The notes under the pieces are model-generated. The model made no database searches. It had not been told where the DNA came from and saw nothing but the letters and a program-made list of their open reading frames with translations. Below are positions 1 through 64,000 of a DNA stretch of 64,000 nucleotides, piece by piece. The translations under genes and the position numbers were made by a program. Every line of letters begins with the position of its first letter. Position 1 is the stretch's first letter. The stretch comes from an uncultured Lachnospiraceae bacterium (GTDB lineage: Bacteria; Bacillota; Clostridia; Lachnospirales; Lachnospiraceae): assembly GCA_947174505.1 (NCBI GenBank), contig CAMWJF010000003.1:1-64000 (forward strand). The letters are read 5' to 3'.

Positions 1-51
1 AAAGACTTTCAAATGCAGCTTATGATTGAACTTCTGCCGGAAGATATGTAA
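1..51 (+). CDS. C-terminal end of an unidentified plus-strand gene (partial)
   Basis: The first 51 bases read as an open frame ending in TAA, giving 16 residues that finish ELLPEDM. The gene starts outside the window. The main support is the strong terminator on the same strand 6 bases after the stop. Too little is visible to suggest a function, and the frame could be fortuitous. Confidence 0.3.
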   Translation, partial: KDFQMQLMIELLPEDM

Positions 52-57
52 CATAGT

Positions 58-103
58 AAAATCCGATGTATCCCATCTTTGGAACATCGGATTTTTATTT
101 TTT
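58..103 (+). terminator. Intrinsic terminator of the plus-strand gene
   Basis: A 12-bp perfect stem (58-69 with 84-95) is followed by a T-rich tract running to about 103. The T-run lies on the plus-strand 3' side. On the minus strand the stem is followed by only four Ts, so it may work weakly in that direction too. Confidence 0.8.
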
Positions 104-110
104 TCTGTGA

Positions 111-157
111 CACAAAAAACCCTTGCAAATGCCTGTTTATCAGCACTTACAAGGGTT
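111..157 (-). terminator. Intrinsic terminator after tsf
   Basis: Arms 150-157 and 118-125 (AACCCTTG/CAAGGGTT on the minus strand) pair, with further partial pairing inside. A run of six Ts follows on the minus strand. It lies about 35 bases past the tsf stop and closes the rpsB-tsf unit against the convergent plus-strand gene. Confidence 0.8.
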
Positions 158-192
158 CTCCTGTTCCTATTCAAATCGGCCTGTAAAAAAGT

Positions 193-1263
193 TTACATTC
201 CCATCTGCTTTGCCACTTCCTCAGCAAAGTTCTCTTCCTTCTTCTCCATACCCTCACCAACTTCAAAACGAACAATCTTTTCAATAACGATTGCTTTATT
301 TACAGAAGCAAGGTATGCTGCAACAGTCTGCTTTCCATCCTCAGCCCTCACATAAGTCTGGTCAAGTAAGCAGATTTCTTTTAAGTGCTTTGAAACACGT
401 CCCTCTACCAATCCGGTAAAAATCTTATTTTCGGAAATAGCTTCCTTATCCTCAATCGCAAGACCTGCAAGCTGCGTTGCTGCTTCCTTAGAGAGGAAAT
501 TAGATAAATAGTTCATGTTGCTCTTCTTCTCGTTATAAATTGCAACATCTTCCTCGCTCCATACACCCGAAACAGCCTTATCAAGAAGTCCCTGTAAAAT
601 AGGCTTCGGAAGTGAGAACGGGTCATTTAATGAACTTTCAAGCGTAATTTCTTTTAACTTGGCAAGTTCCTCTGCAGAAATATCATTTCTTGAGATATAC
701 TTGGGACTCATAGCTGCAATCTGCATTGCCACATTGGTAAGAGCTGTCTTTGTTTCATCAGATGCATCACCATTAGCAGCTACAAGGACACCGATTTTTC
801 CGCCGGCATGGATATAAGAAGCAACGCAATCTGCAGAAACGCTTTCAAATCTTCTGATAGAAAGCTTTTCACCAATTGTCAAAGTTTTTTCATTTAATTC
901 TTCCTTCATTCCAAGGATTTCAGAGACATCTTCACCATCACCGGCCTTTTCAATGCCTGATGCAAGTGCCTTATCGGCAACTGCCTGTACAAATGTCTGG
1001 AACACTTCGTTCTTTGCAACGAAGTCTGTTTCGGAATTGACCTCTGCAACTGCAGCTTTATTTCCATTAATAGCAACCCGGCAGATACCTTCAGCCGCAA
1101 TACGGCTTGCTTTCTTCTCAGCCTTTGCTGCACCGCTTTTCCTTAATACTTCAACTGCTTCATCAATATTACCATCGGTTTCGGTAAGCGCTTTTTTACA
1201 TTCCATCATGCCCGCACCGGTCATCTCTCTTAACTCTTTTACCATTGCCGCTGTAATAGCCAT
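193..1263 (-). CDS. tsf: Elongation factor Ts
   Basis: EF-Ts is the guanine-nucleotide exchange factor that recycles EF-Tu during translation. The N-terminal UBA-like region and the family signature are clear: VKELREMTGAGMMECKKAL at residues 8-26, then the core with VAMQIAAMSPKYISR. At 356 aa it is longer than the usual 280-310. The extra length sits between the ISAEELAKLKEI helix and the conserved LVEGRVSKHLKEICLLDQ segment, an insertion of about 50 residues (roughly 215-265). The start is backed by an AGGAGG about 8 bases upstream. It is preceded by rpsB, the usual rpsB-tsf order, and followed by a terminator. Base composition looks AT-richer than rpsB and the rest of the window. Confidence 0.97.
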   Translation of the reverse strand: MAITAAMVKELREMTGAGMMECKKALTETDGNIDEAVEVLRKSGAAKAEKKASRIAAEGICRVAINGNKAAVAEVNSETDFVAKNEVFQTFVQAVADKALASGIEKAGDGEDVSEILGMKEELNEKTLTIGEKLSIRRFESVSADCVASYIHAGGKIGVLVAANGDASDETKTALTNVAMQIAAMSPKYISRNDISAEELAKLKEITLESSLNDPFSLPKPILQGLLDKAVSGVWSEEDVAIYNEKKSNMNYLSNFLSKEAATQLAGLAIEDKEAISENKIFTGLVEGRVSKHLKEICLLDQTYVRAEDGKQTVAAYLASVNKAIVIEKIVRFEVGEGMEKKEENFAEEVAKQMGM

Positions 1264-1313
1264 CTATTTTTCCTCCTGAATGATCTCCAATTATATAGTT
1301 CTGGCTGAACTGT

Positions 1314-2060
1314 TTATTCTGCCTCGGTCTCCTCAACCTTCTCCGCCTCGGCCTCTGCCGCATAGCTGTCAGCCTCTGCGCCCTGATTTGCCTCCACTAC
1401 CGCGTCAGCCATCTTGGACACGATCAGCTTCACCGCACGGATCGCGTCGTCATTACCGGGGATGATATAATCAAGCTCCTCGGGATCACAGTTCGTATCG
1501 CCAATACCGATCAGGGTGATGCCCAGCGTATGAGCCTCCTGCACACAGATTCTCTCCTTCTTGGGATCTACCACAAAGATACAGTCGGGGATTCTGGTCA
1601 TTTCCTTGATACCGCCCAGATTCTTCTCAAGCTTCTCCCATTCCTTCTTGATCTTGATTACTTCCTTCTTGGGCAGTACCTCAAAGGTGCCGTCCTCAGC
1701 CATTCTCTCGATCGCCTTTAATCTCTCTACTCTGGACTGGATTGTCTTGAAGTTGGTCAGCATGCCGCCCAGCCATCTCTCATTTACATAGTACATGCCG
1801 CAGCGCTCCGCCTCAGTCTTCACTGCATCCTGCGCCTGCTTCTTCGTTCCTACAAAAAGGATCGTGCCGCCCTGCGCCACCACGTCAAATACGGCTCTGT
1901 AAGCCTCGTCCACCTTGCCCACAGACTTCTGCAGGTCAATAATGTGGATACCGTTTCTCTCTGTGAAGATATAGGGAGCCATCTTGGGGTTCCATCTTCT
2001 TGTCTGATGCCCGAAATGAACACCCGCCTCCAGTAACTGCTTCATTGAAATAACGCTCAT
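1314..2060 (-). CDS. rpsB: 30S ribosomal protein S2
   Basis: S2 is a late-assembling small-subunit protein. The start chosen, at 2060, gives 248 aa beginning [20 protein letters not shown] and has a GGAGG site 8 bases upstream. An in-frame start 84 bases further up would run through the leader and adds nothing S2-like. Hallmarks are [15 protein letters not shown] near the N-terminus, [13 protein letters not shown] and the C-terminal [26 protein letters not shown] block. The acidic, Glu/Ala-rich tail is common in Clostridia. It has its own sigma-A promoter and a leader of about 145 nt. The gene sits directly downstream of the fla/che region, as in Bacillus subtilis. Confidence 0.97.
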
Positions 2061-2211
2061 AACTCTACCTCCGTTTGGTTGTCTGCCATATACCTTGCGC
2101 CTCCCTGCCACCCGCAGCCGAGCTCCGCTCACCACACGGCGCATTAAAGGGCACCGGCATGGGCTGGGTATATGTGATTAATAGGATAATGCGCTCTGCG
2201 CACACTTAAAT

Positions 2212-2240
2212 ACTATAGCACAAAAGATTCCTGCCTGCAA
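2212..2240 (-). promoter_or_regulatory. Sigma-A promoter of rpsB-tsf
   Basis: The minus strand carries TTGCAG (2235-2240), a 17-base spacer and TATAGT (2212-2217). Transcription would start near 2205, leaving a leader of about 145 nt before rpsB. The first part of that leader can form a GTGCGC-AGA-GCGCAT hairpin. Confidence 0.75.
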
Positions 2241-2251
2241 GGGGGAAACCG

Positions 2252-2310
2252 CGAAAAAACGAAAAGTGCTTCCACTGCTCATGCCAGCGGCCGTTTCACA
2301 GAGAAGCACT
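2252..2310 (-). terminator. Intrinsic terminator after the chemoreceptor gene
   Basis: Arms 2303-2310 and 2265-2272 (AGTGCTTC/GAAGCACT) enclose a nested CCGCTG/CAGTGG stem. On the minus strand TTTTCGTTTTTT follows. It lies 13 bases past the mcp stop and just before the rpsB promoter. Confidence 0.75.
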
Positions 2311-2322
2311 CCATTTGGCGTA

Positions 2323-4407
2323 TTAGTTATGGAACATATCCACAATATTTTTCAGCTTTACTACATTCTCCGAGTTGGTCTCCATCAGTTCCGCATTGCC
2401 CTCCACAAGCTGGGAAACGTCCAGCGTCTTCTGGGCTATGCTGCTGATATTTTCGGCCGCTTCACCCACCGTCACCGTAATGTTGTTGACAGATTCCGCG
2501 ATCTCCACAATGGCCGAAAGCAGCGTTTCCACCTCAATGCCGATGGTCTTCATATTTTCCTCAAAATCAGAGGCATCCTGCGTATATTTCTCAGCGACGC
2601 CCATAAAGTCGCTGTAATCCTTGAGCACCGTGTCCTCGAGGAAGGAAAGAATCTCCTGTAAGCAGGATTCCATATTCTCCACCGCCTGATTGACCTCTGT
2701 GGTAATGCTATTGATATTGGTCACCGTGGAGGAAGTCTGGGACGCGAGTCCGCCGATCTCGTCGGCAACCACCGCAAAGCCTCTGCCAGCCTCGCCCGCT
2801 CTCGCCGCCTCGATAGACGCATTTAAGGCAAGCAGATTGGTCTGCCCGGAAATATCCAGAATGGACTGGGTGAGCTGGTTGATTTTCTCCACCGCCCGCG
2901 CCTGCTCCATTGCCGCCGCACTCCTCTCCTGCACGCCCCGGTACATCCGGGTCGTCTTGCTCTGGGCTTCGCCTGTGGTATTCTTCAGATCATCGGCGCG
3001 CTCCTTGCTCTCCAGTGATGCCCTCTCCCCCTCCAGGGAGTTGTCACGGATCACCTGTGCGCGCTCCCTGATCTGGCTCACGGTATTGTTCACGGTCTCC
3101 ATAGCCGCCGCGGTCTCCTGCATAGCCGCCGCAAGTCCCTGTGTCGTCTCCGTGTTCTCCCCGCTCATACCCTTCACCCGCTCGGTGGTATCGGACAGCT
3201 TCATCAGCGTATCGTCCAGGTCGGAATACGTCCTCTGGATATCCGCCACCATAGAGCGGAGGCTTCCCCGCATCTCCCTGAGGAAATTGGCCATGCTGCC
3301 GCTCTCGTCCTGCCGCCTGCAGAGCTTGTCGCTGTTCTCGTTTTTCGCGAAATTAAACTGCGCCGTCTTGGATACGATATCGTTAATCTGCGTGATCGGT
3401 CTGGTAATCACCAGTCCCATCAGCACGCCTATCACCACGGAGATCGCTACGGCAATGAGCATACCTGCCATAATCAGCATCGTGATATGGCTTGCCGCGC
3501 TCTTCATCTCCGCTTCCGGCGCCGTCAGTACATACTGCATGCCGTTGGTAAGCGTTCTATAACACATGTCCTTTAACTCGCCCTGATAGGTATAATTAAC
3601 CGGCAGTCCTTCCTTTGCGGGATCGGCCAGCGCACCGGCTATCACGCCGTTTCCGTCAATCTGTGAAACCGCGGTTCCCGCTTCAATTTCCCTATGGTAG
3701 GCGATATTACCGTTGGAATTAACCAGAAAAGCGGAGCCTGTCTCAAACACCGTCGCCTGATCCACAGTCGTCGTAAATTTATCAAAGGCAATGTCCATAC
3801 CGATAATACCGATGGATTCCCCGTCCATGACAATGGGAATGACATAGGACACCATATAGACGTTAATATTGGAATTTAAGTAAGGATCCATCCATGTCGG
3901 CTTCCCGTTCTTTACAGGTATGTAATACCATCCCACATGCTCCAGATCATCCGGGGAATACATGGAAAAATCGGTAGGCACAAGCGCTTCAAACTTTTCC
4001 GTGTCACTGCTTCTGCTCCAGAATACGCCGCTGTCCGGCTCCGTAAACTCAGGGTTATAACGAATATATGCCGTCAGGGCGCCTTCCGTATTGCCGCCGA
4101 TCTCATAAAGCATCTGTTCCATGATCACATTGAACGCGTCCACATAAGACTTATCTGTCTTAAACGCCTGCACGTCCGTAAGCTGCTGCAGGGCAACATG
4201 GTACGCCGTAGTAACGGACTGCTCCACCCTGCTCATCTGTGCGTTGAGCTCTGTTGCCTGGTTCGTGCACGCATACTGCATTTCCTTCTGGGAATCCTGA
4301 TACACGGTTTTTCTGGAATTGAGGATACTGACTCCGCCGCATATGAGGGATGTCAGAAGGGTGCACACAATCACCGCAGCCAAAATTCTTGCCTTTATAG
4401 ATCTCAT
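2323..4407 (-). CDS. Methyl-accepting chemotaxis protein with extracytoplasmic Cache-type sensor
   Basis: A transmembrane chemoreceptor that would feed the CheA-CheW complex encoded upstream. Order of parts: N-terminal signal-anchor (about residues 7-28); a periplasmic-type sensor of about 270 residues with dCache features ([19 protein letters not shown], then [13 protein letters not shown]); a second membrane segment (about 308-333) followed by a HAMP-like [11 protein letters not shown]; and a long coiled-coil signalling domain. Its hairpin tip contains [20 protein letters not shown] and [16 protein letters not shown]. At 694 aa it has the usual length. A GGGAGAG site precedes the ATG. It sits beyond the end of the fla/che operon, separated by repeat element A, and has its own terminator. 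No promoter is evident. The ligand is unknown; amino acids or other small molecules are typical for Cache receptors. Confidence 0.93.
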
Positions 4408-4470
4408 AATGTCTCTCCCTTTCGTTCTGTTGCCTGATGTGAGTGGCTGTTCATTTCACACTGACCGCCA

Positions 4471-4490
4471 TGATTCCGCTCCGCGGAATC
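4471..4490 (-). repeat. Short perfect hairpin upstream of mcp
   Basis: Arms GATTCCGC (4472-4479) and GCGGAATC (4483-4490) leave a 3-nt loop. It directly follows element A in the mcp leader and has no T-run on either side, so it is more likely a leader or processing structure than a terminator. Confidence 0.5.
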
Positions 4491-4502
4491 TCAAATCAGA
4501 AT

Positions 4503-4598
4503 GAAGAATGCCCGTATTTTGGGCATTCTTCGGTGTGAAACTTTAGAAGTTCTTGGCGAAACACCCTCTGGTGTGAGCCTTAGAACTTCTCTTCACAC
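4503..4598 (-). repeat. Intergenic double-hairpin element, copy A
   Basis: In the minus sense, a long imperfect hairpin bounded by GTGTGAA (4592-4598) and TTCACAC (4533-4539) carries GTTTCGCCAAGAACTTCT on its 3' arm. It is followed by a perfect 11-bp hairpin, GAAGAATGCCC with GGGCATTCTTC (4503-4531). The element begins exactly on the stop codon of the gene at 4598. Copies B (40863-40955) and C (44572-44663) share this architecture and several sequence blocks. It may also act as a transcript 3' end for the fla/che operon. Confidence 0.7.
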
Positions 4599-5281
4599 TA
4601 TTCCTGCCCCGTCACAATTTTTGCAATCTGCTCTCCACTGGCCTGAACCGGGATTTCAAAAGTGCCGGCCCTCAGCTTCTTGTCATAGCCGTTCGCGCAC
4701 AAAAAGTCGTCATAAGCATCAGCGGAACTCACAAGACCCGCCTCCGCCAGCTTTCTGGCCACCGTATAGGAACCGTCACCGCTTGCGATGGTCACCCTTG
4801 TCTTCCCGTCTGTTCCCGGCTCTGCTTCCCCCTCCGGCTCCGGAACGTCCTCGTCCTGCTTCGTCATCTCGTTGGTGTCGGTGGAGGGATTCTGCGTCCC
4901 CACGGGATTTTTCTCCTCTTCCGCCCTGTTCTCCTCCGCCTGCAAAGGCTCCGGCGTATCTACCACAGGCTTTTCCTCCTGCTGCGGATCCGCCTTTGCT
5001 TCCGCCTCTTTCTTCTGTTCAGCCACCGCTATATCCTTTTGGACAGCGTTATCCTCCTGCGCAGACGGCGCTTCCTCCTCTTGTCCGTCCTCCGCATTCT
5101 CCTCCCCGGAAGAATCCAGCAGCGTGGAATCCTCAATCATGCCCAGCTCCTTTGCCCTGGCTATCACCTCGTCGTCAGTCATTTTCTCCTTTTTTCCGCC
5201 GCCCGACAGGGCTACCCCCATAATAACAGCCGTTACGATAATTCCCAGACCGAGTCCGCGGAAATAATATCTTTTCTCCAT
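4598..5281 (-). CDS. Membrane-anchored protein with MltG/YceG-like N-terminal domain, no lytic domain
   Basis: A 227-aa protein with one N-terminal membrane anchor (about residues 7-25, GLGLGIIVTAVIMGVAL). A long acidic, Gln/Glu/Pro-rich linker follows (about 50-155). The C-terminal domain of about 65 residues has the pattern GDGSYTVARKLAEAGLV ... FLCANGYDKKLRAGTFEIP. That pattern resembles the LysM-like N-terminal module of YceG/MltG endolytic transglycosylases, but the catalytic domain is absent. It may bind peptidoglycan or be a regulatory orphan; this is inferred from the pattern. Start ATG at 5281 lies one base after the preceding gene's stop, with GAGGG upstream. A TTG start at 5296 is possible but less likely. 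It is the last gene before element A. Confidence 0.7.
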   Translation of the reverse strand: MEKRYYFRGLGLGIIVTAVIMGVALSGGGKKEKMTDDEVIARAKELGMIEDSTLLDSSGEENAEDGQEEEAPSAQEDNAVQKDIAVAEQKKEAEAKADPQQEEKPVVDTPEPLQAEENRAEEEKNPVGTQNPSTDTNEMTKQDEDVPEPEGEAEPGTDGKTRVTIASGDGSYTVARKLAEAGLVSSADAYDDFLCANGYDKKLRAGTFEIPVQASGEQIAKIVTGQE

Positions 5282-5282
5282 C

Positions 5283-6455
5283 CTACACGCCCTCAAACAG
5301 GTCTATCACCAGTTTCACCTCGCCAAGGCCAAGACCCAGCTCCTTCGCTATCGCCATGTTGGACTTGCCCGCCTTGTGAAGCTCCAAGATTCTTTCATTG
5401 CTATTACGCCCGTTGTCTTTCCCCTGGGCGAAACGGATATCTACCCCGCGCGCCTCCTCCGGCACAGACATGGGCGCAGGCTCCCTGCTGCCGCCAAATT
5501 CCCTGCCGCCGAACTCCCTGCTGCCAAATTCCCTATTTCCGAATTCTCTGCCGCCTTCCGGCTCCCGGTTTCCGAAAATACCCATCTCGGCAAATACCGC
5601 ACTTGCGGAAAGCTCCGGCTCTTCGACCACATAATCGGCCTCCGGCTCATGGATGATCTCCACCCGTCTGGGTCTGATCGGCTGAAAGTCAACCTCCTCC
5701 ACAGGCTCCTCAGGATCCTCATGCTCCTCGGCAACAGGCTCATACGGCGCATATTCAGGCTCCGGCTCATAGACCGGCTCTTCCTCCTGCGCTGCCGGGA
5801 ATACCCGTGCCGCCTGCACTTCTTCCAGCACCTCCGGCGAGTATGTCCCCGCGCTGTGAATCGACCAGAGATCCGTACGGGTATCCTCCACCGCACCCAT
5901 CACGGAATGTACTGCCTCCTGCACGGCTTCCTGCGCCTCCCTGGCGGAGCTTTCCGCATGACGAATCCGCGTCAGTGCGCCCTCTGCCGCATCCTCCGCC
6001 GCCTTTGCCTTCTTCGCTGTCTCTCCGGCTGTGATTTCCGCGTCGCGTACCGTCTGCCTGATCTCATCCACAATCTGATTCGCTTCTCCAATATCTGCCA
6101 GCAGCGTCTCATGCTTGTCATTGAGCATATCGTAGAGGAAGGTCACTTCCTTATGGTTCTTATTGATTTCCTCCAGCACGGTATCCGAATACTCGTTGAC
6201 CGCCATAATCTTTTCATTGGCCACACGCTCCATGGCGCGCTCCGTCTTCTCTATCGAATACCCGATGGTCTCGTCCACAATATCGGAAATTCTTTCCCGG
6301 ACACTCTCCGCTTCTCCCTCAACCAGCTTCCTGATCTCCGCTTCGCTGATCAGCTGTACTTCCTCATCCGTATCCTTCTTCCCTGCCGGCAGAAGATATC
6401 CCAGAAGAAATATCCCAGCCCCGATAATAATCAGAACGATCTCTGTCACACTCAT
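5283..6455 (-). CDS. SwrB/DUF6115-like membrane coiled-coil protein
   Basis: 390 aa. An N-terminal membrane anchor (residues 4-24) is followed by a long amphipathic coiled coil (about 35-200, Glu/Ala/Lys rich), a low-complexity acidic segment (about 215-330) and a C-terminal helix-turn-helix-like tail, LHKAGKSNMAIAKELGLGLG. This architecture matches the DUF6115/SwrB (YlxL) family. In Bacillus subtilis SwrB is encoded directly after sigD and promotes activation of the flagellar export apparatus. Position supports the call: it follows sigD and fapA and precedes rpsB-tsf. A run of Gly-Arg-Glu-Phe repeats near residue 305 (REFGNREFGSREFGGREF) is encoded by a short degenerate DNA repeat. Sequence similarity to SwrB itself is low, so equivalence is inferred from architecture and synteny. 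Confidence 0.75.
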   Translation of the reverse strand: MSVTEIVLIIIGAGIFLLGYLLPAGKKDTDEEVQLISEAEIRKLVEGEAESVRERISDIVDETIGYSIEKTERAMERVANEKIMAVNEYSDTVLEEINKNHKEVTFLYDMLNDKHETLLADIGEANQIVDEIRQTVRDAEITAGETAKKAKAAEDAAEGALTRIRHAESSAREAQEAVQEAVHSVMGAVEDTRTDLWSIHSAGTYSPEVLEEVQAARVFPAAQEEEPVYEPEPEYAPYEPVAEEHEDPEEPVEEVDFQPIRPRRVEIIHEPEADYVVEEPELSASAVFAEMGIFGNREPEGGREFGNREFGSREFGGREFGGSREPAPMSVPEEARGVDIRFAQGKDNGRNSNERILELHKAGKSNMAIAKELGLGLGEVKLVIDLFEGV

Positions 6456-6494
6456 GCTTTTCCCTCTCGTAATCCGGCCTTCCGCTTTCGGGCA

Positions 6495-6812
6495 CTACCC
6501 CGAAATATCAAATGTACTCATACCCTTTAACAGCACCTTGCCGTCAGGTTCCCTGTTCTGCTTTTTCCTGTTCCGGCCGCCGTCTCCATGGTATTCGTTG
6601 CTTCCCTTTTCCTTTGAATCAAATTTTTTCTGACGGTTTTCCGCCTTTTCCCTCTCATTGACCCTCTGCGCCTGCTTTTCCACCTGTCTTGTCATCTGCT
6701 GCCCGAAATTAGACTGGTCCACCAGCCCTTTCGTGTCCTCATTATGCTTGACAGTCGTAAAATCCTGCGCCCTCGTTATCTGACCCTGCATTTCCACAAA
6801 GCCTATTGCCAT
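6495..6812 (-). CDS. Small basic hydrophilic protein of the fla/che operon
   Basis: 105 aa, beginning MAIGFVEMQGQITRAQDFTT. It has a Lys/Arg/Gln-rich coiled-coil middle (about 35-75) and a tail, DGKVLLKGMSTFDISG. No signal peptide or membrane segment. I recognise no named family. The start at 6812 is preferred over one 42 bases upstream because an AGAGG site precedes it and the extra residues look like leader read-through. It lies between fapA, beyond a terminator-like hairpin, and the SwrB-like gene, so a flagellar or motility accessory role is plausible from context only. Confidence 0.65.
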   Translation of the reverse strand: MAIGFVEMQGQITRAQDFTTVKHNEDTKGLVDQSNFGQQMTRQVEKQAQRVNEREKAENRQKKFDSKEKGSNEYHGDGGRNRKKQNREPDGKVLLKGMSTFDISG

Positions 6813-6913
6813 AGCTACCTCTTTCCGGAGCATCCCTGCGACAGGGCAGCGCAAATCTCCAATCTGCGTCTGCCATCACAGACCTTGCAATGCTCCTTTG
6901 CTAAGTCACAATT

Positions 6914-6940
6914 AAAAATCAGCGCATCCGCGCGATTTTT
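6914..6940 (-). terminator. Terminator-like hairpin after fapA
   Basis: In the minus sense, AAATCGCGC and GCGCTGATTT pair (one bulged T) across a 4-nt loop and are followed by a T-rich stretch. It falls between fapA and the 105-aa gene, and could attenuate rather than end transcription. Confidence 0.5.
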
Positions 6941-6965
6941 CAATCTGTTTTCCTTCCAGGTTCCC

Positions 6966-8555
6966 TTACAGCGGCGCCATTTTCACATCGCCGCGCTCTC
7001 TGATGAAGCGGCAGTAATGAGTGGTCTTCTGCACCACCATGGATACATCGCCGATGCAGATCCGCGTACCGGGATATACTTCCCCTTTTACGCATATCAT
7101 GGTTTCCGAAGAACTTACCGTCTGCTTCTGTAACTGCTCGATTTCTTTATTTGCCGCCGCTATCGCTTCTGTTTTCTCCTTGTTTAACGCCGCCATGGAC
7201 TGAATCTGCTGAATCTGTTCCGGACTCAGCCTAGCGCCCTTAGCCAGCTTCTGCTTCGCTGAAATCAGCGTAGGCTGCACCGTCTGCAGAAGTTTGGTGT
7301 CCTCCCCAATCTGTTTCTGGAGCTGGTTTATACGCTCCTTCAGCTTGGGATCGGTTCCCACCTCCACGATGGTGTCGGCCCCCATCTGCGAACCGAGGGT
7401 TTTCACATGGATGCTGCCCGCCGCGCTGACCTTTCCTCCTGTGATAAACCCGCGCCGCCCGTCCACATTAACCTCGCCGCCCGCCGTTACCCTGCTGTGC
7501 AGGATGGACTCGGAGGCCACATACCCCTCTGCTTCCGCAGTGACATTTTCCAGGAATTTCGCCACAATATTGCCGTCCGCCTTAAGCACTCCACGGCCCA
7601 TGCCGTTCATGCCCCTGGCAATAATAATATTGCCGCCCGCAATAAGCTGTGCGCCTTCCACAACGCCCTTCACCACAATATCCCCGTTGGCCTTCACCTG
7701 AAAGTTTGTGGCGACATTGCCGTTTATCTGCACATTGCCCTCATAATCAATATTGCCGGTGGAATTATCCACATTCTCCACCACAAGTTCATCGGAGACG
7801 AAAACCGATCCCTCCACCAGCTCCACATGCCCGTCCACCTGGGCAGTAAGCGTGGTGCGGTCCTCGGAAATCTCAATATTGCGCCCGAACTTTAAGGTTT
7901 CCTTTCGCACCTCCGCAGGTAAAATCCGGTTTCCCGCCAGATCCTCTCCCGGCTCGCCCGGCACCTCCGGATGCAGAACCGCCAGCACGTCTCCTTTATT
8001 ACAGTGATTTAGTATATTCAAATGAAAGAAATCTACACTCCCGTCTTCCTTCAGCGTAGGCTTCACCTTTTTGTCGGTATTAAATTTATATTCTATGAAA
8101 GCATTTTTCCCCTGAACAGGTTCACGCCCCTCGGCTACCAGAATTTCCTCCAGATAATCTCTTTTCGCAAAGAAACCCTCAATGTTTTCCTTACGGATGC
8201 CGCACTTGATCCCCTGGAGCGCAAGATCCTTTATCATTTCATCGGCCGTCATATTTTCGCCGCCCTCAGACGCGGCATAGAACTTCGCAAAGGCCTGCAT
8301 CCTGTCAGGCCCGATTCTCAGCTTATAACATTCTCGCTCCGGAAGTCTTGTCTCATTGCCGAGGCTGATCTCCTGTTGTTCCTTCTCCGCACTCTGCACA
8401 GCCCGCTTGAGCGTCGGCAGATCGCAGGTATAATCCTTCATCGTCAGATACTCAACCACATCACTTACATCAATCGGTTTTCCATCCCCTTTCGGAGGAA
8501 ACAGCTTAAGCGACGACGCCCCCTCCCGGTTCACCAGTCTGAAATATCCGTTCAT
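6966..8555 (-). CDS. fapA: FapA (flagellar assembly protein A) / DUF342 family protein
   Basis: 529 aa. The N-terminal half (about 1-165) is the FapA N-terminal region. The centre (about 170-440) is a right-handed beta-helix-like repeat with recurring short glycine turns, seen in NGDIVVKGVVEGAQLIAGGN, IVAKFLENVTAEAEGYVASE and GGEVNVDGRRGFITGGKVSA. The C-terminus (about 440-500) is a coiled coil. This is the DUF342/FapA fold, common in Firmicutes and gamma-proteobacteria and often encoded with flagellar genes. Its biochemical role is not settled; polymer binding and spatial control of flagella have been suggested. It follows sigD within the operon. A GGGGG site precedes ATG 8555. Confidence 0.85.
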   Translation of the reverse strand: MNGYFRLVNREGASSLKLFPPKGDGKPIDVSDVVEYLTMKDYTCDLPTLKRAVQSAEKEQQEISLGNETRLPERECYKLRIGPDRMQAFAKFYAASEGGENMTADEMIKDLALQGIKCGIRKENIEGFFAKRDYLEEILVAEGREPVQGKNAFIEYKFNTDKKVKPTLKEDGSVDFFHLNILNHCNKGDVLAVLHPEVPGEPGEDLAGNRILPAEVRKETLKFGRNIEISEDRTTLTAQVDGHVELVEGSVFVSDELVVENVDNSTGNIDYEGNVQINGNVATNFQVKANGDIVVKGVVEGAQLIAGGNIIIARGMNGMGRGVLKADGNIVAKFLENVTAEAEGYVASESILHSRVTAGGEVNVDGRRGFITGGKVSAAGSIHVKTLGSQMGADTIVEVGTDPKLKERINQLQKQIGEDTKLLQTVQPTLISAKQKLAKGARLSPEQIQQIQSMAALNKEKTEAIAAANKEIEQLQKQTVSSSETMICVKGEVYPGTRICIGDVSMVVQKTTHYCRFIRERGDVKMAPL

Positions 8556-8572
8556 ATACCCCCCTGTCTTTA

Positions 8573-9355
8573 CTATCTCTTTTCCCTATCCGTGAGAATA
8601 CCGATATAGTCCCCCAGCTTCCCCCTCATCTTCTGCAAGGCCCTGGTGTGAAGCTGTGAAATTCTCGATTCGGATACCTCCAGTATATTGCTGATTTCCT
8701 TCAGTGTCAGATCCTCGTAATAATATAGAACAATTACCTTGCGTTCCTTTTCCGTCAGAAGCTCAAGAGCCTGCGTCAGAATCTTCTTCAGTTCGTCTCT
8801 CTCCAGAATTTCTTCCGGCGAATCGAAAGCCGCGCTCCTCGTGCTCCCCGCCTCGTTGGAAACCTCGCTCCCCTGCTCCAAAAACTCATTCAGAGACACC
8901 ACATTGGTTATTTTCATCTGGGACTGCCATTCAAGATACTCCTCGTCCGTAATTCCCAGAATCTTTGCGATTTCCTCATCCGTGGCGCTCCTGCCGTACT
9001 GCGTCTCAATCTCCTTAATGGCCGCATCGATCCGCTTCTGCTTCTGCCTGATGGTTCGCGGAATCCAGTCCATCTTACGGATCTGATCCAGAATCGCTCC
9101 CCGTATTCTCAGACTGGCATAGGTCTCAAACTTGACGTCCTTCATGCAGTCAAACTTATCAATGGCGTCGATCAGTCCGAATATCCCGTAGCTCACAAGA
9201 TCCTCATACTCTACATTGTACCCGAGGTACATGCTGAGACGTCCGGCCACTACTTTCACCAAAGGCGCATATTCCAATATGATCTTTTCCCGTACCTCTG
9301 GGGATCTGGTACCTGCGTATTCCTCCCAGAGTTTCTTTTTGCCTGTTTCGTCCAT
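8573..9355 (-). CDS. sigD: Flagellar sigma factor (sigma-28/sigma-D, FliA/WhiG family)
   Basis: Alternative sigma factor for late flagellar and chemotaxis genes. The 260 aa show sigma region 2 (YLGYNVEYEDLVSYGIFGLIDAID, then KFETYASLRIRGAILDQIRK), region 3 (YGRSATDEEIAKILGITDEE) and region 4 (LTEKERKVIVLYYYEDLTLK, LEVSESRISQLHTRAL). Region 2 with the VSYGIFGLIDAIDKFD signature is typical of FliA/SigD rather than sporulation sigmas. Its place after the che genes matches Bacillus subtilis sigD. No obvious sigma-28 promoter was spotted in the window, so its main targets (flagellin, late genes) are probably elsewhere. Confidence 0.95.
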   Translation of the reverse strand: MDETGKKKLWEEYAGTRSPEVREKIILEYAPLVKVVAGRLSMYLGYNVEYEDLVSYGIFGLIDAIDKFDCMKDVKFETYASLRIRGAILDQIRKMDWIPRTIRQKQKRIDAAIKEIETQYGRSATDEEIAKILGITDEEYLEWQSQMKITNVVSLNEFLEQGSEVSNEAGSTRSAAFDSPEEILERDELKKILTQALELLTEKERKVIVLYYYEDLTLKEISNILEVSESRISQLHTRALQKMRGKLGDYIGILTDREKR

Positions 9356-9486
9356 TCCGAGTACCTGTTATCCTTTTTAACTGCCCAGTTTCTTCGCAGT
9401 CCCATTCTACATTCCTGCGTCATATTCTTACGGTTTCAGCAGTAAACGCTTCAACCTTTGCTGAACAGTTTTCCTTTTTCATCATT

Positions 9487-9888
9487 TTACTCCGAAGGTT
9501 CCTTTTCTATAACCTCGCCCTCCTCCATGTGGGCCTCCTGTATCTGCTGCTCAAATCTGTCCAGCATCATCTGCAGGATTCTTCCGACAAAATAGAATCC
9601 CAGCAGCACACACAGCAAAACAATCAGCATCGTCTGCAGATCATAATGTAAAATCCGCATGCTAATGCTGACAACCGCACCGGCAAACAACATGATAAAA
9701 GGAGGGATCAATCTGCGCTTTCTCGCCTTCGCTTGTCTCTCCTCTTCCTCCCGCTTTTCCCTCGCCTCTCGCTGGGCCGCGGTTTCAATTTCCTCCTCCG
9801 GCGCAAGCTCCTCTTCCGGCTCTTCCCCCGTCTCTGGAGCTTCCGCCTCTTCTCCCGTCTCTTCGCTGTTCTTCTCTTCCCAGTCCAC
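9487..9888 (-). CDS. Small two-helix membrane protein between cheD and sigD
   Basis: 133 aa. The N-terminal 50 residues are almost all Glu/Ala/Pro/Thr (strongly acidic). A basic stretch (QAKARKRRL) follows, then two membrane helices (about 61-80 and 84-103) and an acidic amphipathic tail. I do not recognise a family. The acidic cytoplasmic head and hairpin membrane topology could suit a scaffolding or localisation role, but that is only a guess. Co-transcription with cheD and sigD is likely given the short gap upstream; downstream there are 131 bases before sigD. In that gap a 21-codon frame with GGAG upstream is visible but not called. Confidence 0.7.
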   Translation of the reverse strand: MDWEEKNSEETGEEAEAPETGEEPEEELAPEEEIETAAQREAREKREEEERQAKARKRRLIPPFIMLFAGAVVSISMRILHYDLQTMLIVLLCVLLGFYFVGRILQMMLDRFEQQIQEAHMEEGEVIEKEPSE

Positions 9889-9922
9889 TTTTTTACCCTT
9901 CCATTATCTTCCCTGCGCCGGA

Positions 9923-10408
9923 TCAGATCTTGTATTCCTGCTTACCTACTGCCCTGATTACAAAATCCCCGGTTTCAGGATAAAAAATAACCGTTCTCCC
10001 GAAATTTTTGCCGGTATCTTCCGCCAAAATCGGAATACGCAGCTCCGCCAGCTTCTTTTTGGTCGCCTGCACGTTTCTCTCGCCCACACGAACCATCTCG
10101 CTGTTGCTGTTAAATCCAAACATCTGTGCGCCGCCCGCAATCTTGGCAACCAGACGGGTCCTGTTCGCCCCTCTTCTGGTCACCTGCTTCACCAACTCCT
10201 CTATTCCCGTATCAGCAAACTTCGGTATATTGGAGTTGTTGCGAATCGTCGTAGAGTCCGGCAGCATAATGTGCGCCAGCCCTCCGATCTTTGTGACCGG
10301 ATCACGGAGCGCAATACCTACACAAGACCCCAGTCCCAGGGTTGTAATCCTGTCAGGACTGACGCATACATTTAAGTCGGCCATTCCGACCTTTATCTCT
10401 ACACTCAT
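9923..10408 (-). CDS. cheD: Chemoreceptor glutamine deamidase CheD
   Basis: CheD deamidates glutamines on chemoreceptors and binds CheC, whose phosphatase activity it stimulates. The 161 aa have the family layout: LGLGSCVGIALRDP with the catalytic Cys in the GSC motif (about residue 28), GLAHIMLPDS with the His (about residue 46), and RLVAKIAGGAQMF. Full length. It follows cheC by 56 bases, the usual Firmicutes pairing. Confidence 0.94.
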   Translation of the reverse strand: MSVEIKVGMADLNVCVSPDRITTLGLGSCVGIALRDPVTKIGGLAHIMLPDSTTIRNNSNIPKFADTGIEELVKQVTRRGANRTRLVAKIAGGAQMFGFNSNSEMVRVGERNVQATKKKLAELRIPILAEDTGKNFGRTVIFYPETGDFVIRAVGKQEYKI

Positions 10409-10464
10409 AACACCGCGTTCTCCCGTTTACACTTTCTTAATCCTTGCCCACGTCCGCCGTCTGA

Positions 10465-11082
10465 TCAGAGATTGATCCCCAGCGCCGCCAACATCCTGCC
10501 ATAGGAATCCAAATCAGGAATCAGGATAAAATACCCGTCTAACACCATCTCATCAAAAAACTGCGTCTGAATCATCAGCATTCTGTCACCAAGAGCGGCA
10601 AACTCAATCGCCGGCACGCTCAAAATCGCTCCCGCCATATCCACCGTCAGATCAGGCACGGAAGGAAAAATCGCCAGATTCGTAATGCTGGAAAGGGAAT
10701 TCAGGTACGAACCTGTGATGATGTTTCCCACCTCTTTCAACGCAGAAAACTCCATCTCCGTAAACTCCTCACCCTCCGACTCCATGCCCATCAGCTTGCC
10801 GACCAGATGCTTTGCCGCCGCCTTTTCCAGCAGGAACATGATACTGCCCTTGATATCACCCTCAATGCCGAGATAGATACCTGCCATAACCGTCTCTTCG
10901 CCGACCATGGCCTCCCCAAGCTCCTTAAACTCAAGAAGCTGTACTTTGGGAACCGCCATATCCACTTTACACTGCATCATCTGCGCCAAAGCCGTGGTCG
11001 CGTTTCCGGCGCCGATATTACCCAACTCTCTCAGAACGTCGAAATATTCATTTGACATTTCGTCTAACTTGATTTCGCCCAC
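10465..11082 (-). CDS. cheC: CheY-P phosphatase CheC
   Basis: 205 aa with two copies of the CheC active-site pattern (Glu, two residues, Asn): LRELGNIGAGNATTALAQMM near residue 16 and LKEVGNIITGSYLNSL near residue 115. Each is followed by a Pro further on (VDMAVPKV, AIFPSVP). CheC removes phosphate from CheY-P and is part of the CheC-CheD-CheY adaptation loop known from Bacillus subtilis. It is encoded between cheW and cheD with short gaps. Confidence 0.94.
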   Translation of the reverse strand: MGEIKLDEMSNEYFDVLRELGNIGAGNATTALAQMMQCKVDMAVPKVQLLEFKELGEAMVGEETVMAGIYLGIEGDIKGSIMFLLEKAAAKHLVGKLMGMESEGEEFTEMEFSALKEVGNIITGSYLNSLSSITNLAIFPSVPDLTVDMAGAILSVPAIEFAALGDRMLMIQTQFFDEMVLDGYFILIPDLDSYGRMLAALGINL

Positions 11083-11093
11083 TATCGCTCCTC

Positions 11094-11555
11094 CTATACA
11101 CTTTCCAACACTACTGCATTTAAATCGAGCAGGGAGATCAGCCCCCCGTCGCTCTTGCCGACTCCACAGAGGAAGTTTGCATTCTCATCTTTTGAGTCAT
11201 AAGCCACTTTTTCAATTCTTTCGTTTTCCAGAGTCACGACCTCTCTGACCTCATCAACAATCACGCCGATCGTTCCCTGCTGCTCAAGCTTCAGGATGAT
11301 AATCCTGCTGGATTTCGTTTCCACGTCTTTCTCCAGCCCCATCTTGATGCGGATGCTCATAACAGGAATCACCTCGCCCCGTAAGTTGATAACGCCCTTC
11401 AAATATTCATCCACCTTCGGCACTCTGGTAATGTGCTGCATCCTTACGATATTGTCTATGTATTTGATATCGATGCCATACTGCTCGTCACCGAGCTTTA
11501 TCACGATAAACTGGGTGGTTTCCCCCACTGGCCTTAATTCTTCTATTTCATTCAT
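11094..11555 (-). CDS. cheW: Chemotaxis coupling protein CheW
   Basis: 153 aa, a single CheW domain: QFIVIKLGDEQYGIDIKYID, then ITRVPKVDEYLKGVINLRGE and IPVMSIRIKMG, the standard core that bridges receptors and CheA. The N-terminus is short and there are no additional domains. It starts 18 bases after the cheA stop. Confidence 0.95.
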   Translation of the reverse strand: MNEIEELRPVGETTQFIVIKLGDEQYGIDIKYIDNIVRMQHITRVPKVDEYLKGVINLRGEVIPVMSIRIKMGLEKDVETKSSRIIILKLEQQGTIGVIVDEVREVVTLENERIEKVAYDSKDENANFLCGVGKSDGGLISLLDLNAVVLESV

Positions 11556-11573
11556 GCTCTCTTCCTCCCTCCG

Positions 11574-13703
11574 TCAGATTAACGCATTGGCATCCAGAAT
11601 CAGCGCCACCTCACCGTCGCCAAGAACCGTTGCGCCGCTGATAATCTTGCACTTGCTGATATACTTACCGAGCGACTTGATAACGATCTCCTGCTGTCCG
11701 ATCAGTTCATCCACCACAAGACCTGCCAGCTTATCGCCCTTCTTAACGACAACAACAACCAGATTTTCCTCCGGATCTTTCTTGCTCGGAATATCCAGAA
11801 TCTCATTCAGACGGATCAGCGGGATTACCAGGTCACGGAGCTGAATCACTTCCTTTGCCTGTACCAGCTTCACATCGCTGGGAAGAATATCCTCAATGGT
11901 CTGGATGGAGCCAAGCGCAATGGCGTATTTCTCATCGCCGATCTCCACCATCAGAGCCTGAATAATAGCCAGCGTCAGCGGCAGTCTGATCGTCCACGTA
12001 CTGCCCTCACCGAGTTTGGACTTCACCTCTACCTCACCGCTTAAGGACTCGATCATGGATTTCACCACATCCAGACCCACGCCTCGTCCCGACACGTCCG
12101 ATACTACCTTTGCCGTGGAGAATCCTGCGTTAAACAGCAGATTTATGATCTCCTTCTCGCTCATGGCCTCGCCCTGTTCCGGGGTGATAACGCCGCGCTC
12201 TATGGCCTTATTTTTCACTGCCTTTGTATCAATACCGTTACCGTCATCCCTCACCTCGATGACAACGTTATTGCCATCCTGATAAGCATCGAGGAAAATA
12301 GAACCGACTTCCGGCTTTCCTCTCTCCTTACGCACCGCAGCGGACTCCAGCCCGTGGTCTGCGGAATTACGGAGCAGATGCATCAGCGGGTCGCCGATCT
12401 GGTCTACCACAGTACGGTCAAGCTCCGTCTCCTCACCGCTCATGTACAGCTCCATCTTCTTACCCAGCTTCTTCTGCAGGTCGCGGACCATACGGGGAAA
12501 CTTATTCACCGTGCTCTCAATAGGCACCATCCTCACCTTCATAACCGACTCGTGGAGGGAAGTGGTCACGCTCTCCAGATACTCGATCTGCTCATTCACT
12601 GCCTGACTCGAATTGCCGGACATTGCGGATGCCGATACGAGAGAGTTCTTCGCGATAATCAGCTCGCTGACAAGGTTCATCAGCGTATCCAGCTTCTCTA
12701 TATCCACTCTGACAGTCCGGTTCACGACCGGCCTGTTTACAGGCGCCTTTTTCGCCGCAGGCGCTGCTGCAGGCGCAGGTGTCTGTGCCGCCTCTGCCGG
12801 CGGCGCTGCCGCCGGAGTCTCCGCCGGTGCCTGCACCGTTTCGGCAGGAGCCGCAGCGGCAACGGGTTCCGCGGTCTCCGCCGCATGGGATTCTTCCGTC
12901 TGCCCCGCTCCTCCCACATCATCGAGATTCAATACGCTGCCGGAAACATCCTCTATCTCCGACACGCTCTTGGCTGCCTTCACAACCTCATTCAGCTCCG
13001 CCTCGGAGACAATGATCAGGCTGAAATGCTGCTCAAACTTCTCATCCTCAATATCCTGGGAAGACGGATCGGAAACAATAATTTCACTCGTGTCCTCAAT
13101 TGCCTTAAACACCAGAAAAGCCCTGGCCGCCTTCAAAATACAGGATTCCTGCACCTTCACGGTAAGCCCGTAAACGCGCTTCCCCTGTCTGATCGCCTCA
13201 CTCAGGACACTCTGCTGGTTCTCGTTCAGCTTAATTCCCACAAAGCCGCCGCCCACAGCAGCCGTTTCCGCGGCCTGCGCCTGCGGCGCCTGCCCTGACG
13301 GTGCGGCGCTGTCGTCGGAATCGCCGCCCATAATATCATTCAGCCGCTTAATAAGCGCACCGTTATCATTCGTACCCTCGTCGGAGCTTTCCCTGATATT
13401 GGTGTTGTACTCCTCCAGCGCGTCAAGACACTGGAACAGCACGTCGATCATATCCGCCTTCACCTTGATATTGCCGTTTCTCACCTCGGAGAAAACATTC
13501 TCCATATCATGGGTCAGCGTCTGCATCCTCTTATAACCCATGGTTCCCGCCATACCCTTTAAGGAATGCGCCGCACGGAAGATCTCGTTGATCGTATCCA
13601 TGTTCTCCGGATCCTGCTCAAGGGAGAGAATCTGCGTATTCAGATTCTGCAGGTGTTCATTGGTTTCATCAAGGAAAATCTCAAGATACTGGCTTACATC
13701 CAT
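11574..13703 (-). CDS. cheA: Chemotaxis histidine kinase CheA
   Basis: 709 aa, all five CheA domains. The P1 HPt domain has phosphoryl-accepting His46 in FRAAHSLKGMAGTMGY. P2 (about 155-255) resembles the CheY/CheB docking module. An Ala/Pro/Glu-rich linker (about 265-325) follows. P3 dimerisation begins near 330. The P4 kinase has N-box HLLRNSADHGLE, G1 VRDDGNGID and G2 GRGVGLDVVKS. The P5 CheW-like domain ends the protein (LVVDELIGQQEIVIKSLG). The linker DNA is GC-rich and repetitive (GCxGCx), which explains long spurious frames on other strands. It autophosphorylates in response to receptors and passes phosphate to CheY and CheB. The next gene, cheB, is just upstream. Confidence 0.97.
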   Translation of the reverse strand: MDVSQYLEIFLDETNEHLQNLNTQILSLEQDPENMDTINEIFRAAHSLKGMAGTMGYKRMQTLTHDMENVFSEVRNGNIKVKADMIDVLFQCLDALEEYNTNIRESSDEGTNDNGALIKRLNDIMGGDSDDSAAPSGQAPQAQAAETAAVGGGFVGIKLNENQQSVLSEAIRQGKRVYGLTVKVQESCILKAARAFLVFKAIEDTSEIIVSDPSSQDIEDEKFEQHFSLIIVSEAELNEVVKAAKSVSEIEDVSGSVLNLDDVGGAGQTEESHAAETAEPVAAAAPAETVQAPAETPAAAPPAEAAQTPAPAAAPAAKKAPVNRPVVNRTVRVDIEKLDTLMNLVSELIIAKNSLVSASAMSGNSSQAVNEQIEYLESVTTSLHESVMKVRMVPIESTVNKFPRMVRDLQKKLGKKMELYMSGEETELDRTVVDQIGDPLMHLLRNSADHGLESAAVRKERGKPEVGSIFLDAYQDGNNVVIEVRDDGNGIDTKAVKNKAIERGVITPEQGEAMSEKEIINLLFNAGFSTAKVVSDVSGRGVGLDVVKSMIESLSGEVEVKSKLGEGSTWTIRLPLTLAIIQALMVEIGDEKYAIALGSIQTIEDILPSDVKLVQAKEVIQLRDLVIPLIRLNEILDIPSKKDPEENLVVVVVKKGDKLAGLVVDELIGQQEIVIKSLGKYISKCKIISGATVLGDGEVALILDANALI

Positions 13704-13704
13704 A

Positions 13705-14853
13705 TTATTTTACCCCCACGTTCGTTATGATTTCCTGTGCGATCTGCTCCAGCGGCACAATCTGATCCGCCAGTCCCGCGTTCACGGCGCTCTTCGGCAT
13801 CCCGTACACGGCGCACGTGCTCGCCTCCTGGACAATCACATGTATTTTCTTTTTCTCTTTCAGATGTTGGATCCCTTCTGTACCGTCAGCGCCCATCCCC
13901 GTCAGCACCACACATACGACTCTGTCGAATCTGCTGTCCATCAGGGATTCGTACATATAATTCGCGCAGGGCTTCACACCTTCCCTTGACGGTTCATCCG
14001 AATAATGGATCGTATATTTACCCGCCATGTTCAGTATATTCAGATGCTTGCCACCCATAGCCACATAGACGTTACCGGGCATAAGCACATCCCCCTCGGC
14101 CGCCTCCTTGACGGAAACCTCGCTCAGGGAGTTGAGCCGTTCCGACAGGGATGCCGTAAAACCGGGCGGCATATGCTGCACTATCACCACCGGCACCTTC
14201 AGGTTCGCCGGAAGCTTCGGGATAACCGCCTGCAGCGCCTTGGGGCCTCCTGTAGAGCTGGCCAGCGCCACAATCTGGCTCCCCGGATTGTAAACCGCCT
14301 TTCCCGAAGGCGGCGCCGGCGGCTTTCTCTCCGGCTTCTCCGGTGCCGTAACCACTCCCGTCCTGCCCGCAATATTCCTGGCAGTTCCCGCTTTAGGAGT
14401 CGTCCCCGGCGTTACAGGCGCTGCCGGGGCGGGTGCCGGTGCCGGCCCCTGCGGCTCCAGATCCGTCACTGCCGCCAGAATCCGCAACAGCCCCTGACTG
14501 AAAGTACCGTTACGGCAGTCCAGCGCACTGGTAGGCTTGTGGATAAAGTCCAAAGCGCCCAGCTCCAGCGCGTCAAGTGTAATCTTCGCGCCGTCCGCCG
14601 TGTCTGTGCTGGCCATAATAATCTTTGCCGAAATCCTGCGCTTCTGCAGCTCCTTCAAAAGCTCCAGACCGTTCATCTGCGGCATATTCACGTCCAGCAC
14701 TACCGCGTCGTAGGCTTTCCTGCTCAGCAGACCCAGTGCATCCAGACCGTTTACTGCCCTGTCCTGTACACGGAATCGTTTATCTGATTCGATTATATCA
14801 CAGAGCACCCTTCTCATGAGTGCAGAATCGTCAACCAGCAATATATTTTTCAT
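13705..14853 (-). CDS. cheB: Protein-glutamate methylesterase CheB
   Basis: 382 aa. A receiver domain (about 1-120) with acidic pair Asp8/Asp9 and phospho-acceptor Asp54 (VVLDVNMPQMNG) is joined to the methylesterase domain (about 190-380) by a long Pro/Ala linker. Catalytic residues are visible: Ser in LASSTGGPKA, His in VVIVQHMPPGF, Asp in TGMGADGTEG. It removes methyl groups from chemoreceptors, with adaptation feedback from CheA. Start 14853 is chosen because GGAGG lies 5 bases upstream. The matching methyltransferase CheR is not in the window. It lies between the PilZ gene and cheA. Confidence 0.96.
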   Translation of the reverse strand: MKNILLVDDSALMRRVLCDIIESDKRFRVQDRAVNGLDALGLLSRKAYDAVVLDVNMPQMNGLELLKELQKRRISAKIIMASTDTADGAKITLDALELGALDFIHKPTSALDCRNGTFSQGLLRILAAVTDLEPQGPAPAPAPAAPVTPGTTPKAGTARNIAGRTGVVTAPEKPERKPPAPPSGKAVYNPGSQIVALASSTGGPKALQAVIPKLPANLKVPVVIVQHMPPGFTASLSERLNSLSEVSVKEAAEGDVLMPGNVYVAMGGKHLNILNMAGKYTIHYSDEPSREGVKPCANYMYESLMDSRFDRVVCVVLTGMGADGTEGIQHLKEKKKIHVIVQEASTCAVYGMPKSAVNAGLADQIVPLEQIAQEIITNVGVK

Positions 14854-14870
14854 TTTTGCCTCCATGGACC

Positions 14871-14890
14871 TGAACATGCCCGCATGTTCA
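14871..14890 (-). repeat. Perfect inverted repeat in the pilZ-cheB gap
   Basis: Arms TGAACATGC (14871-14879) and GCATGTTCA (14882-14890) are separated by two bases and lie 17 bases before the cheB start. It could be a DNA palindrome for a protein, or a hairpin near the ribosome site. Nothing in the sequence decides between these. Confidence 0.45.
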
Positions 14891-14942
14891 TCTGATCCTC
14901 AAACCAAGGTTGGAAAACATTCTTCACCCTTTCCCCGGCAAT

Positions 14943-15671
14943 TCAGCCTTCTATGTTCTTGTGGGTTTTCCTCGCCTCGTCAAAAATATACTGAATGATT
15001 TCCTCTCTGTCCTGAGGATCTACATTCACATACTGTACGCGATGGTCAAACACACCCGGCTCCTTCTCCAGCTCATTCACAGCCAGAACCTTCCCCACAA
15101 GCCGGTACTCTTTCTCCCTGCCCTCAATCTGAAGGTGATATTTGCACAGAATCAGGCTGTTCACTTCATAGGCATAGTAAGCTACAAACCGCAGCCCGCC
15201 GCCGCTGATATCCACAATCACGCTGCTTTTCAGGGGCAGTTCCGGCAGCAGCTCCTCCTGCGCGGCAAGGGAAATCTCCTCCTCCTCACCGAGCTGTCTG
15301 GAATCCATCTCCAGCGCACAGCTGAAGCGGTAATACTCCCGCCTCTGGTAATTGCGCAGATTGCTCGTCAGATCCATCACCAGCACATACTGTCCGTTCA
15401 GCCTGTACCGGTCCGTCACCCTTGCATTACACTGGTATACGACATTGTCCCCGAAAAAATACATATCGTATTCGCCTTCCACCGGCAGAAGAATCAGCTT
15501 GCCGTCCTCAATCGGCATGGCAACCTCCACGCGGTTCTCCGTAAGTATCTTCAGAAGCCGGCTCCGATGGGCATTTCGCTTCCTGCCGTCCTTAGATTCC
15601 CGCTCCCTGTCTATCGCCTTGAGTTCTACTTCTCCCCCCGGCGTCACATACTTTGATAAAATGCCTGACAT
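14943..15671 (-). CDS. PilZ-domain cyclic-di-GMP receptor, YcgR/YpfA-like flagellar brake
   Basis: 242 aa with the two-domain layout of YcgR-type proteins. The N-terminal YcgR-like beta-barrel (about 15-105) is followed by a PilZ domain (about 108-225). The c-di-GMP motif is intact: RREYYRFSC (RxxxR type, about residue 110) and VDISGGGLRF (D/NxSxxG, about residue 157). In Bacillus and Escherichia, such proteins slow flagella by contacting the motor when c-di-GMP is high. Position between flhG and cheB supports a motility role. Strong start: GGAGG 7 bases upstream of ATG 15671. It is an insertion relative to the Bacillus subtilis gene order. Confidence 0.88.
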   Translation of the reverse strand: MSGILSKYVTPGGEVELKAIDRERESKDGRKRNAHRSRLLKILTENRVEVAMPIEDGKLILLPVEGEYDMYFFGDNVVYQCNARVTDRYRLNGQYVLVMDLTSNLRNYQRREYYRFSCALEMDSRQLGEEEEISLAAQEELLPELPLKSSVIVDISGGGLRFVAYYAYEVNSLILCKYHLQIEGREKEYRLVGKVLAVNELEKEPGVFDHRVQYVNVDPQDREEIIQYIFDEARKTHKNIEG

Positions 15672-15701
15672 GTTTTACCTCCAGGCCGGAACCCCGGCCG
15701 C

Positions 15702-16577
15702 TTATTTTCCTGAAATAATGTGGGAAAGGAATGCCGCCATTCCCCGCCTTGGAATGCTTTTATTAAGCTCTCTGTTCATCAGCTTCGCCGCAATGATTTC
15801 ATAGGCAATCGCCGATCTTGCTTTGGGATGATCCAGCGATACCGGCATCTGCTGCATCACGGCCTTCGCCAGAAGCTGATCCTGCGGTATCATCCCCAGA
15901 TAGGAAATCGGCACCTTCAGATAACGCTCCACCACCGTTTCCAGCTTTGCATAGAGCGAAAGAGCCTCCCGCTCTCCCGTCACCCTGTTGGCCAGCACCT
16001 TGACCTGCGTCTTCTCCGCCTCATACCGGGGATGGCGGCCAAGCGCCTTGAGGAGCGAGTAGGAATCCGTGATGGAGGTCGGCTCCGGCGTGGTCACAAG
16101 AAGGATTTCACCGCTGGCCACCAAGAATTCCAGCACCGCATCAGAAATCCCGGCGCCGGTGTCCACGAGAATGATTTCCGCCATCTCATCCAGCTCTGCC
16201 AGATTCTTAATAATCGTATCCAGATTATCCTTATCCAGGTTCGCCATCCCCGTGATCCCTGAGCCGCCCGATATAAAGCCCACCTCCATAGGCCCCCAGG
16301 TTATGATATCCTTAATGCCTTTGCCCTGAAAAATTAAATCACACAAGTTATGTTTAGGCACCGCCCCGAACATGATTTCTATGTTGGCAAGCCCGAAATC
16401 CGCATCCAGAATAATAACCTTCTGTCCCATCCTGCGAAACTGTATGGCAAGGTTGATGGCCGTGTTTGATTTCCCCACGCCGCCCTTACCGCTCGTGACG
16501 GTGATGACTCTGGCCAGAGGACGTTTCGGCGGAGCGTTGCCCTTTATTATCCTTCTCAGTTGTTCAGCCTGATCCAT
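15702..16577 (-). CDS. flhG: Flagellar number regulator FlhG (YlxH, MinD-like ATPase)
   Basis: 291 aa. A deviant Walker A, TSGKGGVGKSNTA, is at residues 29-40. Switch I/II regions are visible (ILDADFGLANIEI; ILVDTGAGISDAVLEFL). A C-terminal amphipathic segment (about 235-285) suits membrane attachment. FlhG controls flagellar number and placement together with FlhF, and stimulates FlhF GTPase activity through an N-terminal region (MDQAEQLRRI here matches that activator stretch in type). It follows flhF immediately, as in other Firmicutes. Confidence 0.94.
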   Translation of the reverse strand: MDQAEQLRRIIKGNAPPKRPLARVITVTSGKGGVGKSNTAINLAIQFRRMGQKVIILDADFGLANIEIMFGAVPKHNLCDLIFQGKGIKDIITWGPMEVGFISGGSGITGMANLDKDNLDTIIKNLAELDEMAEIILVDTGAGISDAVLEFLVASGEILLVTTPEPTSITDSYSLLKALGRHPRYEAEKTQVKVLANRVTGEREALSLYAKLETVVERYLKVPISYLGMIPQDQLLAKAVMQQMPVSLDHPKARSAIAYEIIAAKLMNRELNKSIPRRGMAAFLSHIISGK

Positions 16578-16627
16578 TTTAGATCCCCGTGTCTTCCTTT
16601 GTTTTCCTCCGATTAGCGCTTCTCCGG

Positions 16628-17833
16628 CTAATTTTTCCCTCCGAGCAGCCTCTTGACCGTCTTTTGCGGATTAAAGTCCTCAATATCGTCCGGTACATTT
16701 TGTCCGTGTGTCACATAAGAAAGCGACGCGCCCGTATAGAGCCGCAGATTCAGGAGATTTCCCAGCGTCGTCGTCTCGTCCAGCTTCGTGAAAATCAGCT
16801 TGTAGTCAGCCATCTCCTTATAAGAGTCTGCTATGCTGATCAGATCCTTGTACTTCGTCGTGGCGCTCAGAACCAGATGTACTTCGCTCTCCACCCGGTC
16901 ATCCACAGAATGTATGATACTGCGCATGTTATCTTTCTGCGTCGCGTTCTGGTGGGAGTGTCCCGCCGTATCTATCATAATATAGTCGTAGTCCTTAAAA
17001 TCCTCCAGCGCCTTGTTTATCTCTTCCACCGTGTAGATTACGCGGAAGGGCACCTCCAGAATATTCGCATAAGTGCGGAGCTGCTCCGCCGCCGCAATGC
17101 GGTAGGTGTCCGCCGTCAGAAGCGCCACCTTCTTTTTCTCATCCACGCGAAACTTCGAGGCAATCTTGGCAATCGTCGTAGTCTTCCCGACACCCGTGGG
17201 ACCGATGAAGAAAACCAGCTTGATACCGCTTCCTGCCGGCTCTATGCCGCTAGGCTTTCCAAACTTAAGGATCATCTTCTGGTAAATATTTGCCAGCGCA
17301 TAATCAAACGGGATGTTCGGCTTGTTAATCAGCTCAATCTCGTCCATGATCTCCCTGGCATACTTCTCATCCACCTCGTTCTCCAGCATGGTGTCATGCA
17401 GAAGGTGCATGAATTTATCCGTCTCAGTCTCCTCTTTTTCTATTTCTGCCGGTTCCTCCTTCTCCTCTTTCTCTTCCTCGGGCTTCTGGAGCTGCTGCTC
17501 CAGAAGCGACTGCAGACTGTCCAGCTTCTCTTCTATGGCATTGTTGTCGCGCTTTTCAGGCTTTTCAATAACAGGCGTAGTTTTAACTGCCTCCTCTTCC
17601 TTATTCTGGCTGGATGCAATCACGCTGTTAATGGCGGATACCGCCGCCGTCAGCTTCTCGCTCTCCTCCTCAAGCGCCACCGTAACCTCCATCATCGGCG
17701 ATTTCAGAAACGCGAAAAGACCCTTGTTTTTCACGGGCTTCACATTCATCACGACTACGCCTTCTCCCAATTCCGCTCTGGCGTTTTCAATCGCTTCCTT
17801 TTCGGTTTTTGCAACAAATTTCTTGATTATCAT
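16628..17833 (-). CDS. flhF: Flagellar biosynthesis GTPase FlhF (SRP-type)
   Basis: 401 aa. A basic N-domain (about 1-80) leads to a Glu/Lys-rich linker (about 90-145) and an SRP-family NG GTPase domain. That domain carries P-loop FFIGPTGVGKTTTIAKIAS (about 207-225), LLTADTYRIAAAEQLRTYA, IMIDTAGHSHQN (G3) and FTKLDETTTLGNLLNL (G4/closing loop). FlhF targets the first flagellar components to the assembly site. The start overlaps the flhA stop by one base (TAATG), implying translational coupling. Confidence 0.96.
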   Translation of the reverse strand: MIIKKFVAKTEKEAIENARAELGEGVVVMNVKPVKNKGLFAFLKSPMMEVTVALEEESEKLTAAVSAINSVIASSQNKEEEAVKTTPVIEKPEKRDNNAIEEKLDSLQSLLEQQLQKPEEEKEEKEEPAEIEKEETETDKFMHLLHDTMLENEVDEKYAREIMDEIELINKPNIPFDYALANIYQKMILKFGKPSGIEPAGSGIKLVFFIGPTGVGKTTTIAKIASKFRVDEKKKVALLTADTYRIAAAEQLRTYANILEVPFRVIYTVEEINKALEDFKDYDYIMIDTAGHSHQNATQKDNMRSIIHSVDDRVESEVHLVLSATTKYKDLISIADSYKEMADYKLIFTKLDETTTLGNLLNLRLYTGASLSYVTHGQNVPDDIEDFNPQKTVKRLLGGKN

Positions 17834-19875
17834 TATGCTGTCACCATCCCAACAGACTGTAATTCAACGCTGGATTCCACCTCGTTGTAGGACACAACAA
17901 CCAGATCCTTATAGTAGTCCTCCGTCAGCTTCTTAAAATAAGCACGCACAATAGGGGATGTAATTACAAGCGGGATCTTGCCAAGATCCTCCAGCTTCTT
18001 GATCTCCACACCCAAGGACTCCATAATGCTCTTGGTTTTTGCGGGATCGAGGGTCAGATAAGCCCCCTGCTCCGTCTGCTTGACGCTTGCCATAATCTCC
18101 TGCTCCAGCCTCGGATCCAGCGTCACTACGCTGGTGGTCTCGTTGGCCGGGAAGAACTTGCCTGAAATCGCACGTTTCAGGCTCTGTCTGACATACTCCG
18201 TCAGAATATCGGTATCCCTGGTGGTCGTCGCGTAATCCGCCAGCGTCTCGAATACCGTAAGCAGATCCCTGATGGAAATACCTTCCTTCAGGAGATTCTG
18301 CAGCACCTTCTGTATCTCGCCGAGACCCAGAAGCTTGGGCACCAGCTCCTCCACAAGGGAAGGATTTGTCTCTTTTAAGTTGTCTACCAGACTCTGCACA
18401 TCCTGTCTTGTCAGAAGCTCCGAAATGTACTGCCTGATGATCTCCGTCAGATGTGTCGCAATGATGGACGGCGGGTCTACCACGGTATAGCCCATGCTCT
18501 CCGCACGCTCCCTCTGTCCCTCCGTAATCCAGATGGCGGGCAGATGGAAGGAAGGCTCGAAGGTGGGAATACCCGTGATCTCCTCCTCCACATAGCCGGG
18601 GTTCATAGCCATATAGTGATCGAAAAGAATTTCGCCCTCACTGACCTGTACACCCTTTATTTTAATAATATATTGGTTCGGGTTCAACTGTATGTTATCA
18701 CGCAGACGGATAATGGGCACAACCGTACCAAGCTCCAGCGCGATCTGTCTTCTGATCATAACCACACGGTCCAGAAGATCGCCGCCCTGGTTGACATCCG
18801 CCAGCGGGATGATACCATAACCGAACTCCAGCTCGATGGGATCCACCTGCAGAAGCGAGGTTACGTTCTCCGGCTGCCTGATCTCCTCCGCCGCCGCTTC
18901 CTCCTCATCCGCCTCGTGCTCAATCACAGCCGTCTCGATGGTACCGGCCATCACTCTGCCGACTACCACGAATATCAGTCCGAGACCCACGAATACCACC
19001 GGATTCAAGGGGGTGACAAGACCCAAAAAGGCCAGAACCGCGCCCACCAGATACAGCACCTTCGGCGTACCGAAGAGCTGGCTGATCAGCACCGTACCGA
19101 AATCCGCCTCCTTGGATCCCTTTGTCACAAGAATACCTGTGGCAAGAGAGATCAGAAGGGACGGGATCTGGCTTACCAGACCGTCACCGATCGTCAGGAT
19201 CGTATATTTATTGAGCGCCTCGGTTACCTCCAGCCCCTGCCGGAACACACCGAAGGAAATACCGCCCACAATATTGATAAAGGTGATCACCAGACCCGCG
19301 GTCGCATCTCCCTTTACATACTTCACGGCACCGTCCATGGAGCCGAAGAAGGTGGACTCTTCCTGGATTTTTTCCCGGCGCTTTTTCGCCTCCTCATCCG
19401 TGATGGCTCCGGTGTTTAAGTCCGCGTCAATAGCCATCTGTTTACCGGGCATGGCGTCCAGCGTAAATCTCGCCGTCACCTCAGCCACACGCTCGGAACC
19501 TTTATTGATAATCATGAACTGCACGATAATCAGAATCAGGAAAACGAGAACACCGATTAAAAGATCGCCGCCGCCCACATATTGGCCGAAAGTCTGCACC
19601 ACGTTACCGGCGTCGCCCTCGGACAGGATCAGTCTCGTGGAAGAAACGTTCAGCGCTATCCTGAAAACTGTCGTGAAGAGCAGGATCGTCGGATAAAAGG
19701 ACATCTGTAATACTTCGTTGGCAAACATACAGCCAAACATAATCGTAAAGGCGACCGCGATATTGCAGGCCAGAAGAACGTCCAAAAGTCCCGATCTGAT
19801 CGGGACAATCAGCATAATAAACGCCGCTAACAGATACAGTGTTACGCCTACGTCTCCAATTCTCAGTTTCTGCAC
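17833..19875 (-). CDS. flhA: Flagellar export gate protein FlhA
   Basis: 680 aa. The N-terminal half carries about eight membrane helices and the conserved FHIPEP segment, recognisable around MPGKQMAIDADLNTGAITDE (about residues 142-161). The C-terminal half (about 330-680) is the cytoplasmic ring that receives export substrates. It is the main export gate with FlhB. GTG start at 19875 with GGAGGTGAT upstream. It is placed flhB-flhA-flhF as in Bacillus subtilis. It has standard length and no defects. Confidence 0.97.
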   Translation of the reverse strand: MQKLRIGDVGVTLYLLAAFIMLIVPIRSGLLDVLLACNIAVAFTIMFGCMFANEVLQMSFYPTILLFTTVFRIALNVSSTRLILSEGDAGNVVQTFGQYVGGGDLLIGVLVFLILIIVQFMIINKGSERVAEVTARFTLDAMPGKQMAIDADLNTGAITDEEAKKRREKIQEESTFFGSMDGAVKYVKGDATAGLVITFINIVGGISFGVFRQGLEVTEALNKYTILTIGDGLVSQIPSLLISLATGILVTKGSKEADFGTVLISQLFGTPKVLYLVGAVLAFLGLVTPLNPVVFVGLGLIFVVVGRVMAGTIETAVIEHEADEEEAAAEEIRQPENVTSLLQVDPIELEFGYGIIPLADVNQGGDLLDRVVMIRRQIALELGTVVPIIRLRDNIQLNPNQYIIKIKGVQVSEGEILFDHYMAMNPGYVEEEITGIPTFEPSFHLPAIWITEGQRERAESMGYTVVDPPSIIATHLTEIIRQYISELLTRQDVQSLVDNLKETNPSLVEELVPKLLGLGEIQKVLQNLLKEGISIRDLLTVFETLADYATTTRDTDILTEYVRQSLKRAISGKFFPANETTSVVTLDPRLEQEIMASVKQTEQGAYLTLDPAKTKSIMESLGVEIKKLEDLGKIPLVITSPIVRAYFKKLTEDYYKDLVVVSYNEVESSVELQSVGMVTA

Positions 19876-19902
19876 CGCGCATCACCTCCTTTCAAAAATT
19901 CT

Positions 19903-21015
19903 TTATACTTTCCCCTTCAGGTGGTAAACGAAAGCCAGTACCTCCGCCACCGCCTGGTACAGCTCCGGCGGTACCACGCTGCCCACCTCCACGTTCGCGT
20001 AGAGCATACGGGCAAGGGGTTTGTTCTCCACAATCTCGATGCGGTTTTCCTTCGCCACATCCTTAATCTTCTGCGCCAGATAATCGGCGCCCTTCGCCAC
20101 CACAAAGGGGGCGTCGTAAAGCTCGGGCTCGTACTTGATTGCCACGGCATAATGGGTCGGGTTCGTGATAACCACATCCGCCTCGGGAAGCTGCTGCATC
20201 ATGCGGCGTCTGGAGGCTTCCATCATTCTCTGCCTCTGCTTGCCCTTGATCTGCGGATCACCCTCCTGGTTCTTGTACTCGTCCTTGACCTCCTGCTTTG
20301 TCATCTTCATGTCCTTCTTGAACTTGATCTTCTGATAGGCAAAGTCAGCGGCGGCAATCAGCATATAAAAAATGGATATCCGAATTCCCAGATTAATTAC
20401 CAGCATCCCGACCTGGGCAATGCCCTGGTTCAGGGACACATCATAAAGCATGTAAAGGGCGGGCATGTTTTTTTCCAGATAATTATACACTACATACCCG
20501 ATTAGTGTCAGCTTCAATACGGATTTTAAAAGCTCCACCAGAGAATTTGCCGAAAAAATACGCTTAAATCCGCTCACCGGATTCAGCTTATTGAATTTCG
20601 GCTTAAGCGGCTTCGTCGTCATCTTCCACTTCACCTGCAGAAGGTTTGTGACAAAAGCCACCAGAAACCCCACCAGCAGAAACGGTGCAATAACCTGCAG
20701 AATCCGCAGCAGGGAGCTCACGAAAAGCACCCGAAAGGTCTGCGTCCGGATATGCCCCTCGTAGAGCCTTGCATAGGCCGGGATCTGGGAATAAATGTTC
20801 TGCATATTTCCCACAAATACCGTTCCCATGTACTCCACAAGAAAACGCATCATCACAAAGGCCGCCAGCATCTCAAATGCGCTCGTCACCTCTTTGCTCT
20901 TGGCCACCTGACCTTCGCTGCGCGCATCCTCCAGCTTTTTGCTGGTAGGCTCCTCTGTTTTCTCTCCGCCCGGACCATCCTTGGCGAAGAACTGAAGATT
21001 ATACCGTAAAATCAA
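19903..21015 (-). CDS. flhB: Flagellar export switch protein FlhB
   Basis: 370 aa with four membrane helices in the first 210 residues and a soluble autoprotease domain. The self-cleavage site NPTH is present (VVITNPTHYAVAIKY, about 280), as expected for the hook-to-filament substrate switch. The N-terminus is EEPTSKKLEDARSEGQVAKS, the family signature. It overlaps the fliR stop by 4 bases. FliR and FlhB are separate genes here, not fused as in some Clostridium species. Confidence 0.97.
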   Translation of the reverse strand: MILRYNLQFFAKDGPGGEKTEEPTSKKLEDARSEGQVAKSKEVTSAFEMLAAFVMMRFLVEYMGTVFVGNMQNIYSQIPAYARLYEGHIRTQTFRVLFVSSLLRILQVIAPFLLVGFLVAFVTNLLQVKWKMTTKPLKPKFNKLNPVSGFKRIFSANSLVELLKSVLKLTLIGYVVYNYLEKNMPALYMLYDVSLNQGIAQVGMLVINLGIRISIFYMLIAAADFAYQKIKFKKDMKMTKQEVKDEYKNQEGDPQIKGKQRQRMMEASRRRMMQQLPEADVVITNPTHYAVAIKYEPELYDAPFVVAKGADYLAQKIKDVAKENRIEIVENKPLARMLYANVEVGSVVPPELYQAVAEVLAFVYHLKGKV

Positions 21016-21791
21016 ACCATCCCCTCCACAAAGGACACGATCATCCTCTTCATCTGTGTGAACACGTTGTCTGACAGGGCCGGCAGCATCCGCATCGACA
21101 AAAAGAGGATTATCAGTCCCACCAGCACCTTGAACTGCATACCGACGGCAAACATATTAAGCTGGGGAGACACTTTGGCAAGTACGCCAAGCACACAGTT
21201 TAAAAAAATCATGGCACAGAAAATCGGCAGTATGATGCGGAACCCGATTGTAATATAATCTCCAAGAAACAGGAGAATGGACTCCAGCAGCGCCTCCTGC
21301 TTAAAGACCGCGCCGTTTATCGGAATTAGGATAAAGGTTTCTGCCAGCGCTCTTAAGAGATACTGGTATAACCCCGAAATAATCATAAAAAGCGTAAACA
21401 TATACTGGTAAAACACGCCGGTAAAAGTAGCCTGCTCTTTGGTGGTCGGATCAAGCAGCGAGACCATGGATAAGCCGATCTCCATATCCGCGATACTTCC
21501 CGCAAAGGATGTCACCGTGGTGCATATCTGCGCACCCCAGCCGATCAGAAAACCTGTCAGGGCCTCCTTCATCACTATCACCGCATATCCCAGAAGCGTG
21601 TTGTAAACCACCTCGTTGCGATCCACCGACAGGTAGAGCAGATATGCGAAAAAGATGCTGAAGCCGATCTTCACTCTGTGGGGCACATTTGACATACTGA
21701 AAAACGGAGCAACATACACGAAGCAGCTGACCCGCACCAGAATCAACAGAAAATATTCCAAATCTGCGTAAGTAAAGCTGATGTCTAACAT
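21012..21791 (-). CDS. fliR: Flagellar export protein FliR
   Basis: 259 aa, six predicted membrane helices. Features of FliR include LILVRVSCFVYVAPFFSM near the N-terminus, SFAGSIADMEIGLSMVSLLD in the middle and QLNMFAVGMQFKVLVGLI near the end. It forms the export core with FliP and FliQ. Start 21791 (ATG after GGAAAGTGG) is preferred over a GTG 21 bases upstream that adds only MLWESGN. The gene overlaps flhB by 4 bases and follows fliQ by 30 bases. Confidence 0.95.
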   Translation of the reverse strand: MLDISFTYADLEYFLLILVRVSCFVYVAPFFSMSNVPHRVKIGFSIFFAYLLYLSVDRNEVVYNTLLGYAVIVMKEALTGFLIGWGAQICTTVTSFAGSIADMEIGLSMVSLLDPTTKEQATFTGVFYQYMFTLFMIISGLYQYLLRALAETFILIPINGAVFKQEALLESILLFLGDYITIGFRIILPIFCAMIFLNCVLGVLAKVSPQLNMFAVGMQFKVLVGLIILFLSMRMLPALSDNVFTQMKRMIVSFVEGMV

Positions 21792-21821
21792 ATTGCCACT
21801 TTCCCACAGCACAAACGGCCT

Positions 21822-22091
21822 CTATCGAACATAAAGATTAAAATCATTCCAAAGCTGCGTCATAAATTCCACCATGTTATTCATGATCCAATGACCCATA
21901 ATGATCAACGCCAAAAAAATTGCCAGCACCTTCGGCACGAAGGTAAGCGTCTGCTCCTGAATCGACGTGACCGTCTGGAAAATACTCACGATCAGACCCA
22001 CACACAAAGACACCAGAAGCATCGGCGCGCTGCATTTGATAATCGTATAAATTGCCTGCTCGGCAATCGTGGTGACGTCATTGACTGTCAT
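21822..22091 (-). CDS. fliQ: Flagellar export protein FliQ
   Basis: 89 aa, two membrane helices, the usual size. Family pattern: CVGLIVSIFQTVTSIQEQTLTFVPKVLAI. Part of the FliP5-Q4-R1 export channel. It is preceded by a 114-base gap after fliP that holds a small hairpin, unusual in this otherwise tightly packed stretch. Confidence 0.95.
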   Translation of the reverse strand: MTVNDVTTIAEQAIYTIIKCSAPMLLVSLCVGLIVSIFQTVTSIQEQTLTFVPKVLAIFLALIIMGHWIMNNMVEFMTQLWNDFNLYVR

Positions 22092-22159
22092 CTGCCCACA
22101 CTCCTAATCATACTGTAAGAACCGGGATTTTGCGCCTGCTGCGCTGTCCGTACCCGCGC

Positions 22160-22177
22160 CATGCTTTCTGAAGCATG
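22160..22177 (-). repeat. Short hairpin in the fliP-fliQ gap
   Basis: CATGCTT (22160-22166) and AAGCATG (22171-22177) make a perfect 7-bp stem with a 4-nt loop. No T-run follows in the minus sense, so it is likely an mRNA processing or stability element rather than a terminator. Confidence 0.45.
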
Positions 22178-22205
22178 TGTGTATCTCGCATTGTCAAACA
22201 ACAGC

Positions 22206-23123
22206 TCAGTAATAAAATGTCTCTACGACTCCCTTAATCACCAGATACCATCCGTCCGCCAGTACGAAAAGAAGAATTTTGAACGGCATGGAAATCGTAG
22301 TCGGCGGCAGCATCATCATACCCATACTCATCAGCGTGGAAGCCACCACCATATCAATCACGATAAACGGAATATATATAAGGAAACCGATAATAAACGC
22401 CTGCCGCAGCTCGTTAATGATGAAAGCGGGCACCAGCACGCTTATCGGTATGTCATCCAATTCACCGCTCCACTCAGTACGGCTTAGATCCATAAAGAAG
22501 TTCACATCACTCTTCTGTGTCTGCCCGTACATAAACTGTCTGATCGGCGCCGCCGCCGCTGTGAGAGCCTCCTCCTGCGTCAGCTCTCCCGCCTCGAAAG
22601 GCACGACAGCATCCGTGTAAACCGCCGCCATCGTAGGCTGCATTACATAGAAGGTCAAAAACAGGGCTATACCGATCAGCACCGTGTTCGGCGGAGCCGT
22701 CTGTGTGTTTAATGCCTGCCTCGTAAAATGGAGTACAATAATAATCCTCGTAAACGAGGTTAACATAATAATCAATGACGGTGCAATAGCAATCAAGGTA
22801 AGAATGATCAGAATACGCAGGGCGCCATTCACACTTCCATTACCGTTGTTGTACATAACCGTCACCGTATTGGCGATATTCAGTTCAGCAAGATCTTCAG
22901 CGCTCTCCGAGGCACCGGGCGGATCCACATTGGTTCTCTCATTGGAAGTCCCGGTGAGATTGGAATCCCGGTAAGGAGTATCAGTCACCGAATCGTTCAC
23001 CGAATCCGGTCTGTTATCCTCCACCGCGTAGGCCGTCTGTCCCCAGCTAAGATACAATATGCCTGCCATCATCAGCAGGCATATTAATTTTGCCAAATGA
23101 TATCCGGAAAAATATCTCTTCAT
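22206..23123 (-). CDS. fliP: Flagellar export protein FliP
   Basis: 305 aa. A cleavable-type signal segment (about 11-32, LAKLICLLMMAGILYLSWGQ) is followed by an unusually long, acidic hydrophilic stretch of about 65 residues. The conserved FliP core then follows: ILTLIAIAPSLIIMLTSFTR, QTAPPNTVLIGIALFLTFYV, FIINELRQAFIIGFLIYIPF and STLMSMGMMMLPPTTISMPF. Typical FliP is 210-255 aa, and the extra length is the N-terminal extracytoplasmic loop. ATG overlaps the fliO stop (ATGA). Confidence 0.96.
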   Translation of the reverse strand: MKRYFSGYHLAKLICLLMMAGILYLSWGQTAYAVEDNRPDSVNDSVTDTPYRDSNLTGTSNERTNVDPPGASESAEDLAELNIANTVTVMYNNGNGSVNGALRILIILTLIAIAPSLIIMLTSFTRIIIVLHFTRQALNTQTAPPNTVLIGIALFLTFYVMQPTMAAVYTDAVVPFEAGELTQEEALTAAAAPIRQFMYGQTQKSDVNFFMDLSRTEWSGELDDIPISVLVPAFIINELRQAFIIGFLIYIPFIVIDMVVASTLMSMGMMMLPPTTISMPFKILLFVLADGWYLVIKGVVETFYY

Positions 23124-23509
23124 TCGTCTCGCCCGTCTTCTTTTTCCAGGATTCTTTCTTTCTGTATTTTTGCGAGCACGTCCCTGAAAGTGAACGTACT
23201 ACCGAAAGACCCCTCAGGAAAGCTTAAATCCTCCTCGGGAATCTCTGATAACATTGTAACAGTATCTTTACAGACTGCAACTGCCAAATACTTCCGCCCG
23301 ACCCTGACGATCTGCAAATACTTGTTATTTGACAGACGCAGCGACTCAATCAGCTCCATGTTCGCACCTACAGACCTGCTCTTCTGGTAACCGCCGATCC
23401 ATCTGGTCACAAAGGCCGTAATCGCCAATACGAACACAAACAGTATCAATACTGTCATAAACTGCACATAGGAGTCAGCCCTATCTGATAATGCAGCCGC
23501 AAGAAGCAT
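23120..23509 (-). CDS. fliO: Flagellar export accessory protein FliO (FliZ-type)
   Basis: 129 aa with one membrane helix (about 17-38, VLILFVFVLAITAFVTRWIG) and a short cytoplasmic domain containing IESLRLSNNKYLQIVRVGRK, the FliO pattern. FliO assists FliP assembly in the membrane. It overlaps the cheY stop (TAATG) and the fliP start. Sequence conservation is low across this family, but context is decisive. Confidence 0.85.
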   Translation of the reverse strand: MLLAAALSDRADSYVQFMTVLILFVFVLAITAFVTRWIGGYQKSRSVGANMELIESLRLSNNKYLQIVRVGRKYLAVAVCKDTVTMLSEIPEEDLSFPEGSFGSTFTFRDVLAKIQKERILEKEDGRDE

Positions 23510-23871
23510 TATCCTACGACCTTCTTCACAGCCTCTAAGACACGGTCAGCCTGAAAAGGTTTTACGATGAAATCCTTGGCGCCGGACTGAATGGACTCGA
23601 TAACCATGGCCTGCTGACCCATAGCGGAACACATAATAACCATAGCGCCGGGATCGCCCTCTTTGATCTTCTTGAGGGCCTGAATACCATCCATCTCAGG
23701 CATCGTGATGTCCATCAGCACAAGATCAGGCTTCAGCTCATTGTACTTCTCAACCGCTTTTGCGCCGTTCTCTGCCTCTCCTGCCACGTTATAGCCGTTC
23801 TTTGTCAGGATGTCCTTGATCATCATTCGCATAAACGCTGCATCATCACATACTAAAATATTTTTTGCCAT
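23509..23871 (-). CDS. cheY: Chemotaxis response regulator CheY
   Basis: 120 aa, a lone receiver domain. Asp9/Asp10 form the acidic pair, Asp54 is the phospho-acceptor (LVLMDITMPEMDG), Ser at the conserved Thr/Ser position lies in MVIMCSAMGQ and the Lys in DFIVKPFQ. CheY-P binds FliM/FliY to control motor rotation. It is encoded between fliY and fliO as in Bacillus subtilis. Confidence 0.96.
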   Translation of the reverse strand: MAKNILVCDDAAFMRMMIKDILTKNGYNVAGEAENGAKAVEKYNELKPDLVLMDITMPEMDGIQALKKIKEGDPGAMVIMCSAMGQQAMVIESIQSGAKDFIVKPFQADRVLEAVKKVVG

Positions 23872-23891
23872 CTCTCTTCTCCTATCACATA

Positions 23892-25097
23892 TTATTTGAT
23901 AATTTCGGTTACCCGAATACCAAAACTTTCCTCGATTACTACTACTTCACCTTTTGCTACAAACTTACCGTTGACCAGAATGTCAATCGGTTCACCGGCA
24001 ATTTTATCCAGCTCAATGATCGTGCCCGGCGCAAAATCCAGAATCTCCGAAATAGACTTGGAGGTTCTTCCCAGCTCTACCGTTACCTCCAACGGTACGT
24101 CCTTGATCAGGTCAATGTTTTCCTGGGGCTGCATCGGATTGAAGTCCCCGGCAAAATTCTGGAACTGAACAGGCTGCACGTTCATATTAGGCTGCATCGC
24201 CATCTGGGGCATCATCTGCATCTGCGGCATCATCTGGGGCATTCCCATCTGGGGCATCATCTGCATCTGACTCATATCCATCTGAGGCGCCGCTGCCGGC
24301 ATAGGCTGCTGCGGCATGGGCTGCGGTGCAGGAGCCGGAGCGGGTGCAGGCGCCGGAGCAGGTGCCGCCGCTGGTGCGTCACCACCGCCCTGAGTGGAAA
24401 TAAAGGTATCATAAATCTCCTTCGCGAAATCCACCGGGTACAGCTGCATAATGGTGGAATCAACCAGCTCATCAATCTGCATCCGGAAAGATATCTTGAC
24501 GAAGGTGCCTTCCAAAAACTCAGCGATATCGCCGCCCGACTTAAACGCCGTCAGGTCCACCAGGCTTGCCTCCGGCGGGCTGATATCAATCATCTTGCCG
24601 AGCATGGTGGAGAGTGACGTGGCGGAGGACCCCATCATCTGGTTCATGGCCTCCGAGATCGCGCTTAAATGCAGCTCTCCCAGCTCTCCGTCCGTATTGC
24701 TGCCGTCACCACCCATCATCAGATCAGTGATGATCTTTACATCATGCTCTTTTAAGATCAGAATATTCGACCCGTCCAGACCTTGTGTATACTTAATCAG
24801 AATAAATACGCAAGGCTTCTCATAATCTTCCAGTACATTCTTCCAAGTTGCCATCCTAACCACAGGCGTCGTAATATTGACCTTGCGGTTTACAATGGAG
24901 AACAGGGTGGTTGCAGATGCGCCCATGCTGATATTGGCAACCTCGCCGACCGCGTCCTTTTCAATGTCCGACAGAAGCGAATCATCCGCGTCAGGCCCAT
25001 CGAAGACTGACGTACTCTCTTCTGCGGCATCACCAGCCGAATCGTCCGTGCCGTTCAAAAGCGCATTTATTTCATCCTGTGATAACATTCCGTCCAT
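23892..25097 (-). CDS. fliY: Flagellar switch protein and CheY-P phosphatase FliY
   Basis: 401 aa. The N-terminal CheY-P-binding peptide is MLSQDEINALLNG. The CheC-like domain (about 40-210) has two Glu-x2-Asn sites, GEVANISMGASATTLF and SEAMNQMMGSSATSLS. A linker very rich in Ala/Pro, then Met/Gln/Pro (about 245-305) is followed by a FliN/SpoA domain (about 315-401, VTVELGRTSKSISEILDFAP). FliY is the Firmicutes combination of switch component and phosphatase. The Met/Gln linker is encoded by a degenerate DNA repeat (about 24180-24290). It starts 7 bases after the fliM stop. Confidence 0.95.
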   Translation of the reverse strand: MDGMLSQDEINALLNGTDDSAGDAAEESTSVFDGPDADDSLLSDIEKDAVGEVANISMGASATTLFSIVNRKVNITTPVVRMATWKNVLEDYEKPCVFILIKYTQGLDGSNILILKEHDVKIITDLMMGGDGSNTDGELGELHLSAISEAMNQMMGSSATSLSTMLGKMIDISPPEASLVDLTAFKSGGDIAEFLEGTFVKISFRMQIDELVDSTIMQLYPVDFAKEIYDTFISTQGGGDAPAAAPAPAPAPAPAPAPQPMPQQPMPAAAPQMDMSQMQMMPQMGMPQMMPQMQMMPQMAMQPNMNVQPVQFQNFAGDFNPMQPQENIDLIKDVPLEVTVELGRTSKSISEILDFAPGTIIELDKIAGEPIDILVNGKFVAKGEVVVIEESFGIRVTEIIK

Positions 25098-25103
25098 GCT
25101 TTT

Positions 25104-26084
25104 CTATTCCCCCTCTCTGATCACCGAAGTAACCCTCACAGCGTTCTTGTCTCTACTGGTACCCGGGAGTGCGGTAAACTTCCTGATATTACCCACATAC
25201 ACCGTAAGATCCTGCTCCACCTCGGTATCTAGTCGTATGATGTCGCCAACCTGCAGATTCACAAAATCGGTGACCGATATGCTCGTCTGTCCCAGCACCG
25301 CCTTGACCGGCACATCCACTCTCTTGATGAGGGATTCGATATACTCCTCGAAATCCTCGTCATCCTGCTCCTGCAGATTCGCGTACCAGTACTTCGTATT
25401 GAGCTTATCCATGACGCTCTCCAACGTGAAGAAGGGGAGACATACATTCATAAATCCTTCCACTTCACCTATCTTCATATTCAAGGTGACGATGGCAATC
25501 ATATCATTCGGTGCGATAATCTGTGCAAACTGGGAATTCGTCTCAATCCTCTCCATCATGGGATTGATATCCACCACGTTCTTCCATGGTTCCCGCATAA
25601 GCTGCATACAGACTACCATCATCTTTTCTATGATCGTCATTTCAATCTCGGTGAACTCCCTGCTCTTTTCCAGCGGGTCACCGGCTCCGCCCAGCATCCT
25701 GTCTATCATCGCAAATCCAAGCTGGGACGCCAGCTCTATCAGGATCATTCCTCCCAACGGCTGGAAATTCACAACACCCAGAATAACCGGATTGGAAAGG
25801 GAGTTGGAAAACTCCGAAAAGATAACCGTCTCGGAACTGGTCACCGATACCTGTATATTCTTTCGCAAATATACCGGCATGCTTGTGGAAAGAAGTCTTC
25901 CATAATGCTCATATATAATTTCCAATGTGCGCAGATGCTCTTTCGAGAACTTAGTCGGCCGTTTAAAGTCGTAATCCTTAACCTGTTTGTCATCCGCGCC
26001 GTTCAGCTCTTCTGTGTCCAGCTCACCGCTGCTTAAAGCGGCAAGCAGATTATCTATCTCGCTCTGTGATAGTACCTCACCCAC
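25104..26084 (-). CDS. fliM: Flagellar motor switch protein FliM
   Basis: 326 aa. The N-terminal CheY-P-binding motif is LSQSEIDNLLAAL. The middle CheC-like domain lacks phosphatase residues (typical FliM). The C-terminal SpoA domain is VDVPVKAVLGQTSISVTDFV. It forms the C-ring with FliG and FliY. A GTG start with GGAGGTGAA upstream is used. Confidence 0.96.
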   Translation of the reverse strand: MGEVLSQSEIDNLLAALSSGELDTEELNGADDKQVKDYDFKRPTKFSKEHLRTLEIIYEHYGRLLSTSMPVYLRKNIQVSVTSSETVIFSEFSNSLSNPVILGVVNFQPLGGMILIELASQLGFAMIDRMLGGAGDPLEKSREFTEIEMTIIEKMMVVCMQLMREPWKNVVDINPMMERIETNSQFAQIIAPNDMIAIVTLNMKIGEVEGFMNVCLPFFTLESVMDKLNTKYWYANLQEQDDEDFEEYIESLIKRVDVPVKAVLGQTSISVTDFVNLQVGDIIRLDTEVEQDLTVYVGNIRKFTALPGTSRDKNAVRVTSVIREGE

Positions 26085-26122
26085 GAAAGTTCACCTCCTG
26101 TGGCAGTCATTTAGTCTAAGTA

Positions 26123-26650
26123 CTATCCAAACATAATGTCGCCAAAGGACACGTTATAGATAAACTTGGAATCAAACATGGTTTGTATTCTGTTGATAAT
26201 TTCTTTCTTAATCTCTTCCTGATTGTCGCGTGCTTCCTCCATCGTATACTGGGCAAACACACCGTTGATCTCATCCTTGATCAGCCCTTCCCTCGTCGCC
26301 AGGCTTTCGGCCGAACCAAACTCCTTATAACCCTCGGCTTTGGTGTTGATGGAAAGGGTGATGGAAACGATACAGTAATGATCCTTGTCGTCCCCCTCGC
26401 TCTTTTTCAGCGGAATCGTCATATTCTCGGCAAAAGAGTAGGTTTCGGTATCCGCCATGGAAACAGCCTCCGCGGCTCCCCCATCCTCCGTGCCGGACGA
26501 CAGCTCCAGATTCAGAGCAGTAGCAATGTTGTCAACCAGCGCGGCGGTCTTCCTGGAAGCGCCCGTCACACTGAACATCATTATGGCGGTCAATACAATA
26601 TTTACGATCAACAACGCCAGAATAATAACGGAAATCATATTCTTCTTCAT
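26123..26650 (-). CDS. fliL: Flagellar basal-body protein FliL
   Basis: 175 aa with one N-terminal membrane helix (about 5-26) and a periplasmic-type domain. The sequence YCIVSITLSINTKAEGYKEF and the C-terminal pattern EEIKKEIINRIQTMFDSKFI ... VSFGDIMFG are typical of FliL. It surrounds the stator and supports torque. Its position after motB links it to the stator genes in this operon. Confidence 0.9.
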   Translation of the reverse strand: MKKNMISVIILALLIVNIVLTAIMMFSVTGASRKTAALVDNIATALNLELSSGTEDGGAAEAVSMADTETYSFAENMTIPLKKSEGDDKDHYCIVSITLSINTKAEGYKEFGSAESLATREGLIKDEINGVFAQYTMEEARDNQEEIKKEIINRIQTMFDSKFIYNVSFGDIMFG

Positions 26651-26679
26651 AGCCTTCGTTTTCTCCTCCTACACATATC

Positions 26680-27498
26680 TTAATAAGAACTGAGAGAGTT
26701 ATATATCTTAATCTCAACTCTTCTGTTCTTCGCCCTCCCCTCAGGCGTAGCATTGTCCGCTACCGGAAGATATTCCCCGCGGCCGGCGTGTTTGATGTTC
26801 GCCGGATCCAGGTTTGTGATGGAAAGAATGTAGTCAAACACCGAGAGAGCACGCCCGGAGCTCAGTTCATTGTTATTGGAATACTTTGCTCCCGACATGG
26901 GCACATTATCCGTATGCCCCTCAATCTCTATCGTTCCTTCCGCATAACGCTCCAGAATCAGTCCCACCTGATCCAGAACTGGTTTGGCCTCTTCCTTCAG
27001 CAGTGTGCTTCCCGAATCAAAAAGCAGCGACCCCTTCAGGGTGAGCTGGACAAACTGTGCGGTAAACTGCACCTCCACCTCGTCCGCCATATCCCTCTCA
27101 TCAACCGCCTCCTGGATCTTCTCGGCAAGCGCCTCGGATTCTTCCATCTGCGCCTCTTCCAGCTGTTCCTTCGCAGCGGCCGTGCTGTCGGCCACATCCT
27201 CAGAAACAATCTCTCCGTCATCCATCTTACCTGTACTGTTTATATATTCATCCAGCTCATTGAGCTGGCTGACGCCGTTACTGATCAGCATGCCGTCACC
27301 GATCGCCTGCGCTCCTCCTTCAAACACGGAAAACATCTGGTTAAAGGAAGCCACGACCTTTTCCTGCTTCACCTCATCGACCGTAGACATCGAAAAGAGC
27401 AATACGAAGAAACACAGCAGCAGATTCATCAGGTCGGAGAATGTGGCCATCCACGCCGGGGAACCTTTAGGCGCTTCTTCCTGCTTCTTTTTAGCCAT
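26680..27498 (-). CDS. motB: Flagellar stator protein MotB
   Basis: 272 aa. A short basic N-terminus leads to the single membrane helix with the proton/sodium-binding aspartate Asp22 (WMATFSDLMNLLLCFF). A plug/linker and a C-terminal OmpA-like peptidoglycan-binding domain follow (about 170-270: IEIEGHTDNVPMSG, NNELSSGRALSVFDYI). Start ATG 27498 overlaps the motA stop by 8 bases and has GGAGG upstream. It anchors the MotA channel to the wall. Confidence 0.96.
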   Translation of the reverse strand: MAKKKQEEAPKGSPAWMATFSDLMNLLLCFFVLLFSMSTVDEVKQEKVVASFNQMFSVFEGGAQAIGDGMLISNGVSQLNELDEYINSTGKMDDGEIVSEDVADSTAAAKEQLEEAQMEESEALAEKIQEAVDERDMADEVEVQFTAQFVQLTLKGSLLFDSGSTLLKEEAKPVLDQVGLILERYAEGTIEIEGHTDNVPMSGAKYSNNNELSSGRALSVFDYILSITNLDPANIKHAGRGEYLPVADNATPEGRAKNRRVEIKIYNSLSSY

Positions 27499-28288
27499 CC
27501 GCCTCACCTCCGCCTTCATCTCCGGAGGAGACTCTGTCGGCTGGAGCCAGGAAGGATTTCAGCTTCTCCTCAATCACGCGGGGGTTCTCACCTGCCTGTA
27601 TGGAGAGAAGACCCTCAATCTCAATTTCCTTCACCATCATCTCTTCCGCGTTCTTGTTTTTCAGTTTTGTGGCAACCGGGGTACAAATCCAGTTCGCCAG
27701 CACGGAACCGTAGAAGGTGGTAACCAGTGCGACTGACATGTTCGGACCGATCGTTGCGAAATCCGACAAGTCCCTAAGCATGTTGATCAGACCGATCAGG
27801 GTTCCGATCATACCCCAGGCAGGACCCATGGAAGCGATATTCTCCCAAAAACCAATCTTGTCTTTGTGCCTGCCCTCCACGCTTACCAGCTCCGTCTCCA
27901 TAATCGCCCGCACAAGCTCGGGGTCGGTACCGTCGACAATCAGCAGGATTCCCTTTTTCAGGAAATCATCCTCAATGTCGCTGGCCGCTTCCTCCAGGGA
28001 CAGGAGTCCTTCCTTACGGGCCACGTTAGAGAGTTCGATAATTTTCTGGATGATCTCGGGCACGTTCATGGTAGATGTTTTAAAAATCAGCCCCATGCTC
28101 TTAAGCCCTGCAAGGAAGTCCGGTATCGTATAACTCGCAAAAATACACATGAAGGAACCGCCGAAAGTAACCATCATCGACGGCACGTCTATGAACCCGA
28201 AGACCGTGGAAAAATCCTTGCCAAACACCATGCTGAATACCATCAGCACAAAGCATACTACTAAGCCAATAACCGAAGCTATATCCAT
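27491..28288 (-). CDS. motA: Flagellar stator protein MotA
   Basis: 265 aa with four membrane helices. Signatures are the N-terminal GLVVCFVLMVFSMVFG, the cytoplasmic loop ending in LLIVDGTDPELVRAIMETEL, and the pore region MGPAWGMIGTLIGLINML and SVALVTTFYGSVLANWICTP. Forms the ion channel with MotB. In Bacillus subtilis motAB lie elsewhere; here they sit between flbD and fliL in the fla/che operon. Confidence 0.96.
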   Translation of the reverse strand: MDIASVIGLVVCFVLMVFSMVFGKDFSTVFGFIDVPSMMVTFGGSFMCIFASYTIPDFLAGLKSMGLIFKTSTMNVPEIIQKIIELSNVARKEGLLSLEEAASDIEDDFLKKGILLIVDGTDPELVRAIMETELVSVEGRHKDKIGFWENIASMGPAWGMIGTLIGLINMLRDLSDFATIGPNMSVALVTTFYGSVLANWICTPVATKLKNKNAEEMMVKEIEIEGLLSIQAGENPRVIEEKLKSFLAPADRVSSGDEGGGEADG

Positions 28289-28309
28289 ATGTACACACCC
28301 ACTTTTACA

Positions 28310-28495
28310 CTAGTCTGCAAAAATATCCTTTCTATACGATTTTACTAAATTTTTCACTTCTTGTCTACTTTCTTTTACAATTAATTTGCGCCCGGTGGTA
28401 AAAGACAGCACCGTGTCGGGCGTTTCCTCCGCCAGCTCCAGCAAATCAGGATTAATCAGAACCTTGACGCCATTAATTTTTGTGACCTCTATCAC
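28310..28495 (-). CDS. flbD: FlbD-family flagellar protein
   Basis: 61 aa, beginning MIEVTKINGVKVLINPDLLE, the FlbD family pattern (small protein in Clostridia/Spirochaete fla operons; role not well defined and unrelated to Caulobacter FlbD). GTG start 28495 has GGGGG 7 bases upstream. A GTG two codons earlier is too close to it. Behind a terminator and a sigma-A promoter, it heads the second part of the fla/che operon. Confidence 0.85.
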   Translation of the reverse strand: MIEVTKINGVKVLINPDLLELAEETPDTVLSFTTGRKLIVKESRQEVKNLVKSYRKDIFAD

Positions 28496-28537
28496 AGGCA
28501 CGCCCCCTTTTCCATTCCTATATATTACAACTAAATC

Positions 28538-28566
28538 ATTTTACCACACATCTACAAAAACTGCAA
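28538..28566 (-). promoter_or_regulatory. Sigma-A promoter before flbD-motA
   Basis: On the minus strand, TTGCAG (28561-28566), 17-base spacer, TAAAAT (28538-28543). It lies just downstream of the flgE terminator and gives a leader of about 35 nt to flbD. It would allow the stator, switch, export and chemotaxis genes to be transcribed separately from the hook genes. Confidence 0.7.
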
Positions 28567-28598
28567 AAAGAAATTTTACCATTCCCCTGCTTTCCGCG

Positions 28599-28643
28599 AA
28601 AAAAAGGGAACCTTTGCGCGGTATCCCGCGCATAAGTCCCCTT
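28599..28643 (-). terminator. Intrinsic terminator after flgE
   Basis: Nested hairpin: outer arms AAGGGGAC (28636-28643) and GTTCCCTT (28604-28611); inner arms GCGCGG (28626-28631) and CCGCGC (28616-28621). A run of Ts follows on the minus strand. It begins 15 bases past the flgE stop. This is the clearest internal stop signal in the fla/che region. Confidence 0.8.
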
Positions 28644-28657
28644 ATCCGTTTAAAAAA

Positions 28658-30751
28658 TCAGCGTTTCAGATTAACCAGCTCTTCCAGCATGGAGTCGGAA
28701 GTGGTAATAATACGGCTGTTCGCCTGGAAACCACGCTGGGTCGTGATCATCTCGGTGAACTCACCTGCCAGATCCACGTTACTCATCTCCAGCACGCCGG
28801 ATTCCATGGAACCCTCGCCGTCGGAAGTAATGTCGATACCGATGCCGTCAAAATCGCCGGAGTTCATGGTTGTCTGGTAGAGGTTATTCCCGGCCTTGGC
28901 AAGACCCGCCGCATTGGCAAACTTCGCAACCGCGATCTGTCCCAGAAGCTTCGACATACCATTATCGTAAGAAGCCCTGATCTTACCGTCCTGCCCTATC
29001 TCCACACCGATCAGCTCACCACGCGTACGGCCGCTGCCGAGGTTGTTGGTACTGCCGTCACCGTTATCAAGCCCGGCGGTGGATACCTTACCGTTGTTGA
29101 TATTCATCAGCGACGAAAAATCAATGGAGATATCGTGGAAATGTTCCAGATTGATGGTCTCACCCGTCATATCCGTAGCGGAGGCGCTGAAAGTGATGCT
29201 CGCCGCGCTCTGCTCCTGATTTCCGATATAGGAAAACTTACCGTTCTTGGTATCGAACACCAGCATATTGCCGTTATACGCCTCGTTCTTGGTAATGCTG
29301 GCATGACCGTCCGGCGTAATGTAATTGATCGTATAAGTCGTCATATCGTCGTTGTGCAGACCGTAGGCCTTCTCCATGACCTCCTGCGTCGCCGCGTCGT
29401 CCGCGCCGGGATACGCCAGCGTCTTTGAGAACTTACCCGTCGCCGCGTTATAAACCGCGTCAGTCATATCAGGTTCCGGCGCAAAGTCCGCCGAAAAGGT
29501 GACATCCACCGAACCGTCGTCGTTCACCTTAAGCTGCGGCTTGCCAGCGTCATCCTTGGAGATCGTAACGGCGCCGCCCAGCTTGGCAAGCACTGTCTGC
29601 CAGGGTCCTGCCGCAGCGTCATCCGCAGGTTCGGACTCCAGCTTCACGGGAGTCGTAGCGCCGTCCGGCAGATAATAGTAAGCCTTATCTTTCTCGTCAT
29701 AGGTCAGCTTGTAGTCGTTCTGGAGCACGTCCTTCGTCAGCGTAACCGATCCGGTCATCGTAACCGTATTCGGTATTGTAGCACCATCTTGGATACTGTT
29801 CTCCAGCACCTTTACCGAATTTCCGCCGATCTGCATCAGCGGGTTCGAGGAAAAGCCGGTGAGCACCTCATCAAAGCTGTAGTCCACCCGGAATGTCTGT
29901 GTGCCGTCAGCCGCCAGATTATAGGTCACACCCTGGGCCGTCGTATACACCCTGGTTTCCGGATCGATCGTGCCGCCCGCGCCAAAGTTTGCAATCTGTG
30001 TGATATCGCTGACATTGTAGTAATCCTTCAAGGACACGCCGTCGCTGTTTGTGATGTCATCCAGCTGTACATAGTACTCCCCGTCCTTGGACATGGCGTG
30101 AATGCTCATCTTCGCCGTGTAGGAATACCCTTCCGCGTCGAAGAAGGTCAGTGTCATAATCTTACCCGCCTTGCTGTGCACCTGGGTATCCAGCTTATCC
30201 ACGATACCGGACGCATACCCGTTGGTGGTATACTCGGGTTCTGCAACCAGATTTTCCCTGTTCATAACCTGCAGGGCGGATACCACGTCGGACTGGATCT
30301 CCCCGGTATCCGGGTCTACCTGCCAGCCCATCACCTTGTAGCCGGTGCTCGCCATAACCAGATTACCCGCGCCGTCGATGGTGAAGGAACCGTCCCTGGT
30401 GAAAAAGTTCTGACCGCCGTTGCCGCTGCTTACGATGAAGAAGGATTCGCCCGAAATCATCACGTCCCAGGGGTTGTTCGTGGACTGGGCGGATCCCTGT
30501 CTCGTGATGGCCGTGTTGATGGCCGCCGTCTTGGCGCCCAGACCGATCTGTCTGGCGTTAATACCGCCGCGGCCAGTGTCCGCATTCGCGCCGGATGCCG
30601 CCTGCGTCTGCTGGTAAAGCAGGTCGCTGAAAACCATATTCATGGATTTATATGCGGTTGTGTTTACGTTTGCGATATTGTTACCGATAACATCCATTCT
30701 GGTCTGGTGGGTCTTAAGACCCGACACGCCAGAAAAAAGTGATCTCATCAT
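28658..30751 (-). CDS. flgE: Flagellar hook protein FlgE (large)
   Basis: 697 aa, well above the roughly 260 aa of Bacillus FlgE and typical of the large hook proteins in Lachnospiraceae. The N-terminal rod/hook motif is LFSGVSGLKTHQTRMDVIGN with NIANVNTTAYK. A long variable middle (about 200-570) with beta-rich repeats follows, and the C-terminal GEFTEMITTQRGFQANSRII segment closes the protein. Secreted by the export apparatus with no signal peptide. GGAGG is 9 bases upstream of ATG. It is preceded by a hairpin-rich gap and followed by a terminator. Confidence 0.95.
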   Translation of the reverse strand: MMRSLFSGVSGLKTHQTRMDVIGNNIANVNTTAYKSMNMVFSDLLYQQTQAASGANADTGRGGINARQIGLGAKTAAINTAITRQGSAQSTNNPWDVMISGESFFIVSSGNGGQNFFTRDGSFTIDGAGNLVMASTGYKVMGWQVDPDTGEIQSDVVSALQVMNRENLVAEPEYTTNGYASGIVDKLDTQVHSKAGKIMTLTFFDAEGYSYTAKMSIHAMSKDGEYYVQLDDITNSDGVSLKDYYNVSDITQIANFGAGGTIDPETRVYTTAQGVTYNLAADGTQTFRVDYSFDEVLTGFSSNPLMQIGGNSVKVLENSIQDGATIPNTVTMTGSVTLTKDVLQNDYKLTYDEKDKAYYYLPDGATTPVKLESEPADDAAAGPWQTVLAKLGGAVTISKDDAGKPQLKVNDDGSVDVTFSADFAPEPDMTDAVYNAATGKFSKTLAYPGADDAATQEVMEKAYGLHNDDMTTYTINYITPDGHASITKNEAYNGNMLVFDTKNGKFSYIGNQEQSAASITFSASATDMTGETINLEHFHDISIDFSSLMNINNGKVSTAGLDNGDGSTNNLGSGRTRGELIGVEIGQDGKIRASYDNGMSKLLGQIAVAKFANAAGLAKAGNNLYQTTMNSGDFDGIGIDITSDGEGSMESGVLEMSNVDLAGEFTEMITTQRGFQANSRIITTSDSMLEELVNLKR

Positions 30752-30769
30752 AGTGAAATGACCTCCTTA

Positions 30770-30834
30770 ACTTAAGTCCGGAACCGTCTGCCCCCTCTGT
30801 CAGTCGGGGACGCTAAGCCTCCTGTAAGGTCCGG
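30770..30834 (-). repeat. Paired inverted repeats in the leader of flgE
   Basis: Two nested imperfect inverted repeats lie between the TIGR02530-like stop and flgE: AAGCCGG (30828-30834) with CCGGACTT, and CGTCCCC with GGGGCAGACG inside. No T-run follows. It may stabilise or regulate flgE mRNA. Confidence 0.35.
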
Positions 30835-30835
30835 C

Positions 30836-31240
30836 TTATATAATGACCGCTCCGTCAATGTTTGTGAAAATGTTTTCATTGGCTTCCGTCTGATCCATCG
30901 CCGTGATAACCGTCTGATTCGGTACGCTCACGATAAATGCGAGGGAGTCTACCATGACCAATGATTCCTTAATTCCCTTCTCCGAGGCTTTTGCCGCCCC
31001 CAGGTTCAGGCGTTCCACCTGCTCCTCGGTCAGTTCAATATTTCTGTCCGTCAGCCGGTTTGCAGCGTGCTTGGAGAATCTGACTTCTCCTGACTGCCCC
31101 ATCCCGTCCGTCTTTTTTGACAGAATGTCCTGAAAGCTTATGCCTCCCGGTGCAGGCGCTCCGTCCCTGGATCTGCCCGTCTTTAAATACTGATCCTGAA
31201 GCTGCTCTATCGAAGGGAAAGAACTGCCTTGAATCTTCAT
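30836..31240 (-). CDS. Flagellar operon protein of the TIGR02530 type
   Basis: 134 aa. The C-terminal part reads RFSKHAANRLTDRNIELTEE, then GIKESLVMVDSLAFIVSVPN, the pattern of the small hook-region protein (TIGR02530) found between flgD and flgE in Firmicutes and Deltaproteobacteria. It has no membrane segment. Its role is not established; it may be a hook cap or assembly accessory. It is placed between flgD and flgE as expected. Confidence 0.8.
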   Translation of the reverse strand: MKIQGSSFPSIEQLQDQYLKTGRSRDGAPAPGGISFQDILSKKTDGMGQSGEVRFSKHAANRLTDRNIELTEEQVERLNLGAAKASEKGIKESLVMVDSLAFIVSVPNQTVITAMDQTEANENIFTNIDGAVII

Positions 31241-31276
31241 AACCTCTCCTCCCTGAGAAATCCGTCTTACTGCTGC

Positions 31277-31978
31277 TTACTCGTCGCCGTCGCCGCCATC
31301 GTCTCCATCGCCGCTATTGTCTTTATCCGCGTCAGCGATCGCCACCAGATCCTTCATCTTAGCCACATACTTCTTCATGGTGTCTACTTCTTCGTCCGTC
31401 AGGAAAGCCTTCTGGTAATCGTTCATTCCCTCATACATCTCACCCAGCTTCTCCACATTCTCACGGTCCGCAACCGTCAGATTCTCAAGAGACGGAAGCT
31501 TATTCATAATGTTCAGGAAATCTGCCGCCAGCTTGTAGGCCTCCAGATAAGTGGGATCTGCCACGGTATCAAGATCATCCATGGAATACAGGTCGCCGTT
31601 CACCGACAAATAAGCCTTATTGTTTTCATAGACCACATAGTCCACATTTCCCTGTACGTTCGTAACACGGCCCTGACTGTCCCTCACTTTCAGGAGAACG
31701 GTCTGCCCCACTAAGCTCGACGCGCGGAAAAGCTCCATGGATGCGCTCATGTTCTGCATCTGCTCCAGCTCCGAGAACGTCGCGTACTGGGAAATATACT
31801 CCGTGTTGGAGGTGGGCTCCAGCGGATCCTGATACTTCATCTGTGCCACCAGAAGCTGCAGGAACGCATCCTTATCCAGCGTATTGCTGCCCTGTGCGTT
31901 TTTCTTGGCCTCCGCTAGGGATGCCGCAGAATTGGATTCCACAAATTTTCCATTTTCTACTTTCTGTACTACTCCCAT
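31277..31978 (-). CDS. flgD: Flagellar hook capping protein FlgD
   Basis: 233 aa. The conserved N-terminal half contains DKDAFLQLLVAQMKYQDPLE and NTEYISQYATFSELEQMQN, the FlgD capping motif. A short beta domain follows (SLVGQTVLLKVRDSQGRVTN). The C-terminal tail (about 165-225) is charged and disordered with Asp/Gly runs. It caps the growing hook and is exported with it. Its order fliK-flgD-flgE matches Bacillus. Confidence 0.94.
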   Translation of the reverse strand: MGVVQKVENGKFVESNSAASLAEAKKNAQGSNTLDKDAFLQLLVAQMKYQDPLEPTSNTEYISQYATFSELEQMQNMSASMELFRASSLVGQTVLLKVRDSQGRVTNVQGNVDYVVYENNKAYLSVNGDLYSMDDLDTVADPTYLEAYKLAADFLNIMNKLPSLENLTVADRENVEKLGEMYEGMNDYQKAFLTDEEVDTMKKYVAKMKDLVAIADADKDNSGDGDDGGDGDE

Positions 31979-32005
31979 TCTTTCACTCCTTTCTTTTTCC
32001 GTTAT

Positions 32006-33505
32006 CTATGCGGTATAATCTACCGTATTGCCGCTTGCCTGCATCATCTCCACCGCGATCCGCTCCGAATCATCGAGCTGCTCAAGGCCATCCTCCTCGA
32101 TCTCGTCGAGGTTCAGGTTAATCCTTCTTGCGCCCTTCTTCGCGCCCTCGTTCTGCTGGTCCGCCGCGTCCTGCCCTGCGCCGAACTGCTCGCCGTAAGA
32201 GTGGTTTGCTACCGTGACTTCCACAGCCTCCACTTTGATGCCCTGCTCCTCAAACTGTTCCTTAAGCTGGATCATCTGGGTTTCCAGAACTGCCTTCACA
32301 GTCTCGTTCTGTGCCGCAAACTGCGCCGTGATCACACCGTCCTTCGCCGCGATCTGTACATGCACCGAGCCAAGACTTGCGGGATGTAACTGCATCTCCA
32401 TCTCCTGCATCTCGGGTTTGAGATTAAACTTCATGTACTCCACAATCTGATCCATGATCTGATTCGTCTCGGGCTGTGTGTATACCGGCCGCTCCACCGG
32501 CGCTTCCACTTCATCCAGGCGTCCTGTCAGATTCTGTAAGAAAGCATTGCCCGCATTGTTTCCCGCTGCGTGCTCATCTCCCTTATTTCCCGTATCGCCC
32601 ATATTCTCCTTTTTTAAAACAGGATTGGACTCAGGCTTTCCGGCGTCCGTGACCTGCTCGCTGACGTGTTTCTCGCCGCTGGCATCATCAACCGTCACCT
32701 TAATCTGTACGGTGCCGCCATCCTTCTGTACGGATACCGCATAATCCTTCATGCCCTCCACGCTTACCTCCGGCTCTTCTGTCCCCGGCATGGTAAGTAC
32801 AGGCTCCTCTACAGACGCCTTCTCCTCCGCGCTGATCTGCGCCAGCAGGGCATCAAGCTCCTCGGCGTTCAGTCCCAGTTCCTCCTGCAGCTCTCCCAGA
32901 GTCGCATCCACTGTCTGGAAAAGCTCCTGTAAATTGCCGTAAAGCGTCTCGTCCGTGACCAGAGCCAGCTCATCCGTATTGCCTGTCAAATTTAATAACA
33001 GTTGTTTCAGATTCGCCGGATCAAAGAGATCCACCGCCGTAAGCCCCAAAACTTCCATGGCCTCTTCCACCTTTTCCAGCGGAACATCCATCACGTCGAC
33101 GATCTCACTGACAAGCTCTTCGGCCGCCTTATCCACAGTCTCCTGCGTTTCGGCATCCTCCGCCTCGGTCGTCCTGCCACCGCCGCCCTGTCCTACAGCG
33201 TCCTTCGCACCGTCCGCAGACACATCCTCAGGCTGCTTCGCCCCGGATGCCTGATCCGCGCTTTCCAGCTTGGATGTATCCTTTGGCTGCGCCGTTTCCT
33301 GCGCATTCTCCACAAGGGGCTGCTTCGGCGCTGCGGCTGCCGCCACGCTGCCCGCCTGTGCTTTATGCATCCCGGCAAGCTGGTCGCTCATCTTATTCAT
33401 GAGCTTATCGAAGCGCTCCTGCACGACTTCCTCCGGTTTCACAGATGCCTGGCTGCCCTGCGCTGTCCCGAAGGGCGACAGTGCGTTTACATTGTTTACC
33501 GTCAT
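32006..33505 (-). CDS. fliK: Flagellar hook-length control protein FliK
   Basis: 499 aa. A poorly conserved Gln/Ala/Glu/Thr-rich N-terminal ruler region (about 1-330) is joined to the C-terminal Flg_hook/FliK domain (about 355-450), with MEMQLHPASLGSVHVQIAAK as the signature and EVTVANHSYGEQFGAGQDAA after it. It is a secreted ruler that triggers FlhB switching. Length is in the usual 400-600 range. It sits between flgD and the ylxF-like gene. The 200 bases upstream of the ORF carry a long hairpin. Confidence 0.92.
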   Translation of the reverse strand: MTVNNVNALSPFGTAQGSQASVKPEEVVQERFDKLMNKMSDQLAGMHKAQAGSVAAAAAPKQPLVENAQETAQPKDTSKLESADQASGAKQPEDVSADGAKDAVGQGGGGRTTEAEDAETQETVDKAAEELVSEIVDVMDVPLEKVEEAMEVLGLTAVDLFDPANLKQLLLNLTGNTDELALVTDETLYGNLQELFQTVDATLGELQEELGLNAEELDALLAQISAEEKASVEEPVLTMPGTEEPEVSVEGMKDYAVSVQKDGGTVQIKVTVDDASGEKHVSEQVTDAGKPESNPVLKKENMGDTGNKGDEHAAGNNAGNAFLQNLTGRLDEVEAPVERPVYTQPETNQIMDQIVEYMKFNLKPEMQEMEMQLHPASLGSVHVQIAAKDGVITAQFAAQNETVKAVLETQMIQLKEQFEEQGIKVEAVEVTVANHSYGEQFGAGQDAADQQNEGAKKGARRINLNLDEIEEDGLEQLDDSERIAVEMMQASGNTVDYTA

Positions 33506-33610
33506 TCCTTGCTCTTTCCTCCTTTCTTAAATTTTCAAAGACCATAACTGTCCGGTATCTTCACGGTTCCGATGCAAAATCCACTTAAAACCGTCTATCC
33601 GTACCGAACC

Positions 33611-33654
33611 ATATATATCACATGCAGCGGATCATCCGCTACATGGTATATATC
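33611..33654 (-). repeat. Long near-perfect hairpin between ylxF-like gene and fliK
   Basis: Core AGCGG (33626-33630) pairs with CCGCT (33636-33640). It is extended by CATG/CATG and then ATATAT/ATATAT with two mismatched positions, giving about 20 paired bases on each side. No T-run follows in the minus sense. It may be a processing site or translational control of fliK. Nothing else is recognised in the 200-base gap; no c-di-GMP aptamer signature was seen. Confidence 0.5.
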
Positions 33655-33705
33655 GACATCCTCCCGCGCTATGTAAAGCGGTTTTTCAAAGAATATCCCG
33701 GAAAA

Positions 33706-34596
33706 TCACTCGTCGGGATCCATAATTCTGGTGATCCTTGCCGCCGTATCGGCATCCATCGCTCCCAGAATCTTTCCCCTGTCCGCCGGCTTCATCTGTC
33801 CCAGTATCTTGGCTGCCAGCGCCAGATCATCGGTCATTGCCTCGAAAATAGAAGCCGCCTGTTCCGCCTCCATCTCCGCATATGCCTGCGCGTAATCCTG
33901 AATCTGCTCATCCGCCTCCAGCTGCTGTACCACCTGCTTATACAGATATTCCGCAGTGGTAGGATCTATATTCTGGTAATACTTCTGATATTCTTCCGCA
34001 CCCGGCCCGTTCTCGGCGTAAACCACTTCCTCATAAAACTCCGTCTTTATACGCTCAAACTCTACCTGCGCGTCCTCAAAGGTCTGCAGCCTCTCGTTCT
34101 CGGCCCGAAGCTCTTCCAGCTCCTCGGAATCCACCGTGCTGGCCGCCTGCGCATCCTCAAGCTGCAGCTCCAGCTCCTTAATGTAATCCACCGCTTCACG
34201 CAGACTCGTATAACCGCCGTAGGACTCCTCGTCATCGGTAGTGATCGTTGCGTCCGCCGGCAGAATCTTATTGACCACGGGCACATCCTTAAGCACCGGG
34301 GCAAGTACCCCGGAACCGAAGCCGCCCACATCCAGTTTGATCAGGAGGCATAAAATCGCCACCCAGATAATTACAATAACAACCGTTACTAAAAAAACGG
34401 AAACACCGCCACCCTCATCATCGTCAAGCCGTGCCTCCTGCTCTGAAATTTCCTTGGCGCGCTGCTTCGCTTCCTTTTTCTGTGCCTTCTGGTCCGCTTT
34501 GATCTTGCCGCGCTCGTCCTTTAATCTTTTTTTCTCCGCTTTTTTATCAATGGGGGCTTCCATACCCATATTCGTTGCTTCAGCTGCCATTCCCAT
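33706..34596 (-). CDS. MotE/YlxF-like membrane protein (MgtE N-domain type)
   Basis: 296 aa from ATG 34596. A highly charged Lys/Glu N-terminal coiled coil (about 15-55), a single membrane helix (about 64-87), a periplasmic coiled coil (about 130-190) and a C-terminal domain. That domain contains YAEMEAEQAASIFEAMTDDL, AAKILGQMKPADRGKILGAM and ITRIMDPDE, the repeat pattern of the MgtE-N/MotE family that also resembles FliG. In Bacillus subtilis ylxF sits at the same place, between fliJ and fliK. MotE-type proteins help stator assembly in other bacteria; a similar role is inferred. It overlaps the fliJ stop. An earlier GTG at 34608 lacks an obvious ribosome site. Confidence 0.85.
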   Translation of the reverse strand: MGMAAEATNMGMEAPIDKKAEKKRLKDERGKIKADQKAQKKEAKQRAKEISEQEARLDDDEGGGVSVFLVTVVIVIIWVAILCLLIKLDVGGFGSGVLAPVLKDVPVVNKILPADATITTDDEESYGGYTSLREAVDYIKELELQLEDAQAASTVDSEELEELRAENERLQTFEDAQVEFERIKTEFYEEVVYAENGPGAEEYQKYYQNIDPTTAEYLYKQVVQQLEADEQIQDYAQAYAEMEAEQAASIFEAMTDDLALAAKILGQMKPADRGKILGAMDADTAARITRIMDPDE

Positions 34597-35044
34597 TTTC
34601 CTTTCCACGCTGTCCGTAGGTGTAGCTCGTCAGTTCGTCTACCACCTTGAACTCGGCTGCTTTCTCTTCTTCTAAAAATTGGAGCAGGGCCTTTTCCTTG
34701 AGCTTTTCGTGCATCTTACGCTCCTGCATAACCTCAGTCAGCTTCGCCCGCGCCTTCTCCAGCGCCTCCTCCGCCTTCTGCACCGCAAATTCCTGCACCA
34801 TGATCATTTCGTCCATGATAAGCACAGCGTTGCGGTTATCCCGCAGATCGTTTACATGGAGGGCTTTCTCACGCATCCTTCGTCCTTCCTCGAGATACGC
34901 CTCCTTCCGGTCGATCAGCGCCTGCCGCTTCTCCTGCTCCTCATTCAGCCGCATCTGCGCCCGGCCGACCTCCATCTTCGCCTGCGTTTCAAGCTGATAC
35001 TTGATATTCAGGATGCTCTGCATCCTGTATCTGAATTTCGCCAT
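34580..35044 (-). CDS. fliJ: Flagellar export chaperone FliJ
   Basis: 154 aa, almost entirely alpha-helical coiled coil with MAKFRYRMQSILNIKYQLET at the start and regular heptads. FliJ is a small cytoplasmic coiled-coil protein that binds FliI and FlhA and recycles chaperones. Length and position (fliI-fliJ-ylxF) fit. Little sequence identity is expected in this family. Confidence 0.9.
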   Translation of the reverse strand: MAKFRYRMQSILNIKYQLETQAKMEVGRAQMRLNEEQEKRQALIDRKEAYLEEGRRMREKALHVNDLRDNRNAVLIMDEMIMVQEFAVQKAEEALEKARAKLTEVMQERKMHEKLKEKALLQFLEEEKAAEFKVVDELTSYTYGQRGKENGNGS

Positions 35045-35057
35045 GGCAGGTCACCCC

Positions 35058-36380
35058 TTACTCCGCTTCCGCTTCCTCAAAAAGCTCCCGCAGCATACCC
35101 ACGGCCTCCTCATAATCATATTTCGAATCAACGTCCTGCATCAGGAACTCGTTCACCGCCTCGATCTTCTCGATGGCATAGTCAATGTTCCTGTTGCTGC
35201 CGCTCTTATACGCACCAATGTTAATCAGATCCTCCGCCTCATTATAGGTGGCAAGCACGTTTTTCAGCTTGCCCGCAAGGGTCTTATGCTCCTTATCCAC
35301 AATCTGGCTCATGCACCTTGAAATACTCTGCAGCACATCGATCGCCGGATAGTGGTTCTGGTGCGCCAGCTTTCTGTTTAACATGATATGGCCGTCCAGA
35401 ATACTTCTTGCCGTATCCGTAATCGGCTCGTTCATATCGTCGCCGTCCACCAGCACCGTGTACAGCCCGGTAATGGAACCTGTCGCCGCACAGCCTGCCC
35501 GCTCCAGAAGTTTTGGCATCTCCGAATAAACGCTGGGGGGATAGCCCCTTGATACCGGCGGTTCCCCGCTGGCCAGCCCGATCTCTCTCTGTGCCATGGA
35601 AAAACGGGTCAGGGAGTCCATCATCAGAAGCACATCCTTACCCTGATCCCTGAAATATTCCGCGATCGCACAGGCGGTTTTGGCCGCCTTGTTTCTCTCG
35701 AGGGCCGACCTGTCCGAGGTAGCCACCACCACCACGGAACGGCGCATACCCTCTTCGCCCAGATCCCTCTCCACGAACTCGCGCACCTCTCTGCCCCGCT
35801 CGCCGATCAGGGCGATCACATTGATATCTGCCTTCGTATTGCGTGCAAACATACCCATCAGCGTAGATTTTCCCACACCGGAGCCCGCGAAAATACCGAT
35901 ACGCTGTCCCTTGCCCACCGTCATCAGGCCGTCTATCGCCTTCACGCCGAGCGGAAGCACATCCGCAATAATTTTCCTGCTCATGGCGTCCGGCGGCTGC
36001 GCCTCCACGCTGTAGGGTACGCCCGGCATATACTCGCCGTCGATCCTGCCGAGTCCGTCCAGTACCTTCCCCAGAAGATCATCACTCACCGGCACCGTCA
36101 GGGGATTTCCCGTGTTCTCCACGATACACCCCAGCCCGATTCCGTCCGTGTTGTCACAGGGCATCAGGAGCGTGCGTCTGTCCTTAAACCCTACCACCTC
36201 CGCCGTGATCGGCGGGTATTCATCCCCCACGGGATAAATGATGCACAGATCCCCGAGCTTCGCCTCCGGCCCTGCAGACTCAATGGTTAGACCTACCACA
36301 TTCTCCACTCTGCCCTTTTTCTTAAAAAAGGTATCGTCCTTTATGCTGCTGTATTTAAAGTAATTGATTGCTGTATTCAT
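35058..36380 (-). CDS. fliI: Flagellar export ATPase FliI
   Basis: 440 aa. A short N-terminal domain leads to the F1-beta-like ATPase core: Walker A GIFAGSGVGKSTLMGMFAR (about 162-180), ALIGERGREVREFVERDLGE, Walker B DVLLMMDSLTRFSMAQREIG, and PPSVYSEMPKLLERAG. Drives unfolding of export substrates with FliH/FliJ. The core looks complete and typical in length. Confidence 0.97.
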   Translation of the reverse strand: MNTAINYFKYSSIKDDTFFKKKGRVENVVGLTIESAGPEAKLGDLCIIYPVGDEYPPITAEVVGFKDRRTLLMPCDNTDGIGLGCIVENTGNPLTVPVSDDLLGKVLDGLGRIDGEYMPGVPYSVEAQPPDAMSRKIIADVLPLGVKAIDGLMTVGKGQRIGIFAGSGVGKSTLMGMFARNTKADINVIALIGERGREVREFVERDLGEEGMRRSVVVVATSDRSALERNKAAKTACAIAEYFRDQGKDVLLMMDSLTRFSMAQREIGLASGEPPVSRGYPPSVYSEMPKLLERAGCAATGSITGLYTVLVDGDDMNEPITDTARSILDGHIMLNRKLAHQNHYPAIDVLQSISRCMSQIVDKEHKTLAGKLKNVLATYNEAEDLINIGAYKSGSNRNIDYAIEKIEAVNEFLMQDVDSKYDYEEAVGMLRELFEEAEAE

Positions 36381-36404
36381 CCGACGCTTCTTTCTGTCGC
36401 AGAT

Positions 36405-37298
36405 TTAGACCTTTTCATAGGATAACACCTGTAATTTCTTCGTGAGCTCCTCCAGCTGTGTGCCTACGCCGCAGTCAAAAATGCCGCCGTCCGTCTCAAT
36501 CAGGCAGTCTCCTTTACCGAGCGCTATGTCCTCCACGATCTCGATCAGTCCCCTGCCTGCCACAGCGCCCTCCACAAGAGCCTGCTTCTGCATATTGACG
36601 TGAGGATAATCCTCCGCCGACACATGCACGATGAAGGTTCTGCTGCTCTCCACCTTCCGCAGGGTGGAATCAATCAGATGCAAAAGAATGTCCCTGTTAT
36701 CCATCAGCTCCACGCCAAAAATATGACTGTATATATCAGTGATGGTTTCGATAAACCGCGGTTCCAAATCCTCCAGAAGCCCGTCAAACTCCGCTTCGAG
36801 CTGCCGCCTTTTCTCCGCCAGCTCCTGCTTCATGCCGTCCGCCTCAGCCAGACCCCGGGCATAACCTTCATCATACCCCTGCCTCGTGCCTTCCTCAACG
36901 GCATTGGCGCGCTCTATATCCGCTTCGCGTCTGGCCTGCGTTTCGATATCGAGAGCCTTCGCCCTGGCCTCCGCTATAATGCGCTCCGCCTCTGCTTCGG
37001 CCTCCGCCTTCATCTCGGAAAAATCCGGCACCGGCACATCGCCGGCCTTGATCACATTGCTGCCGCTCTCACCCTCCGTAAAGAGGGCATCCAGCTCCTC
37101 GCCTTCGATGCCGCTCACAAACTCCGCTTCACCCTCACTGCCTTCCTCGTCAAAAGCAGGCAGCGCGGCCGCGTTCGCCTTCCGGATGTTCTCCCACTCC
37201 TCGATCCGCTCCGCCACAATGCTGTTGTTGTCTATTACGCACTTGTCTTCACCGTCCACTCTGACCCAGCCGGCTTTATATAAATTTCTCTGCTTCAT
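36405..37298 (-). CDS. fliH: Flagellar export regulator FliH
   Basis: 297 aa. A charged N-terminus with the MKQRNLYKAGWVRVDG start is followed by a long Ala/Glu/Arg coiled coil (about 90-180). The C-terminal domain (about 185-290) is of the FliH/V-ATPase E-subunit type (FIVHVSAEDYPHVNMQKQAL, VEDIALGKGDCLIETDGGIF). FliH binds and regulates FliI. Start at 37298 lies one base past the fliG stop. A longer start (37352) would overlap fliG by 53 bases and has GGAGG touching the ATG, so the N-terminus is uncertain. Confidence 0.9.
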   Translation of the reverse strand: MKQRNLYKAGWVRVDGEDKCVIDNNSIVAERIEEWENIRKANAAALPAFDEEGSEGEAEFVSGIEGEELDALFTEGESGSNVIKAGDVPVPDFSEMKAEAEAEAERIIAEARAKALDIETQARREADIERANAVEEGTRQGYDEGYARGLAEADGMKQELAEKRRQLEAEFDGLLEDLEPRFIETITDIYSHIFGVELMDNRDILLHLIDSTLRKVESSRTFIVHVSAEDYPHVNMQKQALVEGAVAGRGLIEIVEDIALGKGDCLIETDGGIFDCGVGTQLEELTKKLQVLSYEKV

Positions 37299-37299
37299 C

Positions 37300-38319
37300 C
37301 TAAACAATGATCTCGTCACCTCCGCCTCTGGAGATAACAATTTCCGCAGCATCCTCCAGTTTCCGGATGATGTTTACAATCTTCTGCTGCGCTTCCTCCA
37401 CGTCCTTCATACGGACGGGACCCATGAACTCCATATCCTCCTTGATCATAACGGCAAGACGCTTGGAAAGGTTGTTAAAGATCGCATTCTGCACCTCTTC
37501 ATTGGAACCCTTCAGGGCAATCGCCAGATCGGAGTTATCCACATCACGCAGCACACGCTGGATCGCACGGTCGTCCAGAAGCAGAATATCCTCGAACACG
37601 AACATCTTCTTTCTGATCTCGTCCGCAAGCTCCGGCTCCTCGATCTCCAACGTCTCCATGATATGTTTCTCCGTACCACGGTCTACCGTATTTAAAATTT
37701 CCACGACAGCGTCCACGCCGCCGATAATCGTGTAATCCTGATTCACCAGAGATGATAACTTGGATTCCAAAACCTTCTCCACTTCCTTGATCACGTCCGG
37801 ACTTGTTCTGTCCATCACCGCAATACGCTTCGTTACATCCGCCTGTCTGTCCGGTGGAAGCGCCGAAACGATGATCGCCGCCTGACCGGGCGCCAGATAG
37901 GACAGAATAAGCGCGATGGTCTGCGGGTGTTCGTCCTGAATAAAGTTGAGGAGCTGCGCCGCGTCGGCCTTTCTCACAAACTCGAAAGGCTTTACCTGCA
38001 GGGACGCCGTCAGCTTGCCGATCACGTCCATCGCCCTCTCGGAGCCGAAAGACTTCTCCAGCAGCTCCTTCGCATAGTTGATGCCGCCCTCCGCGATATA
38101 CTGCTGCGCCAGGCACACCTGATAAAATTCGTTTACCACGCTCTCCTTGACCTGCGGCGTGATACTTCTCGTATTCGCAATCTCTAATGTAAGCTCTTCC
38201 ACCTCGTCTTCCTTAAGGTGCTTGAAAATCGCCGCCGATTTCTCCGGCCCAAGAGCAATCATCAGAATGGCCGCCTTCTGGAGTCCGTTTATATCATCCG
38301 TTTTTGCTGCTGCCGCCAT
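37300..38319 (-). CDS. fliG: Flagellar motor switch protein FliG
   Basis: 339 aa with all three ARM-like domains. The middle-domain EHPQT motif is present (DEHPQTIALILSYL). The C-terminal torque helix region holds the charged DDRAIQRVLRDVDNSDLAIAL. FliG couples stator motion to the MS ring. It follows fliF with 5 bases between and sits before fliH. No unusual features. Confidence 0.97.
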   Translation of the reverse strand: MAAAAKTDDINGLQKAAILMIALGPEKSAAIFKHLKEDEVEELTLEIANTRSITPQVKESVVNEFYQVCLAQQYIAEGGINYAKELLEKSFGSERAMDVIGKLTASLQVKPFEFVRKADAAQLLNFIQDEHPQTIALILSYLAPGQAAIIVSALPPDRQADVTKRIAVMDRTSPDVIKEVEKVLESKLSSLVNQDYTIIGGVDAVVEILNTVDRGTEKHIMETLEIEEPELADEIRKKMFVFEDILLLDDRAIQRVLRDVDNSDLAIALKGSNEEVQNAIFNNLSKRLAVMIKEDMEFMGPVRMKDVEEAQQKIVNIIRKLEDAAEIVISRGGGDEIIV

Positions 38320-38324
38320 TTATC

Positions 38325-39929
38325 CTACCCCCAGTCTTCGTTTAACCAGTTGCGCAGCAGATTCGCCGCCGCCTCCGGATTCTCTTCCACAAACTTGCCG
38401 ACGAGCCGCCTCTCCTCAGATTCACTCTCGGAGGTGATCTCCTCGAGCGCCACATCAGACTGCAGCAGCGTCTCCACGGTGAGCTCCTCCTCTTCCTCCT
38501 CGTGCTTCTCGCTGCGCATACTGCGGAGCACCACAAAGGCCAGAAGCGCCAGAATCACAATAATCAGAAGAATCTGCAGGATATCCGTCGCCGTGATCGG
38601 AGAACCTTCCGCATCAAAGAAAAGATTCTCGCTGTACGCCACCAGCGTGATGTTATCTACCGAAATTCCCGTCGCGTTCGCAGCCGCATTGTAAAAGGTC
38701 TCATCCAGTTCGATCCGTGTGCGCTCACTGTTGGCAAGCTTATATTCCTCCCAGCTCACGCCGTCCAGAAGACCCTGCGCCTCCACGTCCTCCTCCCGGA
38801 TCACATTGTAGCGGATCAGGGAAGCCGCCAGGGACGACGCGCTGTAATTGATCACCCCGGAGGGAGTCTTCGTGGTGGTGATCGTCTCATTGGGCAGATA
38901 GTCCCTCGATTCCTCGGTGACCGAAGACCGGGAGTTGGAATTATCCTCCAGCACATAAGTCGTGTCGTCATCGTTGGAGTCCGTACCGGGCACGCCGCCC
39001 ACATCACTTACATTCTCGGAGGCGTAAAGATCCTCATGGCTCAGCACGCCCTGGGTCTGCCCGTCAGCCGGTGTGTATGTATGCTCCGTCCGTTCCTGGT
39101 TGGAGAAATCCAGCACCAGATTGGGCGACACCTCCACATTGTCAAACTCATTCGTGCCCAGCAATACCCTGCGCACGCTGCTTATCATATTTTTCTCCGC
39201 CTCGGTCTTCACGGAGAGGTGGGCGTTTGCCAGTCCGGAAGGCGAGTAATTCTCGTCCCCCGTAAACAGCATATTGCCCGTCGTATCCAGAATGACTATA
39301 TTGTCCGTGGTCTCATTTCCCAGCGCCGTCGCCACCGCACGCGCCAGATAAGCCGCATTCTCCTGCGAAAATTCGTCCTTTAATTCCAGAACCACCCATG
39401 CGGAGGCTTCCTGCTCCTGCGCAATCAGTGTACCGTCGTCCTGCGGCAGGTTCAGCGTGACCTTGGCCCTGTTAATCGCCGTAAACATGGACAGCACGTC
39501 GTTCTCCAGACGCTTTTCCAGATATACCACATATTTTTTCTCCTTGTCGGATTCCGTGGTGGAAAAGCTGCCGTCCGTCACGTTTTCAATGCCCCAGCTT
39601 GCCGCCTGGATATTGTTGGCGCCAAGGAGCAGGTTCGCCTGCCCAAGCTGTTCGGCGAGAATGGAGATGTTCAGCCCGTCGTCCGTTATCTGGTATTTAT
39701 ATCCCTCACCCTCCAGAAGGTCGATCACCTCTGAGGCCTCCTTGGTGGTTTCGCACTCCCGGAGCGGTACATACTCAGGTCTGGTAAGGCTTGATACGAT
39801 GAACACCAGGGCTATGATGAGCACCGCTATCACAGCCACAATCAGCGTCTTCTGCCTTGACGTGAAACGGTTCCACCACTCCATTATTCTATTTCCCAAT
39901 TCTTTCAGTTTCTCTATTATCTTTTCCAC
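38325..39929 (-). CDS. fliF: Flagellar MS-ring protein FliF
   Basis: 534 aa, two membrane helices (about 27-48 and 457-476) around a large extracytoplasmic ring-building region. Landmarks include VPLRECETTKEASEVIDLLE (RBM1), VVYLEKRLENDVLSMFTAIN with NRAKVTLNLPQDD (RBM2/3), and the Asp/Ser-rich linker GGVPGTDSNDDDTTYVLED. The C-terminal tail LVGKFVEENPEAAANLLRNW binds FliG. GTG start with AAGGAG upstream. Confidence 0.96.
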   Translation of the reverse strand: MEKIIEKLKELGNRIMEWWNRFTSRQKTLIVAVIAVLIIALVFIVSSLTRPEYVPLRECETTKEASEVIDLLEGEGYKYQITDDGLNISILAEQLGQANLLLGANNIQAASWGIENVTDGSFSTTESDKEKKYVVYLEKRLENDVLSMFTAINRAKVTLNLPQDDGTLIAQEQEASAWVVLELKDEFSQENAAYLARAVATALGNETTDNIVILDTTGNMLFTGDENYSPSGLANAHLSVKTEAEKNMISSVRRVLLGTNEFDNVEVSPNLVLDFSNQERTEHTYTPADGQTQGVLSHEDLYASENVSDVGGVPGTDSNDDDTTYVLEDNSNSRSSVTEESRDYLPNETITTTKTPSGVINYSASSLAASLIRYNVIREEDVEAQGLLDGVSWEEYKLANSERTRIELDETFYNAAANATGISVDNITLVAYSENLFFDAEGSPITATDILQILLIIVILALLAFVVLRSMRSEKHEEEEEELTVETLLQSDVALEEITSESESEERRLVGKFVEENPEAAANLLRNWLNEDWG

Positions 39930-39976
39930 AGCAACTCGTTCTCCTTCGGCATTTCCCTTTTACACGCTAAACGGAA

Positions 39977-40303
39977 CTAAACCTGCATCTGGATCAGTTC
40001 TTTGTAGGCCTCCAGAAGCTTATCCCTGATCGCCACCGTGTACTGTAATGCCGTAGAAGCCTTCTGCAGGGCGATGGTAAGGTCATGGGTGTTCTCCGTC
40101 TCACCCAGCGCCCACTTGATCTCCTCGTCTTCCGCCTGTGACAAATATCCGTTCGTAGTGTTCAGATTGTCAATCGCGGTATGTAGCATCGATTCAAACC
40201 CGTTTTCCTTATAATCCTCAATGCGGGTCGTGGGCGCCGCCTTTGCCGCGTCCCTGATCGCACCCGAAGAGACATTATATAATTCTGTGATATTCAAAGC
40301 CAT
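39977..40303 (-). CDS. fliE: Flagellar hook-basal body protein FliE
   Basis: 108 aa, FliE pattern ENTHDLTIALQKASTALQYT and VAIRDKLLEAYKELIQMQV at the C-terminus, which joins the MS ring to the rod. Start 40303 has GGAGG 8 bases upstream; an ATG 18 bases earlier is dropped. It is followed by fliF and preceded by flgC. Confidence 0.93.
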   Translation of the reverse strand: MALNITELYNVSSGAIRDAAKAAPTTRIEDYKENGFESMLHTAIDNLNTTNGYLSQAEDEEIKWALGETENTHDLTIALQKASTALQYTVAIRDKLLEAYKELIQMQV

Positions 40304-40383
40304 TTCCGTTTCCTCCAACATTCCCCGTTCTATTTCTTACACCCGGCAATAACATGTGTTACTCTACATCTCACGCCGTTTCA

Positions 40384-40830
40384 TCAGTTATTTAAGATAT
40401 TCAGCCCCATGGTCGCTATATTCTTGCTGGCGCTAAAAGCGGTGCCGTTCGCCTGATAAGCGCGGGACGCGTCGATCAGGTTCGTAAACTCCGTGATGAT
40501 ATTCACATTCGGGTACATCACATAACCGTTTTCATCCGCATCGGGATGGGAGGGGTCGTAAACCATATTTCCCTCTGTCTTCGTATCCTCGTATACGCCG
40601 GTCACCTTCACGCCGTTGCCGGCAAAACGTTCGTTCTCTTTCATAAGGATCTGATGGAAGTGCGTCGGAGAATTCTTCTCCTTAAACACCACGATCTTTC
40701 TGCGGTAGGGCGTACCGTCCTCCGTCCTCGTCGTATTCGCGTTCGCCACGTTCTGGGAAATCGTATCCATGCGGAACCGCTCCGCCGTCATGCCCGTAGC
40801 ATTGATGTCAAATGCCGTAAACAAAGCCAT
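40384..40830 (-). CDS. flgC: Flagellar rod protein FlgC
   Basis: 148 aa, N-terminal ITAERFRMDTISQNVANANT-type rod motif (here NATGMTAERFRMDTISQNVA), middle PSHPDADENGYVMYPNVNII, and C-terminal ITEFTNLIDASRAYQANGTA. Start 40830 with GGAGG 8 bases upstream; the extra 18 codons of a longer frame come from repeat element B. The 126-base gap before it, filled by element B, breaks the usual tight flgB-flgC spacing. Confidence 0.95.
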   Translation of the reverse strand: MALFTAFDINATGMTAERFRMDTISQNVANANTTRTEDGTPYRRKIVVFKEKNSPTHFHQILMKENERFAGNGVKVTGVYEDTKTEGNMVYDPSHPDADENGYVMYPNVNIITEFTNLIDASRAYQANGTAFSASKNIATMGLNILNN

Positions 40831-40862
40831 CCTTGAATCCTCCTTCTTTACACATATATGCA

Positions 40863-40955
40863 GGGAATGCCGCTTTTCAGGCATTCTCTCATGTGAGAAG
40901 TACTTCTTGGCGGCCCGTCCTATGGCGGGACGTCTTTAGGAGTACTTCTCACATT
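40863..40955 (-). repeat. Intergenic double-hairpin element, copy B, inside the flgB-flgC junction
   Basis: In the minus sense, TGTGAGAAGTACT (about 40942-40954) pairs with AGTACTTCTCACA (about 40892-40904), enclosing a GC-rich GTCCCGCC/GGACGGGC hairpin. A second hairpin, GAATGCC/GGCATTC (40864-40887), follows. Shares GCCAAGAA..CTTCT and the GAATGCC hairpin with copies A and C. It starts within a few bases of the flgB stop and ends about 30 bases before flgC. Confidence 0.75.
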
Positions 40956-40956
40956 G

Positions 40957-41355
40957 TTATCTCATAACTGCCTGTAAATTCTTAAATTCCTGCGCCACAC
41001 TCTGCTCCAGACCCTGATAAACGATCTGGTTCTTCGCCAGATATACGCCCTCGGTATCCGGATCCACGTTATTCCCGTCTATGCGGTAGGAAAAACCGGA
41101 ATAGTCCCTATAGGTAACCGGGTTCAGGCGGTTCATCTTCAGGTCTGCCACCTTCGCATCCATGCTTTTATACCGGGAATGGCGCAGCGCCTTCGCAAGC
41201 TGTGTCTCGAAATTCACATCCTGTCTCTTATAATTCGGCGTGTCAACATTCGAAAGGTTATTGGAAATCACCTCATGCCTGAGTGCAGACGCATCCAGCG
41301 CCTTATCCAGCACATTCACATAATCAAACACATTCGTATCCATCAACGAGCTCAT
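40957..41355 (-). CDS. flgB: Flagellar rod protein FlgB
   Basis: 132 aa, first gene of the fla/che operon. Rod-protein signature DASALRHEVISNNLSNVDTP with YKRQDVNFE, and C-terminal NQIVYQGLEQSVAQEFKNLQ. Start 41355 has AAGGAG 7 bases upstream; a GTG two codons earlier sits against the Shine-Dalgarno. Its promoter lies 38-65 bases upstream, with codY and a terminator before that. Confidence 0.95.
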   Translation of the reverse strand: MSSLMDTNVFDYVNVLDKALDASALRHEVISNNLSNVDTPNYKRQDVNFETQLAKALRHSRYKSMDAKVADLKMNRLNPVTYRDYSGFSYRIDGNNVDPDTEGVYLAKNQIVYQGLEQSVAQEFKNLQAVMR

Positions 41356-41392
41356 AATCACACTCCTTCCACGTTAATCCAATCCATATTCC

Positions 41393-41420
41393 ATTATAAA
41401 TAAATTATAAAAAAATACAA
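41393..41420 (-). promoter_or_regulatory. Sigma-A promoter of the fla/che operon
   Basis: TTGTAT (41415-41420), 16-base AT-rich spacer, TATAAT (41393-41398) on the minus strand. The start site would be near 41387, with a leader of about 30 nt before flgB. The AT-rich stretch stands out from the flanking GC-rich genes. Confidence 0.75.
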
Positions 41421-41432
41421 GGTTTTTCGATC

Positions 41433-41447
41433 GATTTTCACAAATTA
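41433..41447 (-). promoter_or_regulatory. Possible CodY box upstream of the fla/che promoter
   Basis: The plus-strand 15-mer GATTTTCACAAATTA matches the CodY consensus AATTTTCWGAAAATT with four mismatches. It is centred about 20 bases upstream of the -35 box. CodY is encoded immediately upstream, and CodY represses the fla/che promoter in Bacillus subtilis. In an AT-rich stretch a four-mismatch match can occur by chance. Confidence 0.35.
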
Positions 41448-41465
41448 GTGTCCTCCTAAAACGGC

Positions 41466-41514
41466 AAAAAAGAACCCGCGGCGCACAAAATCGGTGCTTT
41501 TCGCAGATCCTTCT
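41466..41514 (-). terminator. Intrinsic terminator after codY
   Basis: Imperfect hairpin: AGAAGG...GCG pairs with CGCGGGTTCT, with an inner GCAC/GTGC stem, followed by six Ts on the minus strand. It lies about 30 bases past the codY stop. Confidence 0.65.
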
Positions 41515-41541
41515 GCCAGTTATTTCTAAAGCCCTAACTGT

Positions 41542-42327
41542 CTAAAACCTTCCCTGTTCTTTTAATTTCTCCACTTCATCGAACACCACATCGTTAAGCA
41601 CCTTGATATACGTGCCCTTCATCCCGGAGGATCTGGATTCGATCACCCCCGCGCTCTCGAATTTGCGGAGGGCATTGACAATCACCGAGCGGGTGATTCC
41701 CACCTTATCCGCGATTTTGCTGGCCACCAGAATCCCTTCCATGCCGCCCAGCTCGTCGAAAATGTGGGTGATGGCCTCCATCTCCGAGAAGGAGAGGGTG
41801 GAAATCGCCGATTTCACAACCGCCACCTTGCGGTTTTCTTCCGCGCTCTCCTCACTGACCGCCCGCAGCATCTCAAGCCCTACCACCGTGGTGCCATACT
41901 CACACAGAATAATGTCATCGATGTCGTACTGGTCGTCGCACTTGTAAAGGAAAAGCGTCCCCAGCCGCTCCCCCGATATCTCAATCGGGGCAATCACCGC
42001 CTGGAACCTGCGGATACCCGGACTTTCAAACCCCAGCGTCTCCAGGTTGACGTTCTCCTTCGTAGAAAGCACCCCCAGAAGCCGCTCGTTTAACATGGGA
42101 TCAATAAAACCGCCCACATGATCCACGATCAGCTCCGTAATGGATTCCACCGAAGGCGTATCCCCTATGCCTAAAACCTTGCCCTTCCTGCTCACAACCA
42201 GCACGTTGGAGACCAGAATCTCCTTCAGGACATCACAGATGTCGTTAAATACCACCTTGCCAGAATTGTTGTTGTGTAAAAGCTTTCCGATCTTTCTGGT
42301 CTTATCTAATAATTGCACGCTGCTCAT
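41542..42327 (-). CDS. codY: GTP- and branched-chain-amino-acid-sensing repressor CodY
   Basis: 261 aa. The N-terminal GAF domain (about 1-155) and C-terminal winged helix (about 200-255) are both complete. The DNA-binding signature ASKIADKVGITRSVIVNALR and IESRSSGMKGTYIKVLN is nearly invariant in CodY. CodY is a global nutrient-responsive regulator of metabolism, competence and motility in Firmicutes. It has its own promoter with a CodY-like box, and is encoded between topA and flgB as in Bacillus subtilis. Confidence 0.97.
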   Translation of the reverse strand: MSSVQLLDKTRKIGKLLHNNNSGKVVFNDICDVLKEILVSNVLVVSRKGKVLGIGDTPSVESITELIVDHVGGFIDPMLNERLLGVLSTKENVNLETLGFESPGIRRFQAVIAPIEISGERLGTLFLYKCDDQYDIDDIILCEYGTTVVGLEMLRAVSEESAEENRKVAVVKSAISTLSFSEMEAITHIFDELGGMEGILVASKIADKVGITRSVIVNALRKFESAGVIESRSSGMKGTYIKVLNDVVFDEVEKLKEQGRF

Positions 42328-42373
42328 GTAAATACCTCTCGCTCCCCATATCCGGCCCGCCTGTAATATATTG

Positions 42374-42402
42374 ATTTTATCACACTATTCAGACAATTTC
42401 AA
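42374..42402 (-). promoter_or_regulatory. Sigma-A promoter of codY
   Basis: TTGAAA (42397-42402), 17-base spacer, TAAAAT (42374-42379) on the minus strand. The leader to codY is about 40 nt. Confidence 0.75.
42384..42398 (-). promoter_or_regulatory. CodY-like operator in the codY promoter
   Basis: Minus-strand AATTGTCTGAATAGT fits the CodY consensus AATTTTCWGAAAATT with three mismatches. It fills the spacer between -35 and -10, where bound protein would block polymerase. Autorepression by CodY is known in other Firmicutes. Confidence 0.5.
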
Positions 42403-42459
42403 TGAGCAGCGCATAATTTATCCGCAAATCGCATCCCATCTGTTGAATATTCCAATATT

Positions 42460-44538
42460 TTACTGTGCCTTTTCCTTCGGCATATCCTTTACAAAACCGC
42501 AGGATTCGTCGGCGCAGACCAGCTTGCTGCCCTTCTGGAGCATAATGGAGCCGCAGCGTTCACATTTTTCCTCCACCGGCCTCTGCCATACCATGAAGTC
42601 GCAGTCCGGATTATCGATACAGCCGTAATACTTCCTCCCCTTCTTCGTCTTTTTCAGGACGATGTCCTTACCGCACCTGGGACATGCCACACCGATCTTC
42701 TCAAAATAGGGCTTGGTGTTTCTGCAGTCCGGGAAACCGGGACAGGCTAAGAATCTGCCGTGAGGCCCATACTTAATCACCATCTGCCTGCCGCACAGCT
42801 CGCAGAACTCGTCGGACAGCTCATCCGCAATCTCTACTTCCTCCAGCTCCTTTTCCGCCTTCTCCACAGCCTCCTGCAAATCAGGGTAGAAATTCTTCAC
42901 CACCGTCTTCCACTTGACGCTGCCTTCCTCCACGCCGTCCAAAAGCGCCTCCATGGTAGCGGTGAAATTCACGTCCACAATAGAGGGAAAGGCGTCCTTC
43001 ATCATATTGTTGACCACCTCGCCCAGCTCTGTCACATAAAGGTTTTTATTTTCCTTCACGATATAACGTCTCGCCAGTATCGTCGTAATGGTAGGGGCAT
43101 AGGTACTCGGCCTGCCAATCCCCAGCTCCTCCATGGCACGCACCAGGGAAGCCTCCGTATAATGCGGGGCAGGCTGGGTAAAGTGCTGCTTCTCCTCCAG
43201 CGAAAGCAGGGTCAGCCCCGTATCCTCCGAGATGCCCCGGATCAGGGTATTGCTCTCCTCTTTGTCCTCCTCCTGCGTGTAGACGCTCATAAACCCGTCG
43301 AATTTCACCTTCGACGCCGCCACGGTAAAACGGTGTTCCCCGGCGTCTATCTTCACGGAGGTAGTCTCATACTGTGCCGCCGCCATCCGGCTGGCCGCGA
43401 ACCGCTTCCAGATCAGCTGGTAAAGGCGGAACTGGTCTCTGGAAAGGGACTCCTTGATCTCCAGGGGGAGCCTGCTGATATCCGTCGGACGGATCGCCTC
43501 GTGGGCATCCTGAATCTTTTTGTCCGATTTCTTTTCCTGCTCCACGGCCGCCGCATACTCCCCGCCGTACTTTTCCGTAATATAGGCTCTGGCAGCCGCC
43601 TCGGCCTCCTCTGATATTCTGGTGGAATCGGTACGCAGGTAGGTGATGATACCCGTGATGCCGTTTCCTTTCAGTTCCACACCCTCATAGAGCTGCTGCG
43701 CCAGACGCATGGTCTTCTGGGTGGAAAAGTTTAATACTTTGCTTGCCTCCTGCTGGAGGGTCGAGGTCGTAAAGGGCAGCGGCGCTTTCTTAATCCGTTC
43801 GCCGGTCTTTACGGAACTCACTTTATAGACTGTATTGGTCAGTTCTTTCTTAAGCTGCTCCATCTCCTCCGCGGAAGCGATGGTGCGCTTCTCTGTCTTC
43901 GTGCCGTAATATTTTGCAGTCAGCGGGTTTTTCTCACCCTCCACCTTCAGCTTCACTTCCAGCGTCCAGTATTCCTCCGGGATAAAGGCATTGATTTCCT
44001 CCTCCCTGTCGCAGATAATCCGAAGCGCCACCGACTGTACGCGCCCGGCGGACAGCCCTCGCTTCACCTTCGCCCAAAGAACGGGTGATATTTTATAACC
44101 CACCATGCGGTCCAGACACCTTCTGGCCTGCTGGGCGTCCACCAGATCCATATTGATCTCCCTTGCGTTCTTTAAGGATTCTTTCACAGCCGACTTCGTA
44201 ATCTCATTAAAGGTAATACGGTACACCTTTTTATTCTCCAGCTTCAGCGCGAAATACAGGTGCCACGAGATAGCCTCTCCCTCGCGGTCCGGGTCGGTTG
44301 CCAGATAGACTTTCTCCGCCTTCTTCACTTCCTTGCGCAGATTCGCCAGTATGTCTCCCTTGCCCCGGATCGTGATGTACTTCGGCTCAAAGTCATTGTC
44401 CACATCAATCCCCAGCACACTTCTGGGAAGGTCACGCACATGTCCCTGACTGGCCGCCACCTCATAGTTTGCGCCCAAAAATTTTTTTATGGTTTTCACC
44501 TTCGCCGGTGACTCCACAATTACCAGATATTTTGCCAT
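42460..44538 (-). CDS. topA: DNA topoisomerase I (type IA)
   Basis: 692 aa. Toprim domain from the start (AKYLVIVESPAKVKTIKKFL, ATDPDREGEAISWHLYFAL). The catalytic Tyr is in GIITYLRTDSTRISEEAE. Three C-terminal zinc ribbons have paired Cys motifs (CELCGRQ...CPGFPDC, CPRCGKD...CIDNPDC, CERCGSI...CADESC). Relaxes negative supercoils. Start 44538 is chosen because the 41 extra residues of the longer frame are translated from repeat element C; a GGGG site precedes the ATG. Synteny dprA-topA-codY is as in Bacillus, though trmFO, codV and clpQY are missing between. Confidence 0.97.
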   Translation of the reverse strand: MAKYLVIVESPAKVKTIKKFLGANYEVAASQGHVRDLPRSVLGIDVDNDFEPKYITIRGKGDILANLRKEVKKAEKVYLATDPDREGEAISWHLYFALKLENKKVYRITFNEITKSAVKESLKNAREINMDLVDAQQARRCLDRMVGYKISPVLWAKVKRGLSAGRVQSVALRIICDREEEINAFIPEEYWTLEVKLKVEGEKNPLTAKYYGTKTEKRTIASAEEMEQLKKELTNTVYKVSSVKTGERIKKAPLPFTTSTLQQEASKVLNFSTQKTMRLAQQLYEGVELKGNGITGIITYLRTDSTRISEEAEAAARAYITEKYGGEYAAAVEQEKKSDKKIQDAHEAIRPTDISRLPLEIKESLSRDQFRLYQLIWKRFAASRMAAAQYETTSVKIDAGEHRFTVAASKVKFDGFMSVYTQEEDKEESNTLIRGISEDTGLTLLSLEEKQHFTQPAPHYTEASLVRAMEELGIGRPSTYAPTITTILARRYIVKENKNLYVTELGEVVNNMMKDAFPSIVDVNFTATMEALLDGVEEGSVKWKTVVKNFYPDLQEAVEKAEKELEEVEIADELSDEFCELCGRQMVIKYGPHGRFLACPGFPDCRNTKPYFEKIGVACPRCGKDIVLKKTKKGRKYYGCIDNPDCDFMVWQRPVEEKCERCGSIMLQKGSKLVCADESCGFVKDMPKEKAQ

Positions 44539-44571
44539 AGCGATTCCCCTACTTATACTATTAATCTGTGC

Positions 44572-44663
44572 GGAAAATGCCGTCTTTTGGCATTTTCCTG
44601 TGTGAGACAAAGCATCTTCGCGAAACAGCCTGTGCCGTTGGCGGCCAGATGTTCTTCCCACAC
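44572..44663 (-). repeat. Intergenic double-hairpin element, copy C, upstream of topA
   Basis: In the minus sense, GTGTGGGAAGA (44653-44663) pairs with TCTCACAC near 44600, with a GGCCGCC-rich inner part and GTTTCGCGAAGATG. A second hairpin, GGAAAATGCC/GGCATTTTCC (44572-44598), follows. Same layout and end motifs as copies A and B. It ends about 35 bases before the topA start. Confidence 0.72.
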
Positions 44664-44782
44664 TGGTTATCCCGTCTAACGTGCAACACTATACACCAAA
44701 TTGCAAACGGTTGCAAGGGTAAATTGACATCCCAAAACGGAAAAGATGAAAACAGGCGGCTGCATTCCCGCCTGTTTCTTAC

Positions 44783-44956
44783 TTATCGGTTCAACGATTT
44801 TTCAAGTCTTTCCATGATCCTGCCATATTTCTTTTCATATCCTGCATCGTCCCCGGCTTCCTTGTACTCGTTCAGCTCCTCCAGATCCTCTTTCATCGCT
44901 TCCACAAAATCTTTGTATTGGTTGTCCGTCATTCCCACAGTCTCTTCTCCTTTCAT
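44783..44956 (-). CDS. 57-aa highly charged small protein upstream of topA
   Basis: A short frame, MKGEETVGMTDNQYKDFVEA..., ending ERLEKSLNR. AAGGAGGG is 7 bases upstream of ATG 44956, and a near-consensus sigma-A promoter lies about 40 bases upstream of it. It is rich in Glu/Lys and predicted as a single helix or helical hairpin with no membrane segment. I recognise no family. Ribosome site, promoter and codon pattern support a real gene; a later in-frame ATG at codon 9 is an alternative start. It may be co-transcribed with topA through element C. Confidence 0.65.
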   Translation of the reverse strand: MKGEETVGMTDNQYKDFVEAMKEDLEELNEYKEAGDDAGYEKKYGRIMERLEKSLNR

Positions 44957-44994
44957 CCTTCTTCCCTCCTTCCAGATATTCCGCTCTTAAGATG

Positions 44995-45023
44995 ATTATA
45001 TGTAAAGCAGAAAACCCGGTCAA
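44995..45023 (-). promoter_or_regulatory. Sigma-A promoter before the 57-aa gene and topA
   Basis: TTGACC (45018-45023), 17-base spacer, TATAAT (44995-45000) on the minus strand, five of six and six of six matches. It lies in the gap after the dprA stop. Confidence 0.8.
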
Positions 45024-45064
45024 GGGGGTTACCTGTGTTCTTCACCGTTTATTTATGTCCATTT

Positions 45065-46408
45065 TTATGTTTTCATGACCCGCATAAAATATCCGCCACC
45101 CACCTGTCCTGCATAACCGCATGCGCACAGCTCCAGAAGCTCCCTGAACAGCGCCGGGAGCGCGACGGCCTTTCCGTATTTTTCCTCATATCTGCGCTGC
45201 AGCTCCTGTGCCGGCAGGGGATTGAAGTCCAAAATCTCCCACAGCTCCCCCTGCATACCCTCCAGAAAGACCAGACTGCCCTGCACCGCTTTTGTCCGGC
45301 CGCTCCCTTTCGGCGCGCCACTCCCCGCAAAAAGCTCTTCCAGAAGCTCCTCCGGAGAGGACACAAGCCCGGCGCCCTGCCGGATCAGCCGGTTACAGCC
45401 GCCGCTTAAGGGATCGGTGGCCCGGCCCGGCAGCGCGTAAACCTCCCGTCCCTGTTCGAGCGCCATGTCCACCGTAATCAGCGTGCCGCTCTTCTCCCTC
45501 GCCTCCACCACGAGCACCGCGTCGCAAAGACCGCTGATAATACGGTTTCTTGGCGGAAAAAGGAGTGCCCTCGGCCCGGTTCCCGGCGGATATTCCGAGC
45601 AGACGCCGCCCTTTGCAAGCAGGGCCTCATACAGCGTTCTGTTTTCCCGGGGATAGCAGATATCCACGCCGCATCCAAGAACGCCCAGCGAATACCCTCC
45701 CGCCCTCAGTGCGGCGGTCTGTCCGATGCCGTCGATCCCTCTCGCCATGCCGCTTACCACCTGCACGCCCGCTCTTGCGAAAGCCGCACCGAACTGTTCC
45801 GCCATATATCTGCCGTACTCGGTGCAGTCCCTTGCACCGACCAGCGCCACCGCCTTTTTCCCCGTCTGCGGGAGCTGCCCCGCACAGTAGAGGGCGTAAG
45901 GCTTATCCGGAATCCGGGTCAGCCGCTGCGGAAACTGCGGCTCCTCCTCTGTCACCAGAAAGATTCCCCGCTCCCTCATGCGCCCATACGCGCCTGCCAC
46001 GTCGTATCCCCTGCTAAATTCCGACATGTTTGCCGCCTTCTTCTGATACCGTTCCGAAAGCTTCTCCGATAGCGCGCCCGAAACCGTCATTTGATAAAGC
46101 TCCCGCGGTGTTCCCAGAGCCGCCAAAGAGCGCAGAAAGCCCCGGTTCCCCATGCCCACTGCCTGATACAGCCAGTGTATGTACGCCTTTTCTGCCTCTG
46201 TCACTGTCGCCGTTTCCGTTCTTGTCGCTCCTGCTCCCTCAATCGTTTTCGTCTCCGTTCCTGTCATTCCTCTTCTCTCAACCGTTTTCGTCTCCGTTCC
46301 TGTCATTCCTCTTCTCTCAACCGTTTTCGTCTCCGCTCCTGTCATTCCTCTTCTCTCAACCGTTTTCGTCCCCGTTCCTGTCATTTCTCTTCTCCCAACC
46401 GCTTCCAT
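45065..46408 (-). CDS. dprA: DNA-processing protein DprA with N-terminal repeat extension
   Basis: 447 aa. Start 46408 follows AGGAGG and lies 11 bases past the comM stop; a longer frame would overlap comM. The first 65 residues are a Thr/Glu/Arg repeat (units like RRGMTGTETKTVE) encoded by 39-bp tandem repeats, absent from ordinary DprA. From about residue 72 the usual protein begins: a SAM-like helical domain, then the Rossmann core (VALVGARDCTEYG, VVSGMARGIDGIG, RNRIISGLCDAVLVVEA, SGTLITVDMALEQGREVYAL), and a C-terminal winged helix. DprA loads RecA onto incoming single-stranded DNA in natural transformation. Operon with comM. Confidence 0.93.
   Translation of the reverse strand: MEAVGRREMTGTGTKTVERRGMTGAETKTVERRGMTGTETKTVERRGMTGTETKTIEGAGATRTETATVTEAEKAYIHWLYQAVGMGNRGFLRSLAALGTPRELYQMTVSGALSEKLSERYQKKAANMSEFSRGYDVAGAYGRMRERGIFLVTEEEPQFPQRLTRIPDKPYALYCAGQLPQTGKKAVALVGARDCTEYGRYMAEQFGAAFARAGVQVVSGMARGIDGIGQTAALRAGGYSLGVLGCGVDICYPRENRTLYEALLAKGGVCSEYPPGTGPRALLFPPRNRIISGLCDAVLVVEAREKSGTLITVDMALEQGREVYALPGRATDPLSGGCNRLIRQGAGLVSSPEELLEELFAGSGAPKGSGRTKAVQGSLVFLEGMQGELWEILDFNPLPAQELQRRYEEKYGKAVALPALFRELLELCACGYAGQVGGGYFMRVMKT
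46224..46406 (-). repeat. 39-bp minisatellite in the 5' end of dprA
   Basis: Three nearly identical 39-bp units begin at 46263, 46302 and 46341, flanked by degenerate units at 46224 and 46380. The period is a multiple of three, so copy-number change keeps the reading frame and lengthens or shortens the 13-residue repeat. One unit differs by a single base giving Ala for Thr. Confidence 0.9.
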
Positions 46409-46418
46409 CCCGGCCTCC

Positions 46419-47978
46419 TCAGTTCCAGTATTTGTGGTCGGACTGCCGGTAACAGATCGCCTCCGCCAGATGCATTTCCCCGATCCCGTCGCTGCCGTCC
46501 AGATCCGCAATGGTTCTGGCCACCTTCAGAATCCTGTGATAGGCTCTGGCGGAAAACTGCAGGGCAGAAAACATCCGCTCCATATAGCGAAGCTCGGCCT
46601 CCCCCAAAGCACAGTAACGCGCCACGTCCCCTGCCCCCATATCCGCATTAAAATGAAGCCCCGTTCCGGCAAATCTGCTCTCCTGCCTTTTTCTGGCCGC
46701 CATCACCCGTTCCCTGACCTGCGCGCTGCCCTCCTCCCGCCTGCCGGAAGTCATATCCGCAAAAGCCATGGGCAGCGCTTCCACGCAGATATCCATGCGG
46801 TCCAGAATCGGTCCGGACACCCGGTTTAAATACCGCTTCACCTCAAAGGGGGAACAGCGGCATCTCTCCCTGTCAGGATAAAACCCGCAGGGACAGGGAT
46901 TCATCGCCCCCACCAGCATAAAATCCGCGGGATAGACGTAAGTGCCGCTGCTTCTGGCTATCTGCACCCGTTTGTCCTCCAGCGGCTGCCTTAAAATATC
47001 CAGCGTCTCCCGCTTAAACTCAGGAAGCTCGTCCAAAAAGAGCACACCGCGGTGGGCAAGGCTGATCACCCCCGGCGCAGGAATCCGCCCGCCGCCCGCA
47101 AGCGCCCGTCCCGTTATGGTATGGTGCGGGTTTAAAAAAGGTCTTGTCGTCCTTAAGGAACCAACAGACTGCAGAAGGCCGCATATACTGTATATGGCAG
47201 AAACCTCCAGACTCTCCTCCCTTGTCAGCGGCGGCAGAATCGAGGGAATCCTTCTGGCCAGCATGGTTTTACCCGAACCTGGCGCGCCTATAATCAGCAG
47301 ATTATGGAACCCGGCGGCCGCCACCTCCGCCGCCCGCTTCAGCCCCTGCTGCCCGCTGATCTGAAAAAAGTCGAGCCGCTCCTGTCCTCCCGCCTCCACT
47401 ACCGCATCCCCCTCACATACAGGCATCGTCTCCGCTTCGGCGCGTTTCCCATCCCCGACGGAAACATCCTCCCCCGCAAGCAGTGCAACCGCCTCCTTCA
47501 CGTCCCGTATGCCGATGCTCTCCAACTCCCCAACCAGCGCACCCTCCCATGCGTTTCCCGCAGGCACGACGCACCTTCTGATCCCCCGAAGCGCCCCCTC
47601 CCTTGCGATGGGCAGCACGCCCCGGACAGGCTTTAACTCTCCCGACAGCCCCAGCTCCCCCAGAAGCAGAGTCCCCTCTACAGACTCCTGCTTCAATTTG
47701 CCAAGCGCAATCATAATGCCCACTGCCACGGGCAGATCAAACATGGTTCCGTTTTTCGGCAGATCCGCCGGTGAGAGATTGACGTTGATACACATGGGCG
47801 GCAGCTTAATGCCCACATTCTTAAGCGCCACCTTCACCCGCTCCCTCGCCTCCCGCACCTCGGAACCGGGCAGTCCCACGATCTGAAAGCAGGGCAGTCC
47901 CTGAGAAATGTCCACTTCCACCTGAATCAGATGGCTGTGAACCCCATAAACCGCTCCCGATGTAATTGTACTGAGCAA
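46419..47978 (-). CDS. comM: YifB/ComM family AAA+ ATPase (Mg-chelatase-like)
   Basis: 519 aa. An N-terminal Lon-protease-like fold (FQIVGLPGSEVREARERVKV, INVNLSPADLPKNGTMFDLP) leads to the AAA+ core with Walker A IIGAPGSGKTMLARRIPSIL and Walker B GVLFLDELPEFKR, and a C-terminal Mg_chelatase_C domain. ComM is a branch-migration helicase helping integrate transforming DNA; Firmicutes YifB homologues are less studied. TTG start 47978 after AGGAGG. It is transcribed from the promoter in repeat D and shares an operon with dprA. Confidence 0.92.
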   Translation of the reverse strand: MLSTITSGAVYGVHSHLIQVEVDISQGLPCFQIVGLPGSEVREARERVKVALKNVGIKLPPMCINVNLSPADLPKNGTMFDLPVAVGIMIALGKLKQESVEGTLLLGELGLSGELKPVRGVLPIAREGALRGIRRCVVPAGNAWEGALVGELESIGIRDVKEAVALLAGEDVSVGDGKRAEAETMPVCEGDAVVEAGGQERLDFFQISGQQGLKRAAEVAAAGFHNLLIIGAPGSGKTMLARRIPSILPPLTREESLEVSAIYSICGLLQSVGSLRTTRPFLNPHHTITGRALAGGGRIPAPGVISLAHRGVLFLDELPEFKRETLDILRQPLEDKRVQIARSSGTYVYPADFMLVGAMNPCPCGFYPDRERCRCSPFEVKRYLNRVSGPILDRMDICVEALPMAFADMTSGRREEGSAQVRERVMAARKRQESRFAGTGLHFNADMGAGDVARYCALGEAELRYMERMFSALQFSARAYHRILKVARTIADLDGSDGIGEMHLAEAICYRQSDHKYWN

Positions 47979-48010
47979 ACACGTATCCTCCTTTTTCTTT
48001 TTACACTTAC

Positions 48011-48126
48011 CCCTCGTATTGCCCTGTCTGTTGAATTTCTGCGGCGAAACGCCTGAATGTCAGAAATTAGAATGCCGGTATCTCCCGGTAGGATTATTAT
48101 GCGCCGGACGGCGCGGATTTGTCAAG
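48011..48126 (-). repeat. 116-bp promoter-leader direct repeat, copy D (upstream of comM)
   Basis: Pairs with copy E (49517-49632) in the same orientation with only five differences over 116 bases. In the minus sense it holds a -35/-10 pair, a CTACCGGG/CCGG stem, and an AATTTCTG/CAGAAATT stem enclosing a GGCGTTTCGCC hairpin. The two copies frame the accessory island. Confidence 0.9.
48096..48125 (-). promoter_or_regulatory. Sigma-A promoter of comM-dprA
   Basis: TTGACA (48120-48125), 18-base spacer, CATAAT (48096-48101) on the minus strand. The repeat ends one base beyond the -35 box. Leader to comM about 110 nt, including the structured stems. Confidence 0.75.
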
Positions 48127-48156
48127 CAGAAAAGGAAAGGCTGTAAACCGCCTTCC
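48127..48156 (-). terminator. Intrinsic terminator at the end of the island
   Basis: GGGAAGGC and GCCTTTCC form an 8-bp stem with one G-T pair and an 8-nt loop, then TTTTC on the minus strand. It follows the 60-aa ORF by 13 bases and abuts the comM promoter. Confidence 0.65.
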
Positions 48157-48169
48157 CCGTGATCCCCTG

Positions 48170-48352
48170 CTATTTTACCCTGAATTCCTCTGCTTCCTCT
48201 TCTGTGAGGGGTCTGCCCAGTTCTTTTGAAAGTTCAATCATTTTCCGCCACTCATACCTTTTACCGTCAGACGGCTCCGTTAATCTGCCATCCCTCGCAT
48301 AATAAGCAATGTCATGAGTATAGTCTGTTGATTTTTCAACCATCGCCAACAT
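48170..48352 (-). CDS. 60-aa protein of unknown function
   Basis: Sequence begins MLAMVEKSTDYTHDIAYYAR and ends RPLTEEEAEEFRVK. Helical and charged with no membrane segment. I do not recognise it. It starts 9 bases after the stop of the acetyltransferase-like remnant, so the two were likely one transcription unit. Small size and pairing are loosely reminiscent of toxin-antitoxin modules, but nothing in the sequence proves it. Confidence 0.5.
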   Translation of the reverse strand: MLAMVEKSTDYTHDIAYYARDGRLTEPSDGKRYEWRKMIELSKELGRPLTEEEAEEFRVK

Positions 48353-48360
48353 AATGTCAC

Positions 48361-48792
48361 CTACTTTCTCATATACTTGTCTAACAATATTTGTGCTGCC
48401 TCTTCATCAATGTACATCCGCCTGTCACGAAATACACCCGCGTTCAGTTTTTCCTTGTAGTATTCCACCAAGTCACTTTTTGATGTAAATGCTACAAAAC
48501 CATCATAGCCTGCATCAAAACTCACCTGGCAGGCAATCGCAAATAAATGTGCACCGACACCCTCATATTTTCCTGTGTGGCTGTAATTATGCGGCGCGGT
48601 TTCAACAATGTCCACGTCCGCAACTCCGCCGTCAATTTTCAAAGAAATCCTGCCCTGCACCGTATCATCATCTTTTAAGAAAAGCTCATATATATCATAC
48701 CCGTTTTTCTCCGTGATACTCCAGTTAAATTTCCACCCTTCATAATCCTTCTTTCTATTAAATTTTATTATATTTTTCTGCCAAACGCCATT
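48361..48792 (-). pseudogene. GNAT-acetyltransferase-like ORF lacking an in-frame start (5' truncated)
   Basis: Open frame from 48792 (just after an in-frame TAG) to 48361, reading through 144 codons with coding-like sequence from NGVWQKNIIKFNRKKDYEG. No ATG, GTG or TTG occurs before GTG at 48660, which leaves only 99 aa. The preceding 44 codons (including GWKFNWSITEKNGYDIYELF) look conserved in character, so the gene has probably lost its 5' end. GNAT hallmarks: KYEGVGAHLF fits the R/Q-x-x-G-x-G/A acetyl-CoA loop, followed by FVAFTSKSDLVEYYKEKLNA. Possible translation of the short form cannot be excluded. Confidence 0.5.
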
Positions 48793-48851
48793 GGAAACGC
48801 GCTATTGCATTTTTACTTTACGCTACACCTATTGTTCCACCTATTTTTTTA

Positions 48852-48880
48852 TTGACAAACGCCCATCCTTCCAGTACAAT
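48852..48880 (+). promoter_or_regulatory. Strong sigma-A promoter pointing into the nuclease-like gene (antisense)
   Basis: TTGACA (48852-48857), 17-base spacer, TACAAT (48875-48880) on the plus strand, where no plus-strand gene is expected. Transcription from about 48887 would run antisense through the 3' end of the gene at 48917-49441. A 125-codon plus-strand frame from 48895 is a shadow and lacks a good ribosome site. Confidence 0.6.
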
Positions 48881-48916
48881 TTTTTACAAAAGAGATGGGT
48901 TTTCACCGTACGGTTT

Positions 48917-49441
48917 TTACTCAAGCGGGCTGCTCGTCTCTTTTTTTATTGCCAACAGATCATATAGATATTTTTTACCGTCCGCATCATGCCGTACCAG
49001 CATCCGGGCAAAAAAAATATTATAGCGGTAAACCTCACCGTTCTTATCCTCATATACTGGCAGGGCAAACCGTACATCATAACGATACCACCCATATTTT
49101 GCATTCTTCTCATGTTTCTTTTTCTTATTCTCCGAGTGTTTCCTGTTCGTGGCAATGCGAATTAATTCAGGAATTCCCTGCGCCGCATTTGCCTTCGCTT
49201 TTGCAACAGCCCCTTTTAGGGCAAGCCTGCTTTCAGATCCTGCATATTCGTCCGGAAAACTGCTGGAAATGAATATCTTCTCAGATGTTTCTGCAATCTC
49301 GTAAAATTCTCCGACATATTCTTTAAGGTAATCTTCTACCTTCTTCCAGTCCTCCCTCTTTCTTCCCTTAAAGCGGATATCATTGATCAAAACAATCCTT
49401 TCCCCATTCAAGCCAACAATGATATTTATGTTTCTATCCAT
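48917..49441 (-). CDS. Barnase/EndoU/ColicinE5-D/RelE-like nuclease-type protein (stand-alone)
   Basis: 174 aa. The N-terminal part starts MDRNINIIVGLNGERIVLIN. A helical middle with KAVAKAKANAAQGIPELIRI-like character follows, and a Lys-rich stretch (NRKHSENKKKKHEKN). The C-terminal beta-rich end is WYRYDVRFALPVYEDKNGEV and RHDADGKKYLYDLLAIKKET followed by SSPLE. That final segment resembles the end of the phage/MuF-associated Barnase-EndoU-ColicinE5/D-RelE-like nuclease domains in Clostridia, which usually sit on large polymorphic or phage proteins. Here it is stand-alone. The assignment comes from remembered family patterns, so moderate confidence. It is driven by the promoter in repeat E; an antisense promoter lies at its 3' end. 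Confidence 0.55.
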   Translation of the reverse strand: MDRNINIIVGLNGERIVLINDIRFKGRKREDWKKVEDYLKEYVGEFYEIAETSEKIFISSSFPDEYAGSESRLALKGAVAKAKANAAQGIPELIRIATNRKHSENKKKKHEKNAKYGWYRYDVRFALPVYEDKNGEVYRYNIFFARMLVRHDADGKKYLYDLLAIKKETSSPLE

Positions 49442-49516
49442 ATTATTCGGTTTCCTTCCAAAGACAAAAACTGTACTTACATGTACATTTCTCAGTATCT
49501 CGTATACTTTGCTTCC

Positions 49517-49632
49517 CCCTCGTATTGCCCTGTCTGTTGAATTTCTGCGGCGAAACGCCTGAATGTCAGAAATTAGAATGCCGGTATTTCCCGGTAGGAT
49601 TATTATGCGCTAGGCGGCACGGATTTGTCAAG
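49517..49632 (-). repeat. 116-bp promoter-leader direct repeat, copy E
   Basis: Same length and orientation as copy D, with five base differences, four of them clustered in the -35/-10 spacer. Contains the same leader stems. It is placed 75 bases upstream of the nuclease-like gene. Confidence 0.9.
49602..49631 (-). promoter_or_regulatory. Sigma-A promoter of the island
   Basis: TTGACA (49626-49631), 18-base spacer, CATAAT (49602-49607) on the minus strand, identical boxes to the comM promoter. Leader to the nuclease-like gene about 155 nt. Confidence 0.75.
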
Positions 49633-49670
49633 GGAAATCACATGCCTGCTATCCACTTGTCCGCGGCGTC

Positions 49671-49698
49671 AAAAGAGCCTGCGCTTGTGCGCAGGCTC
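49671..49698 (-). terminator. Intrinsic terminator after the giant surface-protein gene
   Basis: Perfect 10-bp stem GAGCCTGCGC/GCGCAGGCTC (49689-49698 with 49675-49684), 4-nt loop, then TTTT on the minus strand. It ends the pilin-like cluster transcript 31 bases past the stop at 49730. Confidence 0.85.
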
Positions 49699-49729
49699 CG
49701 CCACTTTTTTAAATCATATCAATACCGTA

Positions 49730-52700
49730 TTACTCCAGCAGGAACATCTGTGCGCGGTTCAAAGATACACTGTCCATGCTGAGCGCTTCCACACTCTGCC
49801 CCGCTCTCGTGTAACGGCTCGTGAGCAGCACGCAGATCTGCGATGTTTCATCCTCCCCGTTCTGCAAAGCCGCCAAAGGCGCTTTGATGCGGTACACCTT
49901 TCCCGGTACGATCCCGTCAGCCACCTCCACCAGACGGTTGTTTTCCACCGCCCAGACAGGGCTTGTAAAGACCGTATAGTCTGCGGTATTGATTCCGCCG
50001 CCCGGCTGCAGGAGCTCCGCATCCGCAGGCGCGCCCGCATTCTTATAGTAGAGGGAAAGCTCCGTGACCTTGTCAACGGCAATGTTGTTATCCGTGAACC
50101 GGAAGTACACGTCCACCGTCTCACCTAAAATACCGCCCTTTGCATCCCCGCCATCCTTGAAAGCCACATCGAAGGGTACCGTGACGCTCTCCACCTTTGC
50201 CACACCGTTAAAGCCTGCCACAATGGAAACCTGCGCTTTATGCACACCGGCATTGTAGGCTGCTATCAGTGCGTTCACGAAAATCCTGCACTCGTCTATG
50301 CCGTCTTCTTCCGTCGGAGCGTCTTTGTCTTTATCATAATAGTAAGGGTACGCCGACTGTCCTACATACACCACATTTCCCCTACTGTATACATAGTAGT
50401 TATTTCTTCCATCACGGGGCGACACGCTGTAACCGCCCGCACTGTAGCCATCATCTGAGAGTTCCTCATCAAACAGGGTAAACCATGCCGTGGCATACGG
50501 CTGCCCCGCATCCCTTGCCGTGCCGATATCCAGCAGATAATCAGGCGCTGAGAGCTCCGTAATGTCGGAAAGCTGTACCCTCGTGTCTATCTCATACGGC
50601 CATCTGGCGATCGTGCCGTCATTGGCGCGGTCCAGCAACAGGCTGGGTATCCTGTCAAACATGCCCGCTTCTATACCCTCATAGCGGAATTTAACCCCGC
50701 TTCCCATGCCTAATTTCCCGTATGTCTGTTCATTCTTCTGTCCCAGAACTTCCGCCGAAAGGCCAACCCTTCCCTTATCCGCCGACGCTCCCGCGGAAGA
50801 GACAACTACACTCCCGCCCGCGTCGATAAACGTATTAACGGCATTCATCACCGTGTCCCCGGGATTTCCGCTGTCGCCAAATCCCAGCACCACCACATCC
50901 CAGAGAGAGAGATAATTCGCGTTTTTGGCAAGCTGGTCCGCCAGATCGCCCGGCGTAACCGCCTCGATATCCCACTTCATGTTAAGAAGCGCTTCCGCTC
51001 CGCCCAAATAATGGGCTAATGTAGAATTTGCGATCGTCTCATACTGCCTCTGGATATTGGTATCATTCTTCGACGTATCGTCAAGAACCTGCAGTACTCG
51101 GATCTTAGCCTCATCACTGCCGCTCAAGGTAAAGCAGCCCTGCATGGAGGCGCGCCGATACCGATTATCGGTGTCCGTCACTTCCAGCTTCCAGGGCACA
51201 ATGCCAAAACTGATTTCATTGAAATCGACGCTTACCTTACCGCCGTCCCCAGACTCCTCGCGTTGATAACCGAAATATTCCTCCTCTGGCGCGAAGACAC
51301 CGTCATAATTCAGGTCAAGATACAGGTGTCTGTCCAGGCTTCCCCTGTAAGTTTTGTCTTCTCCCATCCTGTCACTGGTTATGCGGTACTCAATCGTACC
51401 GCGGAGAACGCCTGCTTTCTCCGGCACAGGCTCCGCCGCAATCATACCTGCTGCAGTCTGCTCCTCTCCGGAATCATTTTCACCATTTTCATAAAGTCCG
51501 ATCTTTGGCCGCAGGGCGTTTAACTGCATCGCAAACATAGCGCTGCTGTGCACATCCTCAATGGTATAGATACCAACGCCTTTTTCCTCATCATCGTCCT
51601 CATCCGACCTGCCCATGGAGATCGCTTCTTTGAGGAAGTCATACATCTGCGTGTCTGAGGCAATGTATTCCGTGTTGATATCCTCTTCATCCGCCTTTCT
51701 GGCGCTCCTGCCCTTAAAGCAGTCGTTCTCCACCACGATGGGATAGCCAGCCCGCAGATAGTCTAAAAGCGCTTCCTTTTTCTGCTCCGTGATGTCGCTT
51801 GCGTCGTATCTGGCCTCACCATTTGCCACGCGGTCACCCGTGTGGTAAACCTTACCGTTCAGCTCTTCATCGTTGTAAACAGCCTGCATTTTACCGTCTT
51901 TGTCCCGCTCATGATAGAGACGCTGTCCGTCCAGGCCGATGAAGATCATGTTGTAATCCGCATTTATATCCTGGTAGCTGGTGTTAAACGCCGCCACTGA
52001 TCTTAACGTAGTATTAATCGTTATCGCCTTTGCGCTTCTGAGAATCTGCTGCCCTTCCCCATCCCGGTCCTTCCTCTGCCAGAACAGGACAACATTCCCC
52101 TTATCATTCTCATGGGGATGCAGATCAGAGTCCATGTTCGCTGTCGGCTGCAGCTCCAGAATCGACAGATCCTTATACTCCCCGACCAGTCCAAGGGAAT
52201 AGTTGATGATATACTGTACCGCCATCGCCTTGCTGACCTTCTCGGAAATTTTCTCATCCTCGGACAGCATGACATTCTCCGCCCGGATTGCCGCCAGCAC
52301 CTCGCTAAAGCCCGACTTCGCCTCATCCTTATCCATCTCCTTCGGGAAGTCATCTCCCACCAGTGGCGTTCCGTTTACGATATAAACATTTCGGTTTACA
52401 TAATGATAGTCATTATCCTTCTTATTCGGATAATCCTTAGAGTCCTGATCGACATTCATCAACACACTGCCTGCCAGATCATCGGATTTCTCCATTTCAT
52501 TATAGAAGGCGGTGAGATCCTTTTTCAGAAAAGCCTTGGCCAGCTTCTGATACTTGGAATCCGCATAATTCTCCGCATCCTCTATCACACCATAATCGAC
52601 GATGATGGGTTTTGACTCCATCACCACACCATACAGCAGGCGGGATATTACCGTGTCGGAAATATCTGCCAGTTCATCCGCGCCGCTTCCCTCCGCCTCC

Positions 52701-55234
52701 TTTTTGACATAAACCTTCTGCGCGTCCGGATCAAGATACAGTCCACTGCCATCCTCCAGATAGACAAGATCTGCATCCTGCACCATGTCATATGTCACGT
52801 CGCCCGCAAGTACAGTGTTTACCGTGATCGCAAAATCATCAGATGCATTGTCCTGCTTGCTCAGAGAATTAAACACGTAGCGCCTCAGAAAATCATTTCC
52901 GCCTGTACACCGTATATACACGGGCGCGTTCTGCACCTCTATATAATGTACGGCCCCGCTTTCCGCTGCCCGCACGCTGTCAGACTGTGTATCCGCTTCT
53001 TCTGTACCAGTATCCTCCGTCCCGTCAGCCTGTGACACAGCTCCCGTCATCGCGACAACGTTTTCCACGGTGCGGCTTCTGGTAATCTTATACATGCCCT
53101 TACCTTCACCCACGTATTCAAACTGCCCTTCCAGCGCCGGTTCTTCGTCATAGACGTCCGCATCTGTCCCTGCTGCATCCAGGTTATTCTGGAAGAAGCT
53201 CTTTTCTAACAGGTAACTGTCATAAGGACGAGGTATACCCTCCTCTGCGGAAACCGGAGCAGCCTCCTTGACCTGATATAGGAACTCCTCTTCCTCAGAC
53301 TCGACATATGTGAACTTTAAGATGCAGTATGTACCATTCTCCCGCAGTACAGGCTCGGGCGTTTCAGGCGACTCTGGCTCTGTCGGCTCGGGATTCGGTG
53401 TCGGATTGGGTTCCGGCTGCGGTTCTGGTTCTGGCATCGGATCAGGATCCGACTGCGGTTCCGGTTCCGGTTCTGGCATCGGATCAGGATCCGGCTGCGG
53501 TTCCGGCGTCAGACCAGGATCCGGCTGCTCCGGCTCCGTACTCACACAAAGATACCAACCGCCCTTAGAACCAGCCTTTTTCAATACAGACTGCGTCCGA
53601 AACGCTGCATCTGTGGTCTGAGACAGTGCCGGTTCCTGCTCCGGCGCAGGCTCCGGATCGTTTGGCTGTTCTGGTGCAGACCCGCCTGGCTGCTCGGGCT
53701 CCGTCGGATTTTCCGGATCTGTCGGATTCTCTGGATTCTCCGGGTTCGTCGGATTCTCCGGGTCTGCCGGATTCTCTGGATTCTCCGGATTCGTCGGATT
53801 CTCCGGCTCTTCCGGATTCTCTGGATTCTCCGGGTCTGCCGGATCCTCCGGATTTGTCGGCTCCTCCGGATCTACAGGAGCTGTCGGCTCCCCCGGGTCT
53901 GTCGGATTCTCCGGCTCTTCCGGATTTATCGGCTTTTCCGGCTCTTCCGGCTTCGGCTCAGGGCGCGGGATTCCCTTAAATTCCCCGAGTGTACACATAT
54001 ATTTATATACGCCGTTCTCAACATAATACAAACCGGTAGCGTCCGTATACTCCCCAAATGCGCTTATCACATCATCAGGTTCGCCAACGACACTCTTTAT
54101 TACCTCAGCACGGTAACCGCTCATACCCTTCACAGGTCCTTCAAAGATTACCTCATAATCTCCCGCGCCTTCCGCAAAGGTATAAATCCCTTCCAGCGGC
54201 GTGACCGCCTTAGCAGAAGCACTAAAGAGCATACTCCCTTCGGGCTGTCCCGTCAGATTATAGTCAAATCCCGCACGCGCGGGAAGGCCGCCTGTGTCCG
54301 CACTGGCATCAGGTCTCTTCTCCACACGGGCATAGAGTCTCCCTGTCGGATAGGGAACTTCGTTGGTCAATATTCCGTACTCATCATGCTTCACTTCGGC
54401 TGGATCGAAAATTTTACTCCATACACTGCCCCTCAGATCCTCGCCGGTTCCGCCATAAGCCTCCTGGTAAGTGATTCCGCTATAACCGCTCGAAATGACT
54501 ATGTCAGTCAACTTTTTCCTGTCAGGATATTTATAGAACTCCTCTTTGATTTCCTCCCCATTCCCCTTAAATATGCGAAAAAGATCTTTCTGGATCGGGG
54601 CCTGACCCGGCGCAAGATAGCCAATCGTACCCAGCGAAAAATCATATCTGTTACCGTTGATCTCAGCGTACGCCTTTCCGGGCACAATATCCAGAATAAC
54701 GAAGGGATTGTCCTCGTCATGCTCTTCCACGACCTGTTTGATACCGCCGAAGGACTCCCTCGCCAGCACCTCAGGCATGGGCGCTTTGTCATAAGGTGCC
54801 ATATATAGACCTGTCACCACAAGCGCTGCTGCTGCCGCCACCGCTACAGCGCGTCCGAAGACTTTTTTCACGGACACACGTTTACGCGGCCTGTAAGGCT
54901 TGATCCGCTGTACCTGTACCCCTTCCGGATACTCCTTGCTGTCTCCGCTGCCGCCGTTTTGCGCACAAGCTTCGCGCCTTCTGCTCTCGTTTTCCTTCTG
55001 TAGCTCCTTGATCAGCTTCCGCAGTTCTCTGTTCGTCTGCACCTTTTCACAGTCAGACACACTGCCGCTTTCGGATGCCGTACCGCCCTTTTTATCTTTG
55101 GAAGCACGGATTCGCCAAAGCGCTGCAGCCGCTGTCGCCGCCCCAAATAAGAACGCAAGAAACAAAGCGATCGGATTTATCGGGCTTTTATCAGTATTTC
55201 GCCTTACAAACGATTTCCTTTCGTTTTTCCCCAT
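49730..55234 (-). CDS. Giant membrane-anchored surface protein, DUF5057-like, with proline-rich stalk
   Basis: 1834 aa. Two hydrophobic segments near the N-terminus (about 21-41 and 129-145) bracket a charged stretch; the rest lies outside the membrane. Residues about 160-425 form a folded domain. A Pro/Glu/Asn low-complexity stalk (about 428-545 and 565-630; units ENPTDPE, PDPMPEPEPE) spans a length that could cross the cell wall. Downstream, about 640-1834 is a large region with features of DUF5057-type proteins (LWDVVVLGFGDSGNPGDTVM, GGSVVVSSAGASADKGRVGL, and a C-terminal beta-domain ending VSLNRAQMFLLE). I assign DUF5057 by recall of the family's features in Clostridia, so it needs checking. 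No LPXTG is visible. It is last in the pilin-like cluster, with its own possible promoter. Confidence 0.75.
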   Translation of the reverse strand: MGKNERKSFVRRNTDKSPINPIALFLAFLFGAATAAAALWRIRASKDKKGGTASESGSVSDCEKVQTNRELRKLIKELQKENESRRREACAQNGGSGDSKEYPEGVQVQRIKPYRPRKRVSVKKVFGRAVAVAAAAALVVTGLYMAPYDKAPMPEVLARESFGGIKQVVEEHDEDNPFVILDIVPGKAYAEINGNRYDFSLGTIGYLAPGQAPIQKDLFRIFKGNGEEIKEEFYKYPDRKKLTDIVISSGYSGITYQEAYGGTGEDLRGSVWSKIFDPAEVKHDEYGILTNEVPYPTGRLYARVEKRPDASADTGGLPARAGFDYNLTGQPEGSMLFSASAKAVTPLEGIYTFAEGAGDYEVIFEGPVKGMSGYRAEVIKSVVGEPDDVISAFGEYTDATGLYYVENGVYKYMCTLGEFKGIPRPEPKPEEPEKPINPEEPENPTDPGEPTAPVDPEEPTNPEDPADPENPENPEEPENPTNPENPENPADPENPTNPENPENPTDPENPTEPEQPGGSAPEQPNDPEPAPEQEPALSQTTDAAFRTQSVLKKAGSKGGWYLCVSTEPEQPDPGLTPEPQPDPDPMPEPEPEPQSDPDPMPEPEPQPEPNPTPNPEPTEPESPETPEPVLRENGTYCILKFTYVESEEEEFLYQVKEAAPVSAEEGIPRPYDSYLLEKSFFQNNLDAAGTDADVYDEEPALEGQFEYVGEGKGMYKITRSRTVENVVAMTGAVSQADGTEDTGTEEADTQSDSVRAAESGAVHYIEVQNAPVYIRCTGGNDFLRRYVFNSLSKQDNASDDFAITVNTVLAGDVTYDMVQDADLVYLEDGSGLYLDPDAQKVYVKKEAEGSGADELADISDTVISRLLYGVVMESKPIIVDYGVIEDAENYADSKYQKLAKAFLKKDLTAFYNEMEKSDDLAGSVLMNVDQDSKDYPNKKDNDYHYVNRNVYIVNGTPLVGDDFPKEMDKDEAKSGFSEVLAAIRAENVMLSEDEKISEKVSKAMAVQYIINYSLGLVGEYKDLSILELQPTANMDSDLHPHENDKGNVVLFWQRKDRDGEGQQILRSAKAITINTTLRSVAAFNTSYQDINADYNMIFIGLDGQRLYHERDKDGKMQAVYNDEELNGKVYHTGDRVANGEARYDASDITEQKKEALLDYLRAGYPIVVENDCFKGRSARKADEEDINTEYIASDTQMYDFLKEAISMGRSDEDDDEEKGVGIYTIEDVHSSAMFAMQLNALRPKIGLYENGENDSGEEQTAAGMIAAEPVPEKAGVLRGTIEYRITSDRMGEDKTYRGSLDRHLYLDLNYDGVFAPEEEYFGYQREESGDGGKVSVDFNEISFGIVPWKLEVTDTDNRYRRASMQGCFTLSGSDEAKIRVLQVLDDTSKNDTNIQRQYETIANSTLAHYLGGAEALLNMKWDIEAVTPGDLADQLAKNANYLSLWDVVVLGFGDSGNPGDTVMNAVNTFIDAGGSVVVSSAGASADKGRVGLSAEVLGQKNEQTYGKLGMGSGVKFRYEGIEAGMFDRIPSLLLDRANDGTIARWPYEIDTRVQLSDITELSAPDYLLDIGTARDAGQPYATAWFTLFDEELSDDGYSAGGYSVSPRDGRNNYYVYSRGNVVYVGQSAYPYYYDKDKDAPTEEDGIDECRIFVNALIAAYNAGVHKAQVSIVAGFNGVAKVESVTVPFDVAFKDGGDAKGGILGETVDVYFRFTDNNIAVDKVTELSLYYKNAGAPADAELLQPGGGINTADYTVFTSPVWAVENNRLVEVADGIVPGKVYRIKAPLAALQNGEDETSQICVLLTSRYTRAGQSVEALSMDSVSLNRAQMFLLE
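53338..53560 (-). repeat. Pro/Glu repeat DNA, second stalk segment
   Basis: Low-complexity tract of GGxTCxGGx-type units coding PEPEPEPQSDPDPMPEPEP-like sequence. Repeats keep the reading frame, so length variation between strains is expected. Confidence 0.85.
53650..53960 (-). repeat. Pro/Glu/Asn repeat DNA, main stalk segment
   Basis: Tandem 9-bp and 18-bp units (GGATTCTCC-like on the plus strand) coding ENP, TDPENPTNPENPENP and similar. About 100 residues long, all in frame within the giant gene. Confidence 0.9.
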
Positions 55235-55307
55235 ATGTAATACCCTCTCTTTTACCAGGCAAATATCCTTTCACTCCGCGGTTTTCAATCTACACTTGCT
55301 CCTTTTT

Positions 55308-55337
55308 ATGGTACTGTGCCGCATTTCCTGATGTCAA
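55308..55337 (-). promoter_or_regulatory. Possible promoter of the giant surface-protein gene
   Basis: TTGACA (55332-55337), 18-base spacer, TACCAT (55308-55313; four of six matches) on the minus strand in the 267-base gap after the 1101-aa gene. Nothing resembling a riboswitch aptamer was recognised there. Confidence 0.45.
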
Positions 55338-55388
55338 CCGCTACATCTGCCATTGTTATGCCGTCATCGCCACTAAATCCGCCGCCTC

Positions 55389-55416
55389 GCGCCGTCACCC
55401 CCCATGGTTACGGCGC
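55389..55416 (-). repeat. GC-rich hairpin in the gap before the giant gene
   Basis: GCGCCGT (55389-55395) and ACGGCGC (55410-55416) form a perfect 7-bp stem with a 14-nt loop. No T-run follows. It may separate expression of the pilin-like and surface genes. Confidence 0.4.
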
Positions 55417-55501
55417 AGCTCTTCGGACTGCCTTCACTCAGGCACAGTGACTTAACAGACAGTAAACCCGTTACCGTTCAGCCTTTGGTTCCGCTGTTGT
55501 G

Positions 55502-58500
55502 TCAGTTTACCTTCGTCCAGCCTGTTGCCCCGTCCGTGTACTCGAAAGTACCAAACTCCGAGTTCTCGTTATATCTTCCTACAAATGTAATCCTGTGTAT
55601 ATTTCCGCTGTGCTCATATTTCACACTGGCATTCCACTGAAGCCAGTTCTTCGCACTCTCCCCGTAAATATCCGTCATTGCATACGTTAAATGCTCTGAA
55701 GTACAGTCTATCTTTGTCACACCACCTTTGAACGGGAAACCACTCTCCGACGGCAGCGGGAAGTACATCTTAGAAGGCGTATTATCTACCAGCACACCTT
55801 CCAGATTGGTCACAAGATCCGTCTTGTAGCTGGTGCTGTTTCCCTTCTTCCATGTCCATTCTTTCTGACCCGGATTCCATGTATAAGTTCCATAAGATAC
55901 AACTCTTATCTTGTGGTTATTTACATCCCACTCATTTTCCCTCTTCTCCGTGCGGAACTCTATCTCATACGCATCCCCGTTCTTCTTACAGCTCACGATG
56001 AACGCAGGTACATTATTGGCACTCTGCATATTGCTGTCAAAAAGTTCCAAAGTGCGGGTTATCTCTCCTGTTCCGTCCGCAAACGGGAAATCAACGTCCG
56101 TAGGCAGCGGGAAGTCGGCCTGATAGCTGCCGCCGTTATAGTCAAACCGCCGGATCGTGAAGTCTTTCTCCGTGGTACTGCCACGTTTGATGCATTCCCA
56201 CTTCTTTCCGTTTTCCCCGCACTTATATATGCCGTAGGAATGAACCAGAATCTTTTGCGATCCTGCACGGTATTCCTGTCGGATAGGTTCTACCTCCCAG
56301 GCATTTTCCGTCTTGATATAACGATAACGGACATAGCTGAAAGTTAAATCCTCTGTCCATGAATTCCCATCCCTCATCGCTTTTACGGTTAATTTACTAC
56401 TTGAAGTCTGCCAATCCAGATTCTGTATATTCGGGAACAGTGGACTATTCTTCATTTCCTTCGGCAACGGGAACATCGCCTGCCCCTTAAAATCGCTGTG
56501 GTTGATTTCCATCGTGAACTCATCGGTAATCTCCACATGGATTGTGCTGTCGTCAAATTCATAGTACCGCTCTTCCCGCGGCAGATTCGGGAAATCAAAG
56601 CCATCGTAGCCTATAATCTCATAATGGCCCGGATCCTGATTTTTATACGTCATGCCGGGAACAATGTGATAACTGCCACAGGCCTTCTGCTTATTATTGT
56701 CACTGTTCAGCTTCATAAACATACTGCCTCTGGGATCGATCTGCACCGCGCCGTCCGCCAGTGTATTGCTGCCCTGATATGTCTTGGATTCATCGTCATA
56801 ATAATACACTTTGTTCCACTGTGACTGGCTGTTTCCCTCTCCTTCATAGAGACTGTTGTACATCTTATTCCAGACGGAACTATCATCCACGATATTCTCA
56901 TATTTGGTGGGTCTGATCTCTCCCACAATGCCGCTGCCGAGACCTACCGTGAAAATATTAACAGGATCATAAGTAATATTTTTCCCAGTGTACTCAACCC
57001 CTTTATATTGGTAGGTAACCTTCGGCTTATCCAGCTTGGCGTAAAACACCTTTCCGTGCCGGTATCTGGTTCCCACGTACCCGTAAGGCTTGCCCGTATC
57101 CAGATGTGAGAAATATTCCTCCCGTATTGTGGCATTGTCATCCGCATAGCCGCCCTGTCCCGGCACATATCGGTCCTCTGCTATGGGAAAAATCGCCTGC
57201 ATATAGAAGGTGTAGCTTCCGTTCAAGTCCAGATCAAACAGGTCGGGACAGATACGGTAGTTGTTACCGCCGCCGATGGTATAATGCAACAGCACTTTGT
57301 CCGGCTCCCTCCCGGAATTATCCACTACACGGATAGCGGTCACATACTTGGAAAAATCCGTGGGCAGCCCGTCACGTACCGACTCATCCAGCGTCTGTTC
57401 GCCATATTTCAGCTTGCCCTTGTACGGTTCCGCATTATCCTTGCTTTTCGCTACCGTCAACGTAATCTCACCGTGCACATCTGTATATAGTCTGTTTTTG
57501 GACAGCTCCGATGTCGCGGCGATCTTGATCTCCGTGCCCACCTCTGTGCCTGCTTTCACACAGTATTTTGTCTCCTGCTTACAGTCTCCTGCATCTACAA
57601 TATCAACAAACTCCGCCCCCTGCGTAATCCGCCAGTCAACCACGTGAAAGTCATGCGAGATATCCGCCGTACAGCCGCTGCACTGTACGCCCAGCTTTTC
57701 GCCCTCGACAACTGCACCGATGGTAAATTCATTGCCCACGCTGACCTCAAGCGGTCCGTTATCCGCATCCGCATCGCCCGTCTTACTCAGAGATACCGCC
57801 CTTACGCGTTTTATGTAAACCACAAGTGTGCAGGACGCGGGGTTTCCATCCGAATCCACAGCATTGGTTGTAATCATCACGTCAAGTGTTCCCGCCGGTT
57901 CGTCTGTCGCCACCTGCAGGATGCCGTTCGCCGCATCCGTAAACACAGTTCCGCCCGTGGGACTGCCGGACGACACCAGCGACCAGGTGACACTCCTGTC
58001 CGCCACGTTATCTCCCGTCACCTTGGGCGTGGAAAAATGATACGTCTCGCCGGGTTCCAAAATTACCCCCGCGTCCCTTGGCGTGACAGACAGTGTCTTC
58101 TTCTTATTTAAAGGCGCAAGCTCCGCGTCGTTGACCCCTACCTTATTGCGGATGGTCACGTTATTGGAAGTCACGTACTCCTTTCTGCCGTCCAAAAAGG
58201 TCAGGGCAAGCTGCACCACGCGCTTCTCTTCCACCTGGCTCAAATCTACCGAAAAGTCCGTCACACGCTCCGCCAGCACTACCCAGCCTGCCGCGGCGGG
58301 GTCTGTGGGGTCAAACGCCGGGAAATGAATGGCCGCCGTATCCACGTCCGTAGACTGCACATCCAGCTCCGCATAGTAAAGCGTTTCCGCGTCCTTACTC
58401 CAGTAAAAATGATAGTGCTTATTGCCGTTTCCCGCGTCCACCGTCTTAGTCGGCGTGCCACCGGGAACCGCAGCGGGCGTTTCCTCCACCACACCGTTAT

Positions 58501-58807
58501 ACATAATCAGGCTCTTATCCTCCGGCGTAAAGGTAAACTCCGCATCCTTCAAAGCCTTCTGCGTGTTTCCGCCCGCATCATACCCCACATAATTGACACT
58601 TCTGGTCGTATCGATCAGCACATCCGACATCTGGTTCAGGGAAAGCTGCGCTTCCTGCTGCACATTGATATCACTGTTGGCCGACGCGTAGCTTCTGGAA
58701 CCGACCACAATAAACGCGCACACCGTCAGCACAACGATAGACAGGATTACTGTCGCAATCAACACTTCCACTATAGTAAAGCCCCTCTGATCCTTTCTCA
58801 CACGCAT
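55502..58807 (-). CDS. Very large prepilin-like protein with immunoglobulin-like domains
   Basis: 1101 aa from ATG 58807 (GGGGTGAG upstream). The prepilin leader is short and basic (MRVRKDQRG) with cleavage expected after Gly; the mature start FTIVEVLIATVILSIVVLTV has the required Glu5. The first 230 residues form a pilin-like domain (LNQMSDVLIDTTRSVNYVGY typical of GspJ-like minor pilins). A Big2-like bacterial Ig module (LSVTPRDAGVILEPGETYHF ... VTWSLVSSGSPTGGTVF) follows at about 240-350. The rest (about 350-1101) is a long beta-rich region, with a repeated theme of DVDFPFADGTGEITRTLELF and ESGFPFKGGVTKIDC. Pilins are usually under 200 aa, so this is exceptional. Confidence 0.8.
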   Translation of the reverse strand: MRVRKDQRGFTIVEVLIATVILSIVVLTVCAFIVVGSRSYASANSDINVQQEAQLSLNQMSDVLIDTTRSVNYVGYDAGGNTQKALKDAEFTFTPEDKSLIMYNGVVEETPAAVPGGTPTKTVDAGNGNKHYHFYWSKDAETLYYAELDVQSTDVDTAAIHFPAFDPTDPAAAGWVVLAERVTDFSVDLSQVEEKRVVQLALTFLDGRKEYVTSNNVTIRNKVGVNDAELAPLNKKKTLSVTPRDAGVILEPGETYHFSTPKVTGDNVADRSVTWSLVSSGSPTGGTVFTDAANGILQVATDEPAGTLDVMITTNAVDSDGNPASCTLVVYIKRVRAVSLSKTGDADADNGPLEVSVGNEFTIGAVVEGEKLGVQCSGCTADISHDFHVVDWRITQGAEFVDIVDAGDCKQETKYCVKAGTEVGTEIKIAATSELSKNRLYTDVHGEITLTVAKSKDNAEPYKGKLKYGEQTLDESVRDGLPTDFSKYVTAIRVVDNSGREPDKVLLHYTIGGGNNYRICPDLFDLDLNGSYTFYMQAIFPIAEDRYVPGQGGYADDNATIREEYFSHLDTGKPYGYVGTRYRHGKVFYAKLDKPKVTYQYKGVEYTGKNITYDPVNIFTVGLGSGIVGEIRPTKYENIVDDSSVWNKMYNSLYEGEGNSQSQWNKVYYYDDESKTYQGSNTLADGAVQIDPRGSMFMKLNSDNNKQKACGSYHIVPGMTYKNQDPGHYEIIGYDGFDFPNLPREERYYEFDDSTIHVEITDEFTMEINHSDFKGQAMFPLPKEMKNSPLFPNIQNLDWQTSSSKLTVKAMRDGNSWTEDLTFSYVRYRYIKTENAWEVEPIRQEYRAGSQKILVHSYGIYKCGENGKKWECIKRGSTTEKDFTIRRFDYNGGSYQADFPLPTDVDFPFADGTGEITRTLELFDSNMQSANNVPAFIVSCKKNGDAYEIEFRTEKRENEWDVNNHKIRVVSYGTYTWNPGQKEWTWKKGNSTSYKTDLVTNLEGVLVDNTPSKMYFPLPSESGFPFKGGVTKIDCTSEHLTYAMTDIYGESAKNWLQWNASVKYEHSGNIHRITFVGRYNENSEFGTFEYTDGATGWTKVN

Positions 58808-58844
58808 TTGCTCACCCCGCTGCTCTTCCCACACATGCCGCCCG

Positions 58845-59038
58845 GCACACCATCTGCCTTACCCGTCTGCACGCTGCCGCTGTACCGCACACTCCTGTTT
58901 CCAGCCTCCGCCCTGCCGCCGCGCCGCACACGCTGCTTCCGCTCTGCCCCACACATCTGTTTCCACTTTCACTCTGCCACTGTGCTGTACACTTCTGTTT
59001 CCCGCTTATGCTCCACCGCACACTTCTGCCTCCCGCAC
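58845..59038. repeat. Degenerate tandem repeats between prepilin-like genes
   Basis: About five degenerate units of 30-45 bp, each built around CCGCACAC..CTG.TTCC on the plus strand, fill the gap between the 1101-aa and 200-aa genes. No credible gene. Function unknown. Confidence 0.6.
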
Positions 59039-59040
59039 TG

Positions 59041-59643
59041 CTACGGCAGCAGATTTACTTCCGACTTGCCCGTAAGCTCCGTCAGCACAATCTCATAATT
59101 CTTACTGCCCGCCTGCACATGGAGACTTTCATAAATATCGCCGCTTGACGCAGACTTCGCAAAGCCGCCGCTCGCGCGGTCAAACCGAATCTCTATCGTA
59201 TCTCCCGCCAAAAGCTCTGTCTCCGCGCCACCCTTTGGCGTGTAGGCCACATACACCCTGCCGGTACCCACCTTCTGCGGCTCCGACGGCACATACGCGC
59301 CGCTGCCGTTATCCCAGACATACATTTTCGTGTACACGTTCTGGTCCGTATCCCGGTAAAGCTCCATGTATGCCGACGACTTGCCCATCGTCGTCACCTT
59401 GCAGTCCGCGATGGCGCGCTGGATATTGTTCGCACAGCTCTTCGCGTTGGCGCCAAACACCATAACAACGGAATAGAACACCGTGCTTATGATTAGCGCA
59501 ATGATGGCGATCACAATAATCAGCTCGACTAATGAATAACCCCCGTTATCCTTTCCATAACGTTTGCTATTTAAGCATCCGCCTTCCCTGCCACGCACAC
59601 TGTCTCTATGAAGTTCGTCAGTTTTCTGCCTCTCCGCGCCCAA
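59041..59643 (-). CDS. Prepilin-like protein (GspH/GspG type)
   Basis: Up to 200 aa. The hydrophobic N-terminal helix YSLVELIIVIAIIALIISTV follows a Gly at the expected cleavage site with Glu5 present. The C-terminal beta domain (about 75-200, MYVWDNGSGAYVPSEPQKVG) is consistent with a small pseudopilin. The true start is uncertain: the TTG at 59643 gives a 34-residue leader, and a GTG at 59598 would give a short one typical of prepilins. It is encoded between the GspK-like and 1101-aa genes. Confidence 0.75.
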   Translation of the reverse strand: MGAERQKTDELHRDSVRGREGGCLNSKRYGKDNGGYSLVELIIVIAIIALIISTVFYSVVMVFGANAKSCANNIQRAIADCKVTTMGKSSAYMELYRDTDQNVYTKMYVWDNGSGAYVPSEPQKVGTGRVYVAYTPKGGAETELLAGDTIEIRFDRASGGFAKSASSGDIYESLHVQAGSKNYEIVLTELTGKSEVNLLP

Positions 59644-59739
59644 ACTTCCGTTTCCTTCCTGCTTATTTTCCCGATTGTCTTCCTGCCCATAGGACAGACG
59701 CCTTCGTTTCCACGCAAAACCACCCTGTCTGCACGGAAT

Positions 59740-62229
59740 TTACTTCTTAATCCAGTTCATATAACGGACAAGCTCGCTGTAATCGAGCACCAGATTGCCC
59801 GCGCCGTCCACATCCGGAGCCTGCGCCCCGTTCAACATACTGCCGCCGCCGTTCACAAACATGTCAATCGGCGTTCTCGTATCGCCGGTAATCTTGCTCT
59901 CTGCCTCCAGCACACTGGCCAGATCCGTACCGCCGAGTCTGATATTATTCGCCCCGGTAACGGTGATCTTTCCCTTTGCGATGATCAGCCCTGTGAAATC
60001 ACGGTCCACCGTCACGTCTCCGAAGCAGACGAGCAGCCGCAGCTTAGCCGGATCAACCCCGGTGATCCCCGACAAGTTCACATCGCCCTTCGCAAGATGC
60101 GCCTGCAGACCGGATGACGTTTCATAGGTCACATGGTTCACATGATTGTCCGTCAGGTACTGCTCTACCTCCGCCTCCTTGATGACGCTGTTAAACACAT
60201 AGTGCTTCGCCGCCTCCACAGGATCGACATCAGGGTCGGCAAGCGCCGGAGGAGCAACTTCCTTCAGGTTATAGTTTAAGCCCTTGTATTCGGCCCTGAT
60301 CTGATCAGAGAGCGCCAGCACAGCCGCATCCGTCCTGTCATTCACCACTTCTTCCGCGTTGATGCCGGTTTCCGTGTAAGCGTCGGGATCCACAGGCGCC
60401 GCCGGGTCTCCGCCATCGCCGGGCGCTCCCGCAGGCGGATTTAAAGTTGTCTGGTCAACGCCCGTCAACAATGTCACGCCGCTCGCAGAGAGCGCGCTGC
60501 TCACAAGGCTGTTGCCGAGAATCGTATACTGGTTCTTCGGATTCGCAAAGTCTCCCAACTGGAATCCACCGGAAAGATATCTGTTGAAATAGGTGTCGAT
60601 TTCCTCCCTGTTGGCGTGAAAATCATAATACTGTACAAAGTAACGCTCCGCGTTTGTCTTATCCATGACCAGATAATAGTAAAGCAGCGAGCCGCCCCGG
60701 TAAGGCGCATAAACTTTACGGATGTGATTCATGTCCGCCACACCGAACTCGCTTAAGGATTTGCCGCCCAGACGGTAGACCTTCCTGTCAAAATCCACTT
60801 CCTTAAAATCCGTGCCGTATGCGTTCTGAAAATCTGTAATATCGTTTTCCTTATCGGCATTGATGGGGTTCTGGCCGACCACACTCTCCCCCTTCAGCGT
60901 ACCGATACATTCCGCGGGCACCAGATAGGCCACCTGACCTCCCTTGACGGCGATAGACTCTCCCATCATGACAGGCGTCCGCGGCGGCAGAAGCCCGGCC
61001 TCGATCTGCGCCTTATTGTTCGCCGCCTCTGCACTGGTCGTATCCTGGCCGATGTAGGAATGCCCCGCGATCAGCAGCCGCGTTACCATCGACATATCCA
61101 CCGTGGAATCCTTGCCGTTTATGATAATGGCGCTGCTGTCCGCCGAGTCGATGGCCGCCTCTCCCGGCAGTCCGTTGGAGGTAGCATTTCCGTAACCGTA
61201 GTATTCTTTCGTGAGCGCGACCCTGCTGCCGACCCCGTCCAGCGTCATATCGTTTGCCACATATACCTTGCTGTCAAGACTCACCGCCGCGCTGTATAAG
61301 GTGATGTTTTTCGCGTACACGCGGTTGTCCTCCCCAAGCACATCCCTGACAGTCAGGCCGGAAGACGGCCCATTTACCGTAATATCTCCTTTGGAAATCA
61401 CACGCAGGGCGTCTTCCATCGTCATGGTCGTGCCGGAATCAACCAAAAAGCCGCCCTTGCCGTCCACATCCGTGCCCGCATAGACGCTGCCTTCCGTTCT
61501 GAGAATACCTGGCACCTGCACCGTAATCCCCTCATTGCCGATCAGGGAATACTGGTACAATGCATCGATGGAACCGTTATTCTCAAAGATCAGCTTCGGC
61601 ACATCCAGACAGATATCCGTCTGGACAATAGACACCCTGTCGTCGCTGTCCGTACAGGAGACATAGATATTTTTCAGGATAATGCTGTTATTGTTGACAA
61701 TCTCCATCACAGAGTCGCCGAGCGGCTCACCCAGCGGGCCGCCGTGATCCCACGCGTCCTCGTCGACGCCCACGGCGGGCGTGCCTCTCTGGAAAATACC
61801 CGCGTCCACATATGCTTCCAGCTTCGTCCTGTCATAATAGGCCGCGCCGCGCGAGGTATCCTTCAGCTTGTCAACCAATGTGTCCAGATAGGTGGTCATA
61901 AAAACGTTGGAACGCGCCTCCTCCGAGCTCAGATTATCCCAGTTGGCAAGCACATCCCGGTAAGCGACGCCCACTGCCTCGGCGGACTCCCGCCGCAGTC
62001 CCGACATCACCTGCTCCACCACTTCCTCGGCGCTGTAAAAGCTGTTCTTATTGCGGATATCCGCCACCTTTATCATATAGTTCATGTAGGCCATCCAGAG
62101 CATGGTGGTAGCCAGAATCCCGATCATCGCCATCGCTATGATTACGATAACGATAGCGGAGCCTCTGTCGTCACGCCTCTTTTTTGCCCACCTGTAAAGC
62201 TGTGCCATTTTTCCGCCTGCTCTTTTCAT
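59740..62229 (-). CDS. Large PilX/GspK-like pseudopilin lacking Glu5
   Basis: 829 aa from ATG 62229 (a later ATG at 62208 with GGCGG is possible). N-terminus KKRRDDRG then SAIVIVIIAMAMIGILATTM, a pilin-type helix whose fifth mature residue is Ile, not Glu. That is the hallmark of GspK/PilX-type tip pilins. The remainder is long: helical segments early, then (about 230-600) a beta-rich stretch with many DxG-turn repeats, and a C-terminal region (about 620-829). It is encoded between the 484-aa and 200-aa prepilin genes, the place of the GspK-like gene in many such clusters. Confidence 0.75.
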   Translation of the reverse strand: MKRAGGKMAQLYRWAKKRRDDRGSAIVIVIIAMAMIGILATTMLWMAYMNYMIKVADIRNKNSFYSAEEVVEQVMSGLRRESAEAVGVAYRDVLANWDNLSSEEARSNVFMTTYLDTLVDKLKDTSRGAAYYDRTKLEAYVDAGIFQRGTPAVGVDEDAWDHGGPLGEPLGDSVMEIVNNNSIILKNIYVSCTDSDDRVSIVQTDICLDVPKLIFENNGSIDALYQYSLIGNEGITVQVPGILRTEGSVYAGTDVDGKGGFLVDSGTTMTMEDALRVISKGDITVNGPSSGLTVRDVLGEDNRVYAKNITLYSAAVSLDSKVYVANDMTLDGVGSRVALTKEYYGYGNATSNGLPGEAAIDSADSSAIIINGKDSTVDMSMVTRLLIAGHSYIGQDTTSAEAANNKAQIEAGLLPPRTPVMMGESIAVKGGQVAYLVPAECIGTLKGESVVGQNPINADKENDITDFQNAYGTDFKEVDFDRKVYRLGGKSLSEFGVADMNHIRKVYAPYRGGSLLYYYLVMDKTNAERYFVQYYDFHANREEIDTYFNRYLSGGFQLGDFANPKNQYTILGNSLVSSALSASGVTLLTGVDQTTLNPPAGAPGDGGDPAAPVDPDAYTETGINAEEVVNDRTDAAVLALSDQIRAEYKGLNYNLKEVAPPALADPDVDPVEAAKHYVFNSVIKEAEVEQYLTDNHVNHVTYETSSGLQAHLAKGDVNLSGITGVDPAKLRLLVCFGDVTVDRDFTGLIIAKGKITVTGANNIRLGGTDLASVLEAESKITGDTRTPIDMFVNGGGSMLNGAQAPDVDGAGNLVLDYSELVRYMNWIKK

Positions 62230-62403
62230 ACCCCACACCCCATTATCCCTGTCGCTTCCGTCCATCCGCGCCGTCCGGCCTTCTCTCTGCCGTCCGCCGC
62301 GCTCTCCCCTGTCTGTACGGCTGCTGTCCGGCTCTCCCCACCGACCGCACCGCTGCTGTCAGTGGGCCGCTGTCATTTTCTCCGTCCCGGCCACTGTCCG
62401 CCG
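62230..62403. repeat. GC-rich degenerate repeats between prepilin-like genes
   Basis: The gap between the 829-aa and 484-aa genes is rich in CTGTCCG/CTGCCG-like units similar in style to those at 58845-59038. Part may be the leader of the GspK-like gene. No promoter or aptamer was recognised. Confidence 0.4.
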
Positions 62404-63858
62404 TCAGTTCGTCGTGCTTCCCCCGATCACGACCATCCGCATATCGTCGGGGAAGCCGCTGTCCGCCGCACCTTCTTTATAGACGCTGACCGTCACGTCG
62501 TAAATCAGTTCCGTAGCTTCCCCAGGCGCCGCCGCTCTTCCCATGGGGCTGCGCACGCCGTCCAGCGTGAAAATGTTCATGTCGCTCCCACCGCTCAGAT
62601 CCATGTTCGTCCCATTCACGGTAAACTGTGCAGGAAGCTCCAGCGGCGCTCCCGCCAGATAGTTTTTGCCCACCAGATTTAAACCGAGGTTCGTCTTTAA
62701 GAAAAACTTCTCTTTGTCATGCGCGGCCCCGAGCCCGTCCTGTATCTCGACAGCCGCCTTATATGCCTGCTCCGCCGCCATCAGCTGCGGGTCCGACAAA
62801 TACTCAGGATCACTCAGGTCGGGCATCCCCGGATTAGACACATCTTCTTTCTCATGCCGCTGCTTCGCGATCAGGAGATTTAAGTCAGCCCCCGAACCGT
62901 TTCTTACAATGATCTTATCGGTGATCTTATCGGGTGTGGTCGCGTCGTAGAGGGGGTAATAAAAGAGATTGACGTTGATTTTATCGTCCTTCGTCTTCGT
63001 TATCCTGCCACAGGGCATGGCGTTCACCACGTATCCGGAACCAATATCGCCCTTTGTGCTCACGACTTTGGTTGTACCGTCCAAAAGACTGTATGTAAAA
63101 TCATAAGTCTGCGTAACCACCATATCCGCCTTCGGCCGTCCATCCTCATCCACTTCCGCACTAACCGACAGCTCTATTTCTATCGTCCGGCTGAACTGGT
63201 CAAAGAAAGTATGCAGATTCTTGTAGTGAACCGCATCCTGTATTTTCTGAAACTCACTGGTAAGCATGACGTCCGAAACCCCGGCCGCCCGCAGCCTGTT
63301 CTCTATGTCATTCTTTATGTCGCTGTCCTTAAAGACACTGGCAAGTGCCGCCTGCCTGTACTTCTCCGCCTCCACAAAGGTGCCGTTTTCCTTATCGATG
63401 CTTCTGGCATCCGCCAGCGCCGCATCGTTAAACTCATTGTCATGGGTGAGGGTGCCTGTCATATACCCCCTGCCGTCCACTTCGATCTTTGCGTCGTACT
63501 CGCTGCCCTGCATGGAAAGCTGCCGCATACTGAACACATAAAGTCCCGGCGCGGGATTGCCCGAAGGATCCACCTCAAGCCCAGTCTCCTCCGCCACGCT
63601 GCCCTTAATCAGCCGGCTGTCTATCACATAGAAACCGCTCGACGGGTCGGCAAACTGCGTTTTTATCTCCTCTATATCGTATGCCTTCAGTCCCTCCATA
63701 ATGTCCTGCGCCACGGTGGTGGCACGCAGGGTCTGTCTGGACTTGATATTGATCCTGTTGGAAGAGACAAACAGATTCATAAGCGGAATCACGATAATGG
63801 CAAGTATTACTACCGCAATCAGAAGCTCCACCAAGGAAAATCCGGCGTCCTTATTCAC
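62404..63858 (-). CDS. Large prepilin-like protein (GspI/GspJ type)
   Basis: 484 aa from GTG 63858. Leader MNKDAG then FSLVELLIAVVILAIIVIPL with Glu5, a textbook type III/class III prepilin signal. The following 60 residues (SRQTLRATTVAQDIMEGLKA) continue the pilin helix. The rest is an extended beta-rich region to residue 484. A longer frame to 63936 adds an unlikely 26-residue leader. First complete gene of the cluster visible in the window. Confidence 0.8.
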   Translation of the reverse strand: MNKDAGFSLVELLIAVVILAIIVIPLMNLFVSSNRINIKSRQTLRATTVAQDIMEGLKAYDIEEIKTQFADPSSGFYVIDSRLIKGSVAEETGLEVDPSGNPAPGLYVFSMRQLSMQGSEYDAKIEVDGRGYMTGTLTHDNEFNDAALADARSIDKENGTFVEAEKYRQAALASVFKDSDIKNDIENRLRAAGVSDVMLTSEFQKIQDAVHYKNLHTFFDQFSRTIEIELSVSAEVDEDGRPKADMVVTQTYDFTYSLLDGTTKVVSTKGDIGSGYVVNAMPCGRITKTKDDKINVNLFYYPLYDATTPDKITDKIIVRNGSGADLNLLIAKQRHEKEDVSNPGMPDLSDPEYLSDPQLMAAEQAYKAAVEIQDGLGAAHDKEKFFLKTNLGLNLVGKNYLAGAPLELPAQFTVNGTNMDLSGGSDMNIFTLDGVRSPMGRAAAPGEATELIYDVTVSVYKEGAADSGFPDDMRMVVIGGSTTN

Positions 63859-63950
63859 TTTTCGCCTGTCTTCTGCTGTCGTCAAACCGCTGTCCCCCTG
63901 TCTTCTGCCGCATCTGTTCCATCCACACGGCCTCAACGTCTTCCGCGCCC

Positions 63951-64000
63951 TTACTCCTTCTGCGCGGCCTCCGCGTCTTCCGCACTATTACTCCTCTGCA
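63951..64000 (-). CDS. C-terminal end of the next cluster gene (partial)
   Basis: At the right edge the minus strand reads an open frame ending SAEDAEAAQKE and TAA at 63951. It is the tail of a gene starting outside the window, probably another member of the pilin-like cluster. Too short to identify; the Ala/Glu tail could be chance. Confidence 0.35.
   Translation of the reverse strand, partial: QRSNSAEDAEAAQKE

Follow-up and report, generated by a model that had tools for sequence, protein, structure and literature searches.

A minor pilin and DUF5057 gene block as a possible tip module of a type IVa pilus in Lachnospiraceae

The five-gene block and the pilus genes beside it

The window analysed here, a stretch of 64,000 nucleotides, comprises bases 1-64000 of its contig in the 4.26 Mb genome of an uncultured Lachnospiraceae bacterium. 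On its minus strand lie, in transcription order, open reading frames (ORFs) of 510, 841, 200 and 1110 aa and a gene for a protein of 1834 aa, which confirms the earlier note's description of four adjacent class III prepilin-like genes followed by a giant protein. The four prepilins are called V, K, H and J after minor pilin types, an assignment based on gene order, on the presence or absence of Glu5 and on profile matches that are themselves weak. The 510-aa ORF (62404-63936) holds the V/I-type minor pilin of 484 aa (62404..63858), which begins with a GTG start at 63858, has a class III leader cut within KDAG/FSLVE, carries E5 and has relatives in the same place. From M13 of the 841-aa ORF (59740-62265) runs the PilX/GspK-like K/X-type pilin of 829 aa (59740..62229; leader site DDRG/SAIVI), the proposed tip subunit; its residues from about 340 to about 735 (60061..61248, approximate limits, corresponding to positions 310-630 of the K profile) form the candidate docking region discussed below. 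The H-type pilin occupies an ORF of about 200 aa (59041..59643) with E5 and the leader site DNGG/YSLVE. The J/W-type pilin, 1101 aa from M10 of its ORF (protein 55502..58807, ORF 55502-58834; leader site DQRG/FTIVE, E5 present), consists of a small pilin part and a large grafted part, which the size distribution of J-type relatives places from about residue 235 onwards (55502..58132, limit approximate). Four class III prepilins, among them a K-type protein without Glu5, thus form a set of the H-I-J-K tip kind. Glu5 is intact in three of the four, as had been claimed, and its loss from K alone is what would be expected for a tip subunit. The Pfam family N_methyl was found above cut-off in V, H and J; the 829-aa K protein, with I5 where E5 is expected, gave no N_methyl match, so that the prepilin reading has Pfam support in three of the four pilins.

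The fifth gene (49730..55234, minus strand) occupies the slot held elsewhere by pilY1. Residues 1147-1478 of its product (50801..51796) match the Pfam family DUF5057 (PF16480, E 1.3e-30), and within this match lies a sequence pattern resembling an EF-hand loop, D1307-x-N-x-D-G-x-F-xxx-E1318 (51281..51316). Residues 405-648 form a Pro-rich linker encoded by tandem-repeat DNA (53291..54022). Between this gene and comM, outside the conserved block, lies a 174-aa ORF (48917..49441, minus strand) with a weak LPD3 match below cut-off. The five genes of the block are presumably co-transcribed; scans for promoters (20 against 13.4 in shuffled sequence, sd 3.7) and terminators (13 against 11.9, sd 4.0) were not informative.

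Pilus assembly genes, which the earlier note had suggested looking for beyond position 64000, were found directly upstream of the block. The next 10 kb past the window edge encode, on the same strand, a PilO-like protein, PilM (589 aa, probably PilM joined with PilN), a prepilin peptidase, a pilin of 158 aa, PilC, a Transposase_31-like protein, PilB and PilT. Pfam matches in this run comprise two T2SSE domains (one with MshEN), T2SSF, Peptidase_A24, PilM_2 and, in the small pilin, N_methyl. For the PilN part and the PilO-like gene, which no Pfam family matches, the call comes from position and conservation, and PilT, a 351-aa T2SSE protein adjoining pilB, is named from its size and place. The extension ATPase, platform protein, prepilin peptidase, small pilin, PilM/N/O proteins and retraction ATPase of a type IVa pilus are thus all present in the genome, so that the refuting case named in the earlier note, a genome without an assembly ATPase, platform or peptidase, does not apply. 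In layout, the block resembles the section of an operon that builds the tip of an ordinary retractable type IVa surface pilus. The earlier idea of a surface filament whose subunits carry large, possibly adhesive domains stands, but its alternative, a secretion pseudopilus of the type II kind, was rejected, since a PilT-like ATPase and a separate small pilin indicate a type IVa pilus instead.

Some further features of this genome were noted. The Transposase_31-like gene (330 aa; L010 8060-9052, contig C3 about 70060-71052) interrupts the pil genes, with pilB on one side and pilC on the other, and a gene with an HD domain (HD_5; L010 12096-13223) directly precedes pilT, possibly connecting the pilus with cyclic-di-GMP. 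Another contig of the genome, C36, encodes an orphan 185-aa pilin with an N_methyl match (L012 3837-4394); no other pilin place was found on it. PilM_2 was dropped as an order-wide indicator of type IV pili for want of specificity: 129 of 196 genomes match it, many apparently through other actin-fold proteins.

Gene order and protein properties among relatives

A search with the DUF5057 query yielded 104 confirmed stretches, 80 of which were taken as loci, mostly titled Lachnospiraceae and including one (L086) from the cultured, non-pathogenic Lachnotalea glycerini. Gene order could be assessed in the 62 loci with at least 4.5 kb of upstream sequence (18 of the 80 fall below this length and were left out), and 57 of these 62 show V-K-H-J-DUF5057 in exactly this order. 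Such recurrence argues that the five-gene block is not a product of chance. In two of the five exceptions V was not seen: the contig of L095 starts there, and L114 has an extra 519-aa frame before DUF5057. J was not recognised in L103, H was recognised elsewhere in L153, and no pilin genes were recognised in L156. The Pfam search gave a similar picture within the order: DUF5057 was detected in 12 of 196 genomes, the window's own included, and nine of the 12 have V-K-H-J-DUF5057, while the remaining three comprise a looser block (G010), a gene on a 4.6-kb contig (G042) and short, weak DUF5057-like matches beside which no pilus gene was recognised (G094). Multiple copies also occur, as two DUF5057 genes in tandem after a J-type pilin in G190 (L066 9171-14072 and 14316-19301) and as DUF5057 matches on more than one contig in G329, G223 and G395.

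The genes downstream of the block are not conserved, and this bears on the possibility, hinted at by the earlier note, that the whole module serves DNA uptake. The hint came from comM and dprA, which follow DUF5057 or its slot in the window and in G122, G046 and G208; the genome also encodes ComEC, and its five N_methyl places, four in the pilus operon and one at the orphan pilin, leave no separate comG-like set among them. Against a role in competence, neither comM nor dprA was found near DUF5057 in any of the 57 named loci with 6 kb of downstream sequence, 17 of which have topA there; dprA beside topA is a common arrangement in Bacillota. We consider a competence function very improbable, and the link to DNA uptake is not upheld by the relatives. 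In 11 loci (L126, L128, L130, L133, L139, L140, L141, L142, L145, L148 and L149), a gene that scores best as pilB (562-569 aa) comes shortly after DUF5057, in most of them with topA behind it.

Within the named loci, V has a median length of 446 aa (61 proteins), K of 780 aa (65) and H of 188 aa (63), and J falls into two sets of 170-249 aa (20 of 64) and 423-1099 aa (44 of 64), a few of the proteins counted being truncated by a contig end or a frame break. V and K are therefore generally large, and J is either small or carries a graft. Pilins are usually 120-200 aa long, and the sizes that the earlier note had taken as exceptional turn out to be the rule for V and K among the relatives sampled. 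Neither E nor D stands at position 5 of K in any of 65 proteins, and the same crude script finds E at this position in 46 of 61 V, 51 of 63 H and 60 of 64 J proteins. Similarity of K to known proteins of its type is slight, with a weak match of the window K to GspK (E 0.088) and PilX_N found in three of 58 K proteins scanned. When profiles were compared with solved structures, those of K, J and V matched pilin helices; the K profile also gave a weak match to an antifreeze protein (0.15), and the J profile extends its matches past the pilin part to two further solved chains, of a phage capsid protein (E 4.4e-9) and of a beta-glucanase (1.1e-7), presumably by way of Ig-like domains. Among 37 large J proteins scanned, F5/8C, Ig, Big_2 and cadherin-like domains occur in one or two each, so that single J-type relatives carry recognisable grafted modules; the graft of the window J had no Pfam match, the whole protein giving N_methyl alone.

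Mean column identity in the sampled alignments of DUF5057 proteins is 15-17%, despite the conservation of the loop D-x-[ND]-x-D-G-x-[FYH], which is aligned in 67 of 68 proteins. Five alignments of the whole analysis, A3 to A7, used 58 of 61, 51 of 53, 37 of 44, 36 of 57 and 48 of 55 listed rows. The loop at 1307 formed no part of any pattern used in the locus scan; residues 1608-1616 supplied one of its two patterns, and some of their conservation follows from that choice. Among the 13 DUF5057 proteins found through Pfam, the loop is strict in seven, loosened in five and absent in G094, and a pattern search recovered it in two of seven diverged DUF5057 proteins. Judged by its sequence, the loop may well bind calcium. 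Comparison of DUF5057 with solved structures gave nothing convincing (best E 0.071), and a test for internal repeats aligned residues of about 1015-1235 with 1370-1680 at a probability of 87 over 27 columns, which is suggestive only; the motifs in these parts could be read as those of amidotransferase-like alpha/beta domains.

A hydrophobic stretch starts within the first 60 residues in 66 of the 68 aligned proteins. The window protein is probably exported; it has an additional stretch before the usual one, within residues 1-125 (54860-55234), a feature common only to it and G122 among 13 DUF5057 proteins compared. The giant had been called a proline-stalked membrane protein. The Pro-rich stalk is real, and occurs in six of the 68 proteins, the window's included; the membrane part of the description finds less support, with a strong hydrophobic stretch after residue 150 and an LPxTG motif in the last 80 residues both found in none of the 68, the window protein among them. 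The N-terminal stretch could stay as a lasting anchor, of which the window protein would have two, and DUF5057 might then be a cell-surface protein at the base of the pilus, a port or anchor in the thick wall, instead of a tip component. This we regard as unlikely: the gene directly follows the minor pilins and does not lie with pilM/N/O, and no wall-binding family was recognised among those that a Pfam scan of 12 members listed.

Residues corresponding to an H-D pair at 1480-1481 and an H at 1628 are nearly invariant in most relatives and could form an active or metal site there. Such a site would suit a DUF5057 protein that acts on its own, as an adhesin or an enzyme, and leaves the cell through the pilus system much as a type II secretion substrate does; one passage of PMC7541494 likens PilY1 itself to a type II substrate of GspK. 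The window protein, however, has S1480, A1481 and A1628 at these positions and keeps the loop, so an enzymatic role cannot be general; the presence in the operon of genes for PilT and a distinct small pilin also counts against this reading. We therefore give the exported substrate a low probability, below that of a protein at the pilus base, and return to DUF5057 as a component of the tip.

Joint presence and absence of DUF5057 and a segment of K

To the conserved order can be added the distribution of DUF5057 and K across 298 genomes of the window's family. DUF5057 was found in 67 of these, two of them with weak matches, and K, at E <1e-15 (a cut-off chosen afterwards), in 82 of the 92 genomes that match it at all. 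Both occur together in 63 genomes, on one contig and 1.4-9.1 kb apart in 56 and on different contigs in seven; four genomes have DUF5057 without K. Fisher tests on the co-occurrence ignore kinship and were set aside. Each of the 19 genomes that have K alone was examined. In six of them the slot is filled by a diverged DUF5057 protein (37 to 268 bits), and in G208 by a 935-aa protein that begins with a signal-like sequence and escapes the DUF5057 profile (1.1 bits); the other 12 lack any DUF5057-like gene. Near the slot in two of these 12 are exported-looking proteins, one of 679 aa in G290 and one of 1699 aa in G392. The latter frame (L188) lies behind a J of 160 aa and a K of 189 aa and has no profile relation to DUF5057; it could be another kind of tip factor.

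The K proteins of the 12 genomes without a DUF5057-like gene have a common peculiarity, in that positions 310-630 of the K profile are unmatched in all 12. In DUF5057 loci, the K proteins are matched as far as position 700 in 70 of 70 cases. The K model was built from 58 rows, all from DUF5057-positive loci, and this training favours the joint-absence result; as a counter-check, 17 of 17 K proteins of other kinds on which it had not been trained match beyond position 310, namely seven of seven beside diverged DUF5057 proteins, which reach at least 674, and ten of ten from other families, which reach at least 665. The K of G208, a further untrained control, reaches 731. On a quick PilM tree that contains nine of the 12 genomes, we counted five changes of state, at least three of them forced by well supported branches; these changes may be gains as well as losses. 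Taken with the 12 of 12, the tree indicates that within the family DUF5057 and the K segment tend to be absent together, and that this has come about more than once. That the absence of DUF5057 goes with a changed ectodomain of a minor pilin also speaks against a DUF5057 protein seated at the pilus base.

The link between DUF5057 and the K segment fails outside the window's family. Sampled genomes of other families of the order have V and K, and most also H and J, without DUF5057, and their K proteins are long and match much of the profile outside about 400-600. Conversely, G010 has DUF5057 although its K matches at the N-terminus only. DUF5057 is thus not needed for every pilus of this kind.

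A proposed tip cap and its likeness to known systems

To account for these patterns, we propose a type IVa pilus whose tip is built by the products of this block, with DUF5057 docked on K as the outermost tip factor, a reading that we think probable. The gene run, the gene order, the prepilin motifs, the lack of E5 in K, the loop, the co-occurrence and the joint absence are its basis in sequence; the location at the tip, the docking on K and a part in adhesion would follow from them. PilD would cut the V, K, H and J prepilins, which would then assemble as the conserved H-I-J-K tip complex with the Glu5-less K on top. From this complex as primer, PilB and PilC would extend the PilA fibre, which PilT would retract. 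With the bulky portions of V, K and J confined to the tip, polymerisation would not be blocked. The DUF5057 protein would be exported, fold round its probable calcium-binding loop and dock on K, and the J grafts, with the extra modules in single DUF5057 proteins, may confer species-specific adhesion. A more specific and more tentative proposal, to which we give somewhat less than even weight, is that DUF5057 caps the type IVa tip in Lachnospiraceae as a calcium-dependent equivalent of PilY1 with a separate evolutionary origin. It would be seated on a segment reserved for it in the giant, Glu5-less PilX/K, and the two would appear and vanish together.

If this is true, pilins without Glu5 acquired a tip-capping protein with a calcium loop on more than one occasion. 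In the present case that protein would be a conserved non-pilin giant holding the PilY1 position in a bacterial family of the gut and rumen, and DUF5057 would gain its first testable role. By its match, the 1834-aa protein is a member of Pfam DUF5057, for which we found no function in the open-licence literature searched, where no paper mentioning DUF5057 or PF16480, and nothing on this system under Lachnospiraceae or monoderm pili, came to light.

Among known systems, a close likeness is offered by FimU-PilV-PilW-PilX with PilY1 of Myxococcus xanthus and Pseudomonas aeruginosa: their minor pilins are likewise four in number, seem to be of the corresponding types and include one (PilX/K) that lacks Glu5. 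Text in PMC7541494 describes M. xanthus PilX as lacking Glu5, like GspK, places it atop the minor pilin complex, and reports that PilX is required for the accumulation of PilY1 and was pulled down with it; the type IVa H-I-J-K set is described in PMC10191384 as capped by PilC/PilY1, and the same source reports that mutants in pilC/pilY1 regain pili when pilT is deleted as well. As in PilY1 systems, a giant non-pilin protein follows the minor pilins here, its gene lying beside theirs in 57 of the 62 testable loci, and it carries an EF-hand-like D-x-[DN]-x-D-G loop; the consensus of the PilY1 loop is given as Dx[DN]xDGxxD in PMC8833165. Unlike PilY1, the giant has DUF5057 and no match to PF05567, the PilY1 domain, and by that domain it falls outside the PilY1 family. 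PF05567 was likewise found in none of the 196 genomes of the order, a weak negative since the control genomes gave no match either. A passage in PMC9934059 describes PilC/PilY1 as absent in monoderms. We thus propose DUF5057 as a functional counterpart of PilY1, not as its homologue. A further difference from FimU-PilV-PilW-PilX is that V and K here are several times the usual size. Large extra domains on minor pilins are on record in PMC8179133 for GspK, at the tip, and for the beta-solenoid of Thermus ComZ; to GspK, the sequence similarity of K is marginal.

Modular pilins of the J type are already known (PMC8179133). Both this source and PMC9934059 describe, for PilB and PilC of Streptococcus sanguinis, binding modules grafted on a small pilin and predicted to lie at the tip of a monoderm pilus, and these modular minor pilins offer a precedent by which the oversized subunits here, whose ability to share one fibre the earlier note had questioned, may do so. 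The J-type pilin of the window has 1101 aa; the case with the most extra domains among those named in PMC8179133 has 860. In S. sanguinis, PilABC replace H-I-J-K and PilY1 is absent, whereas here all four minor pilin types persist, joined by a fifth protein that is not a pilin.
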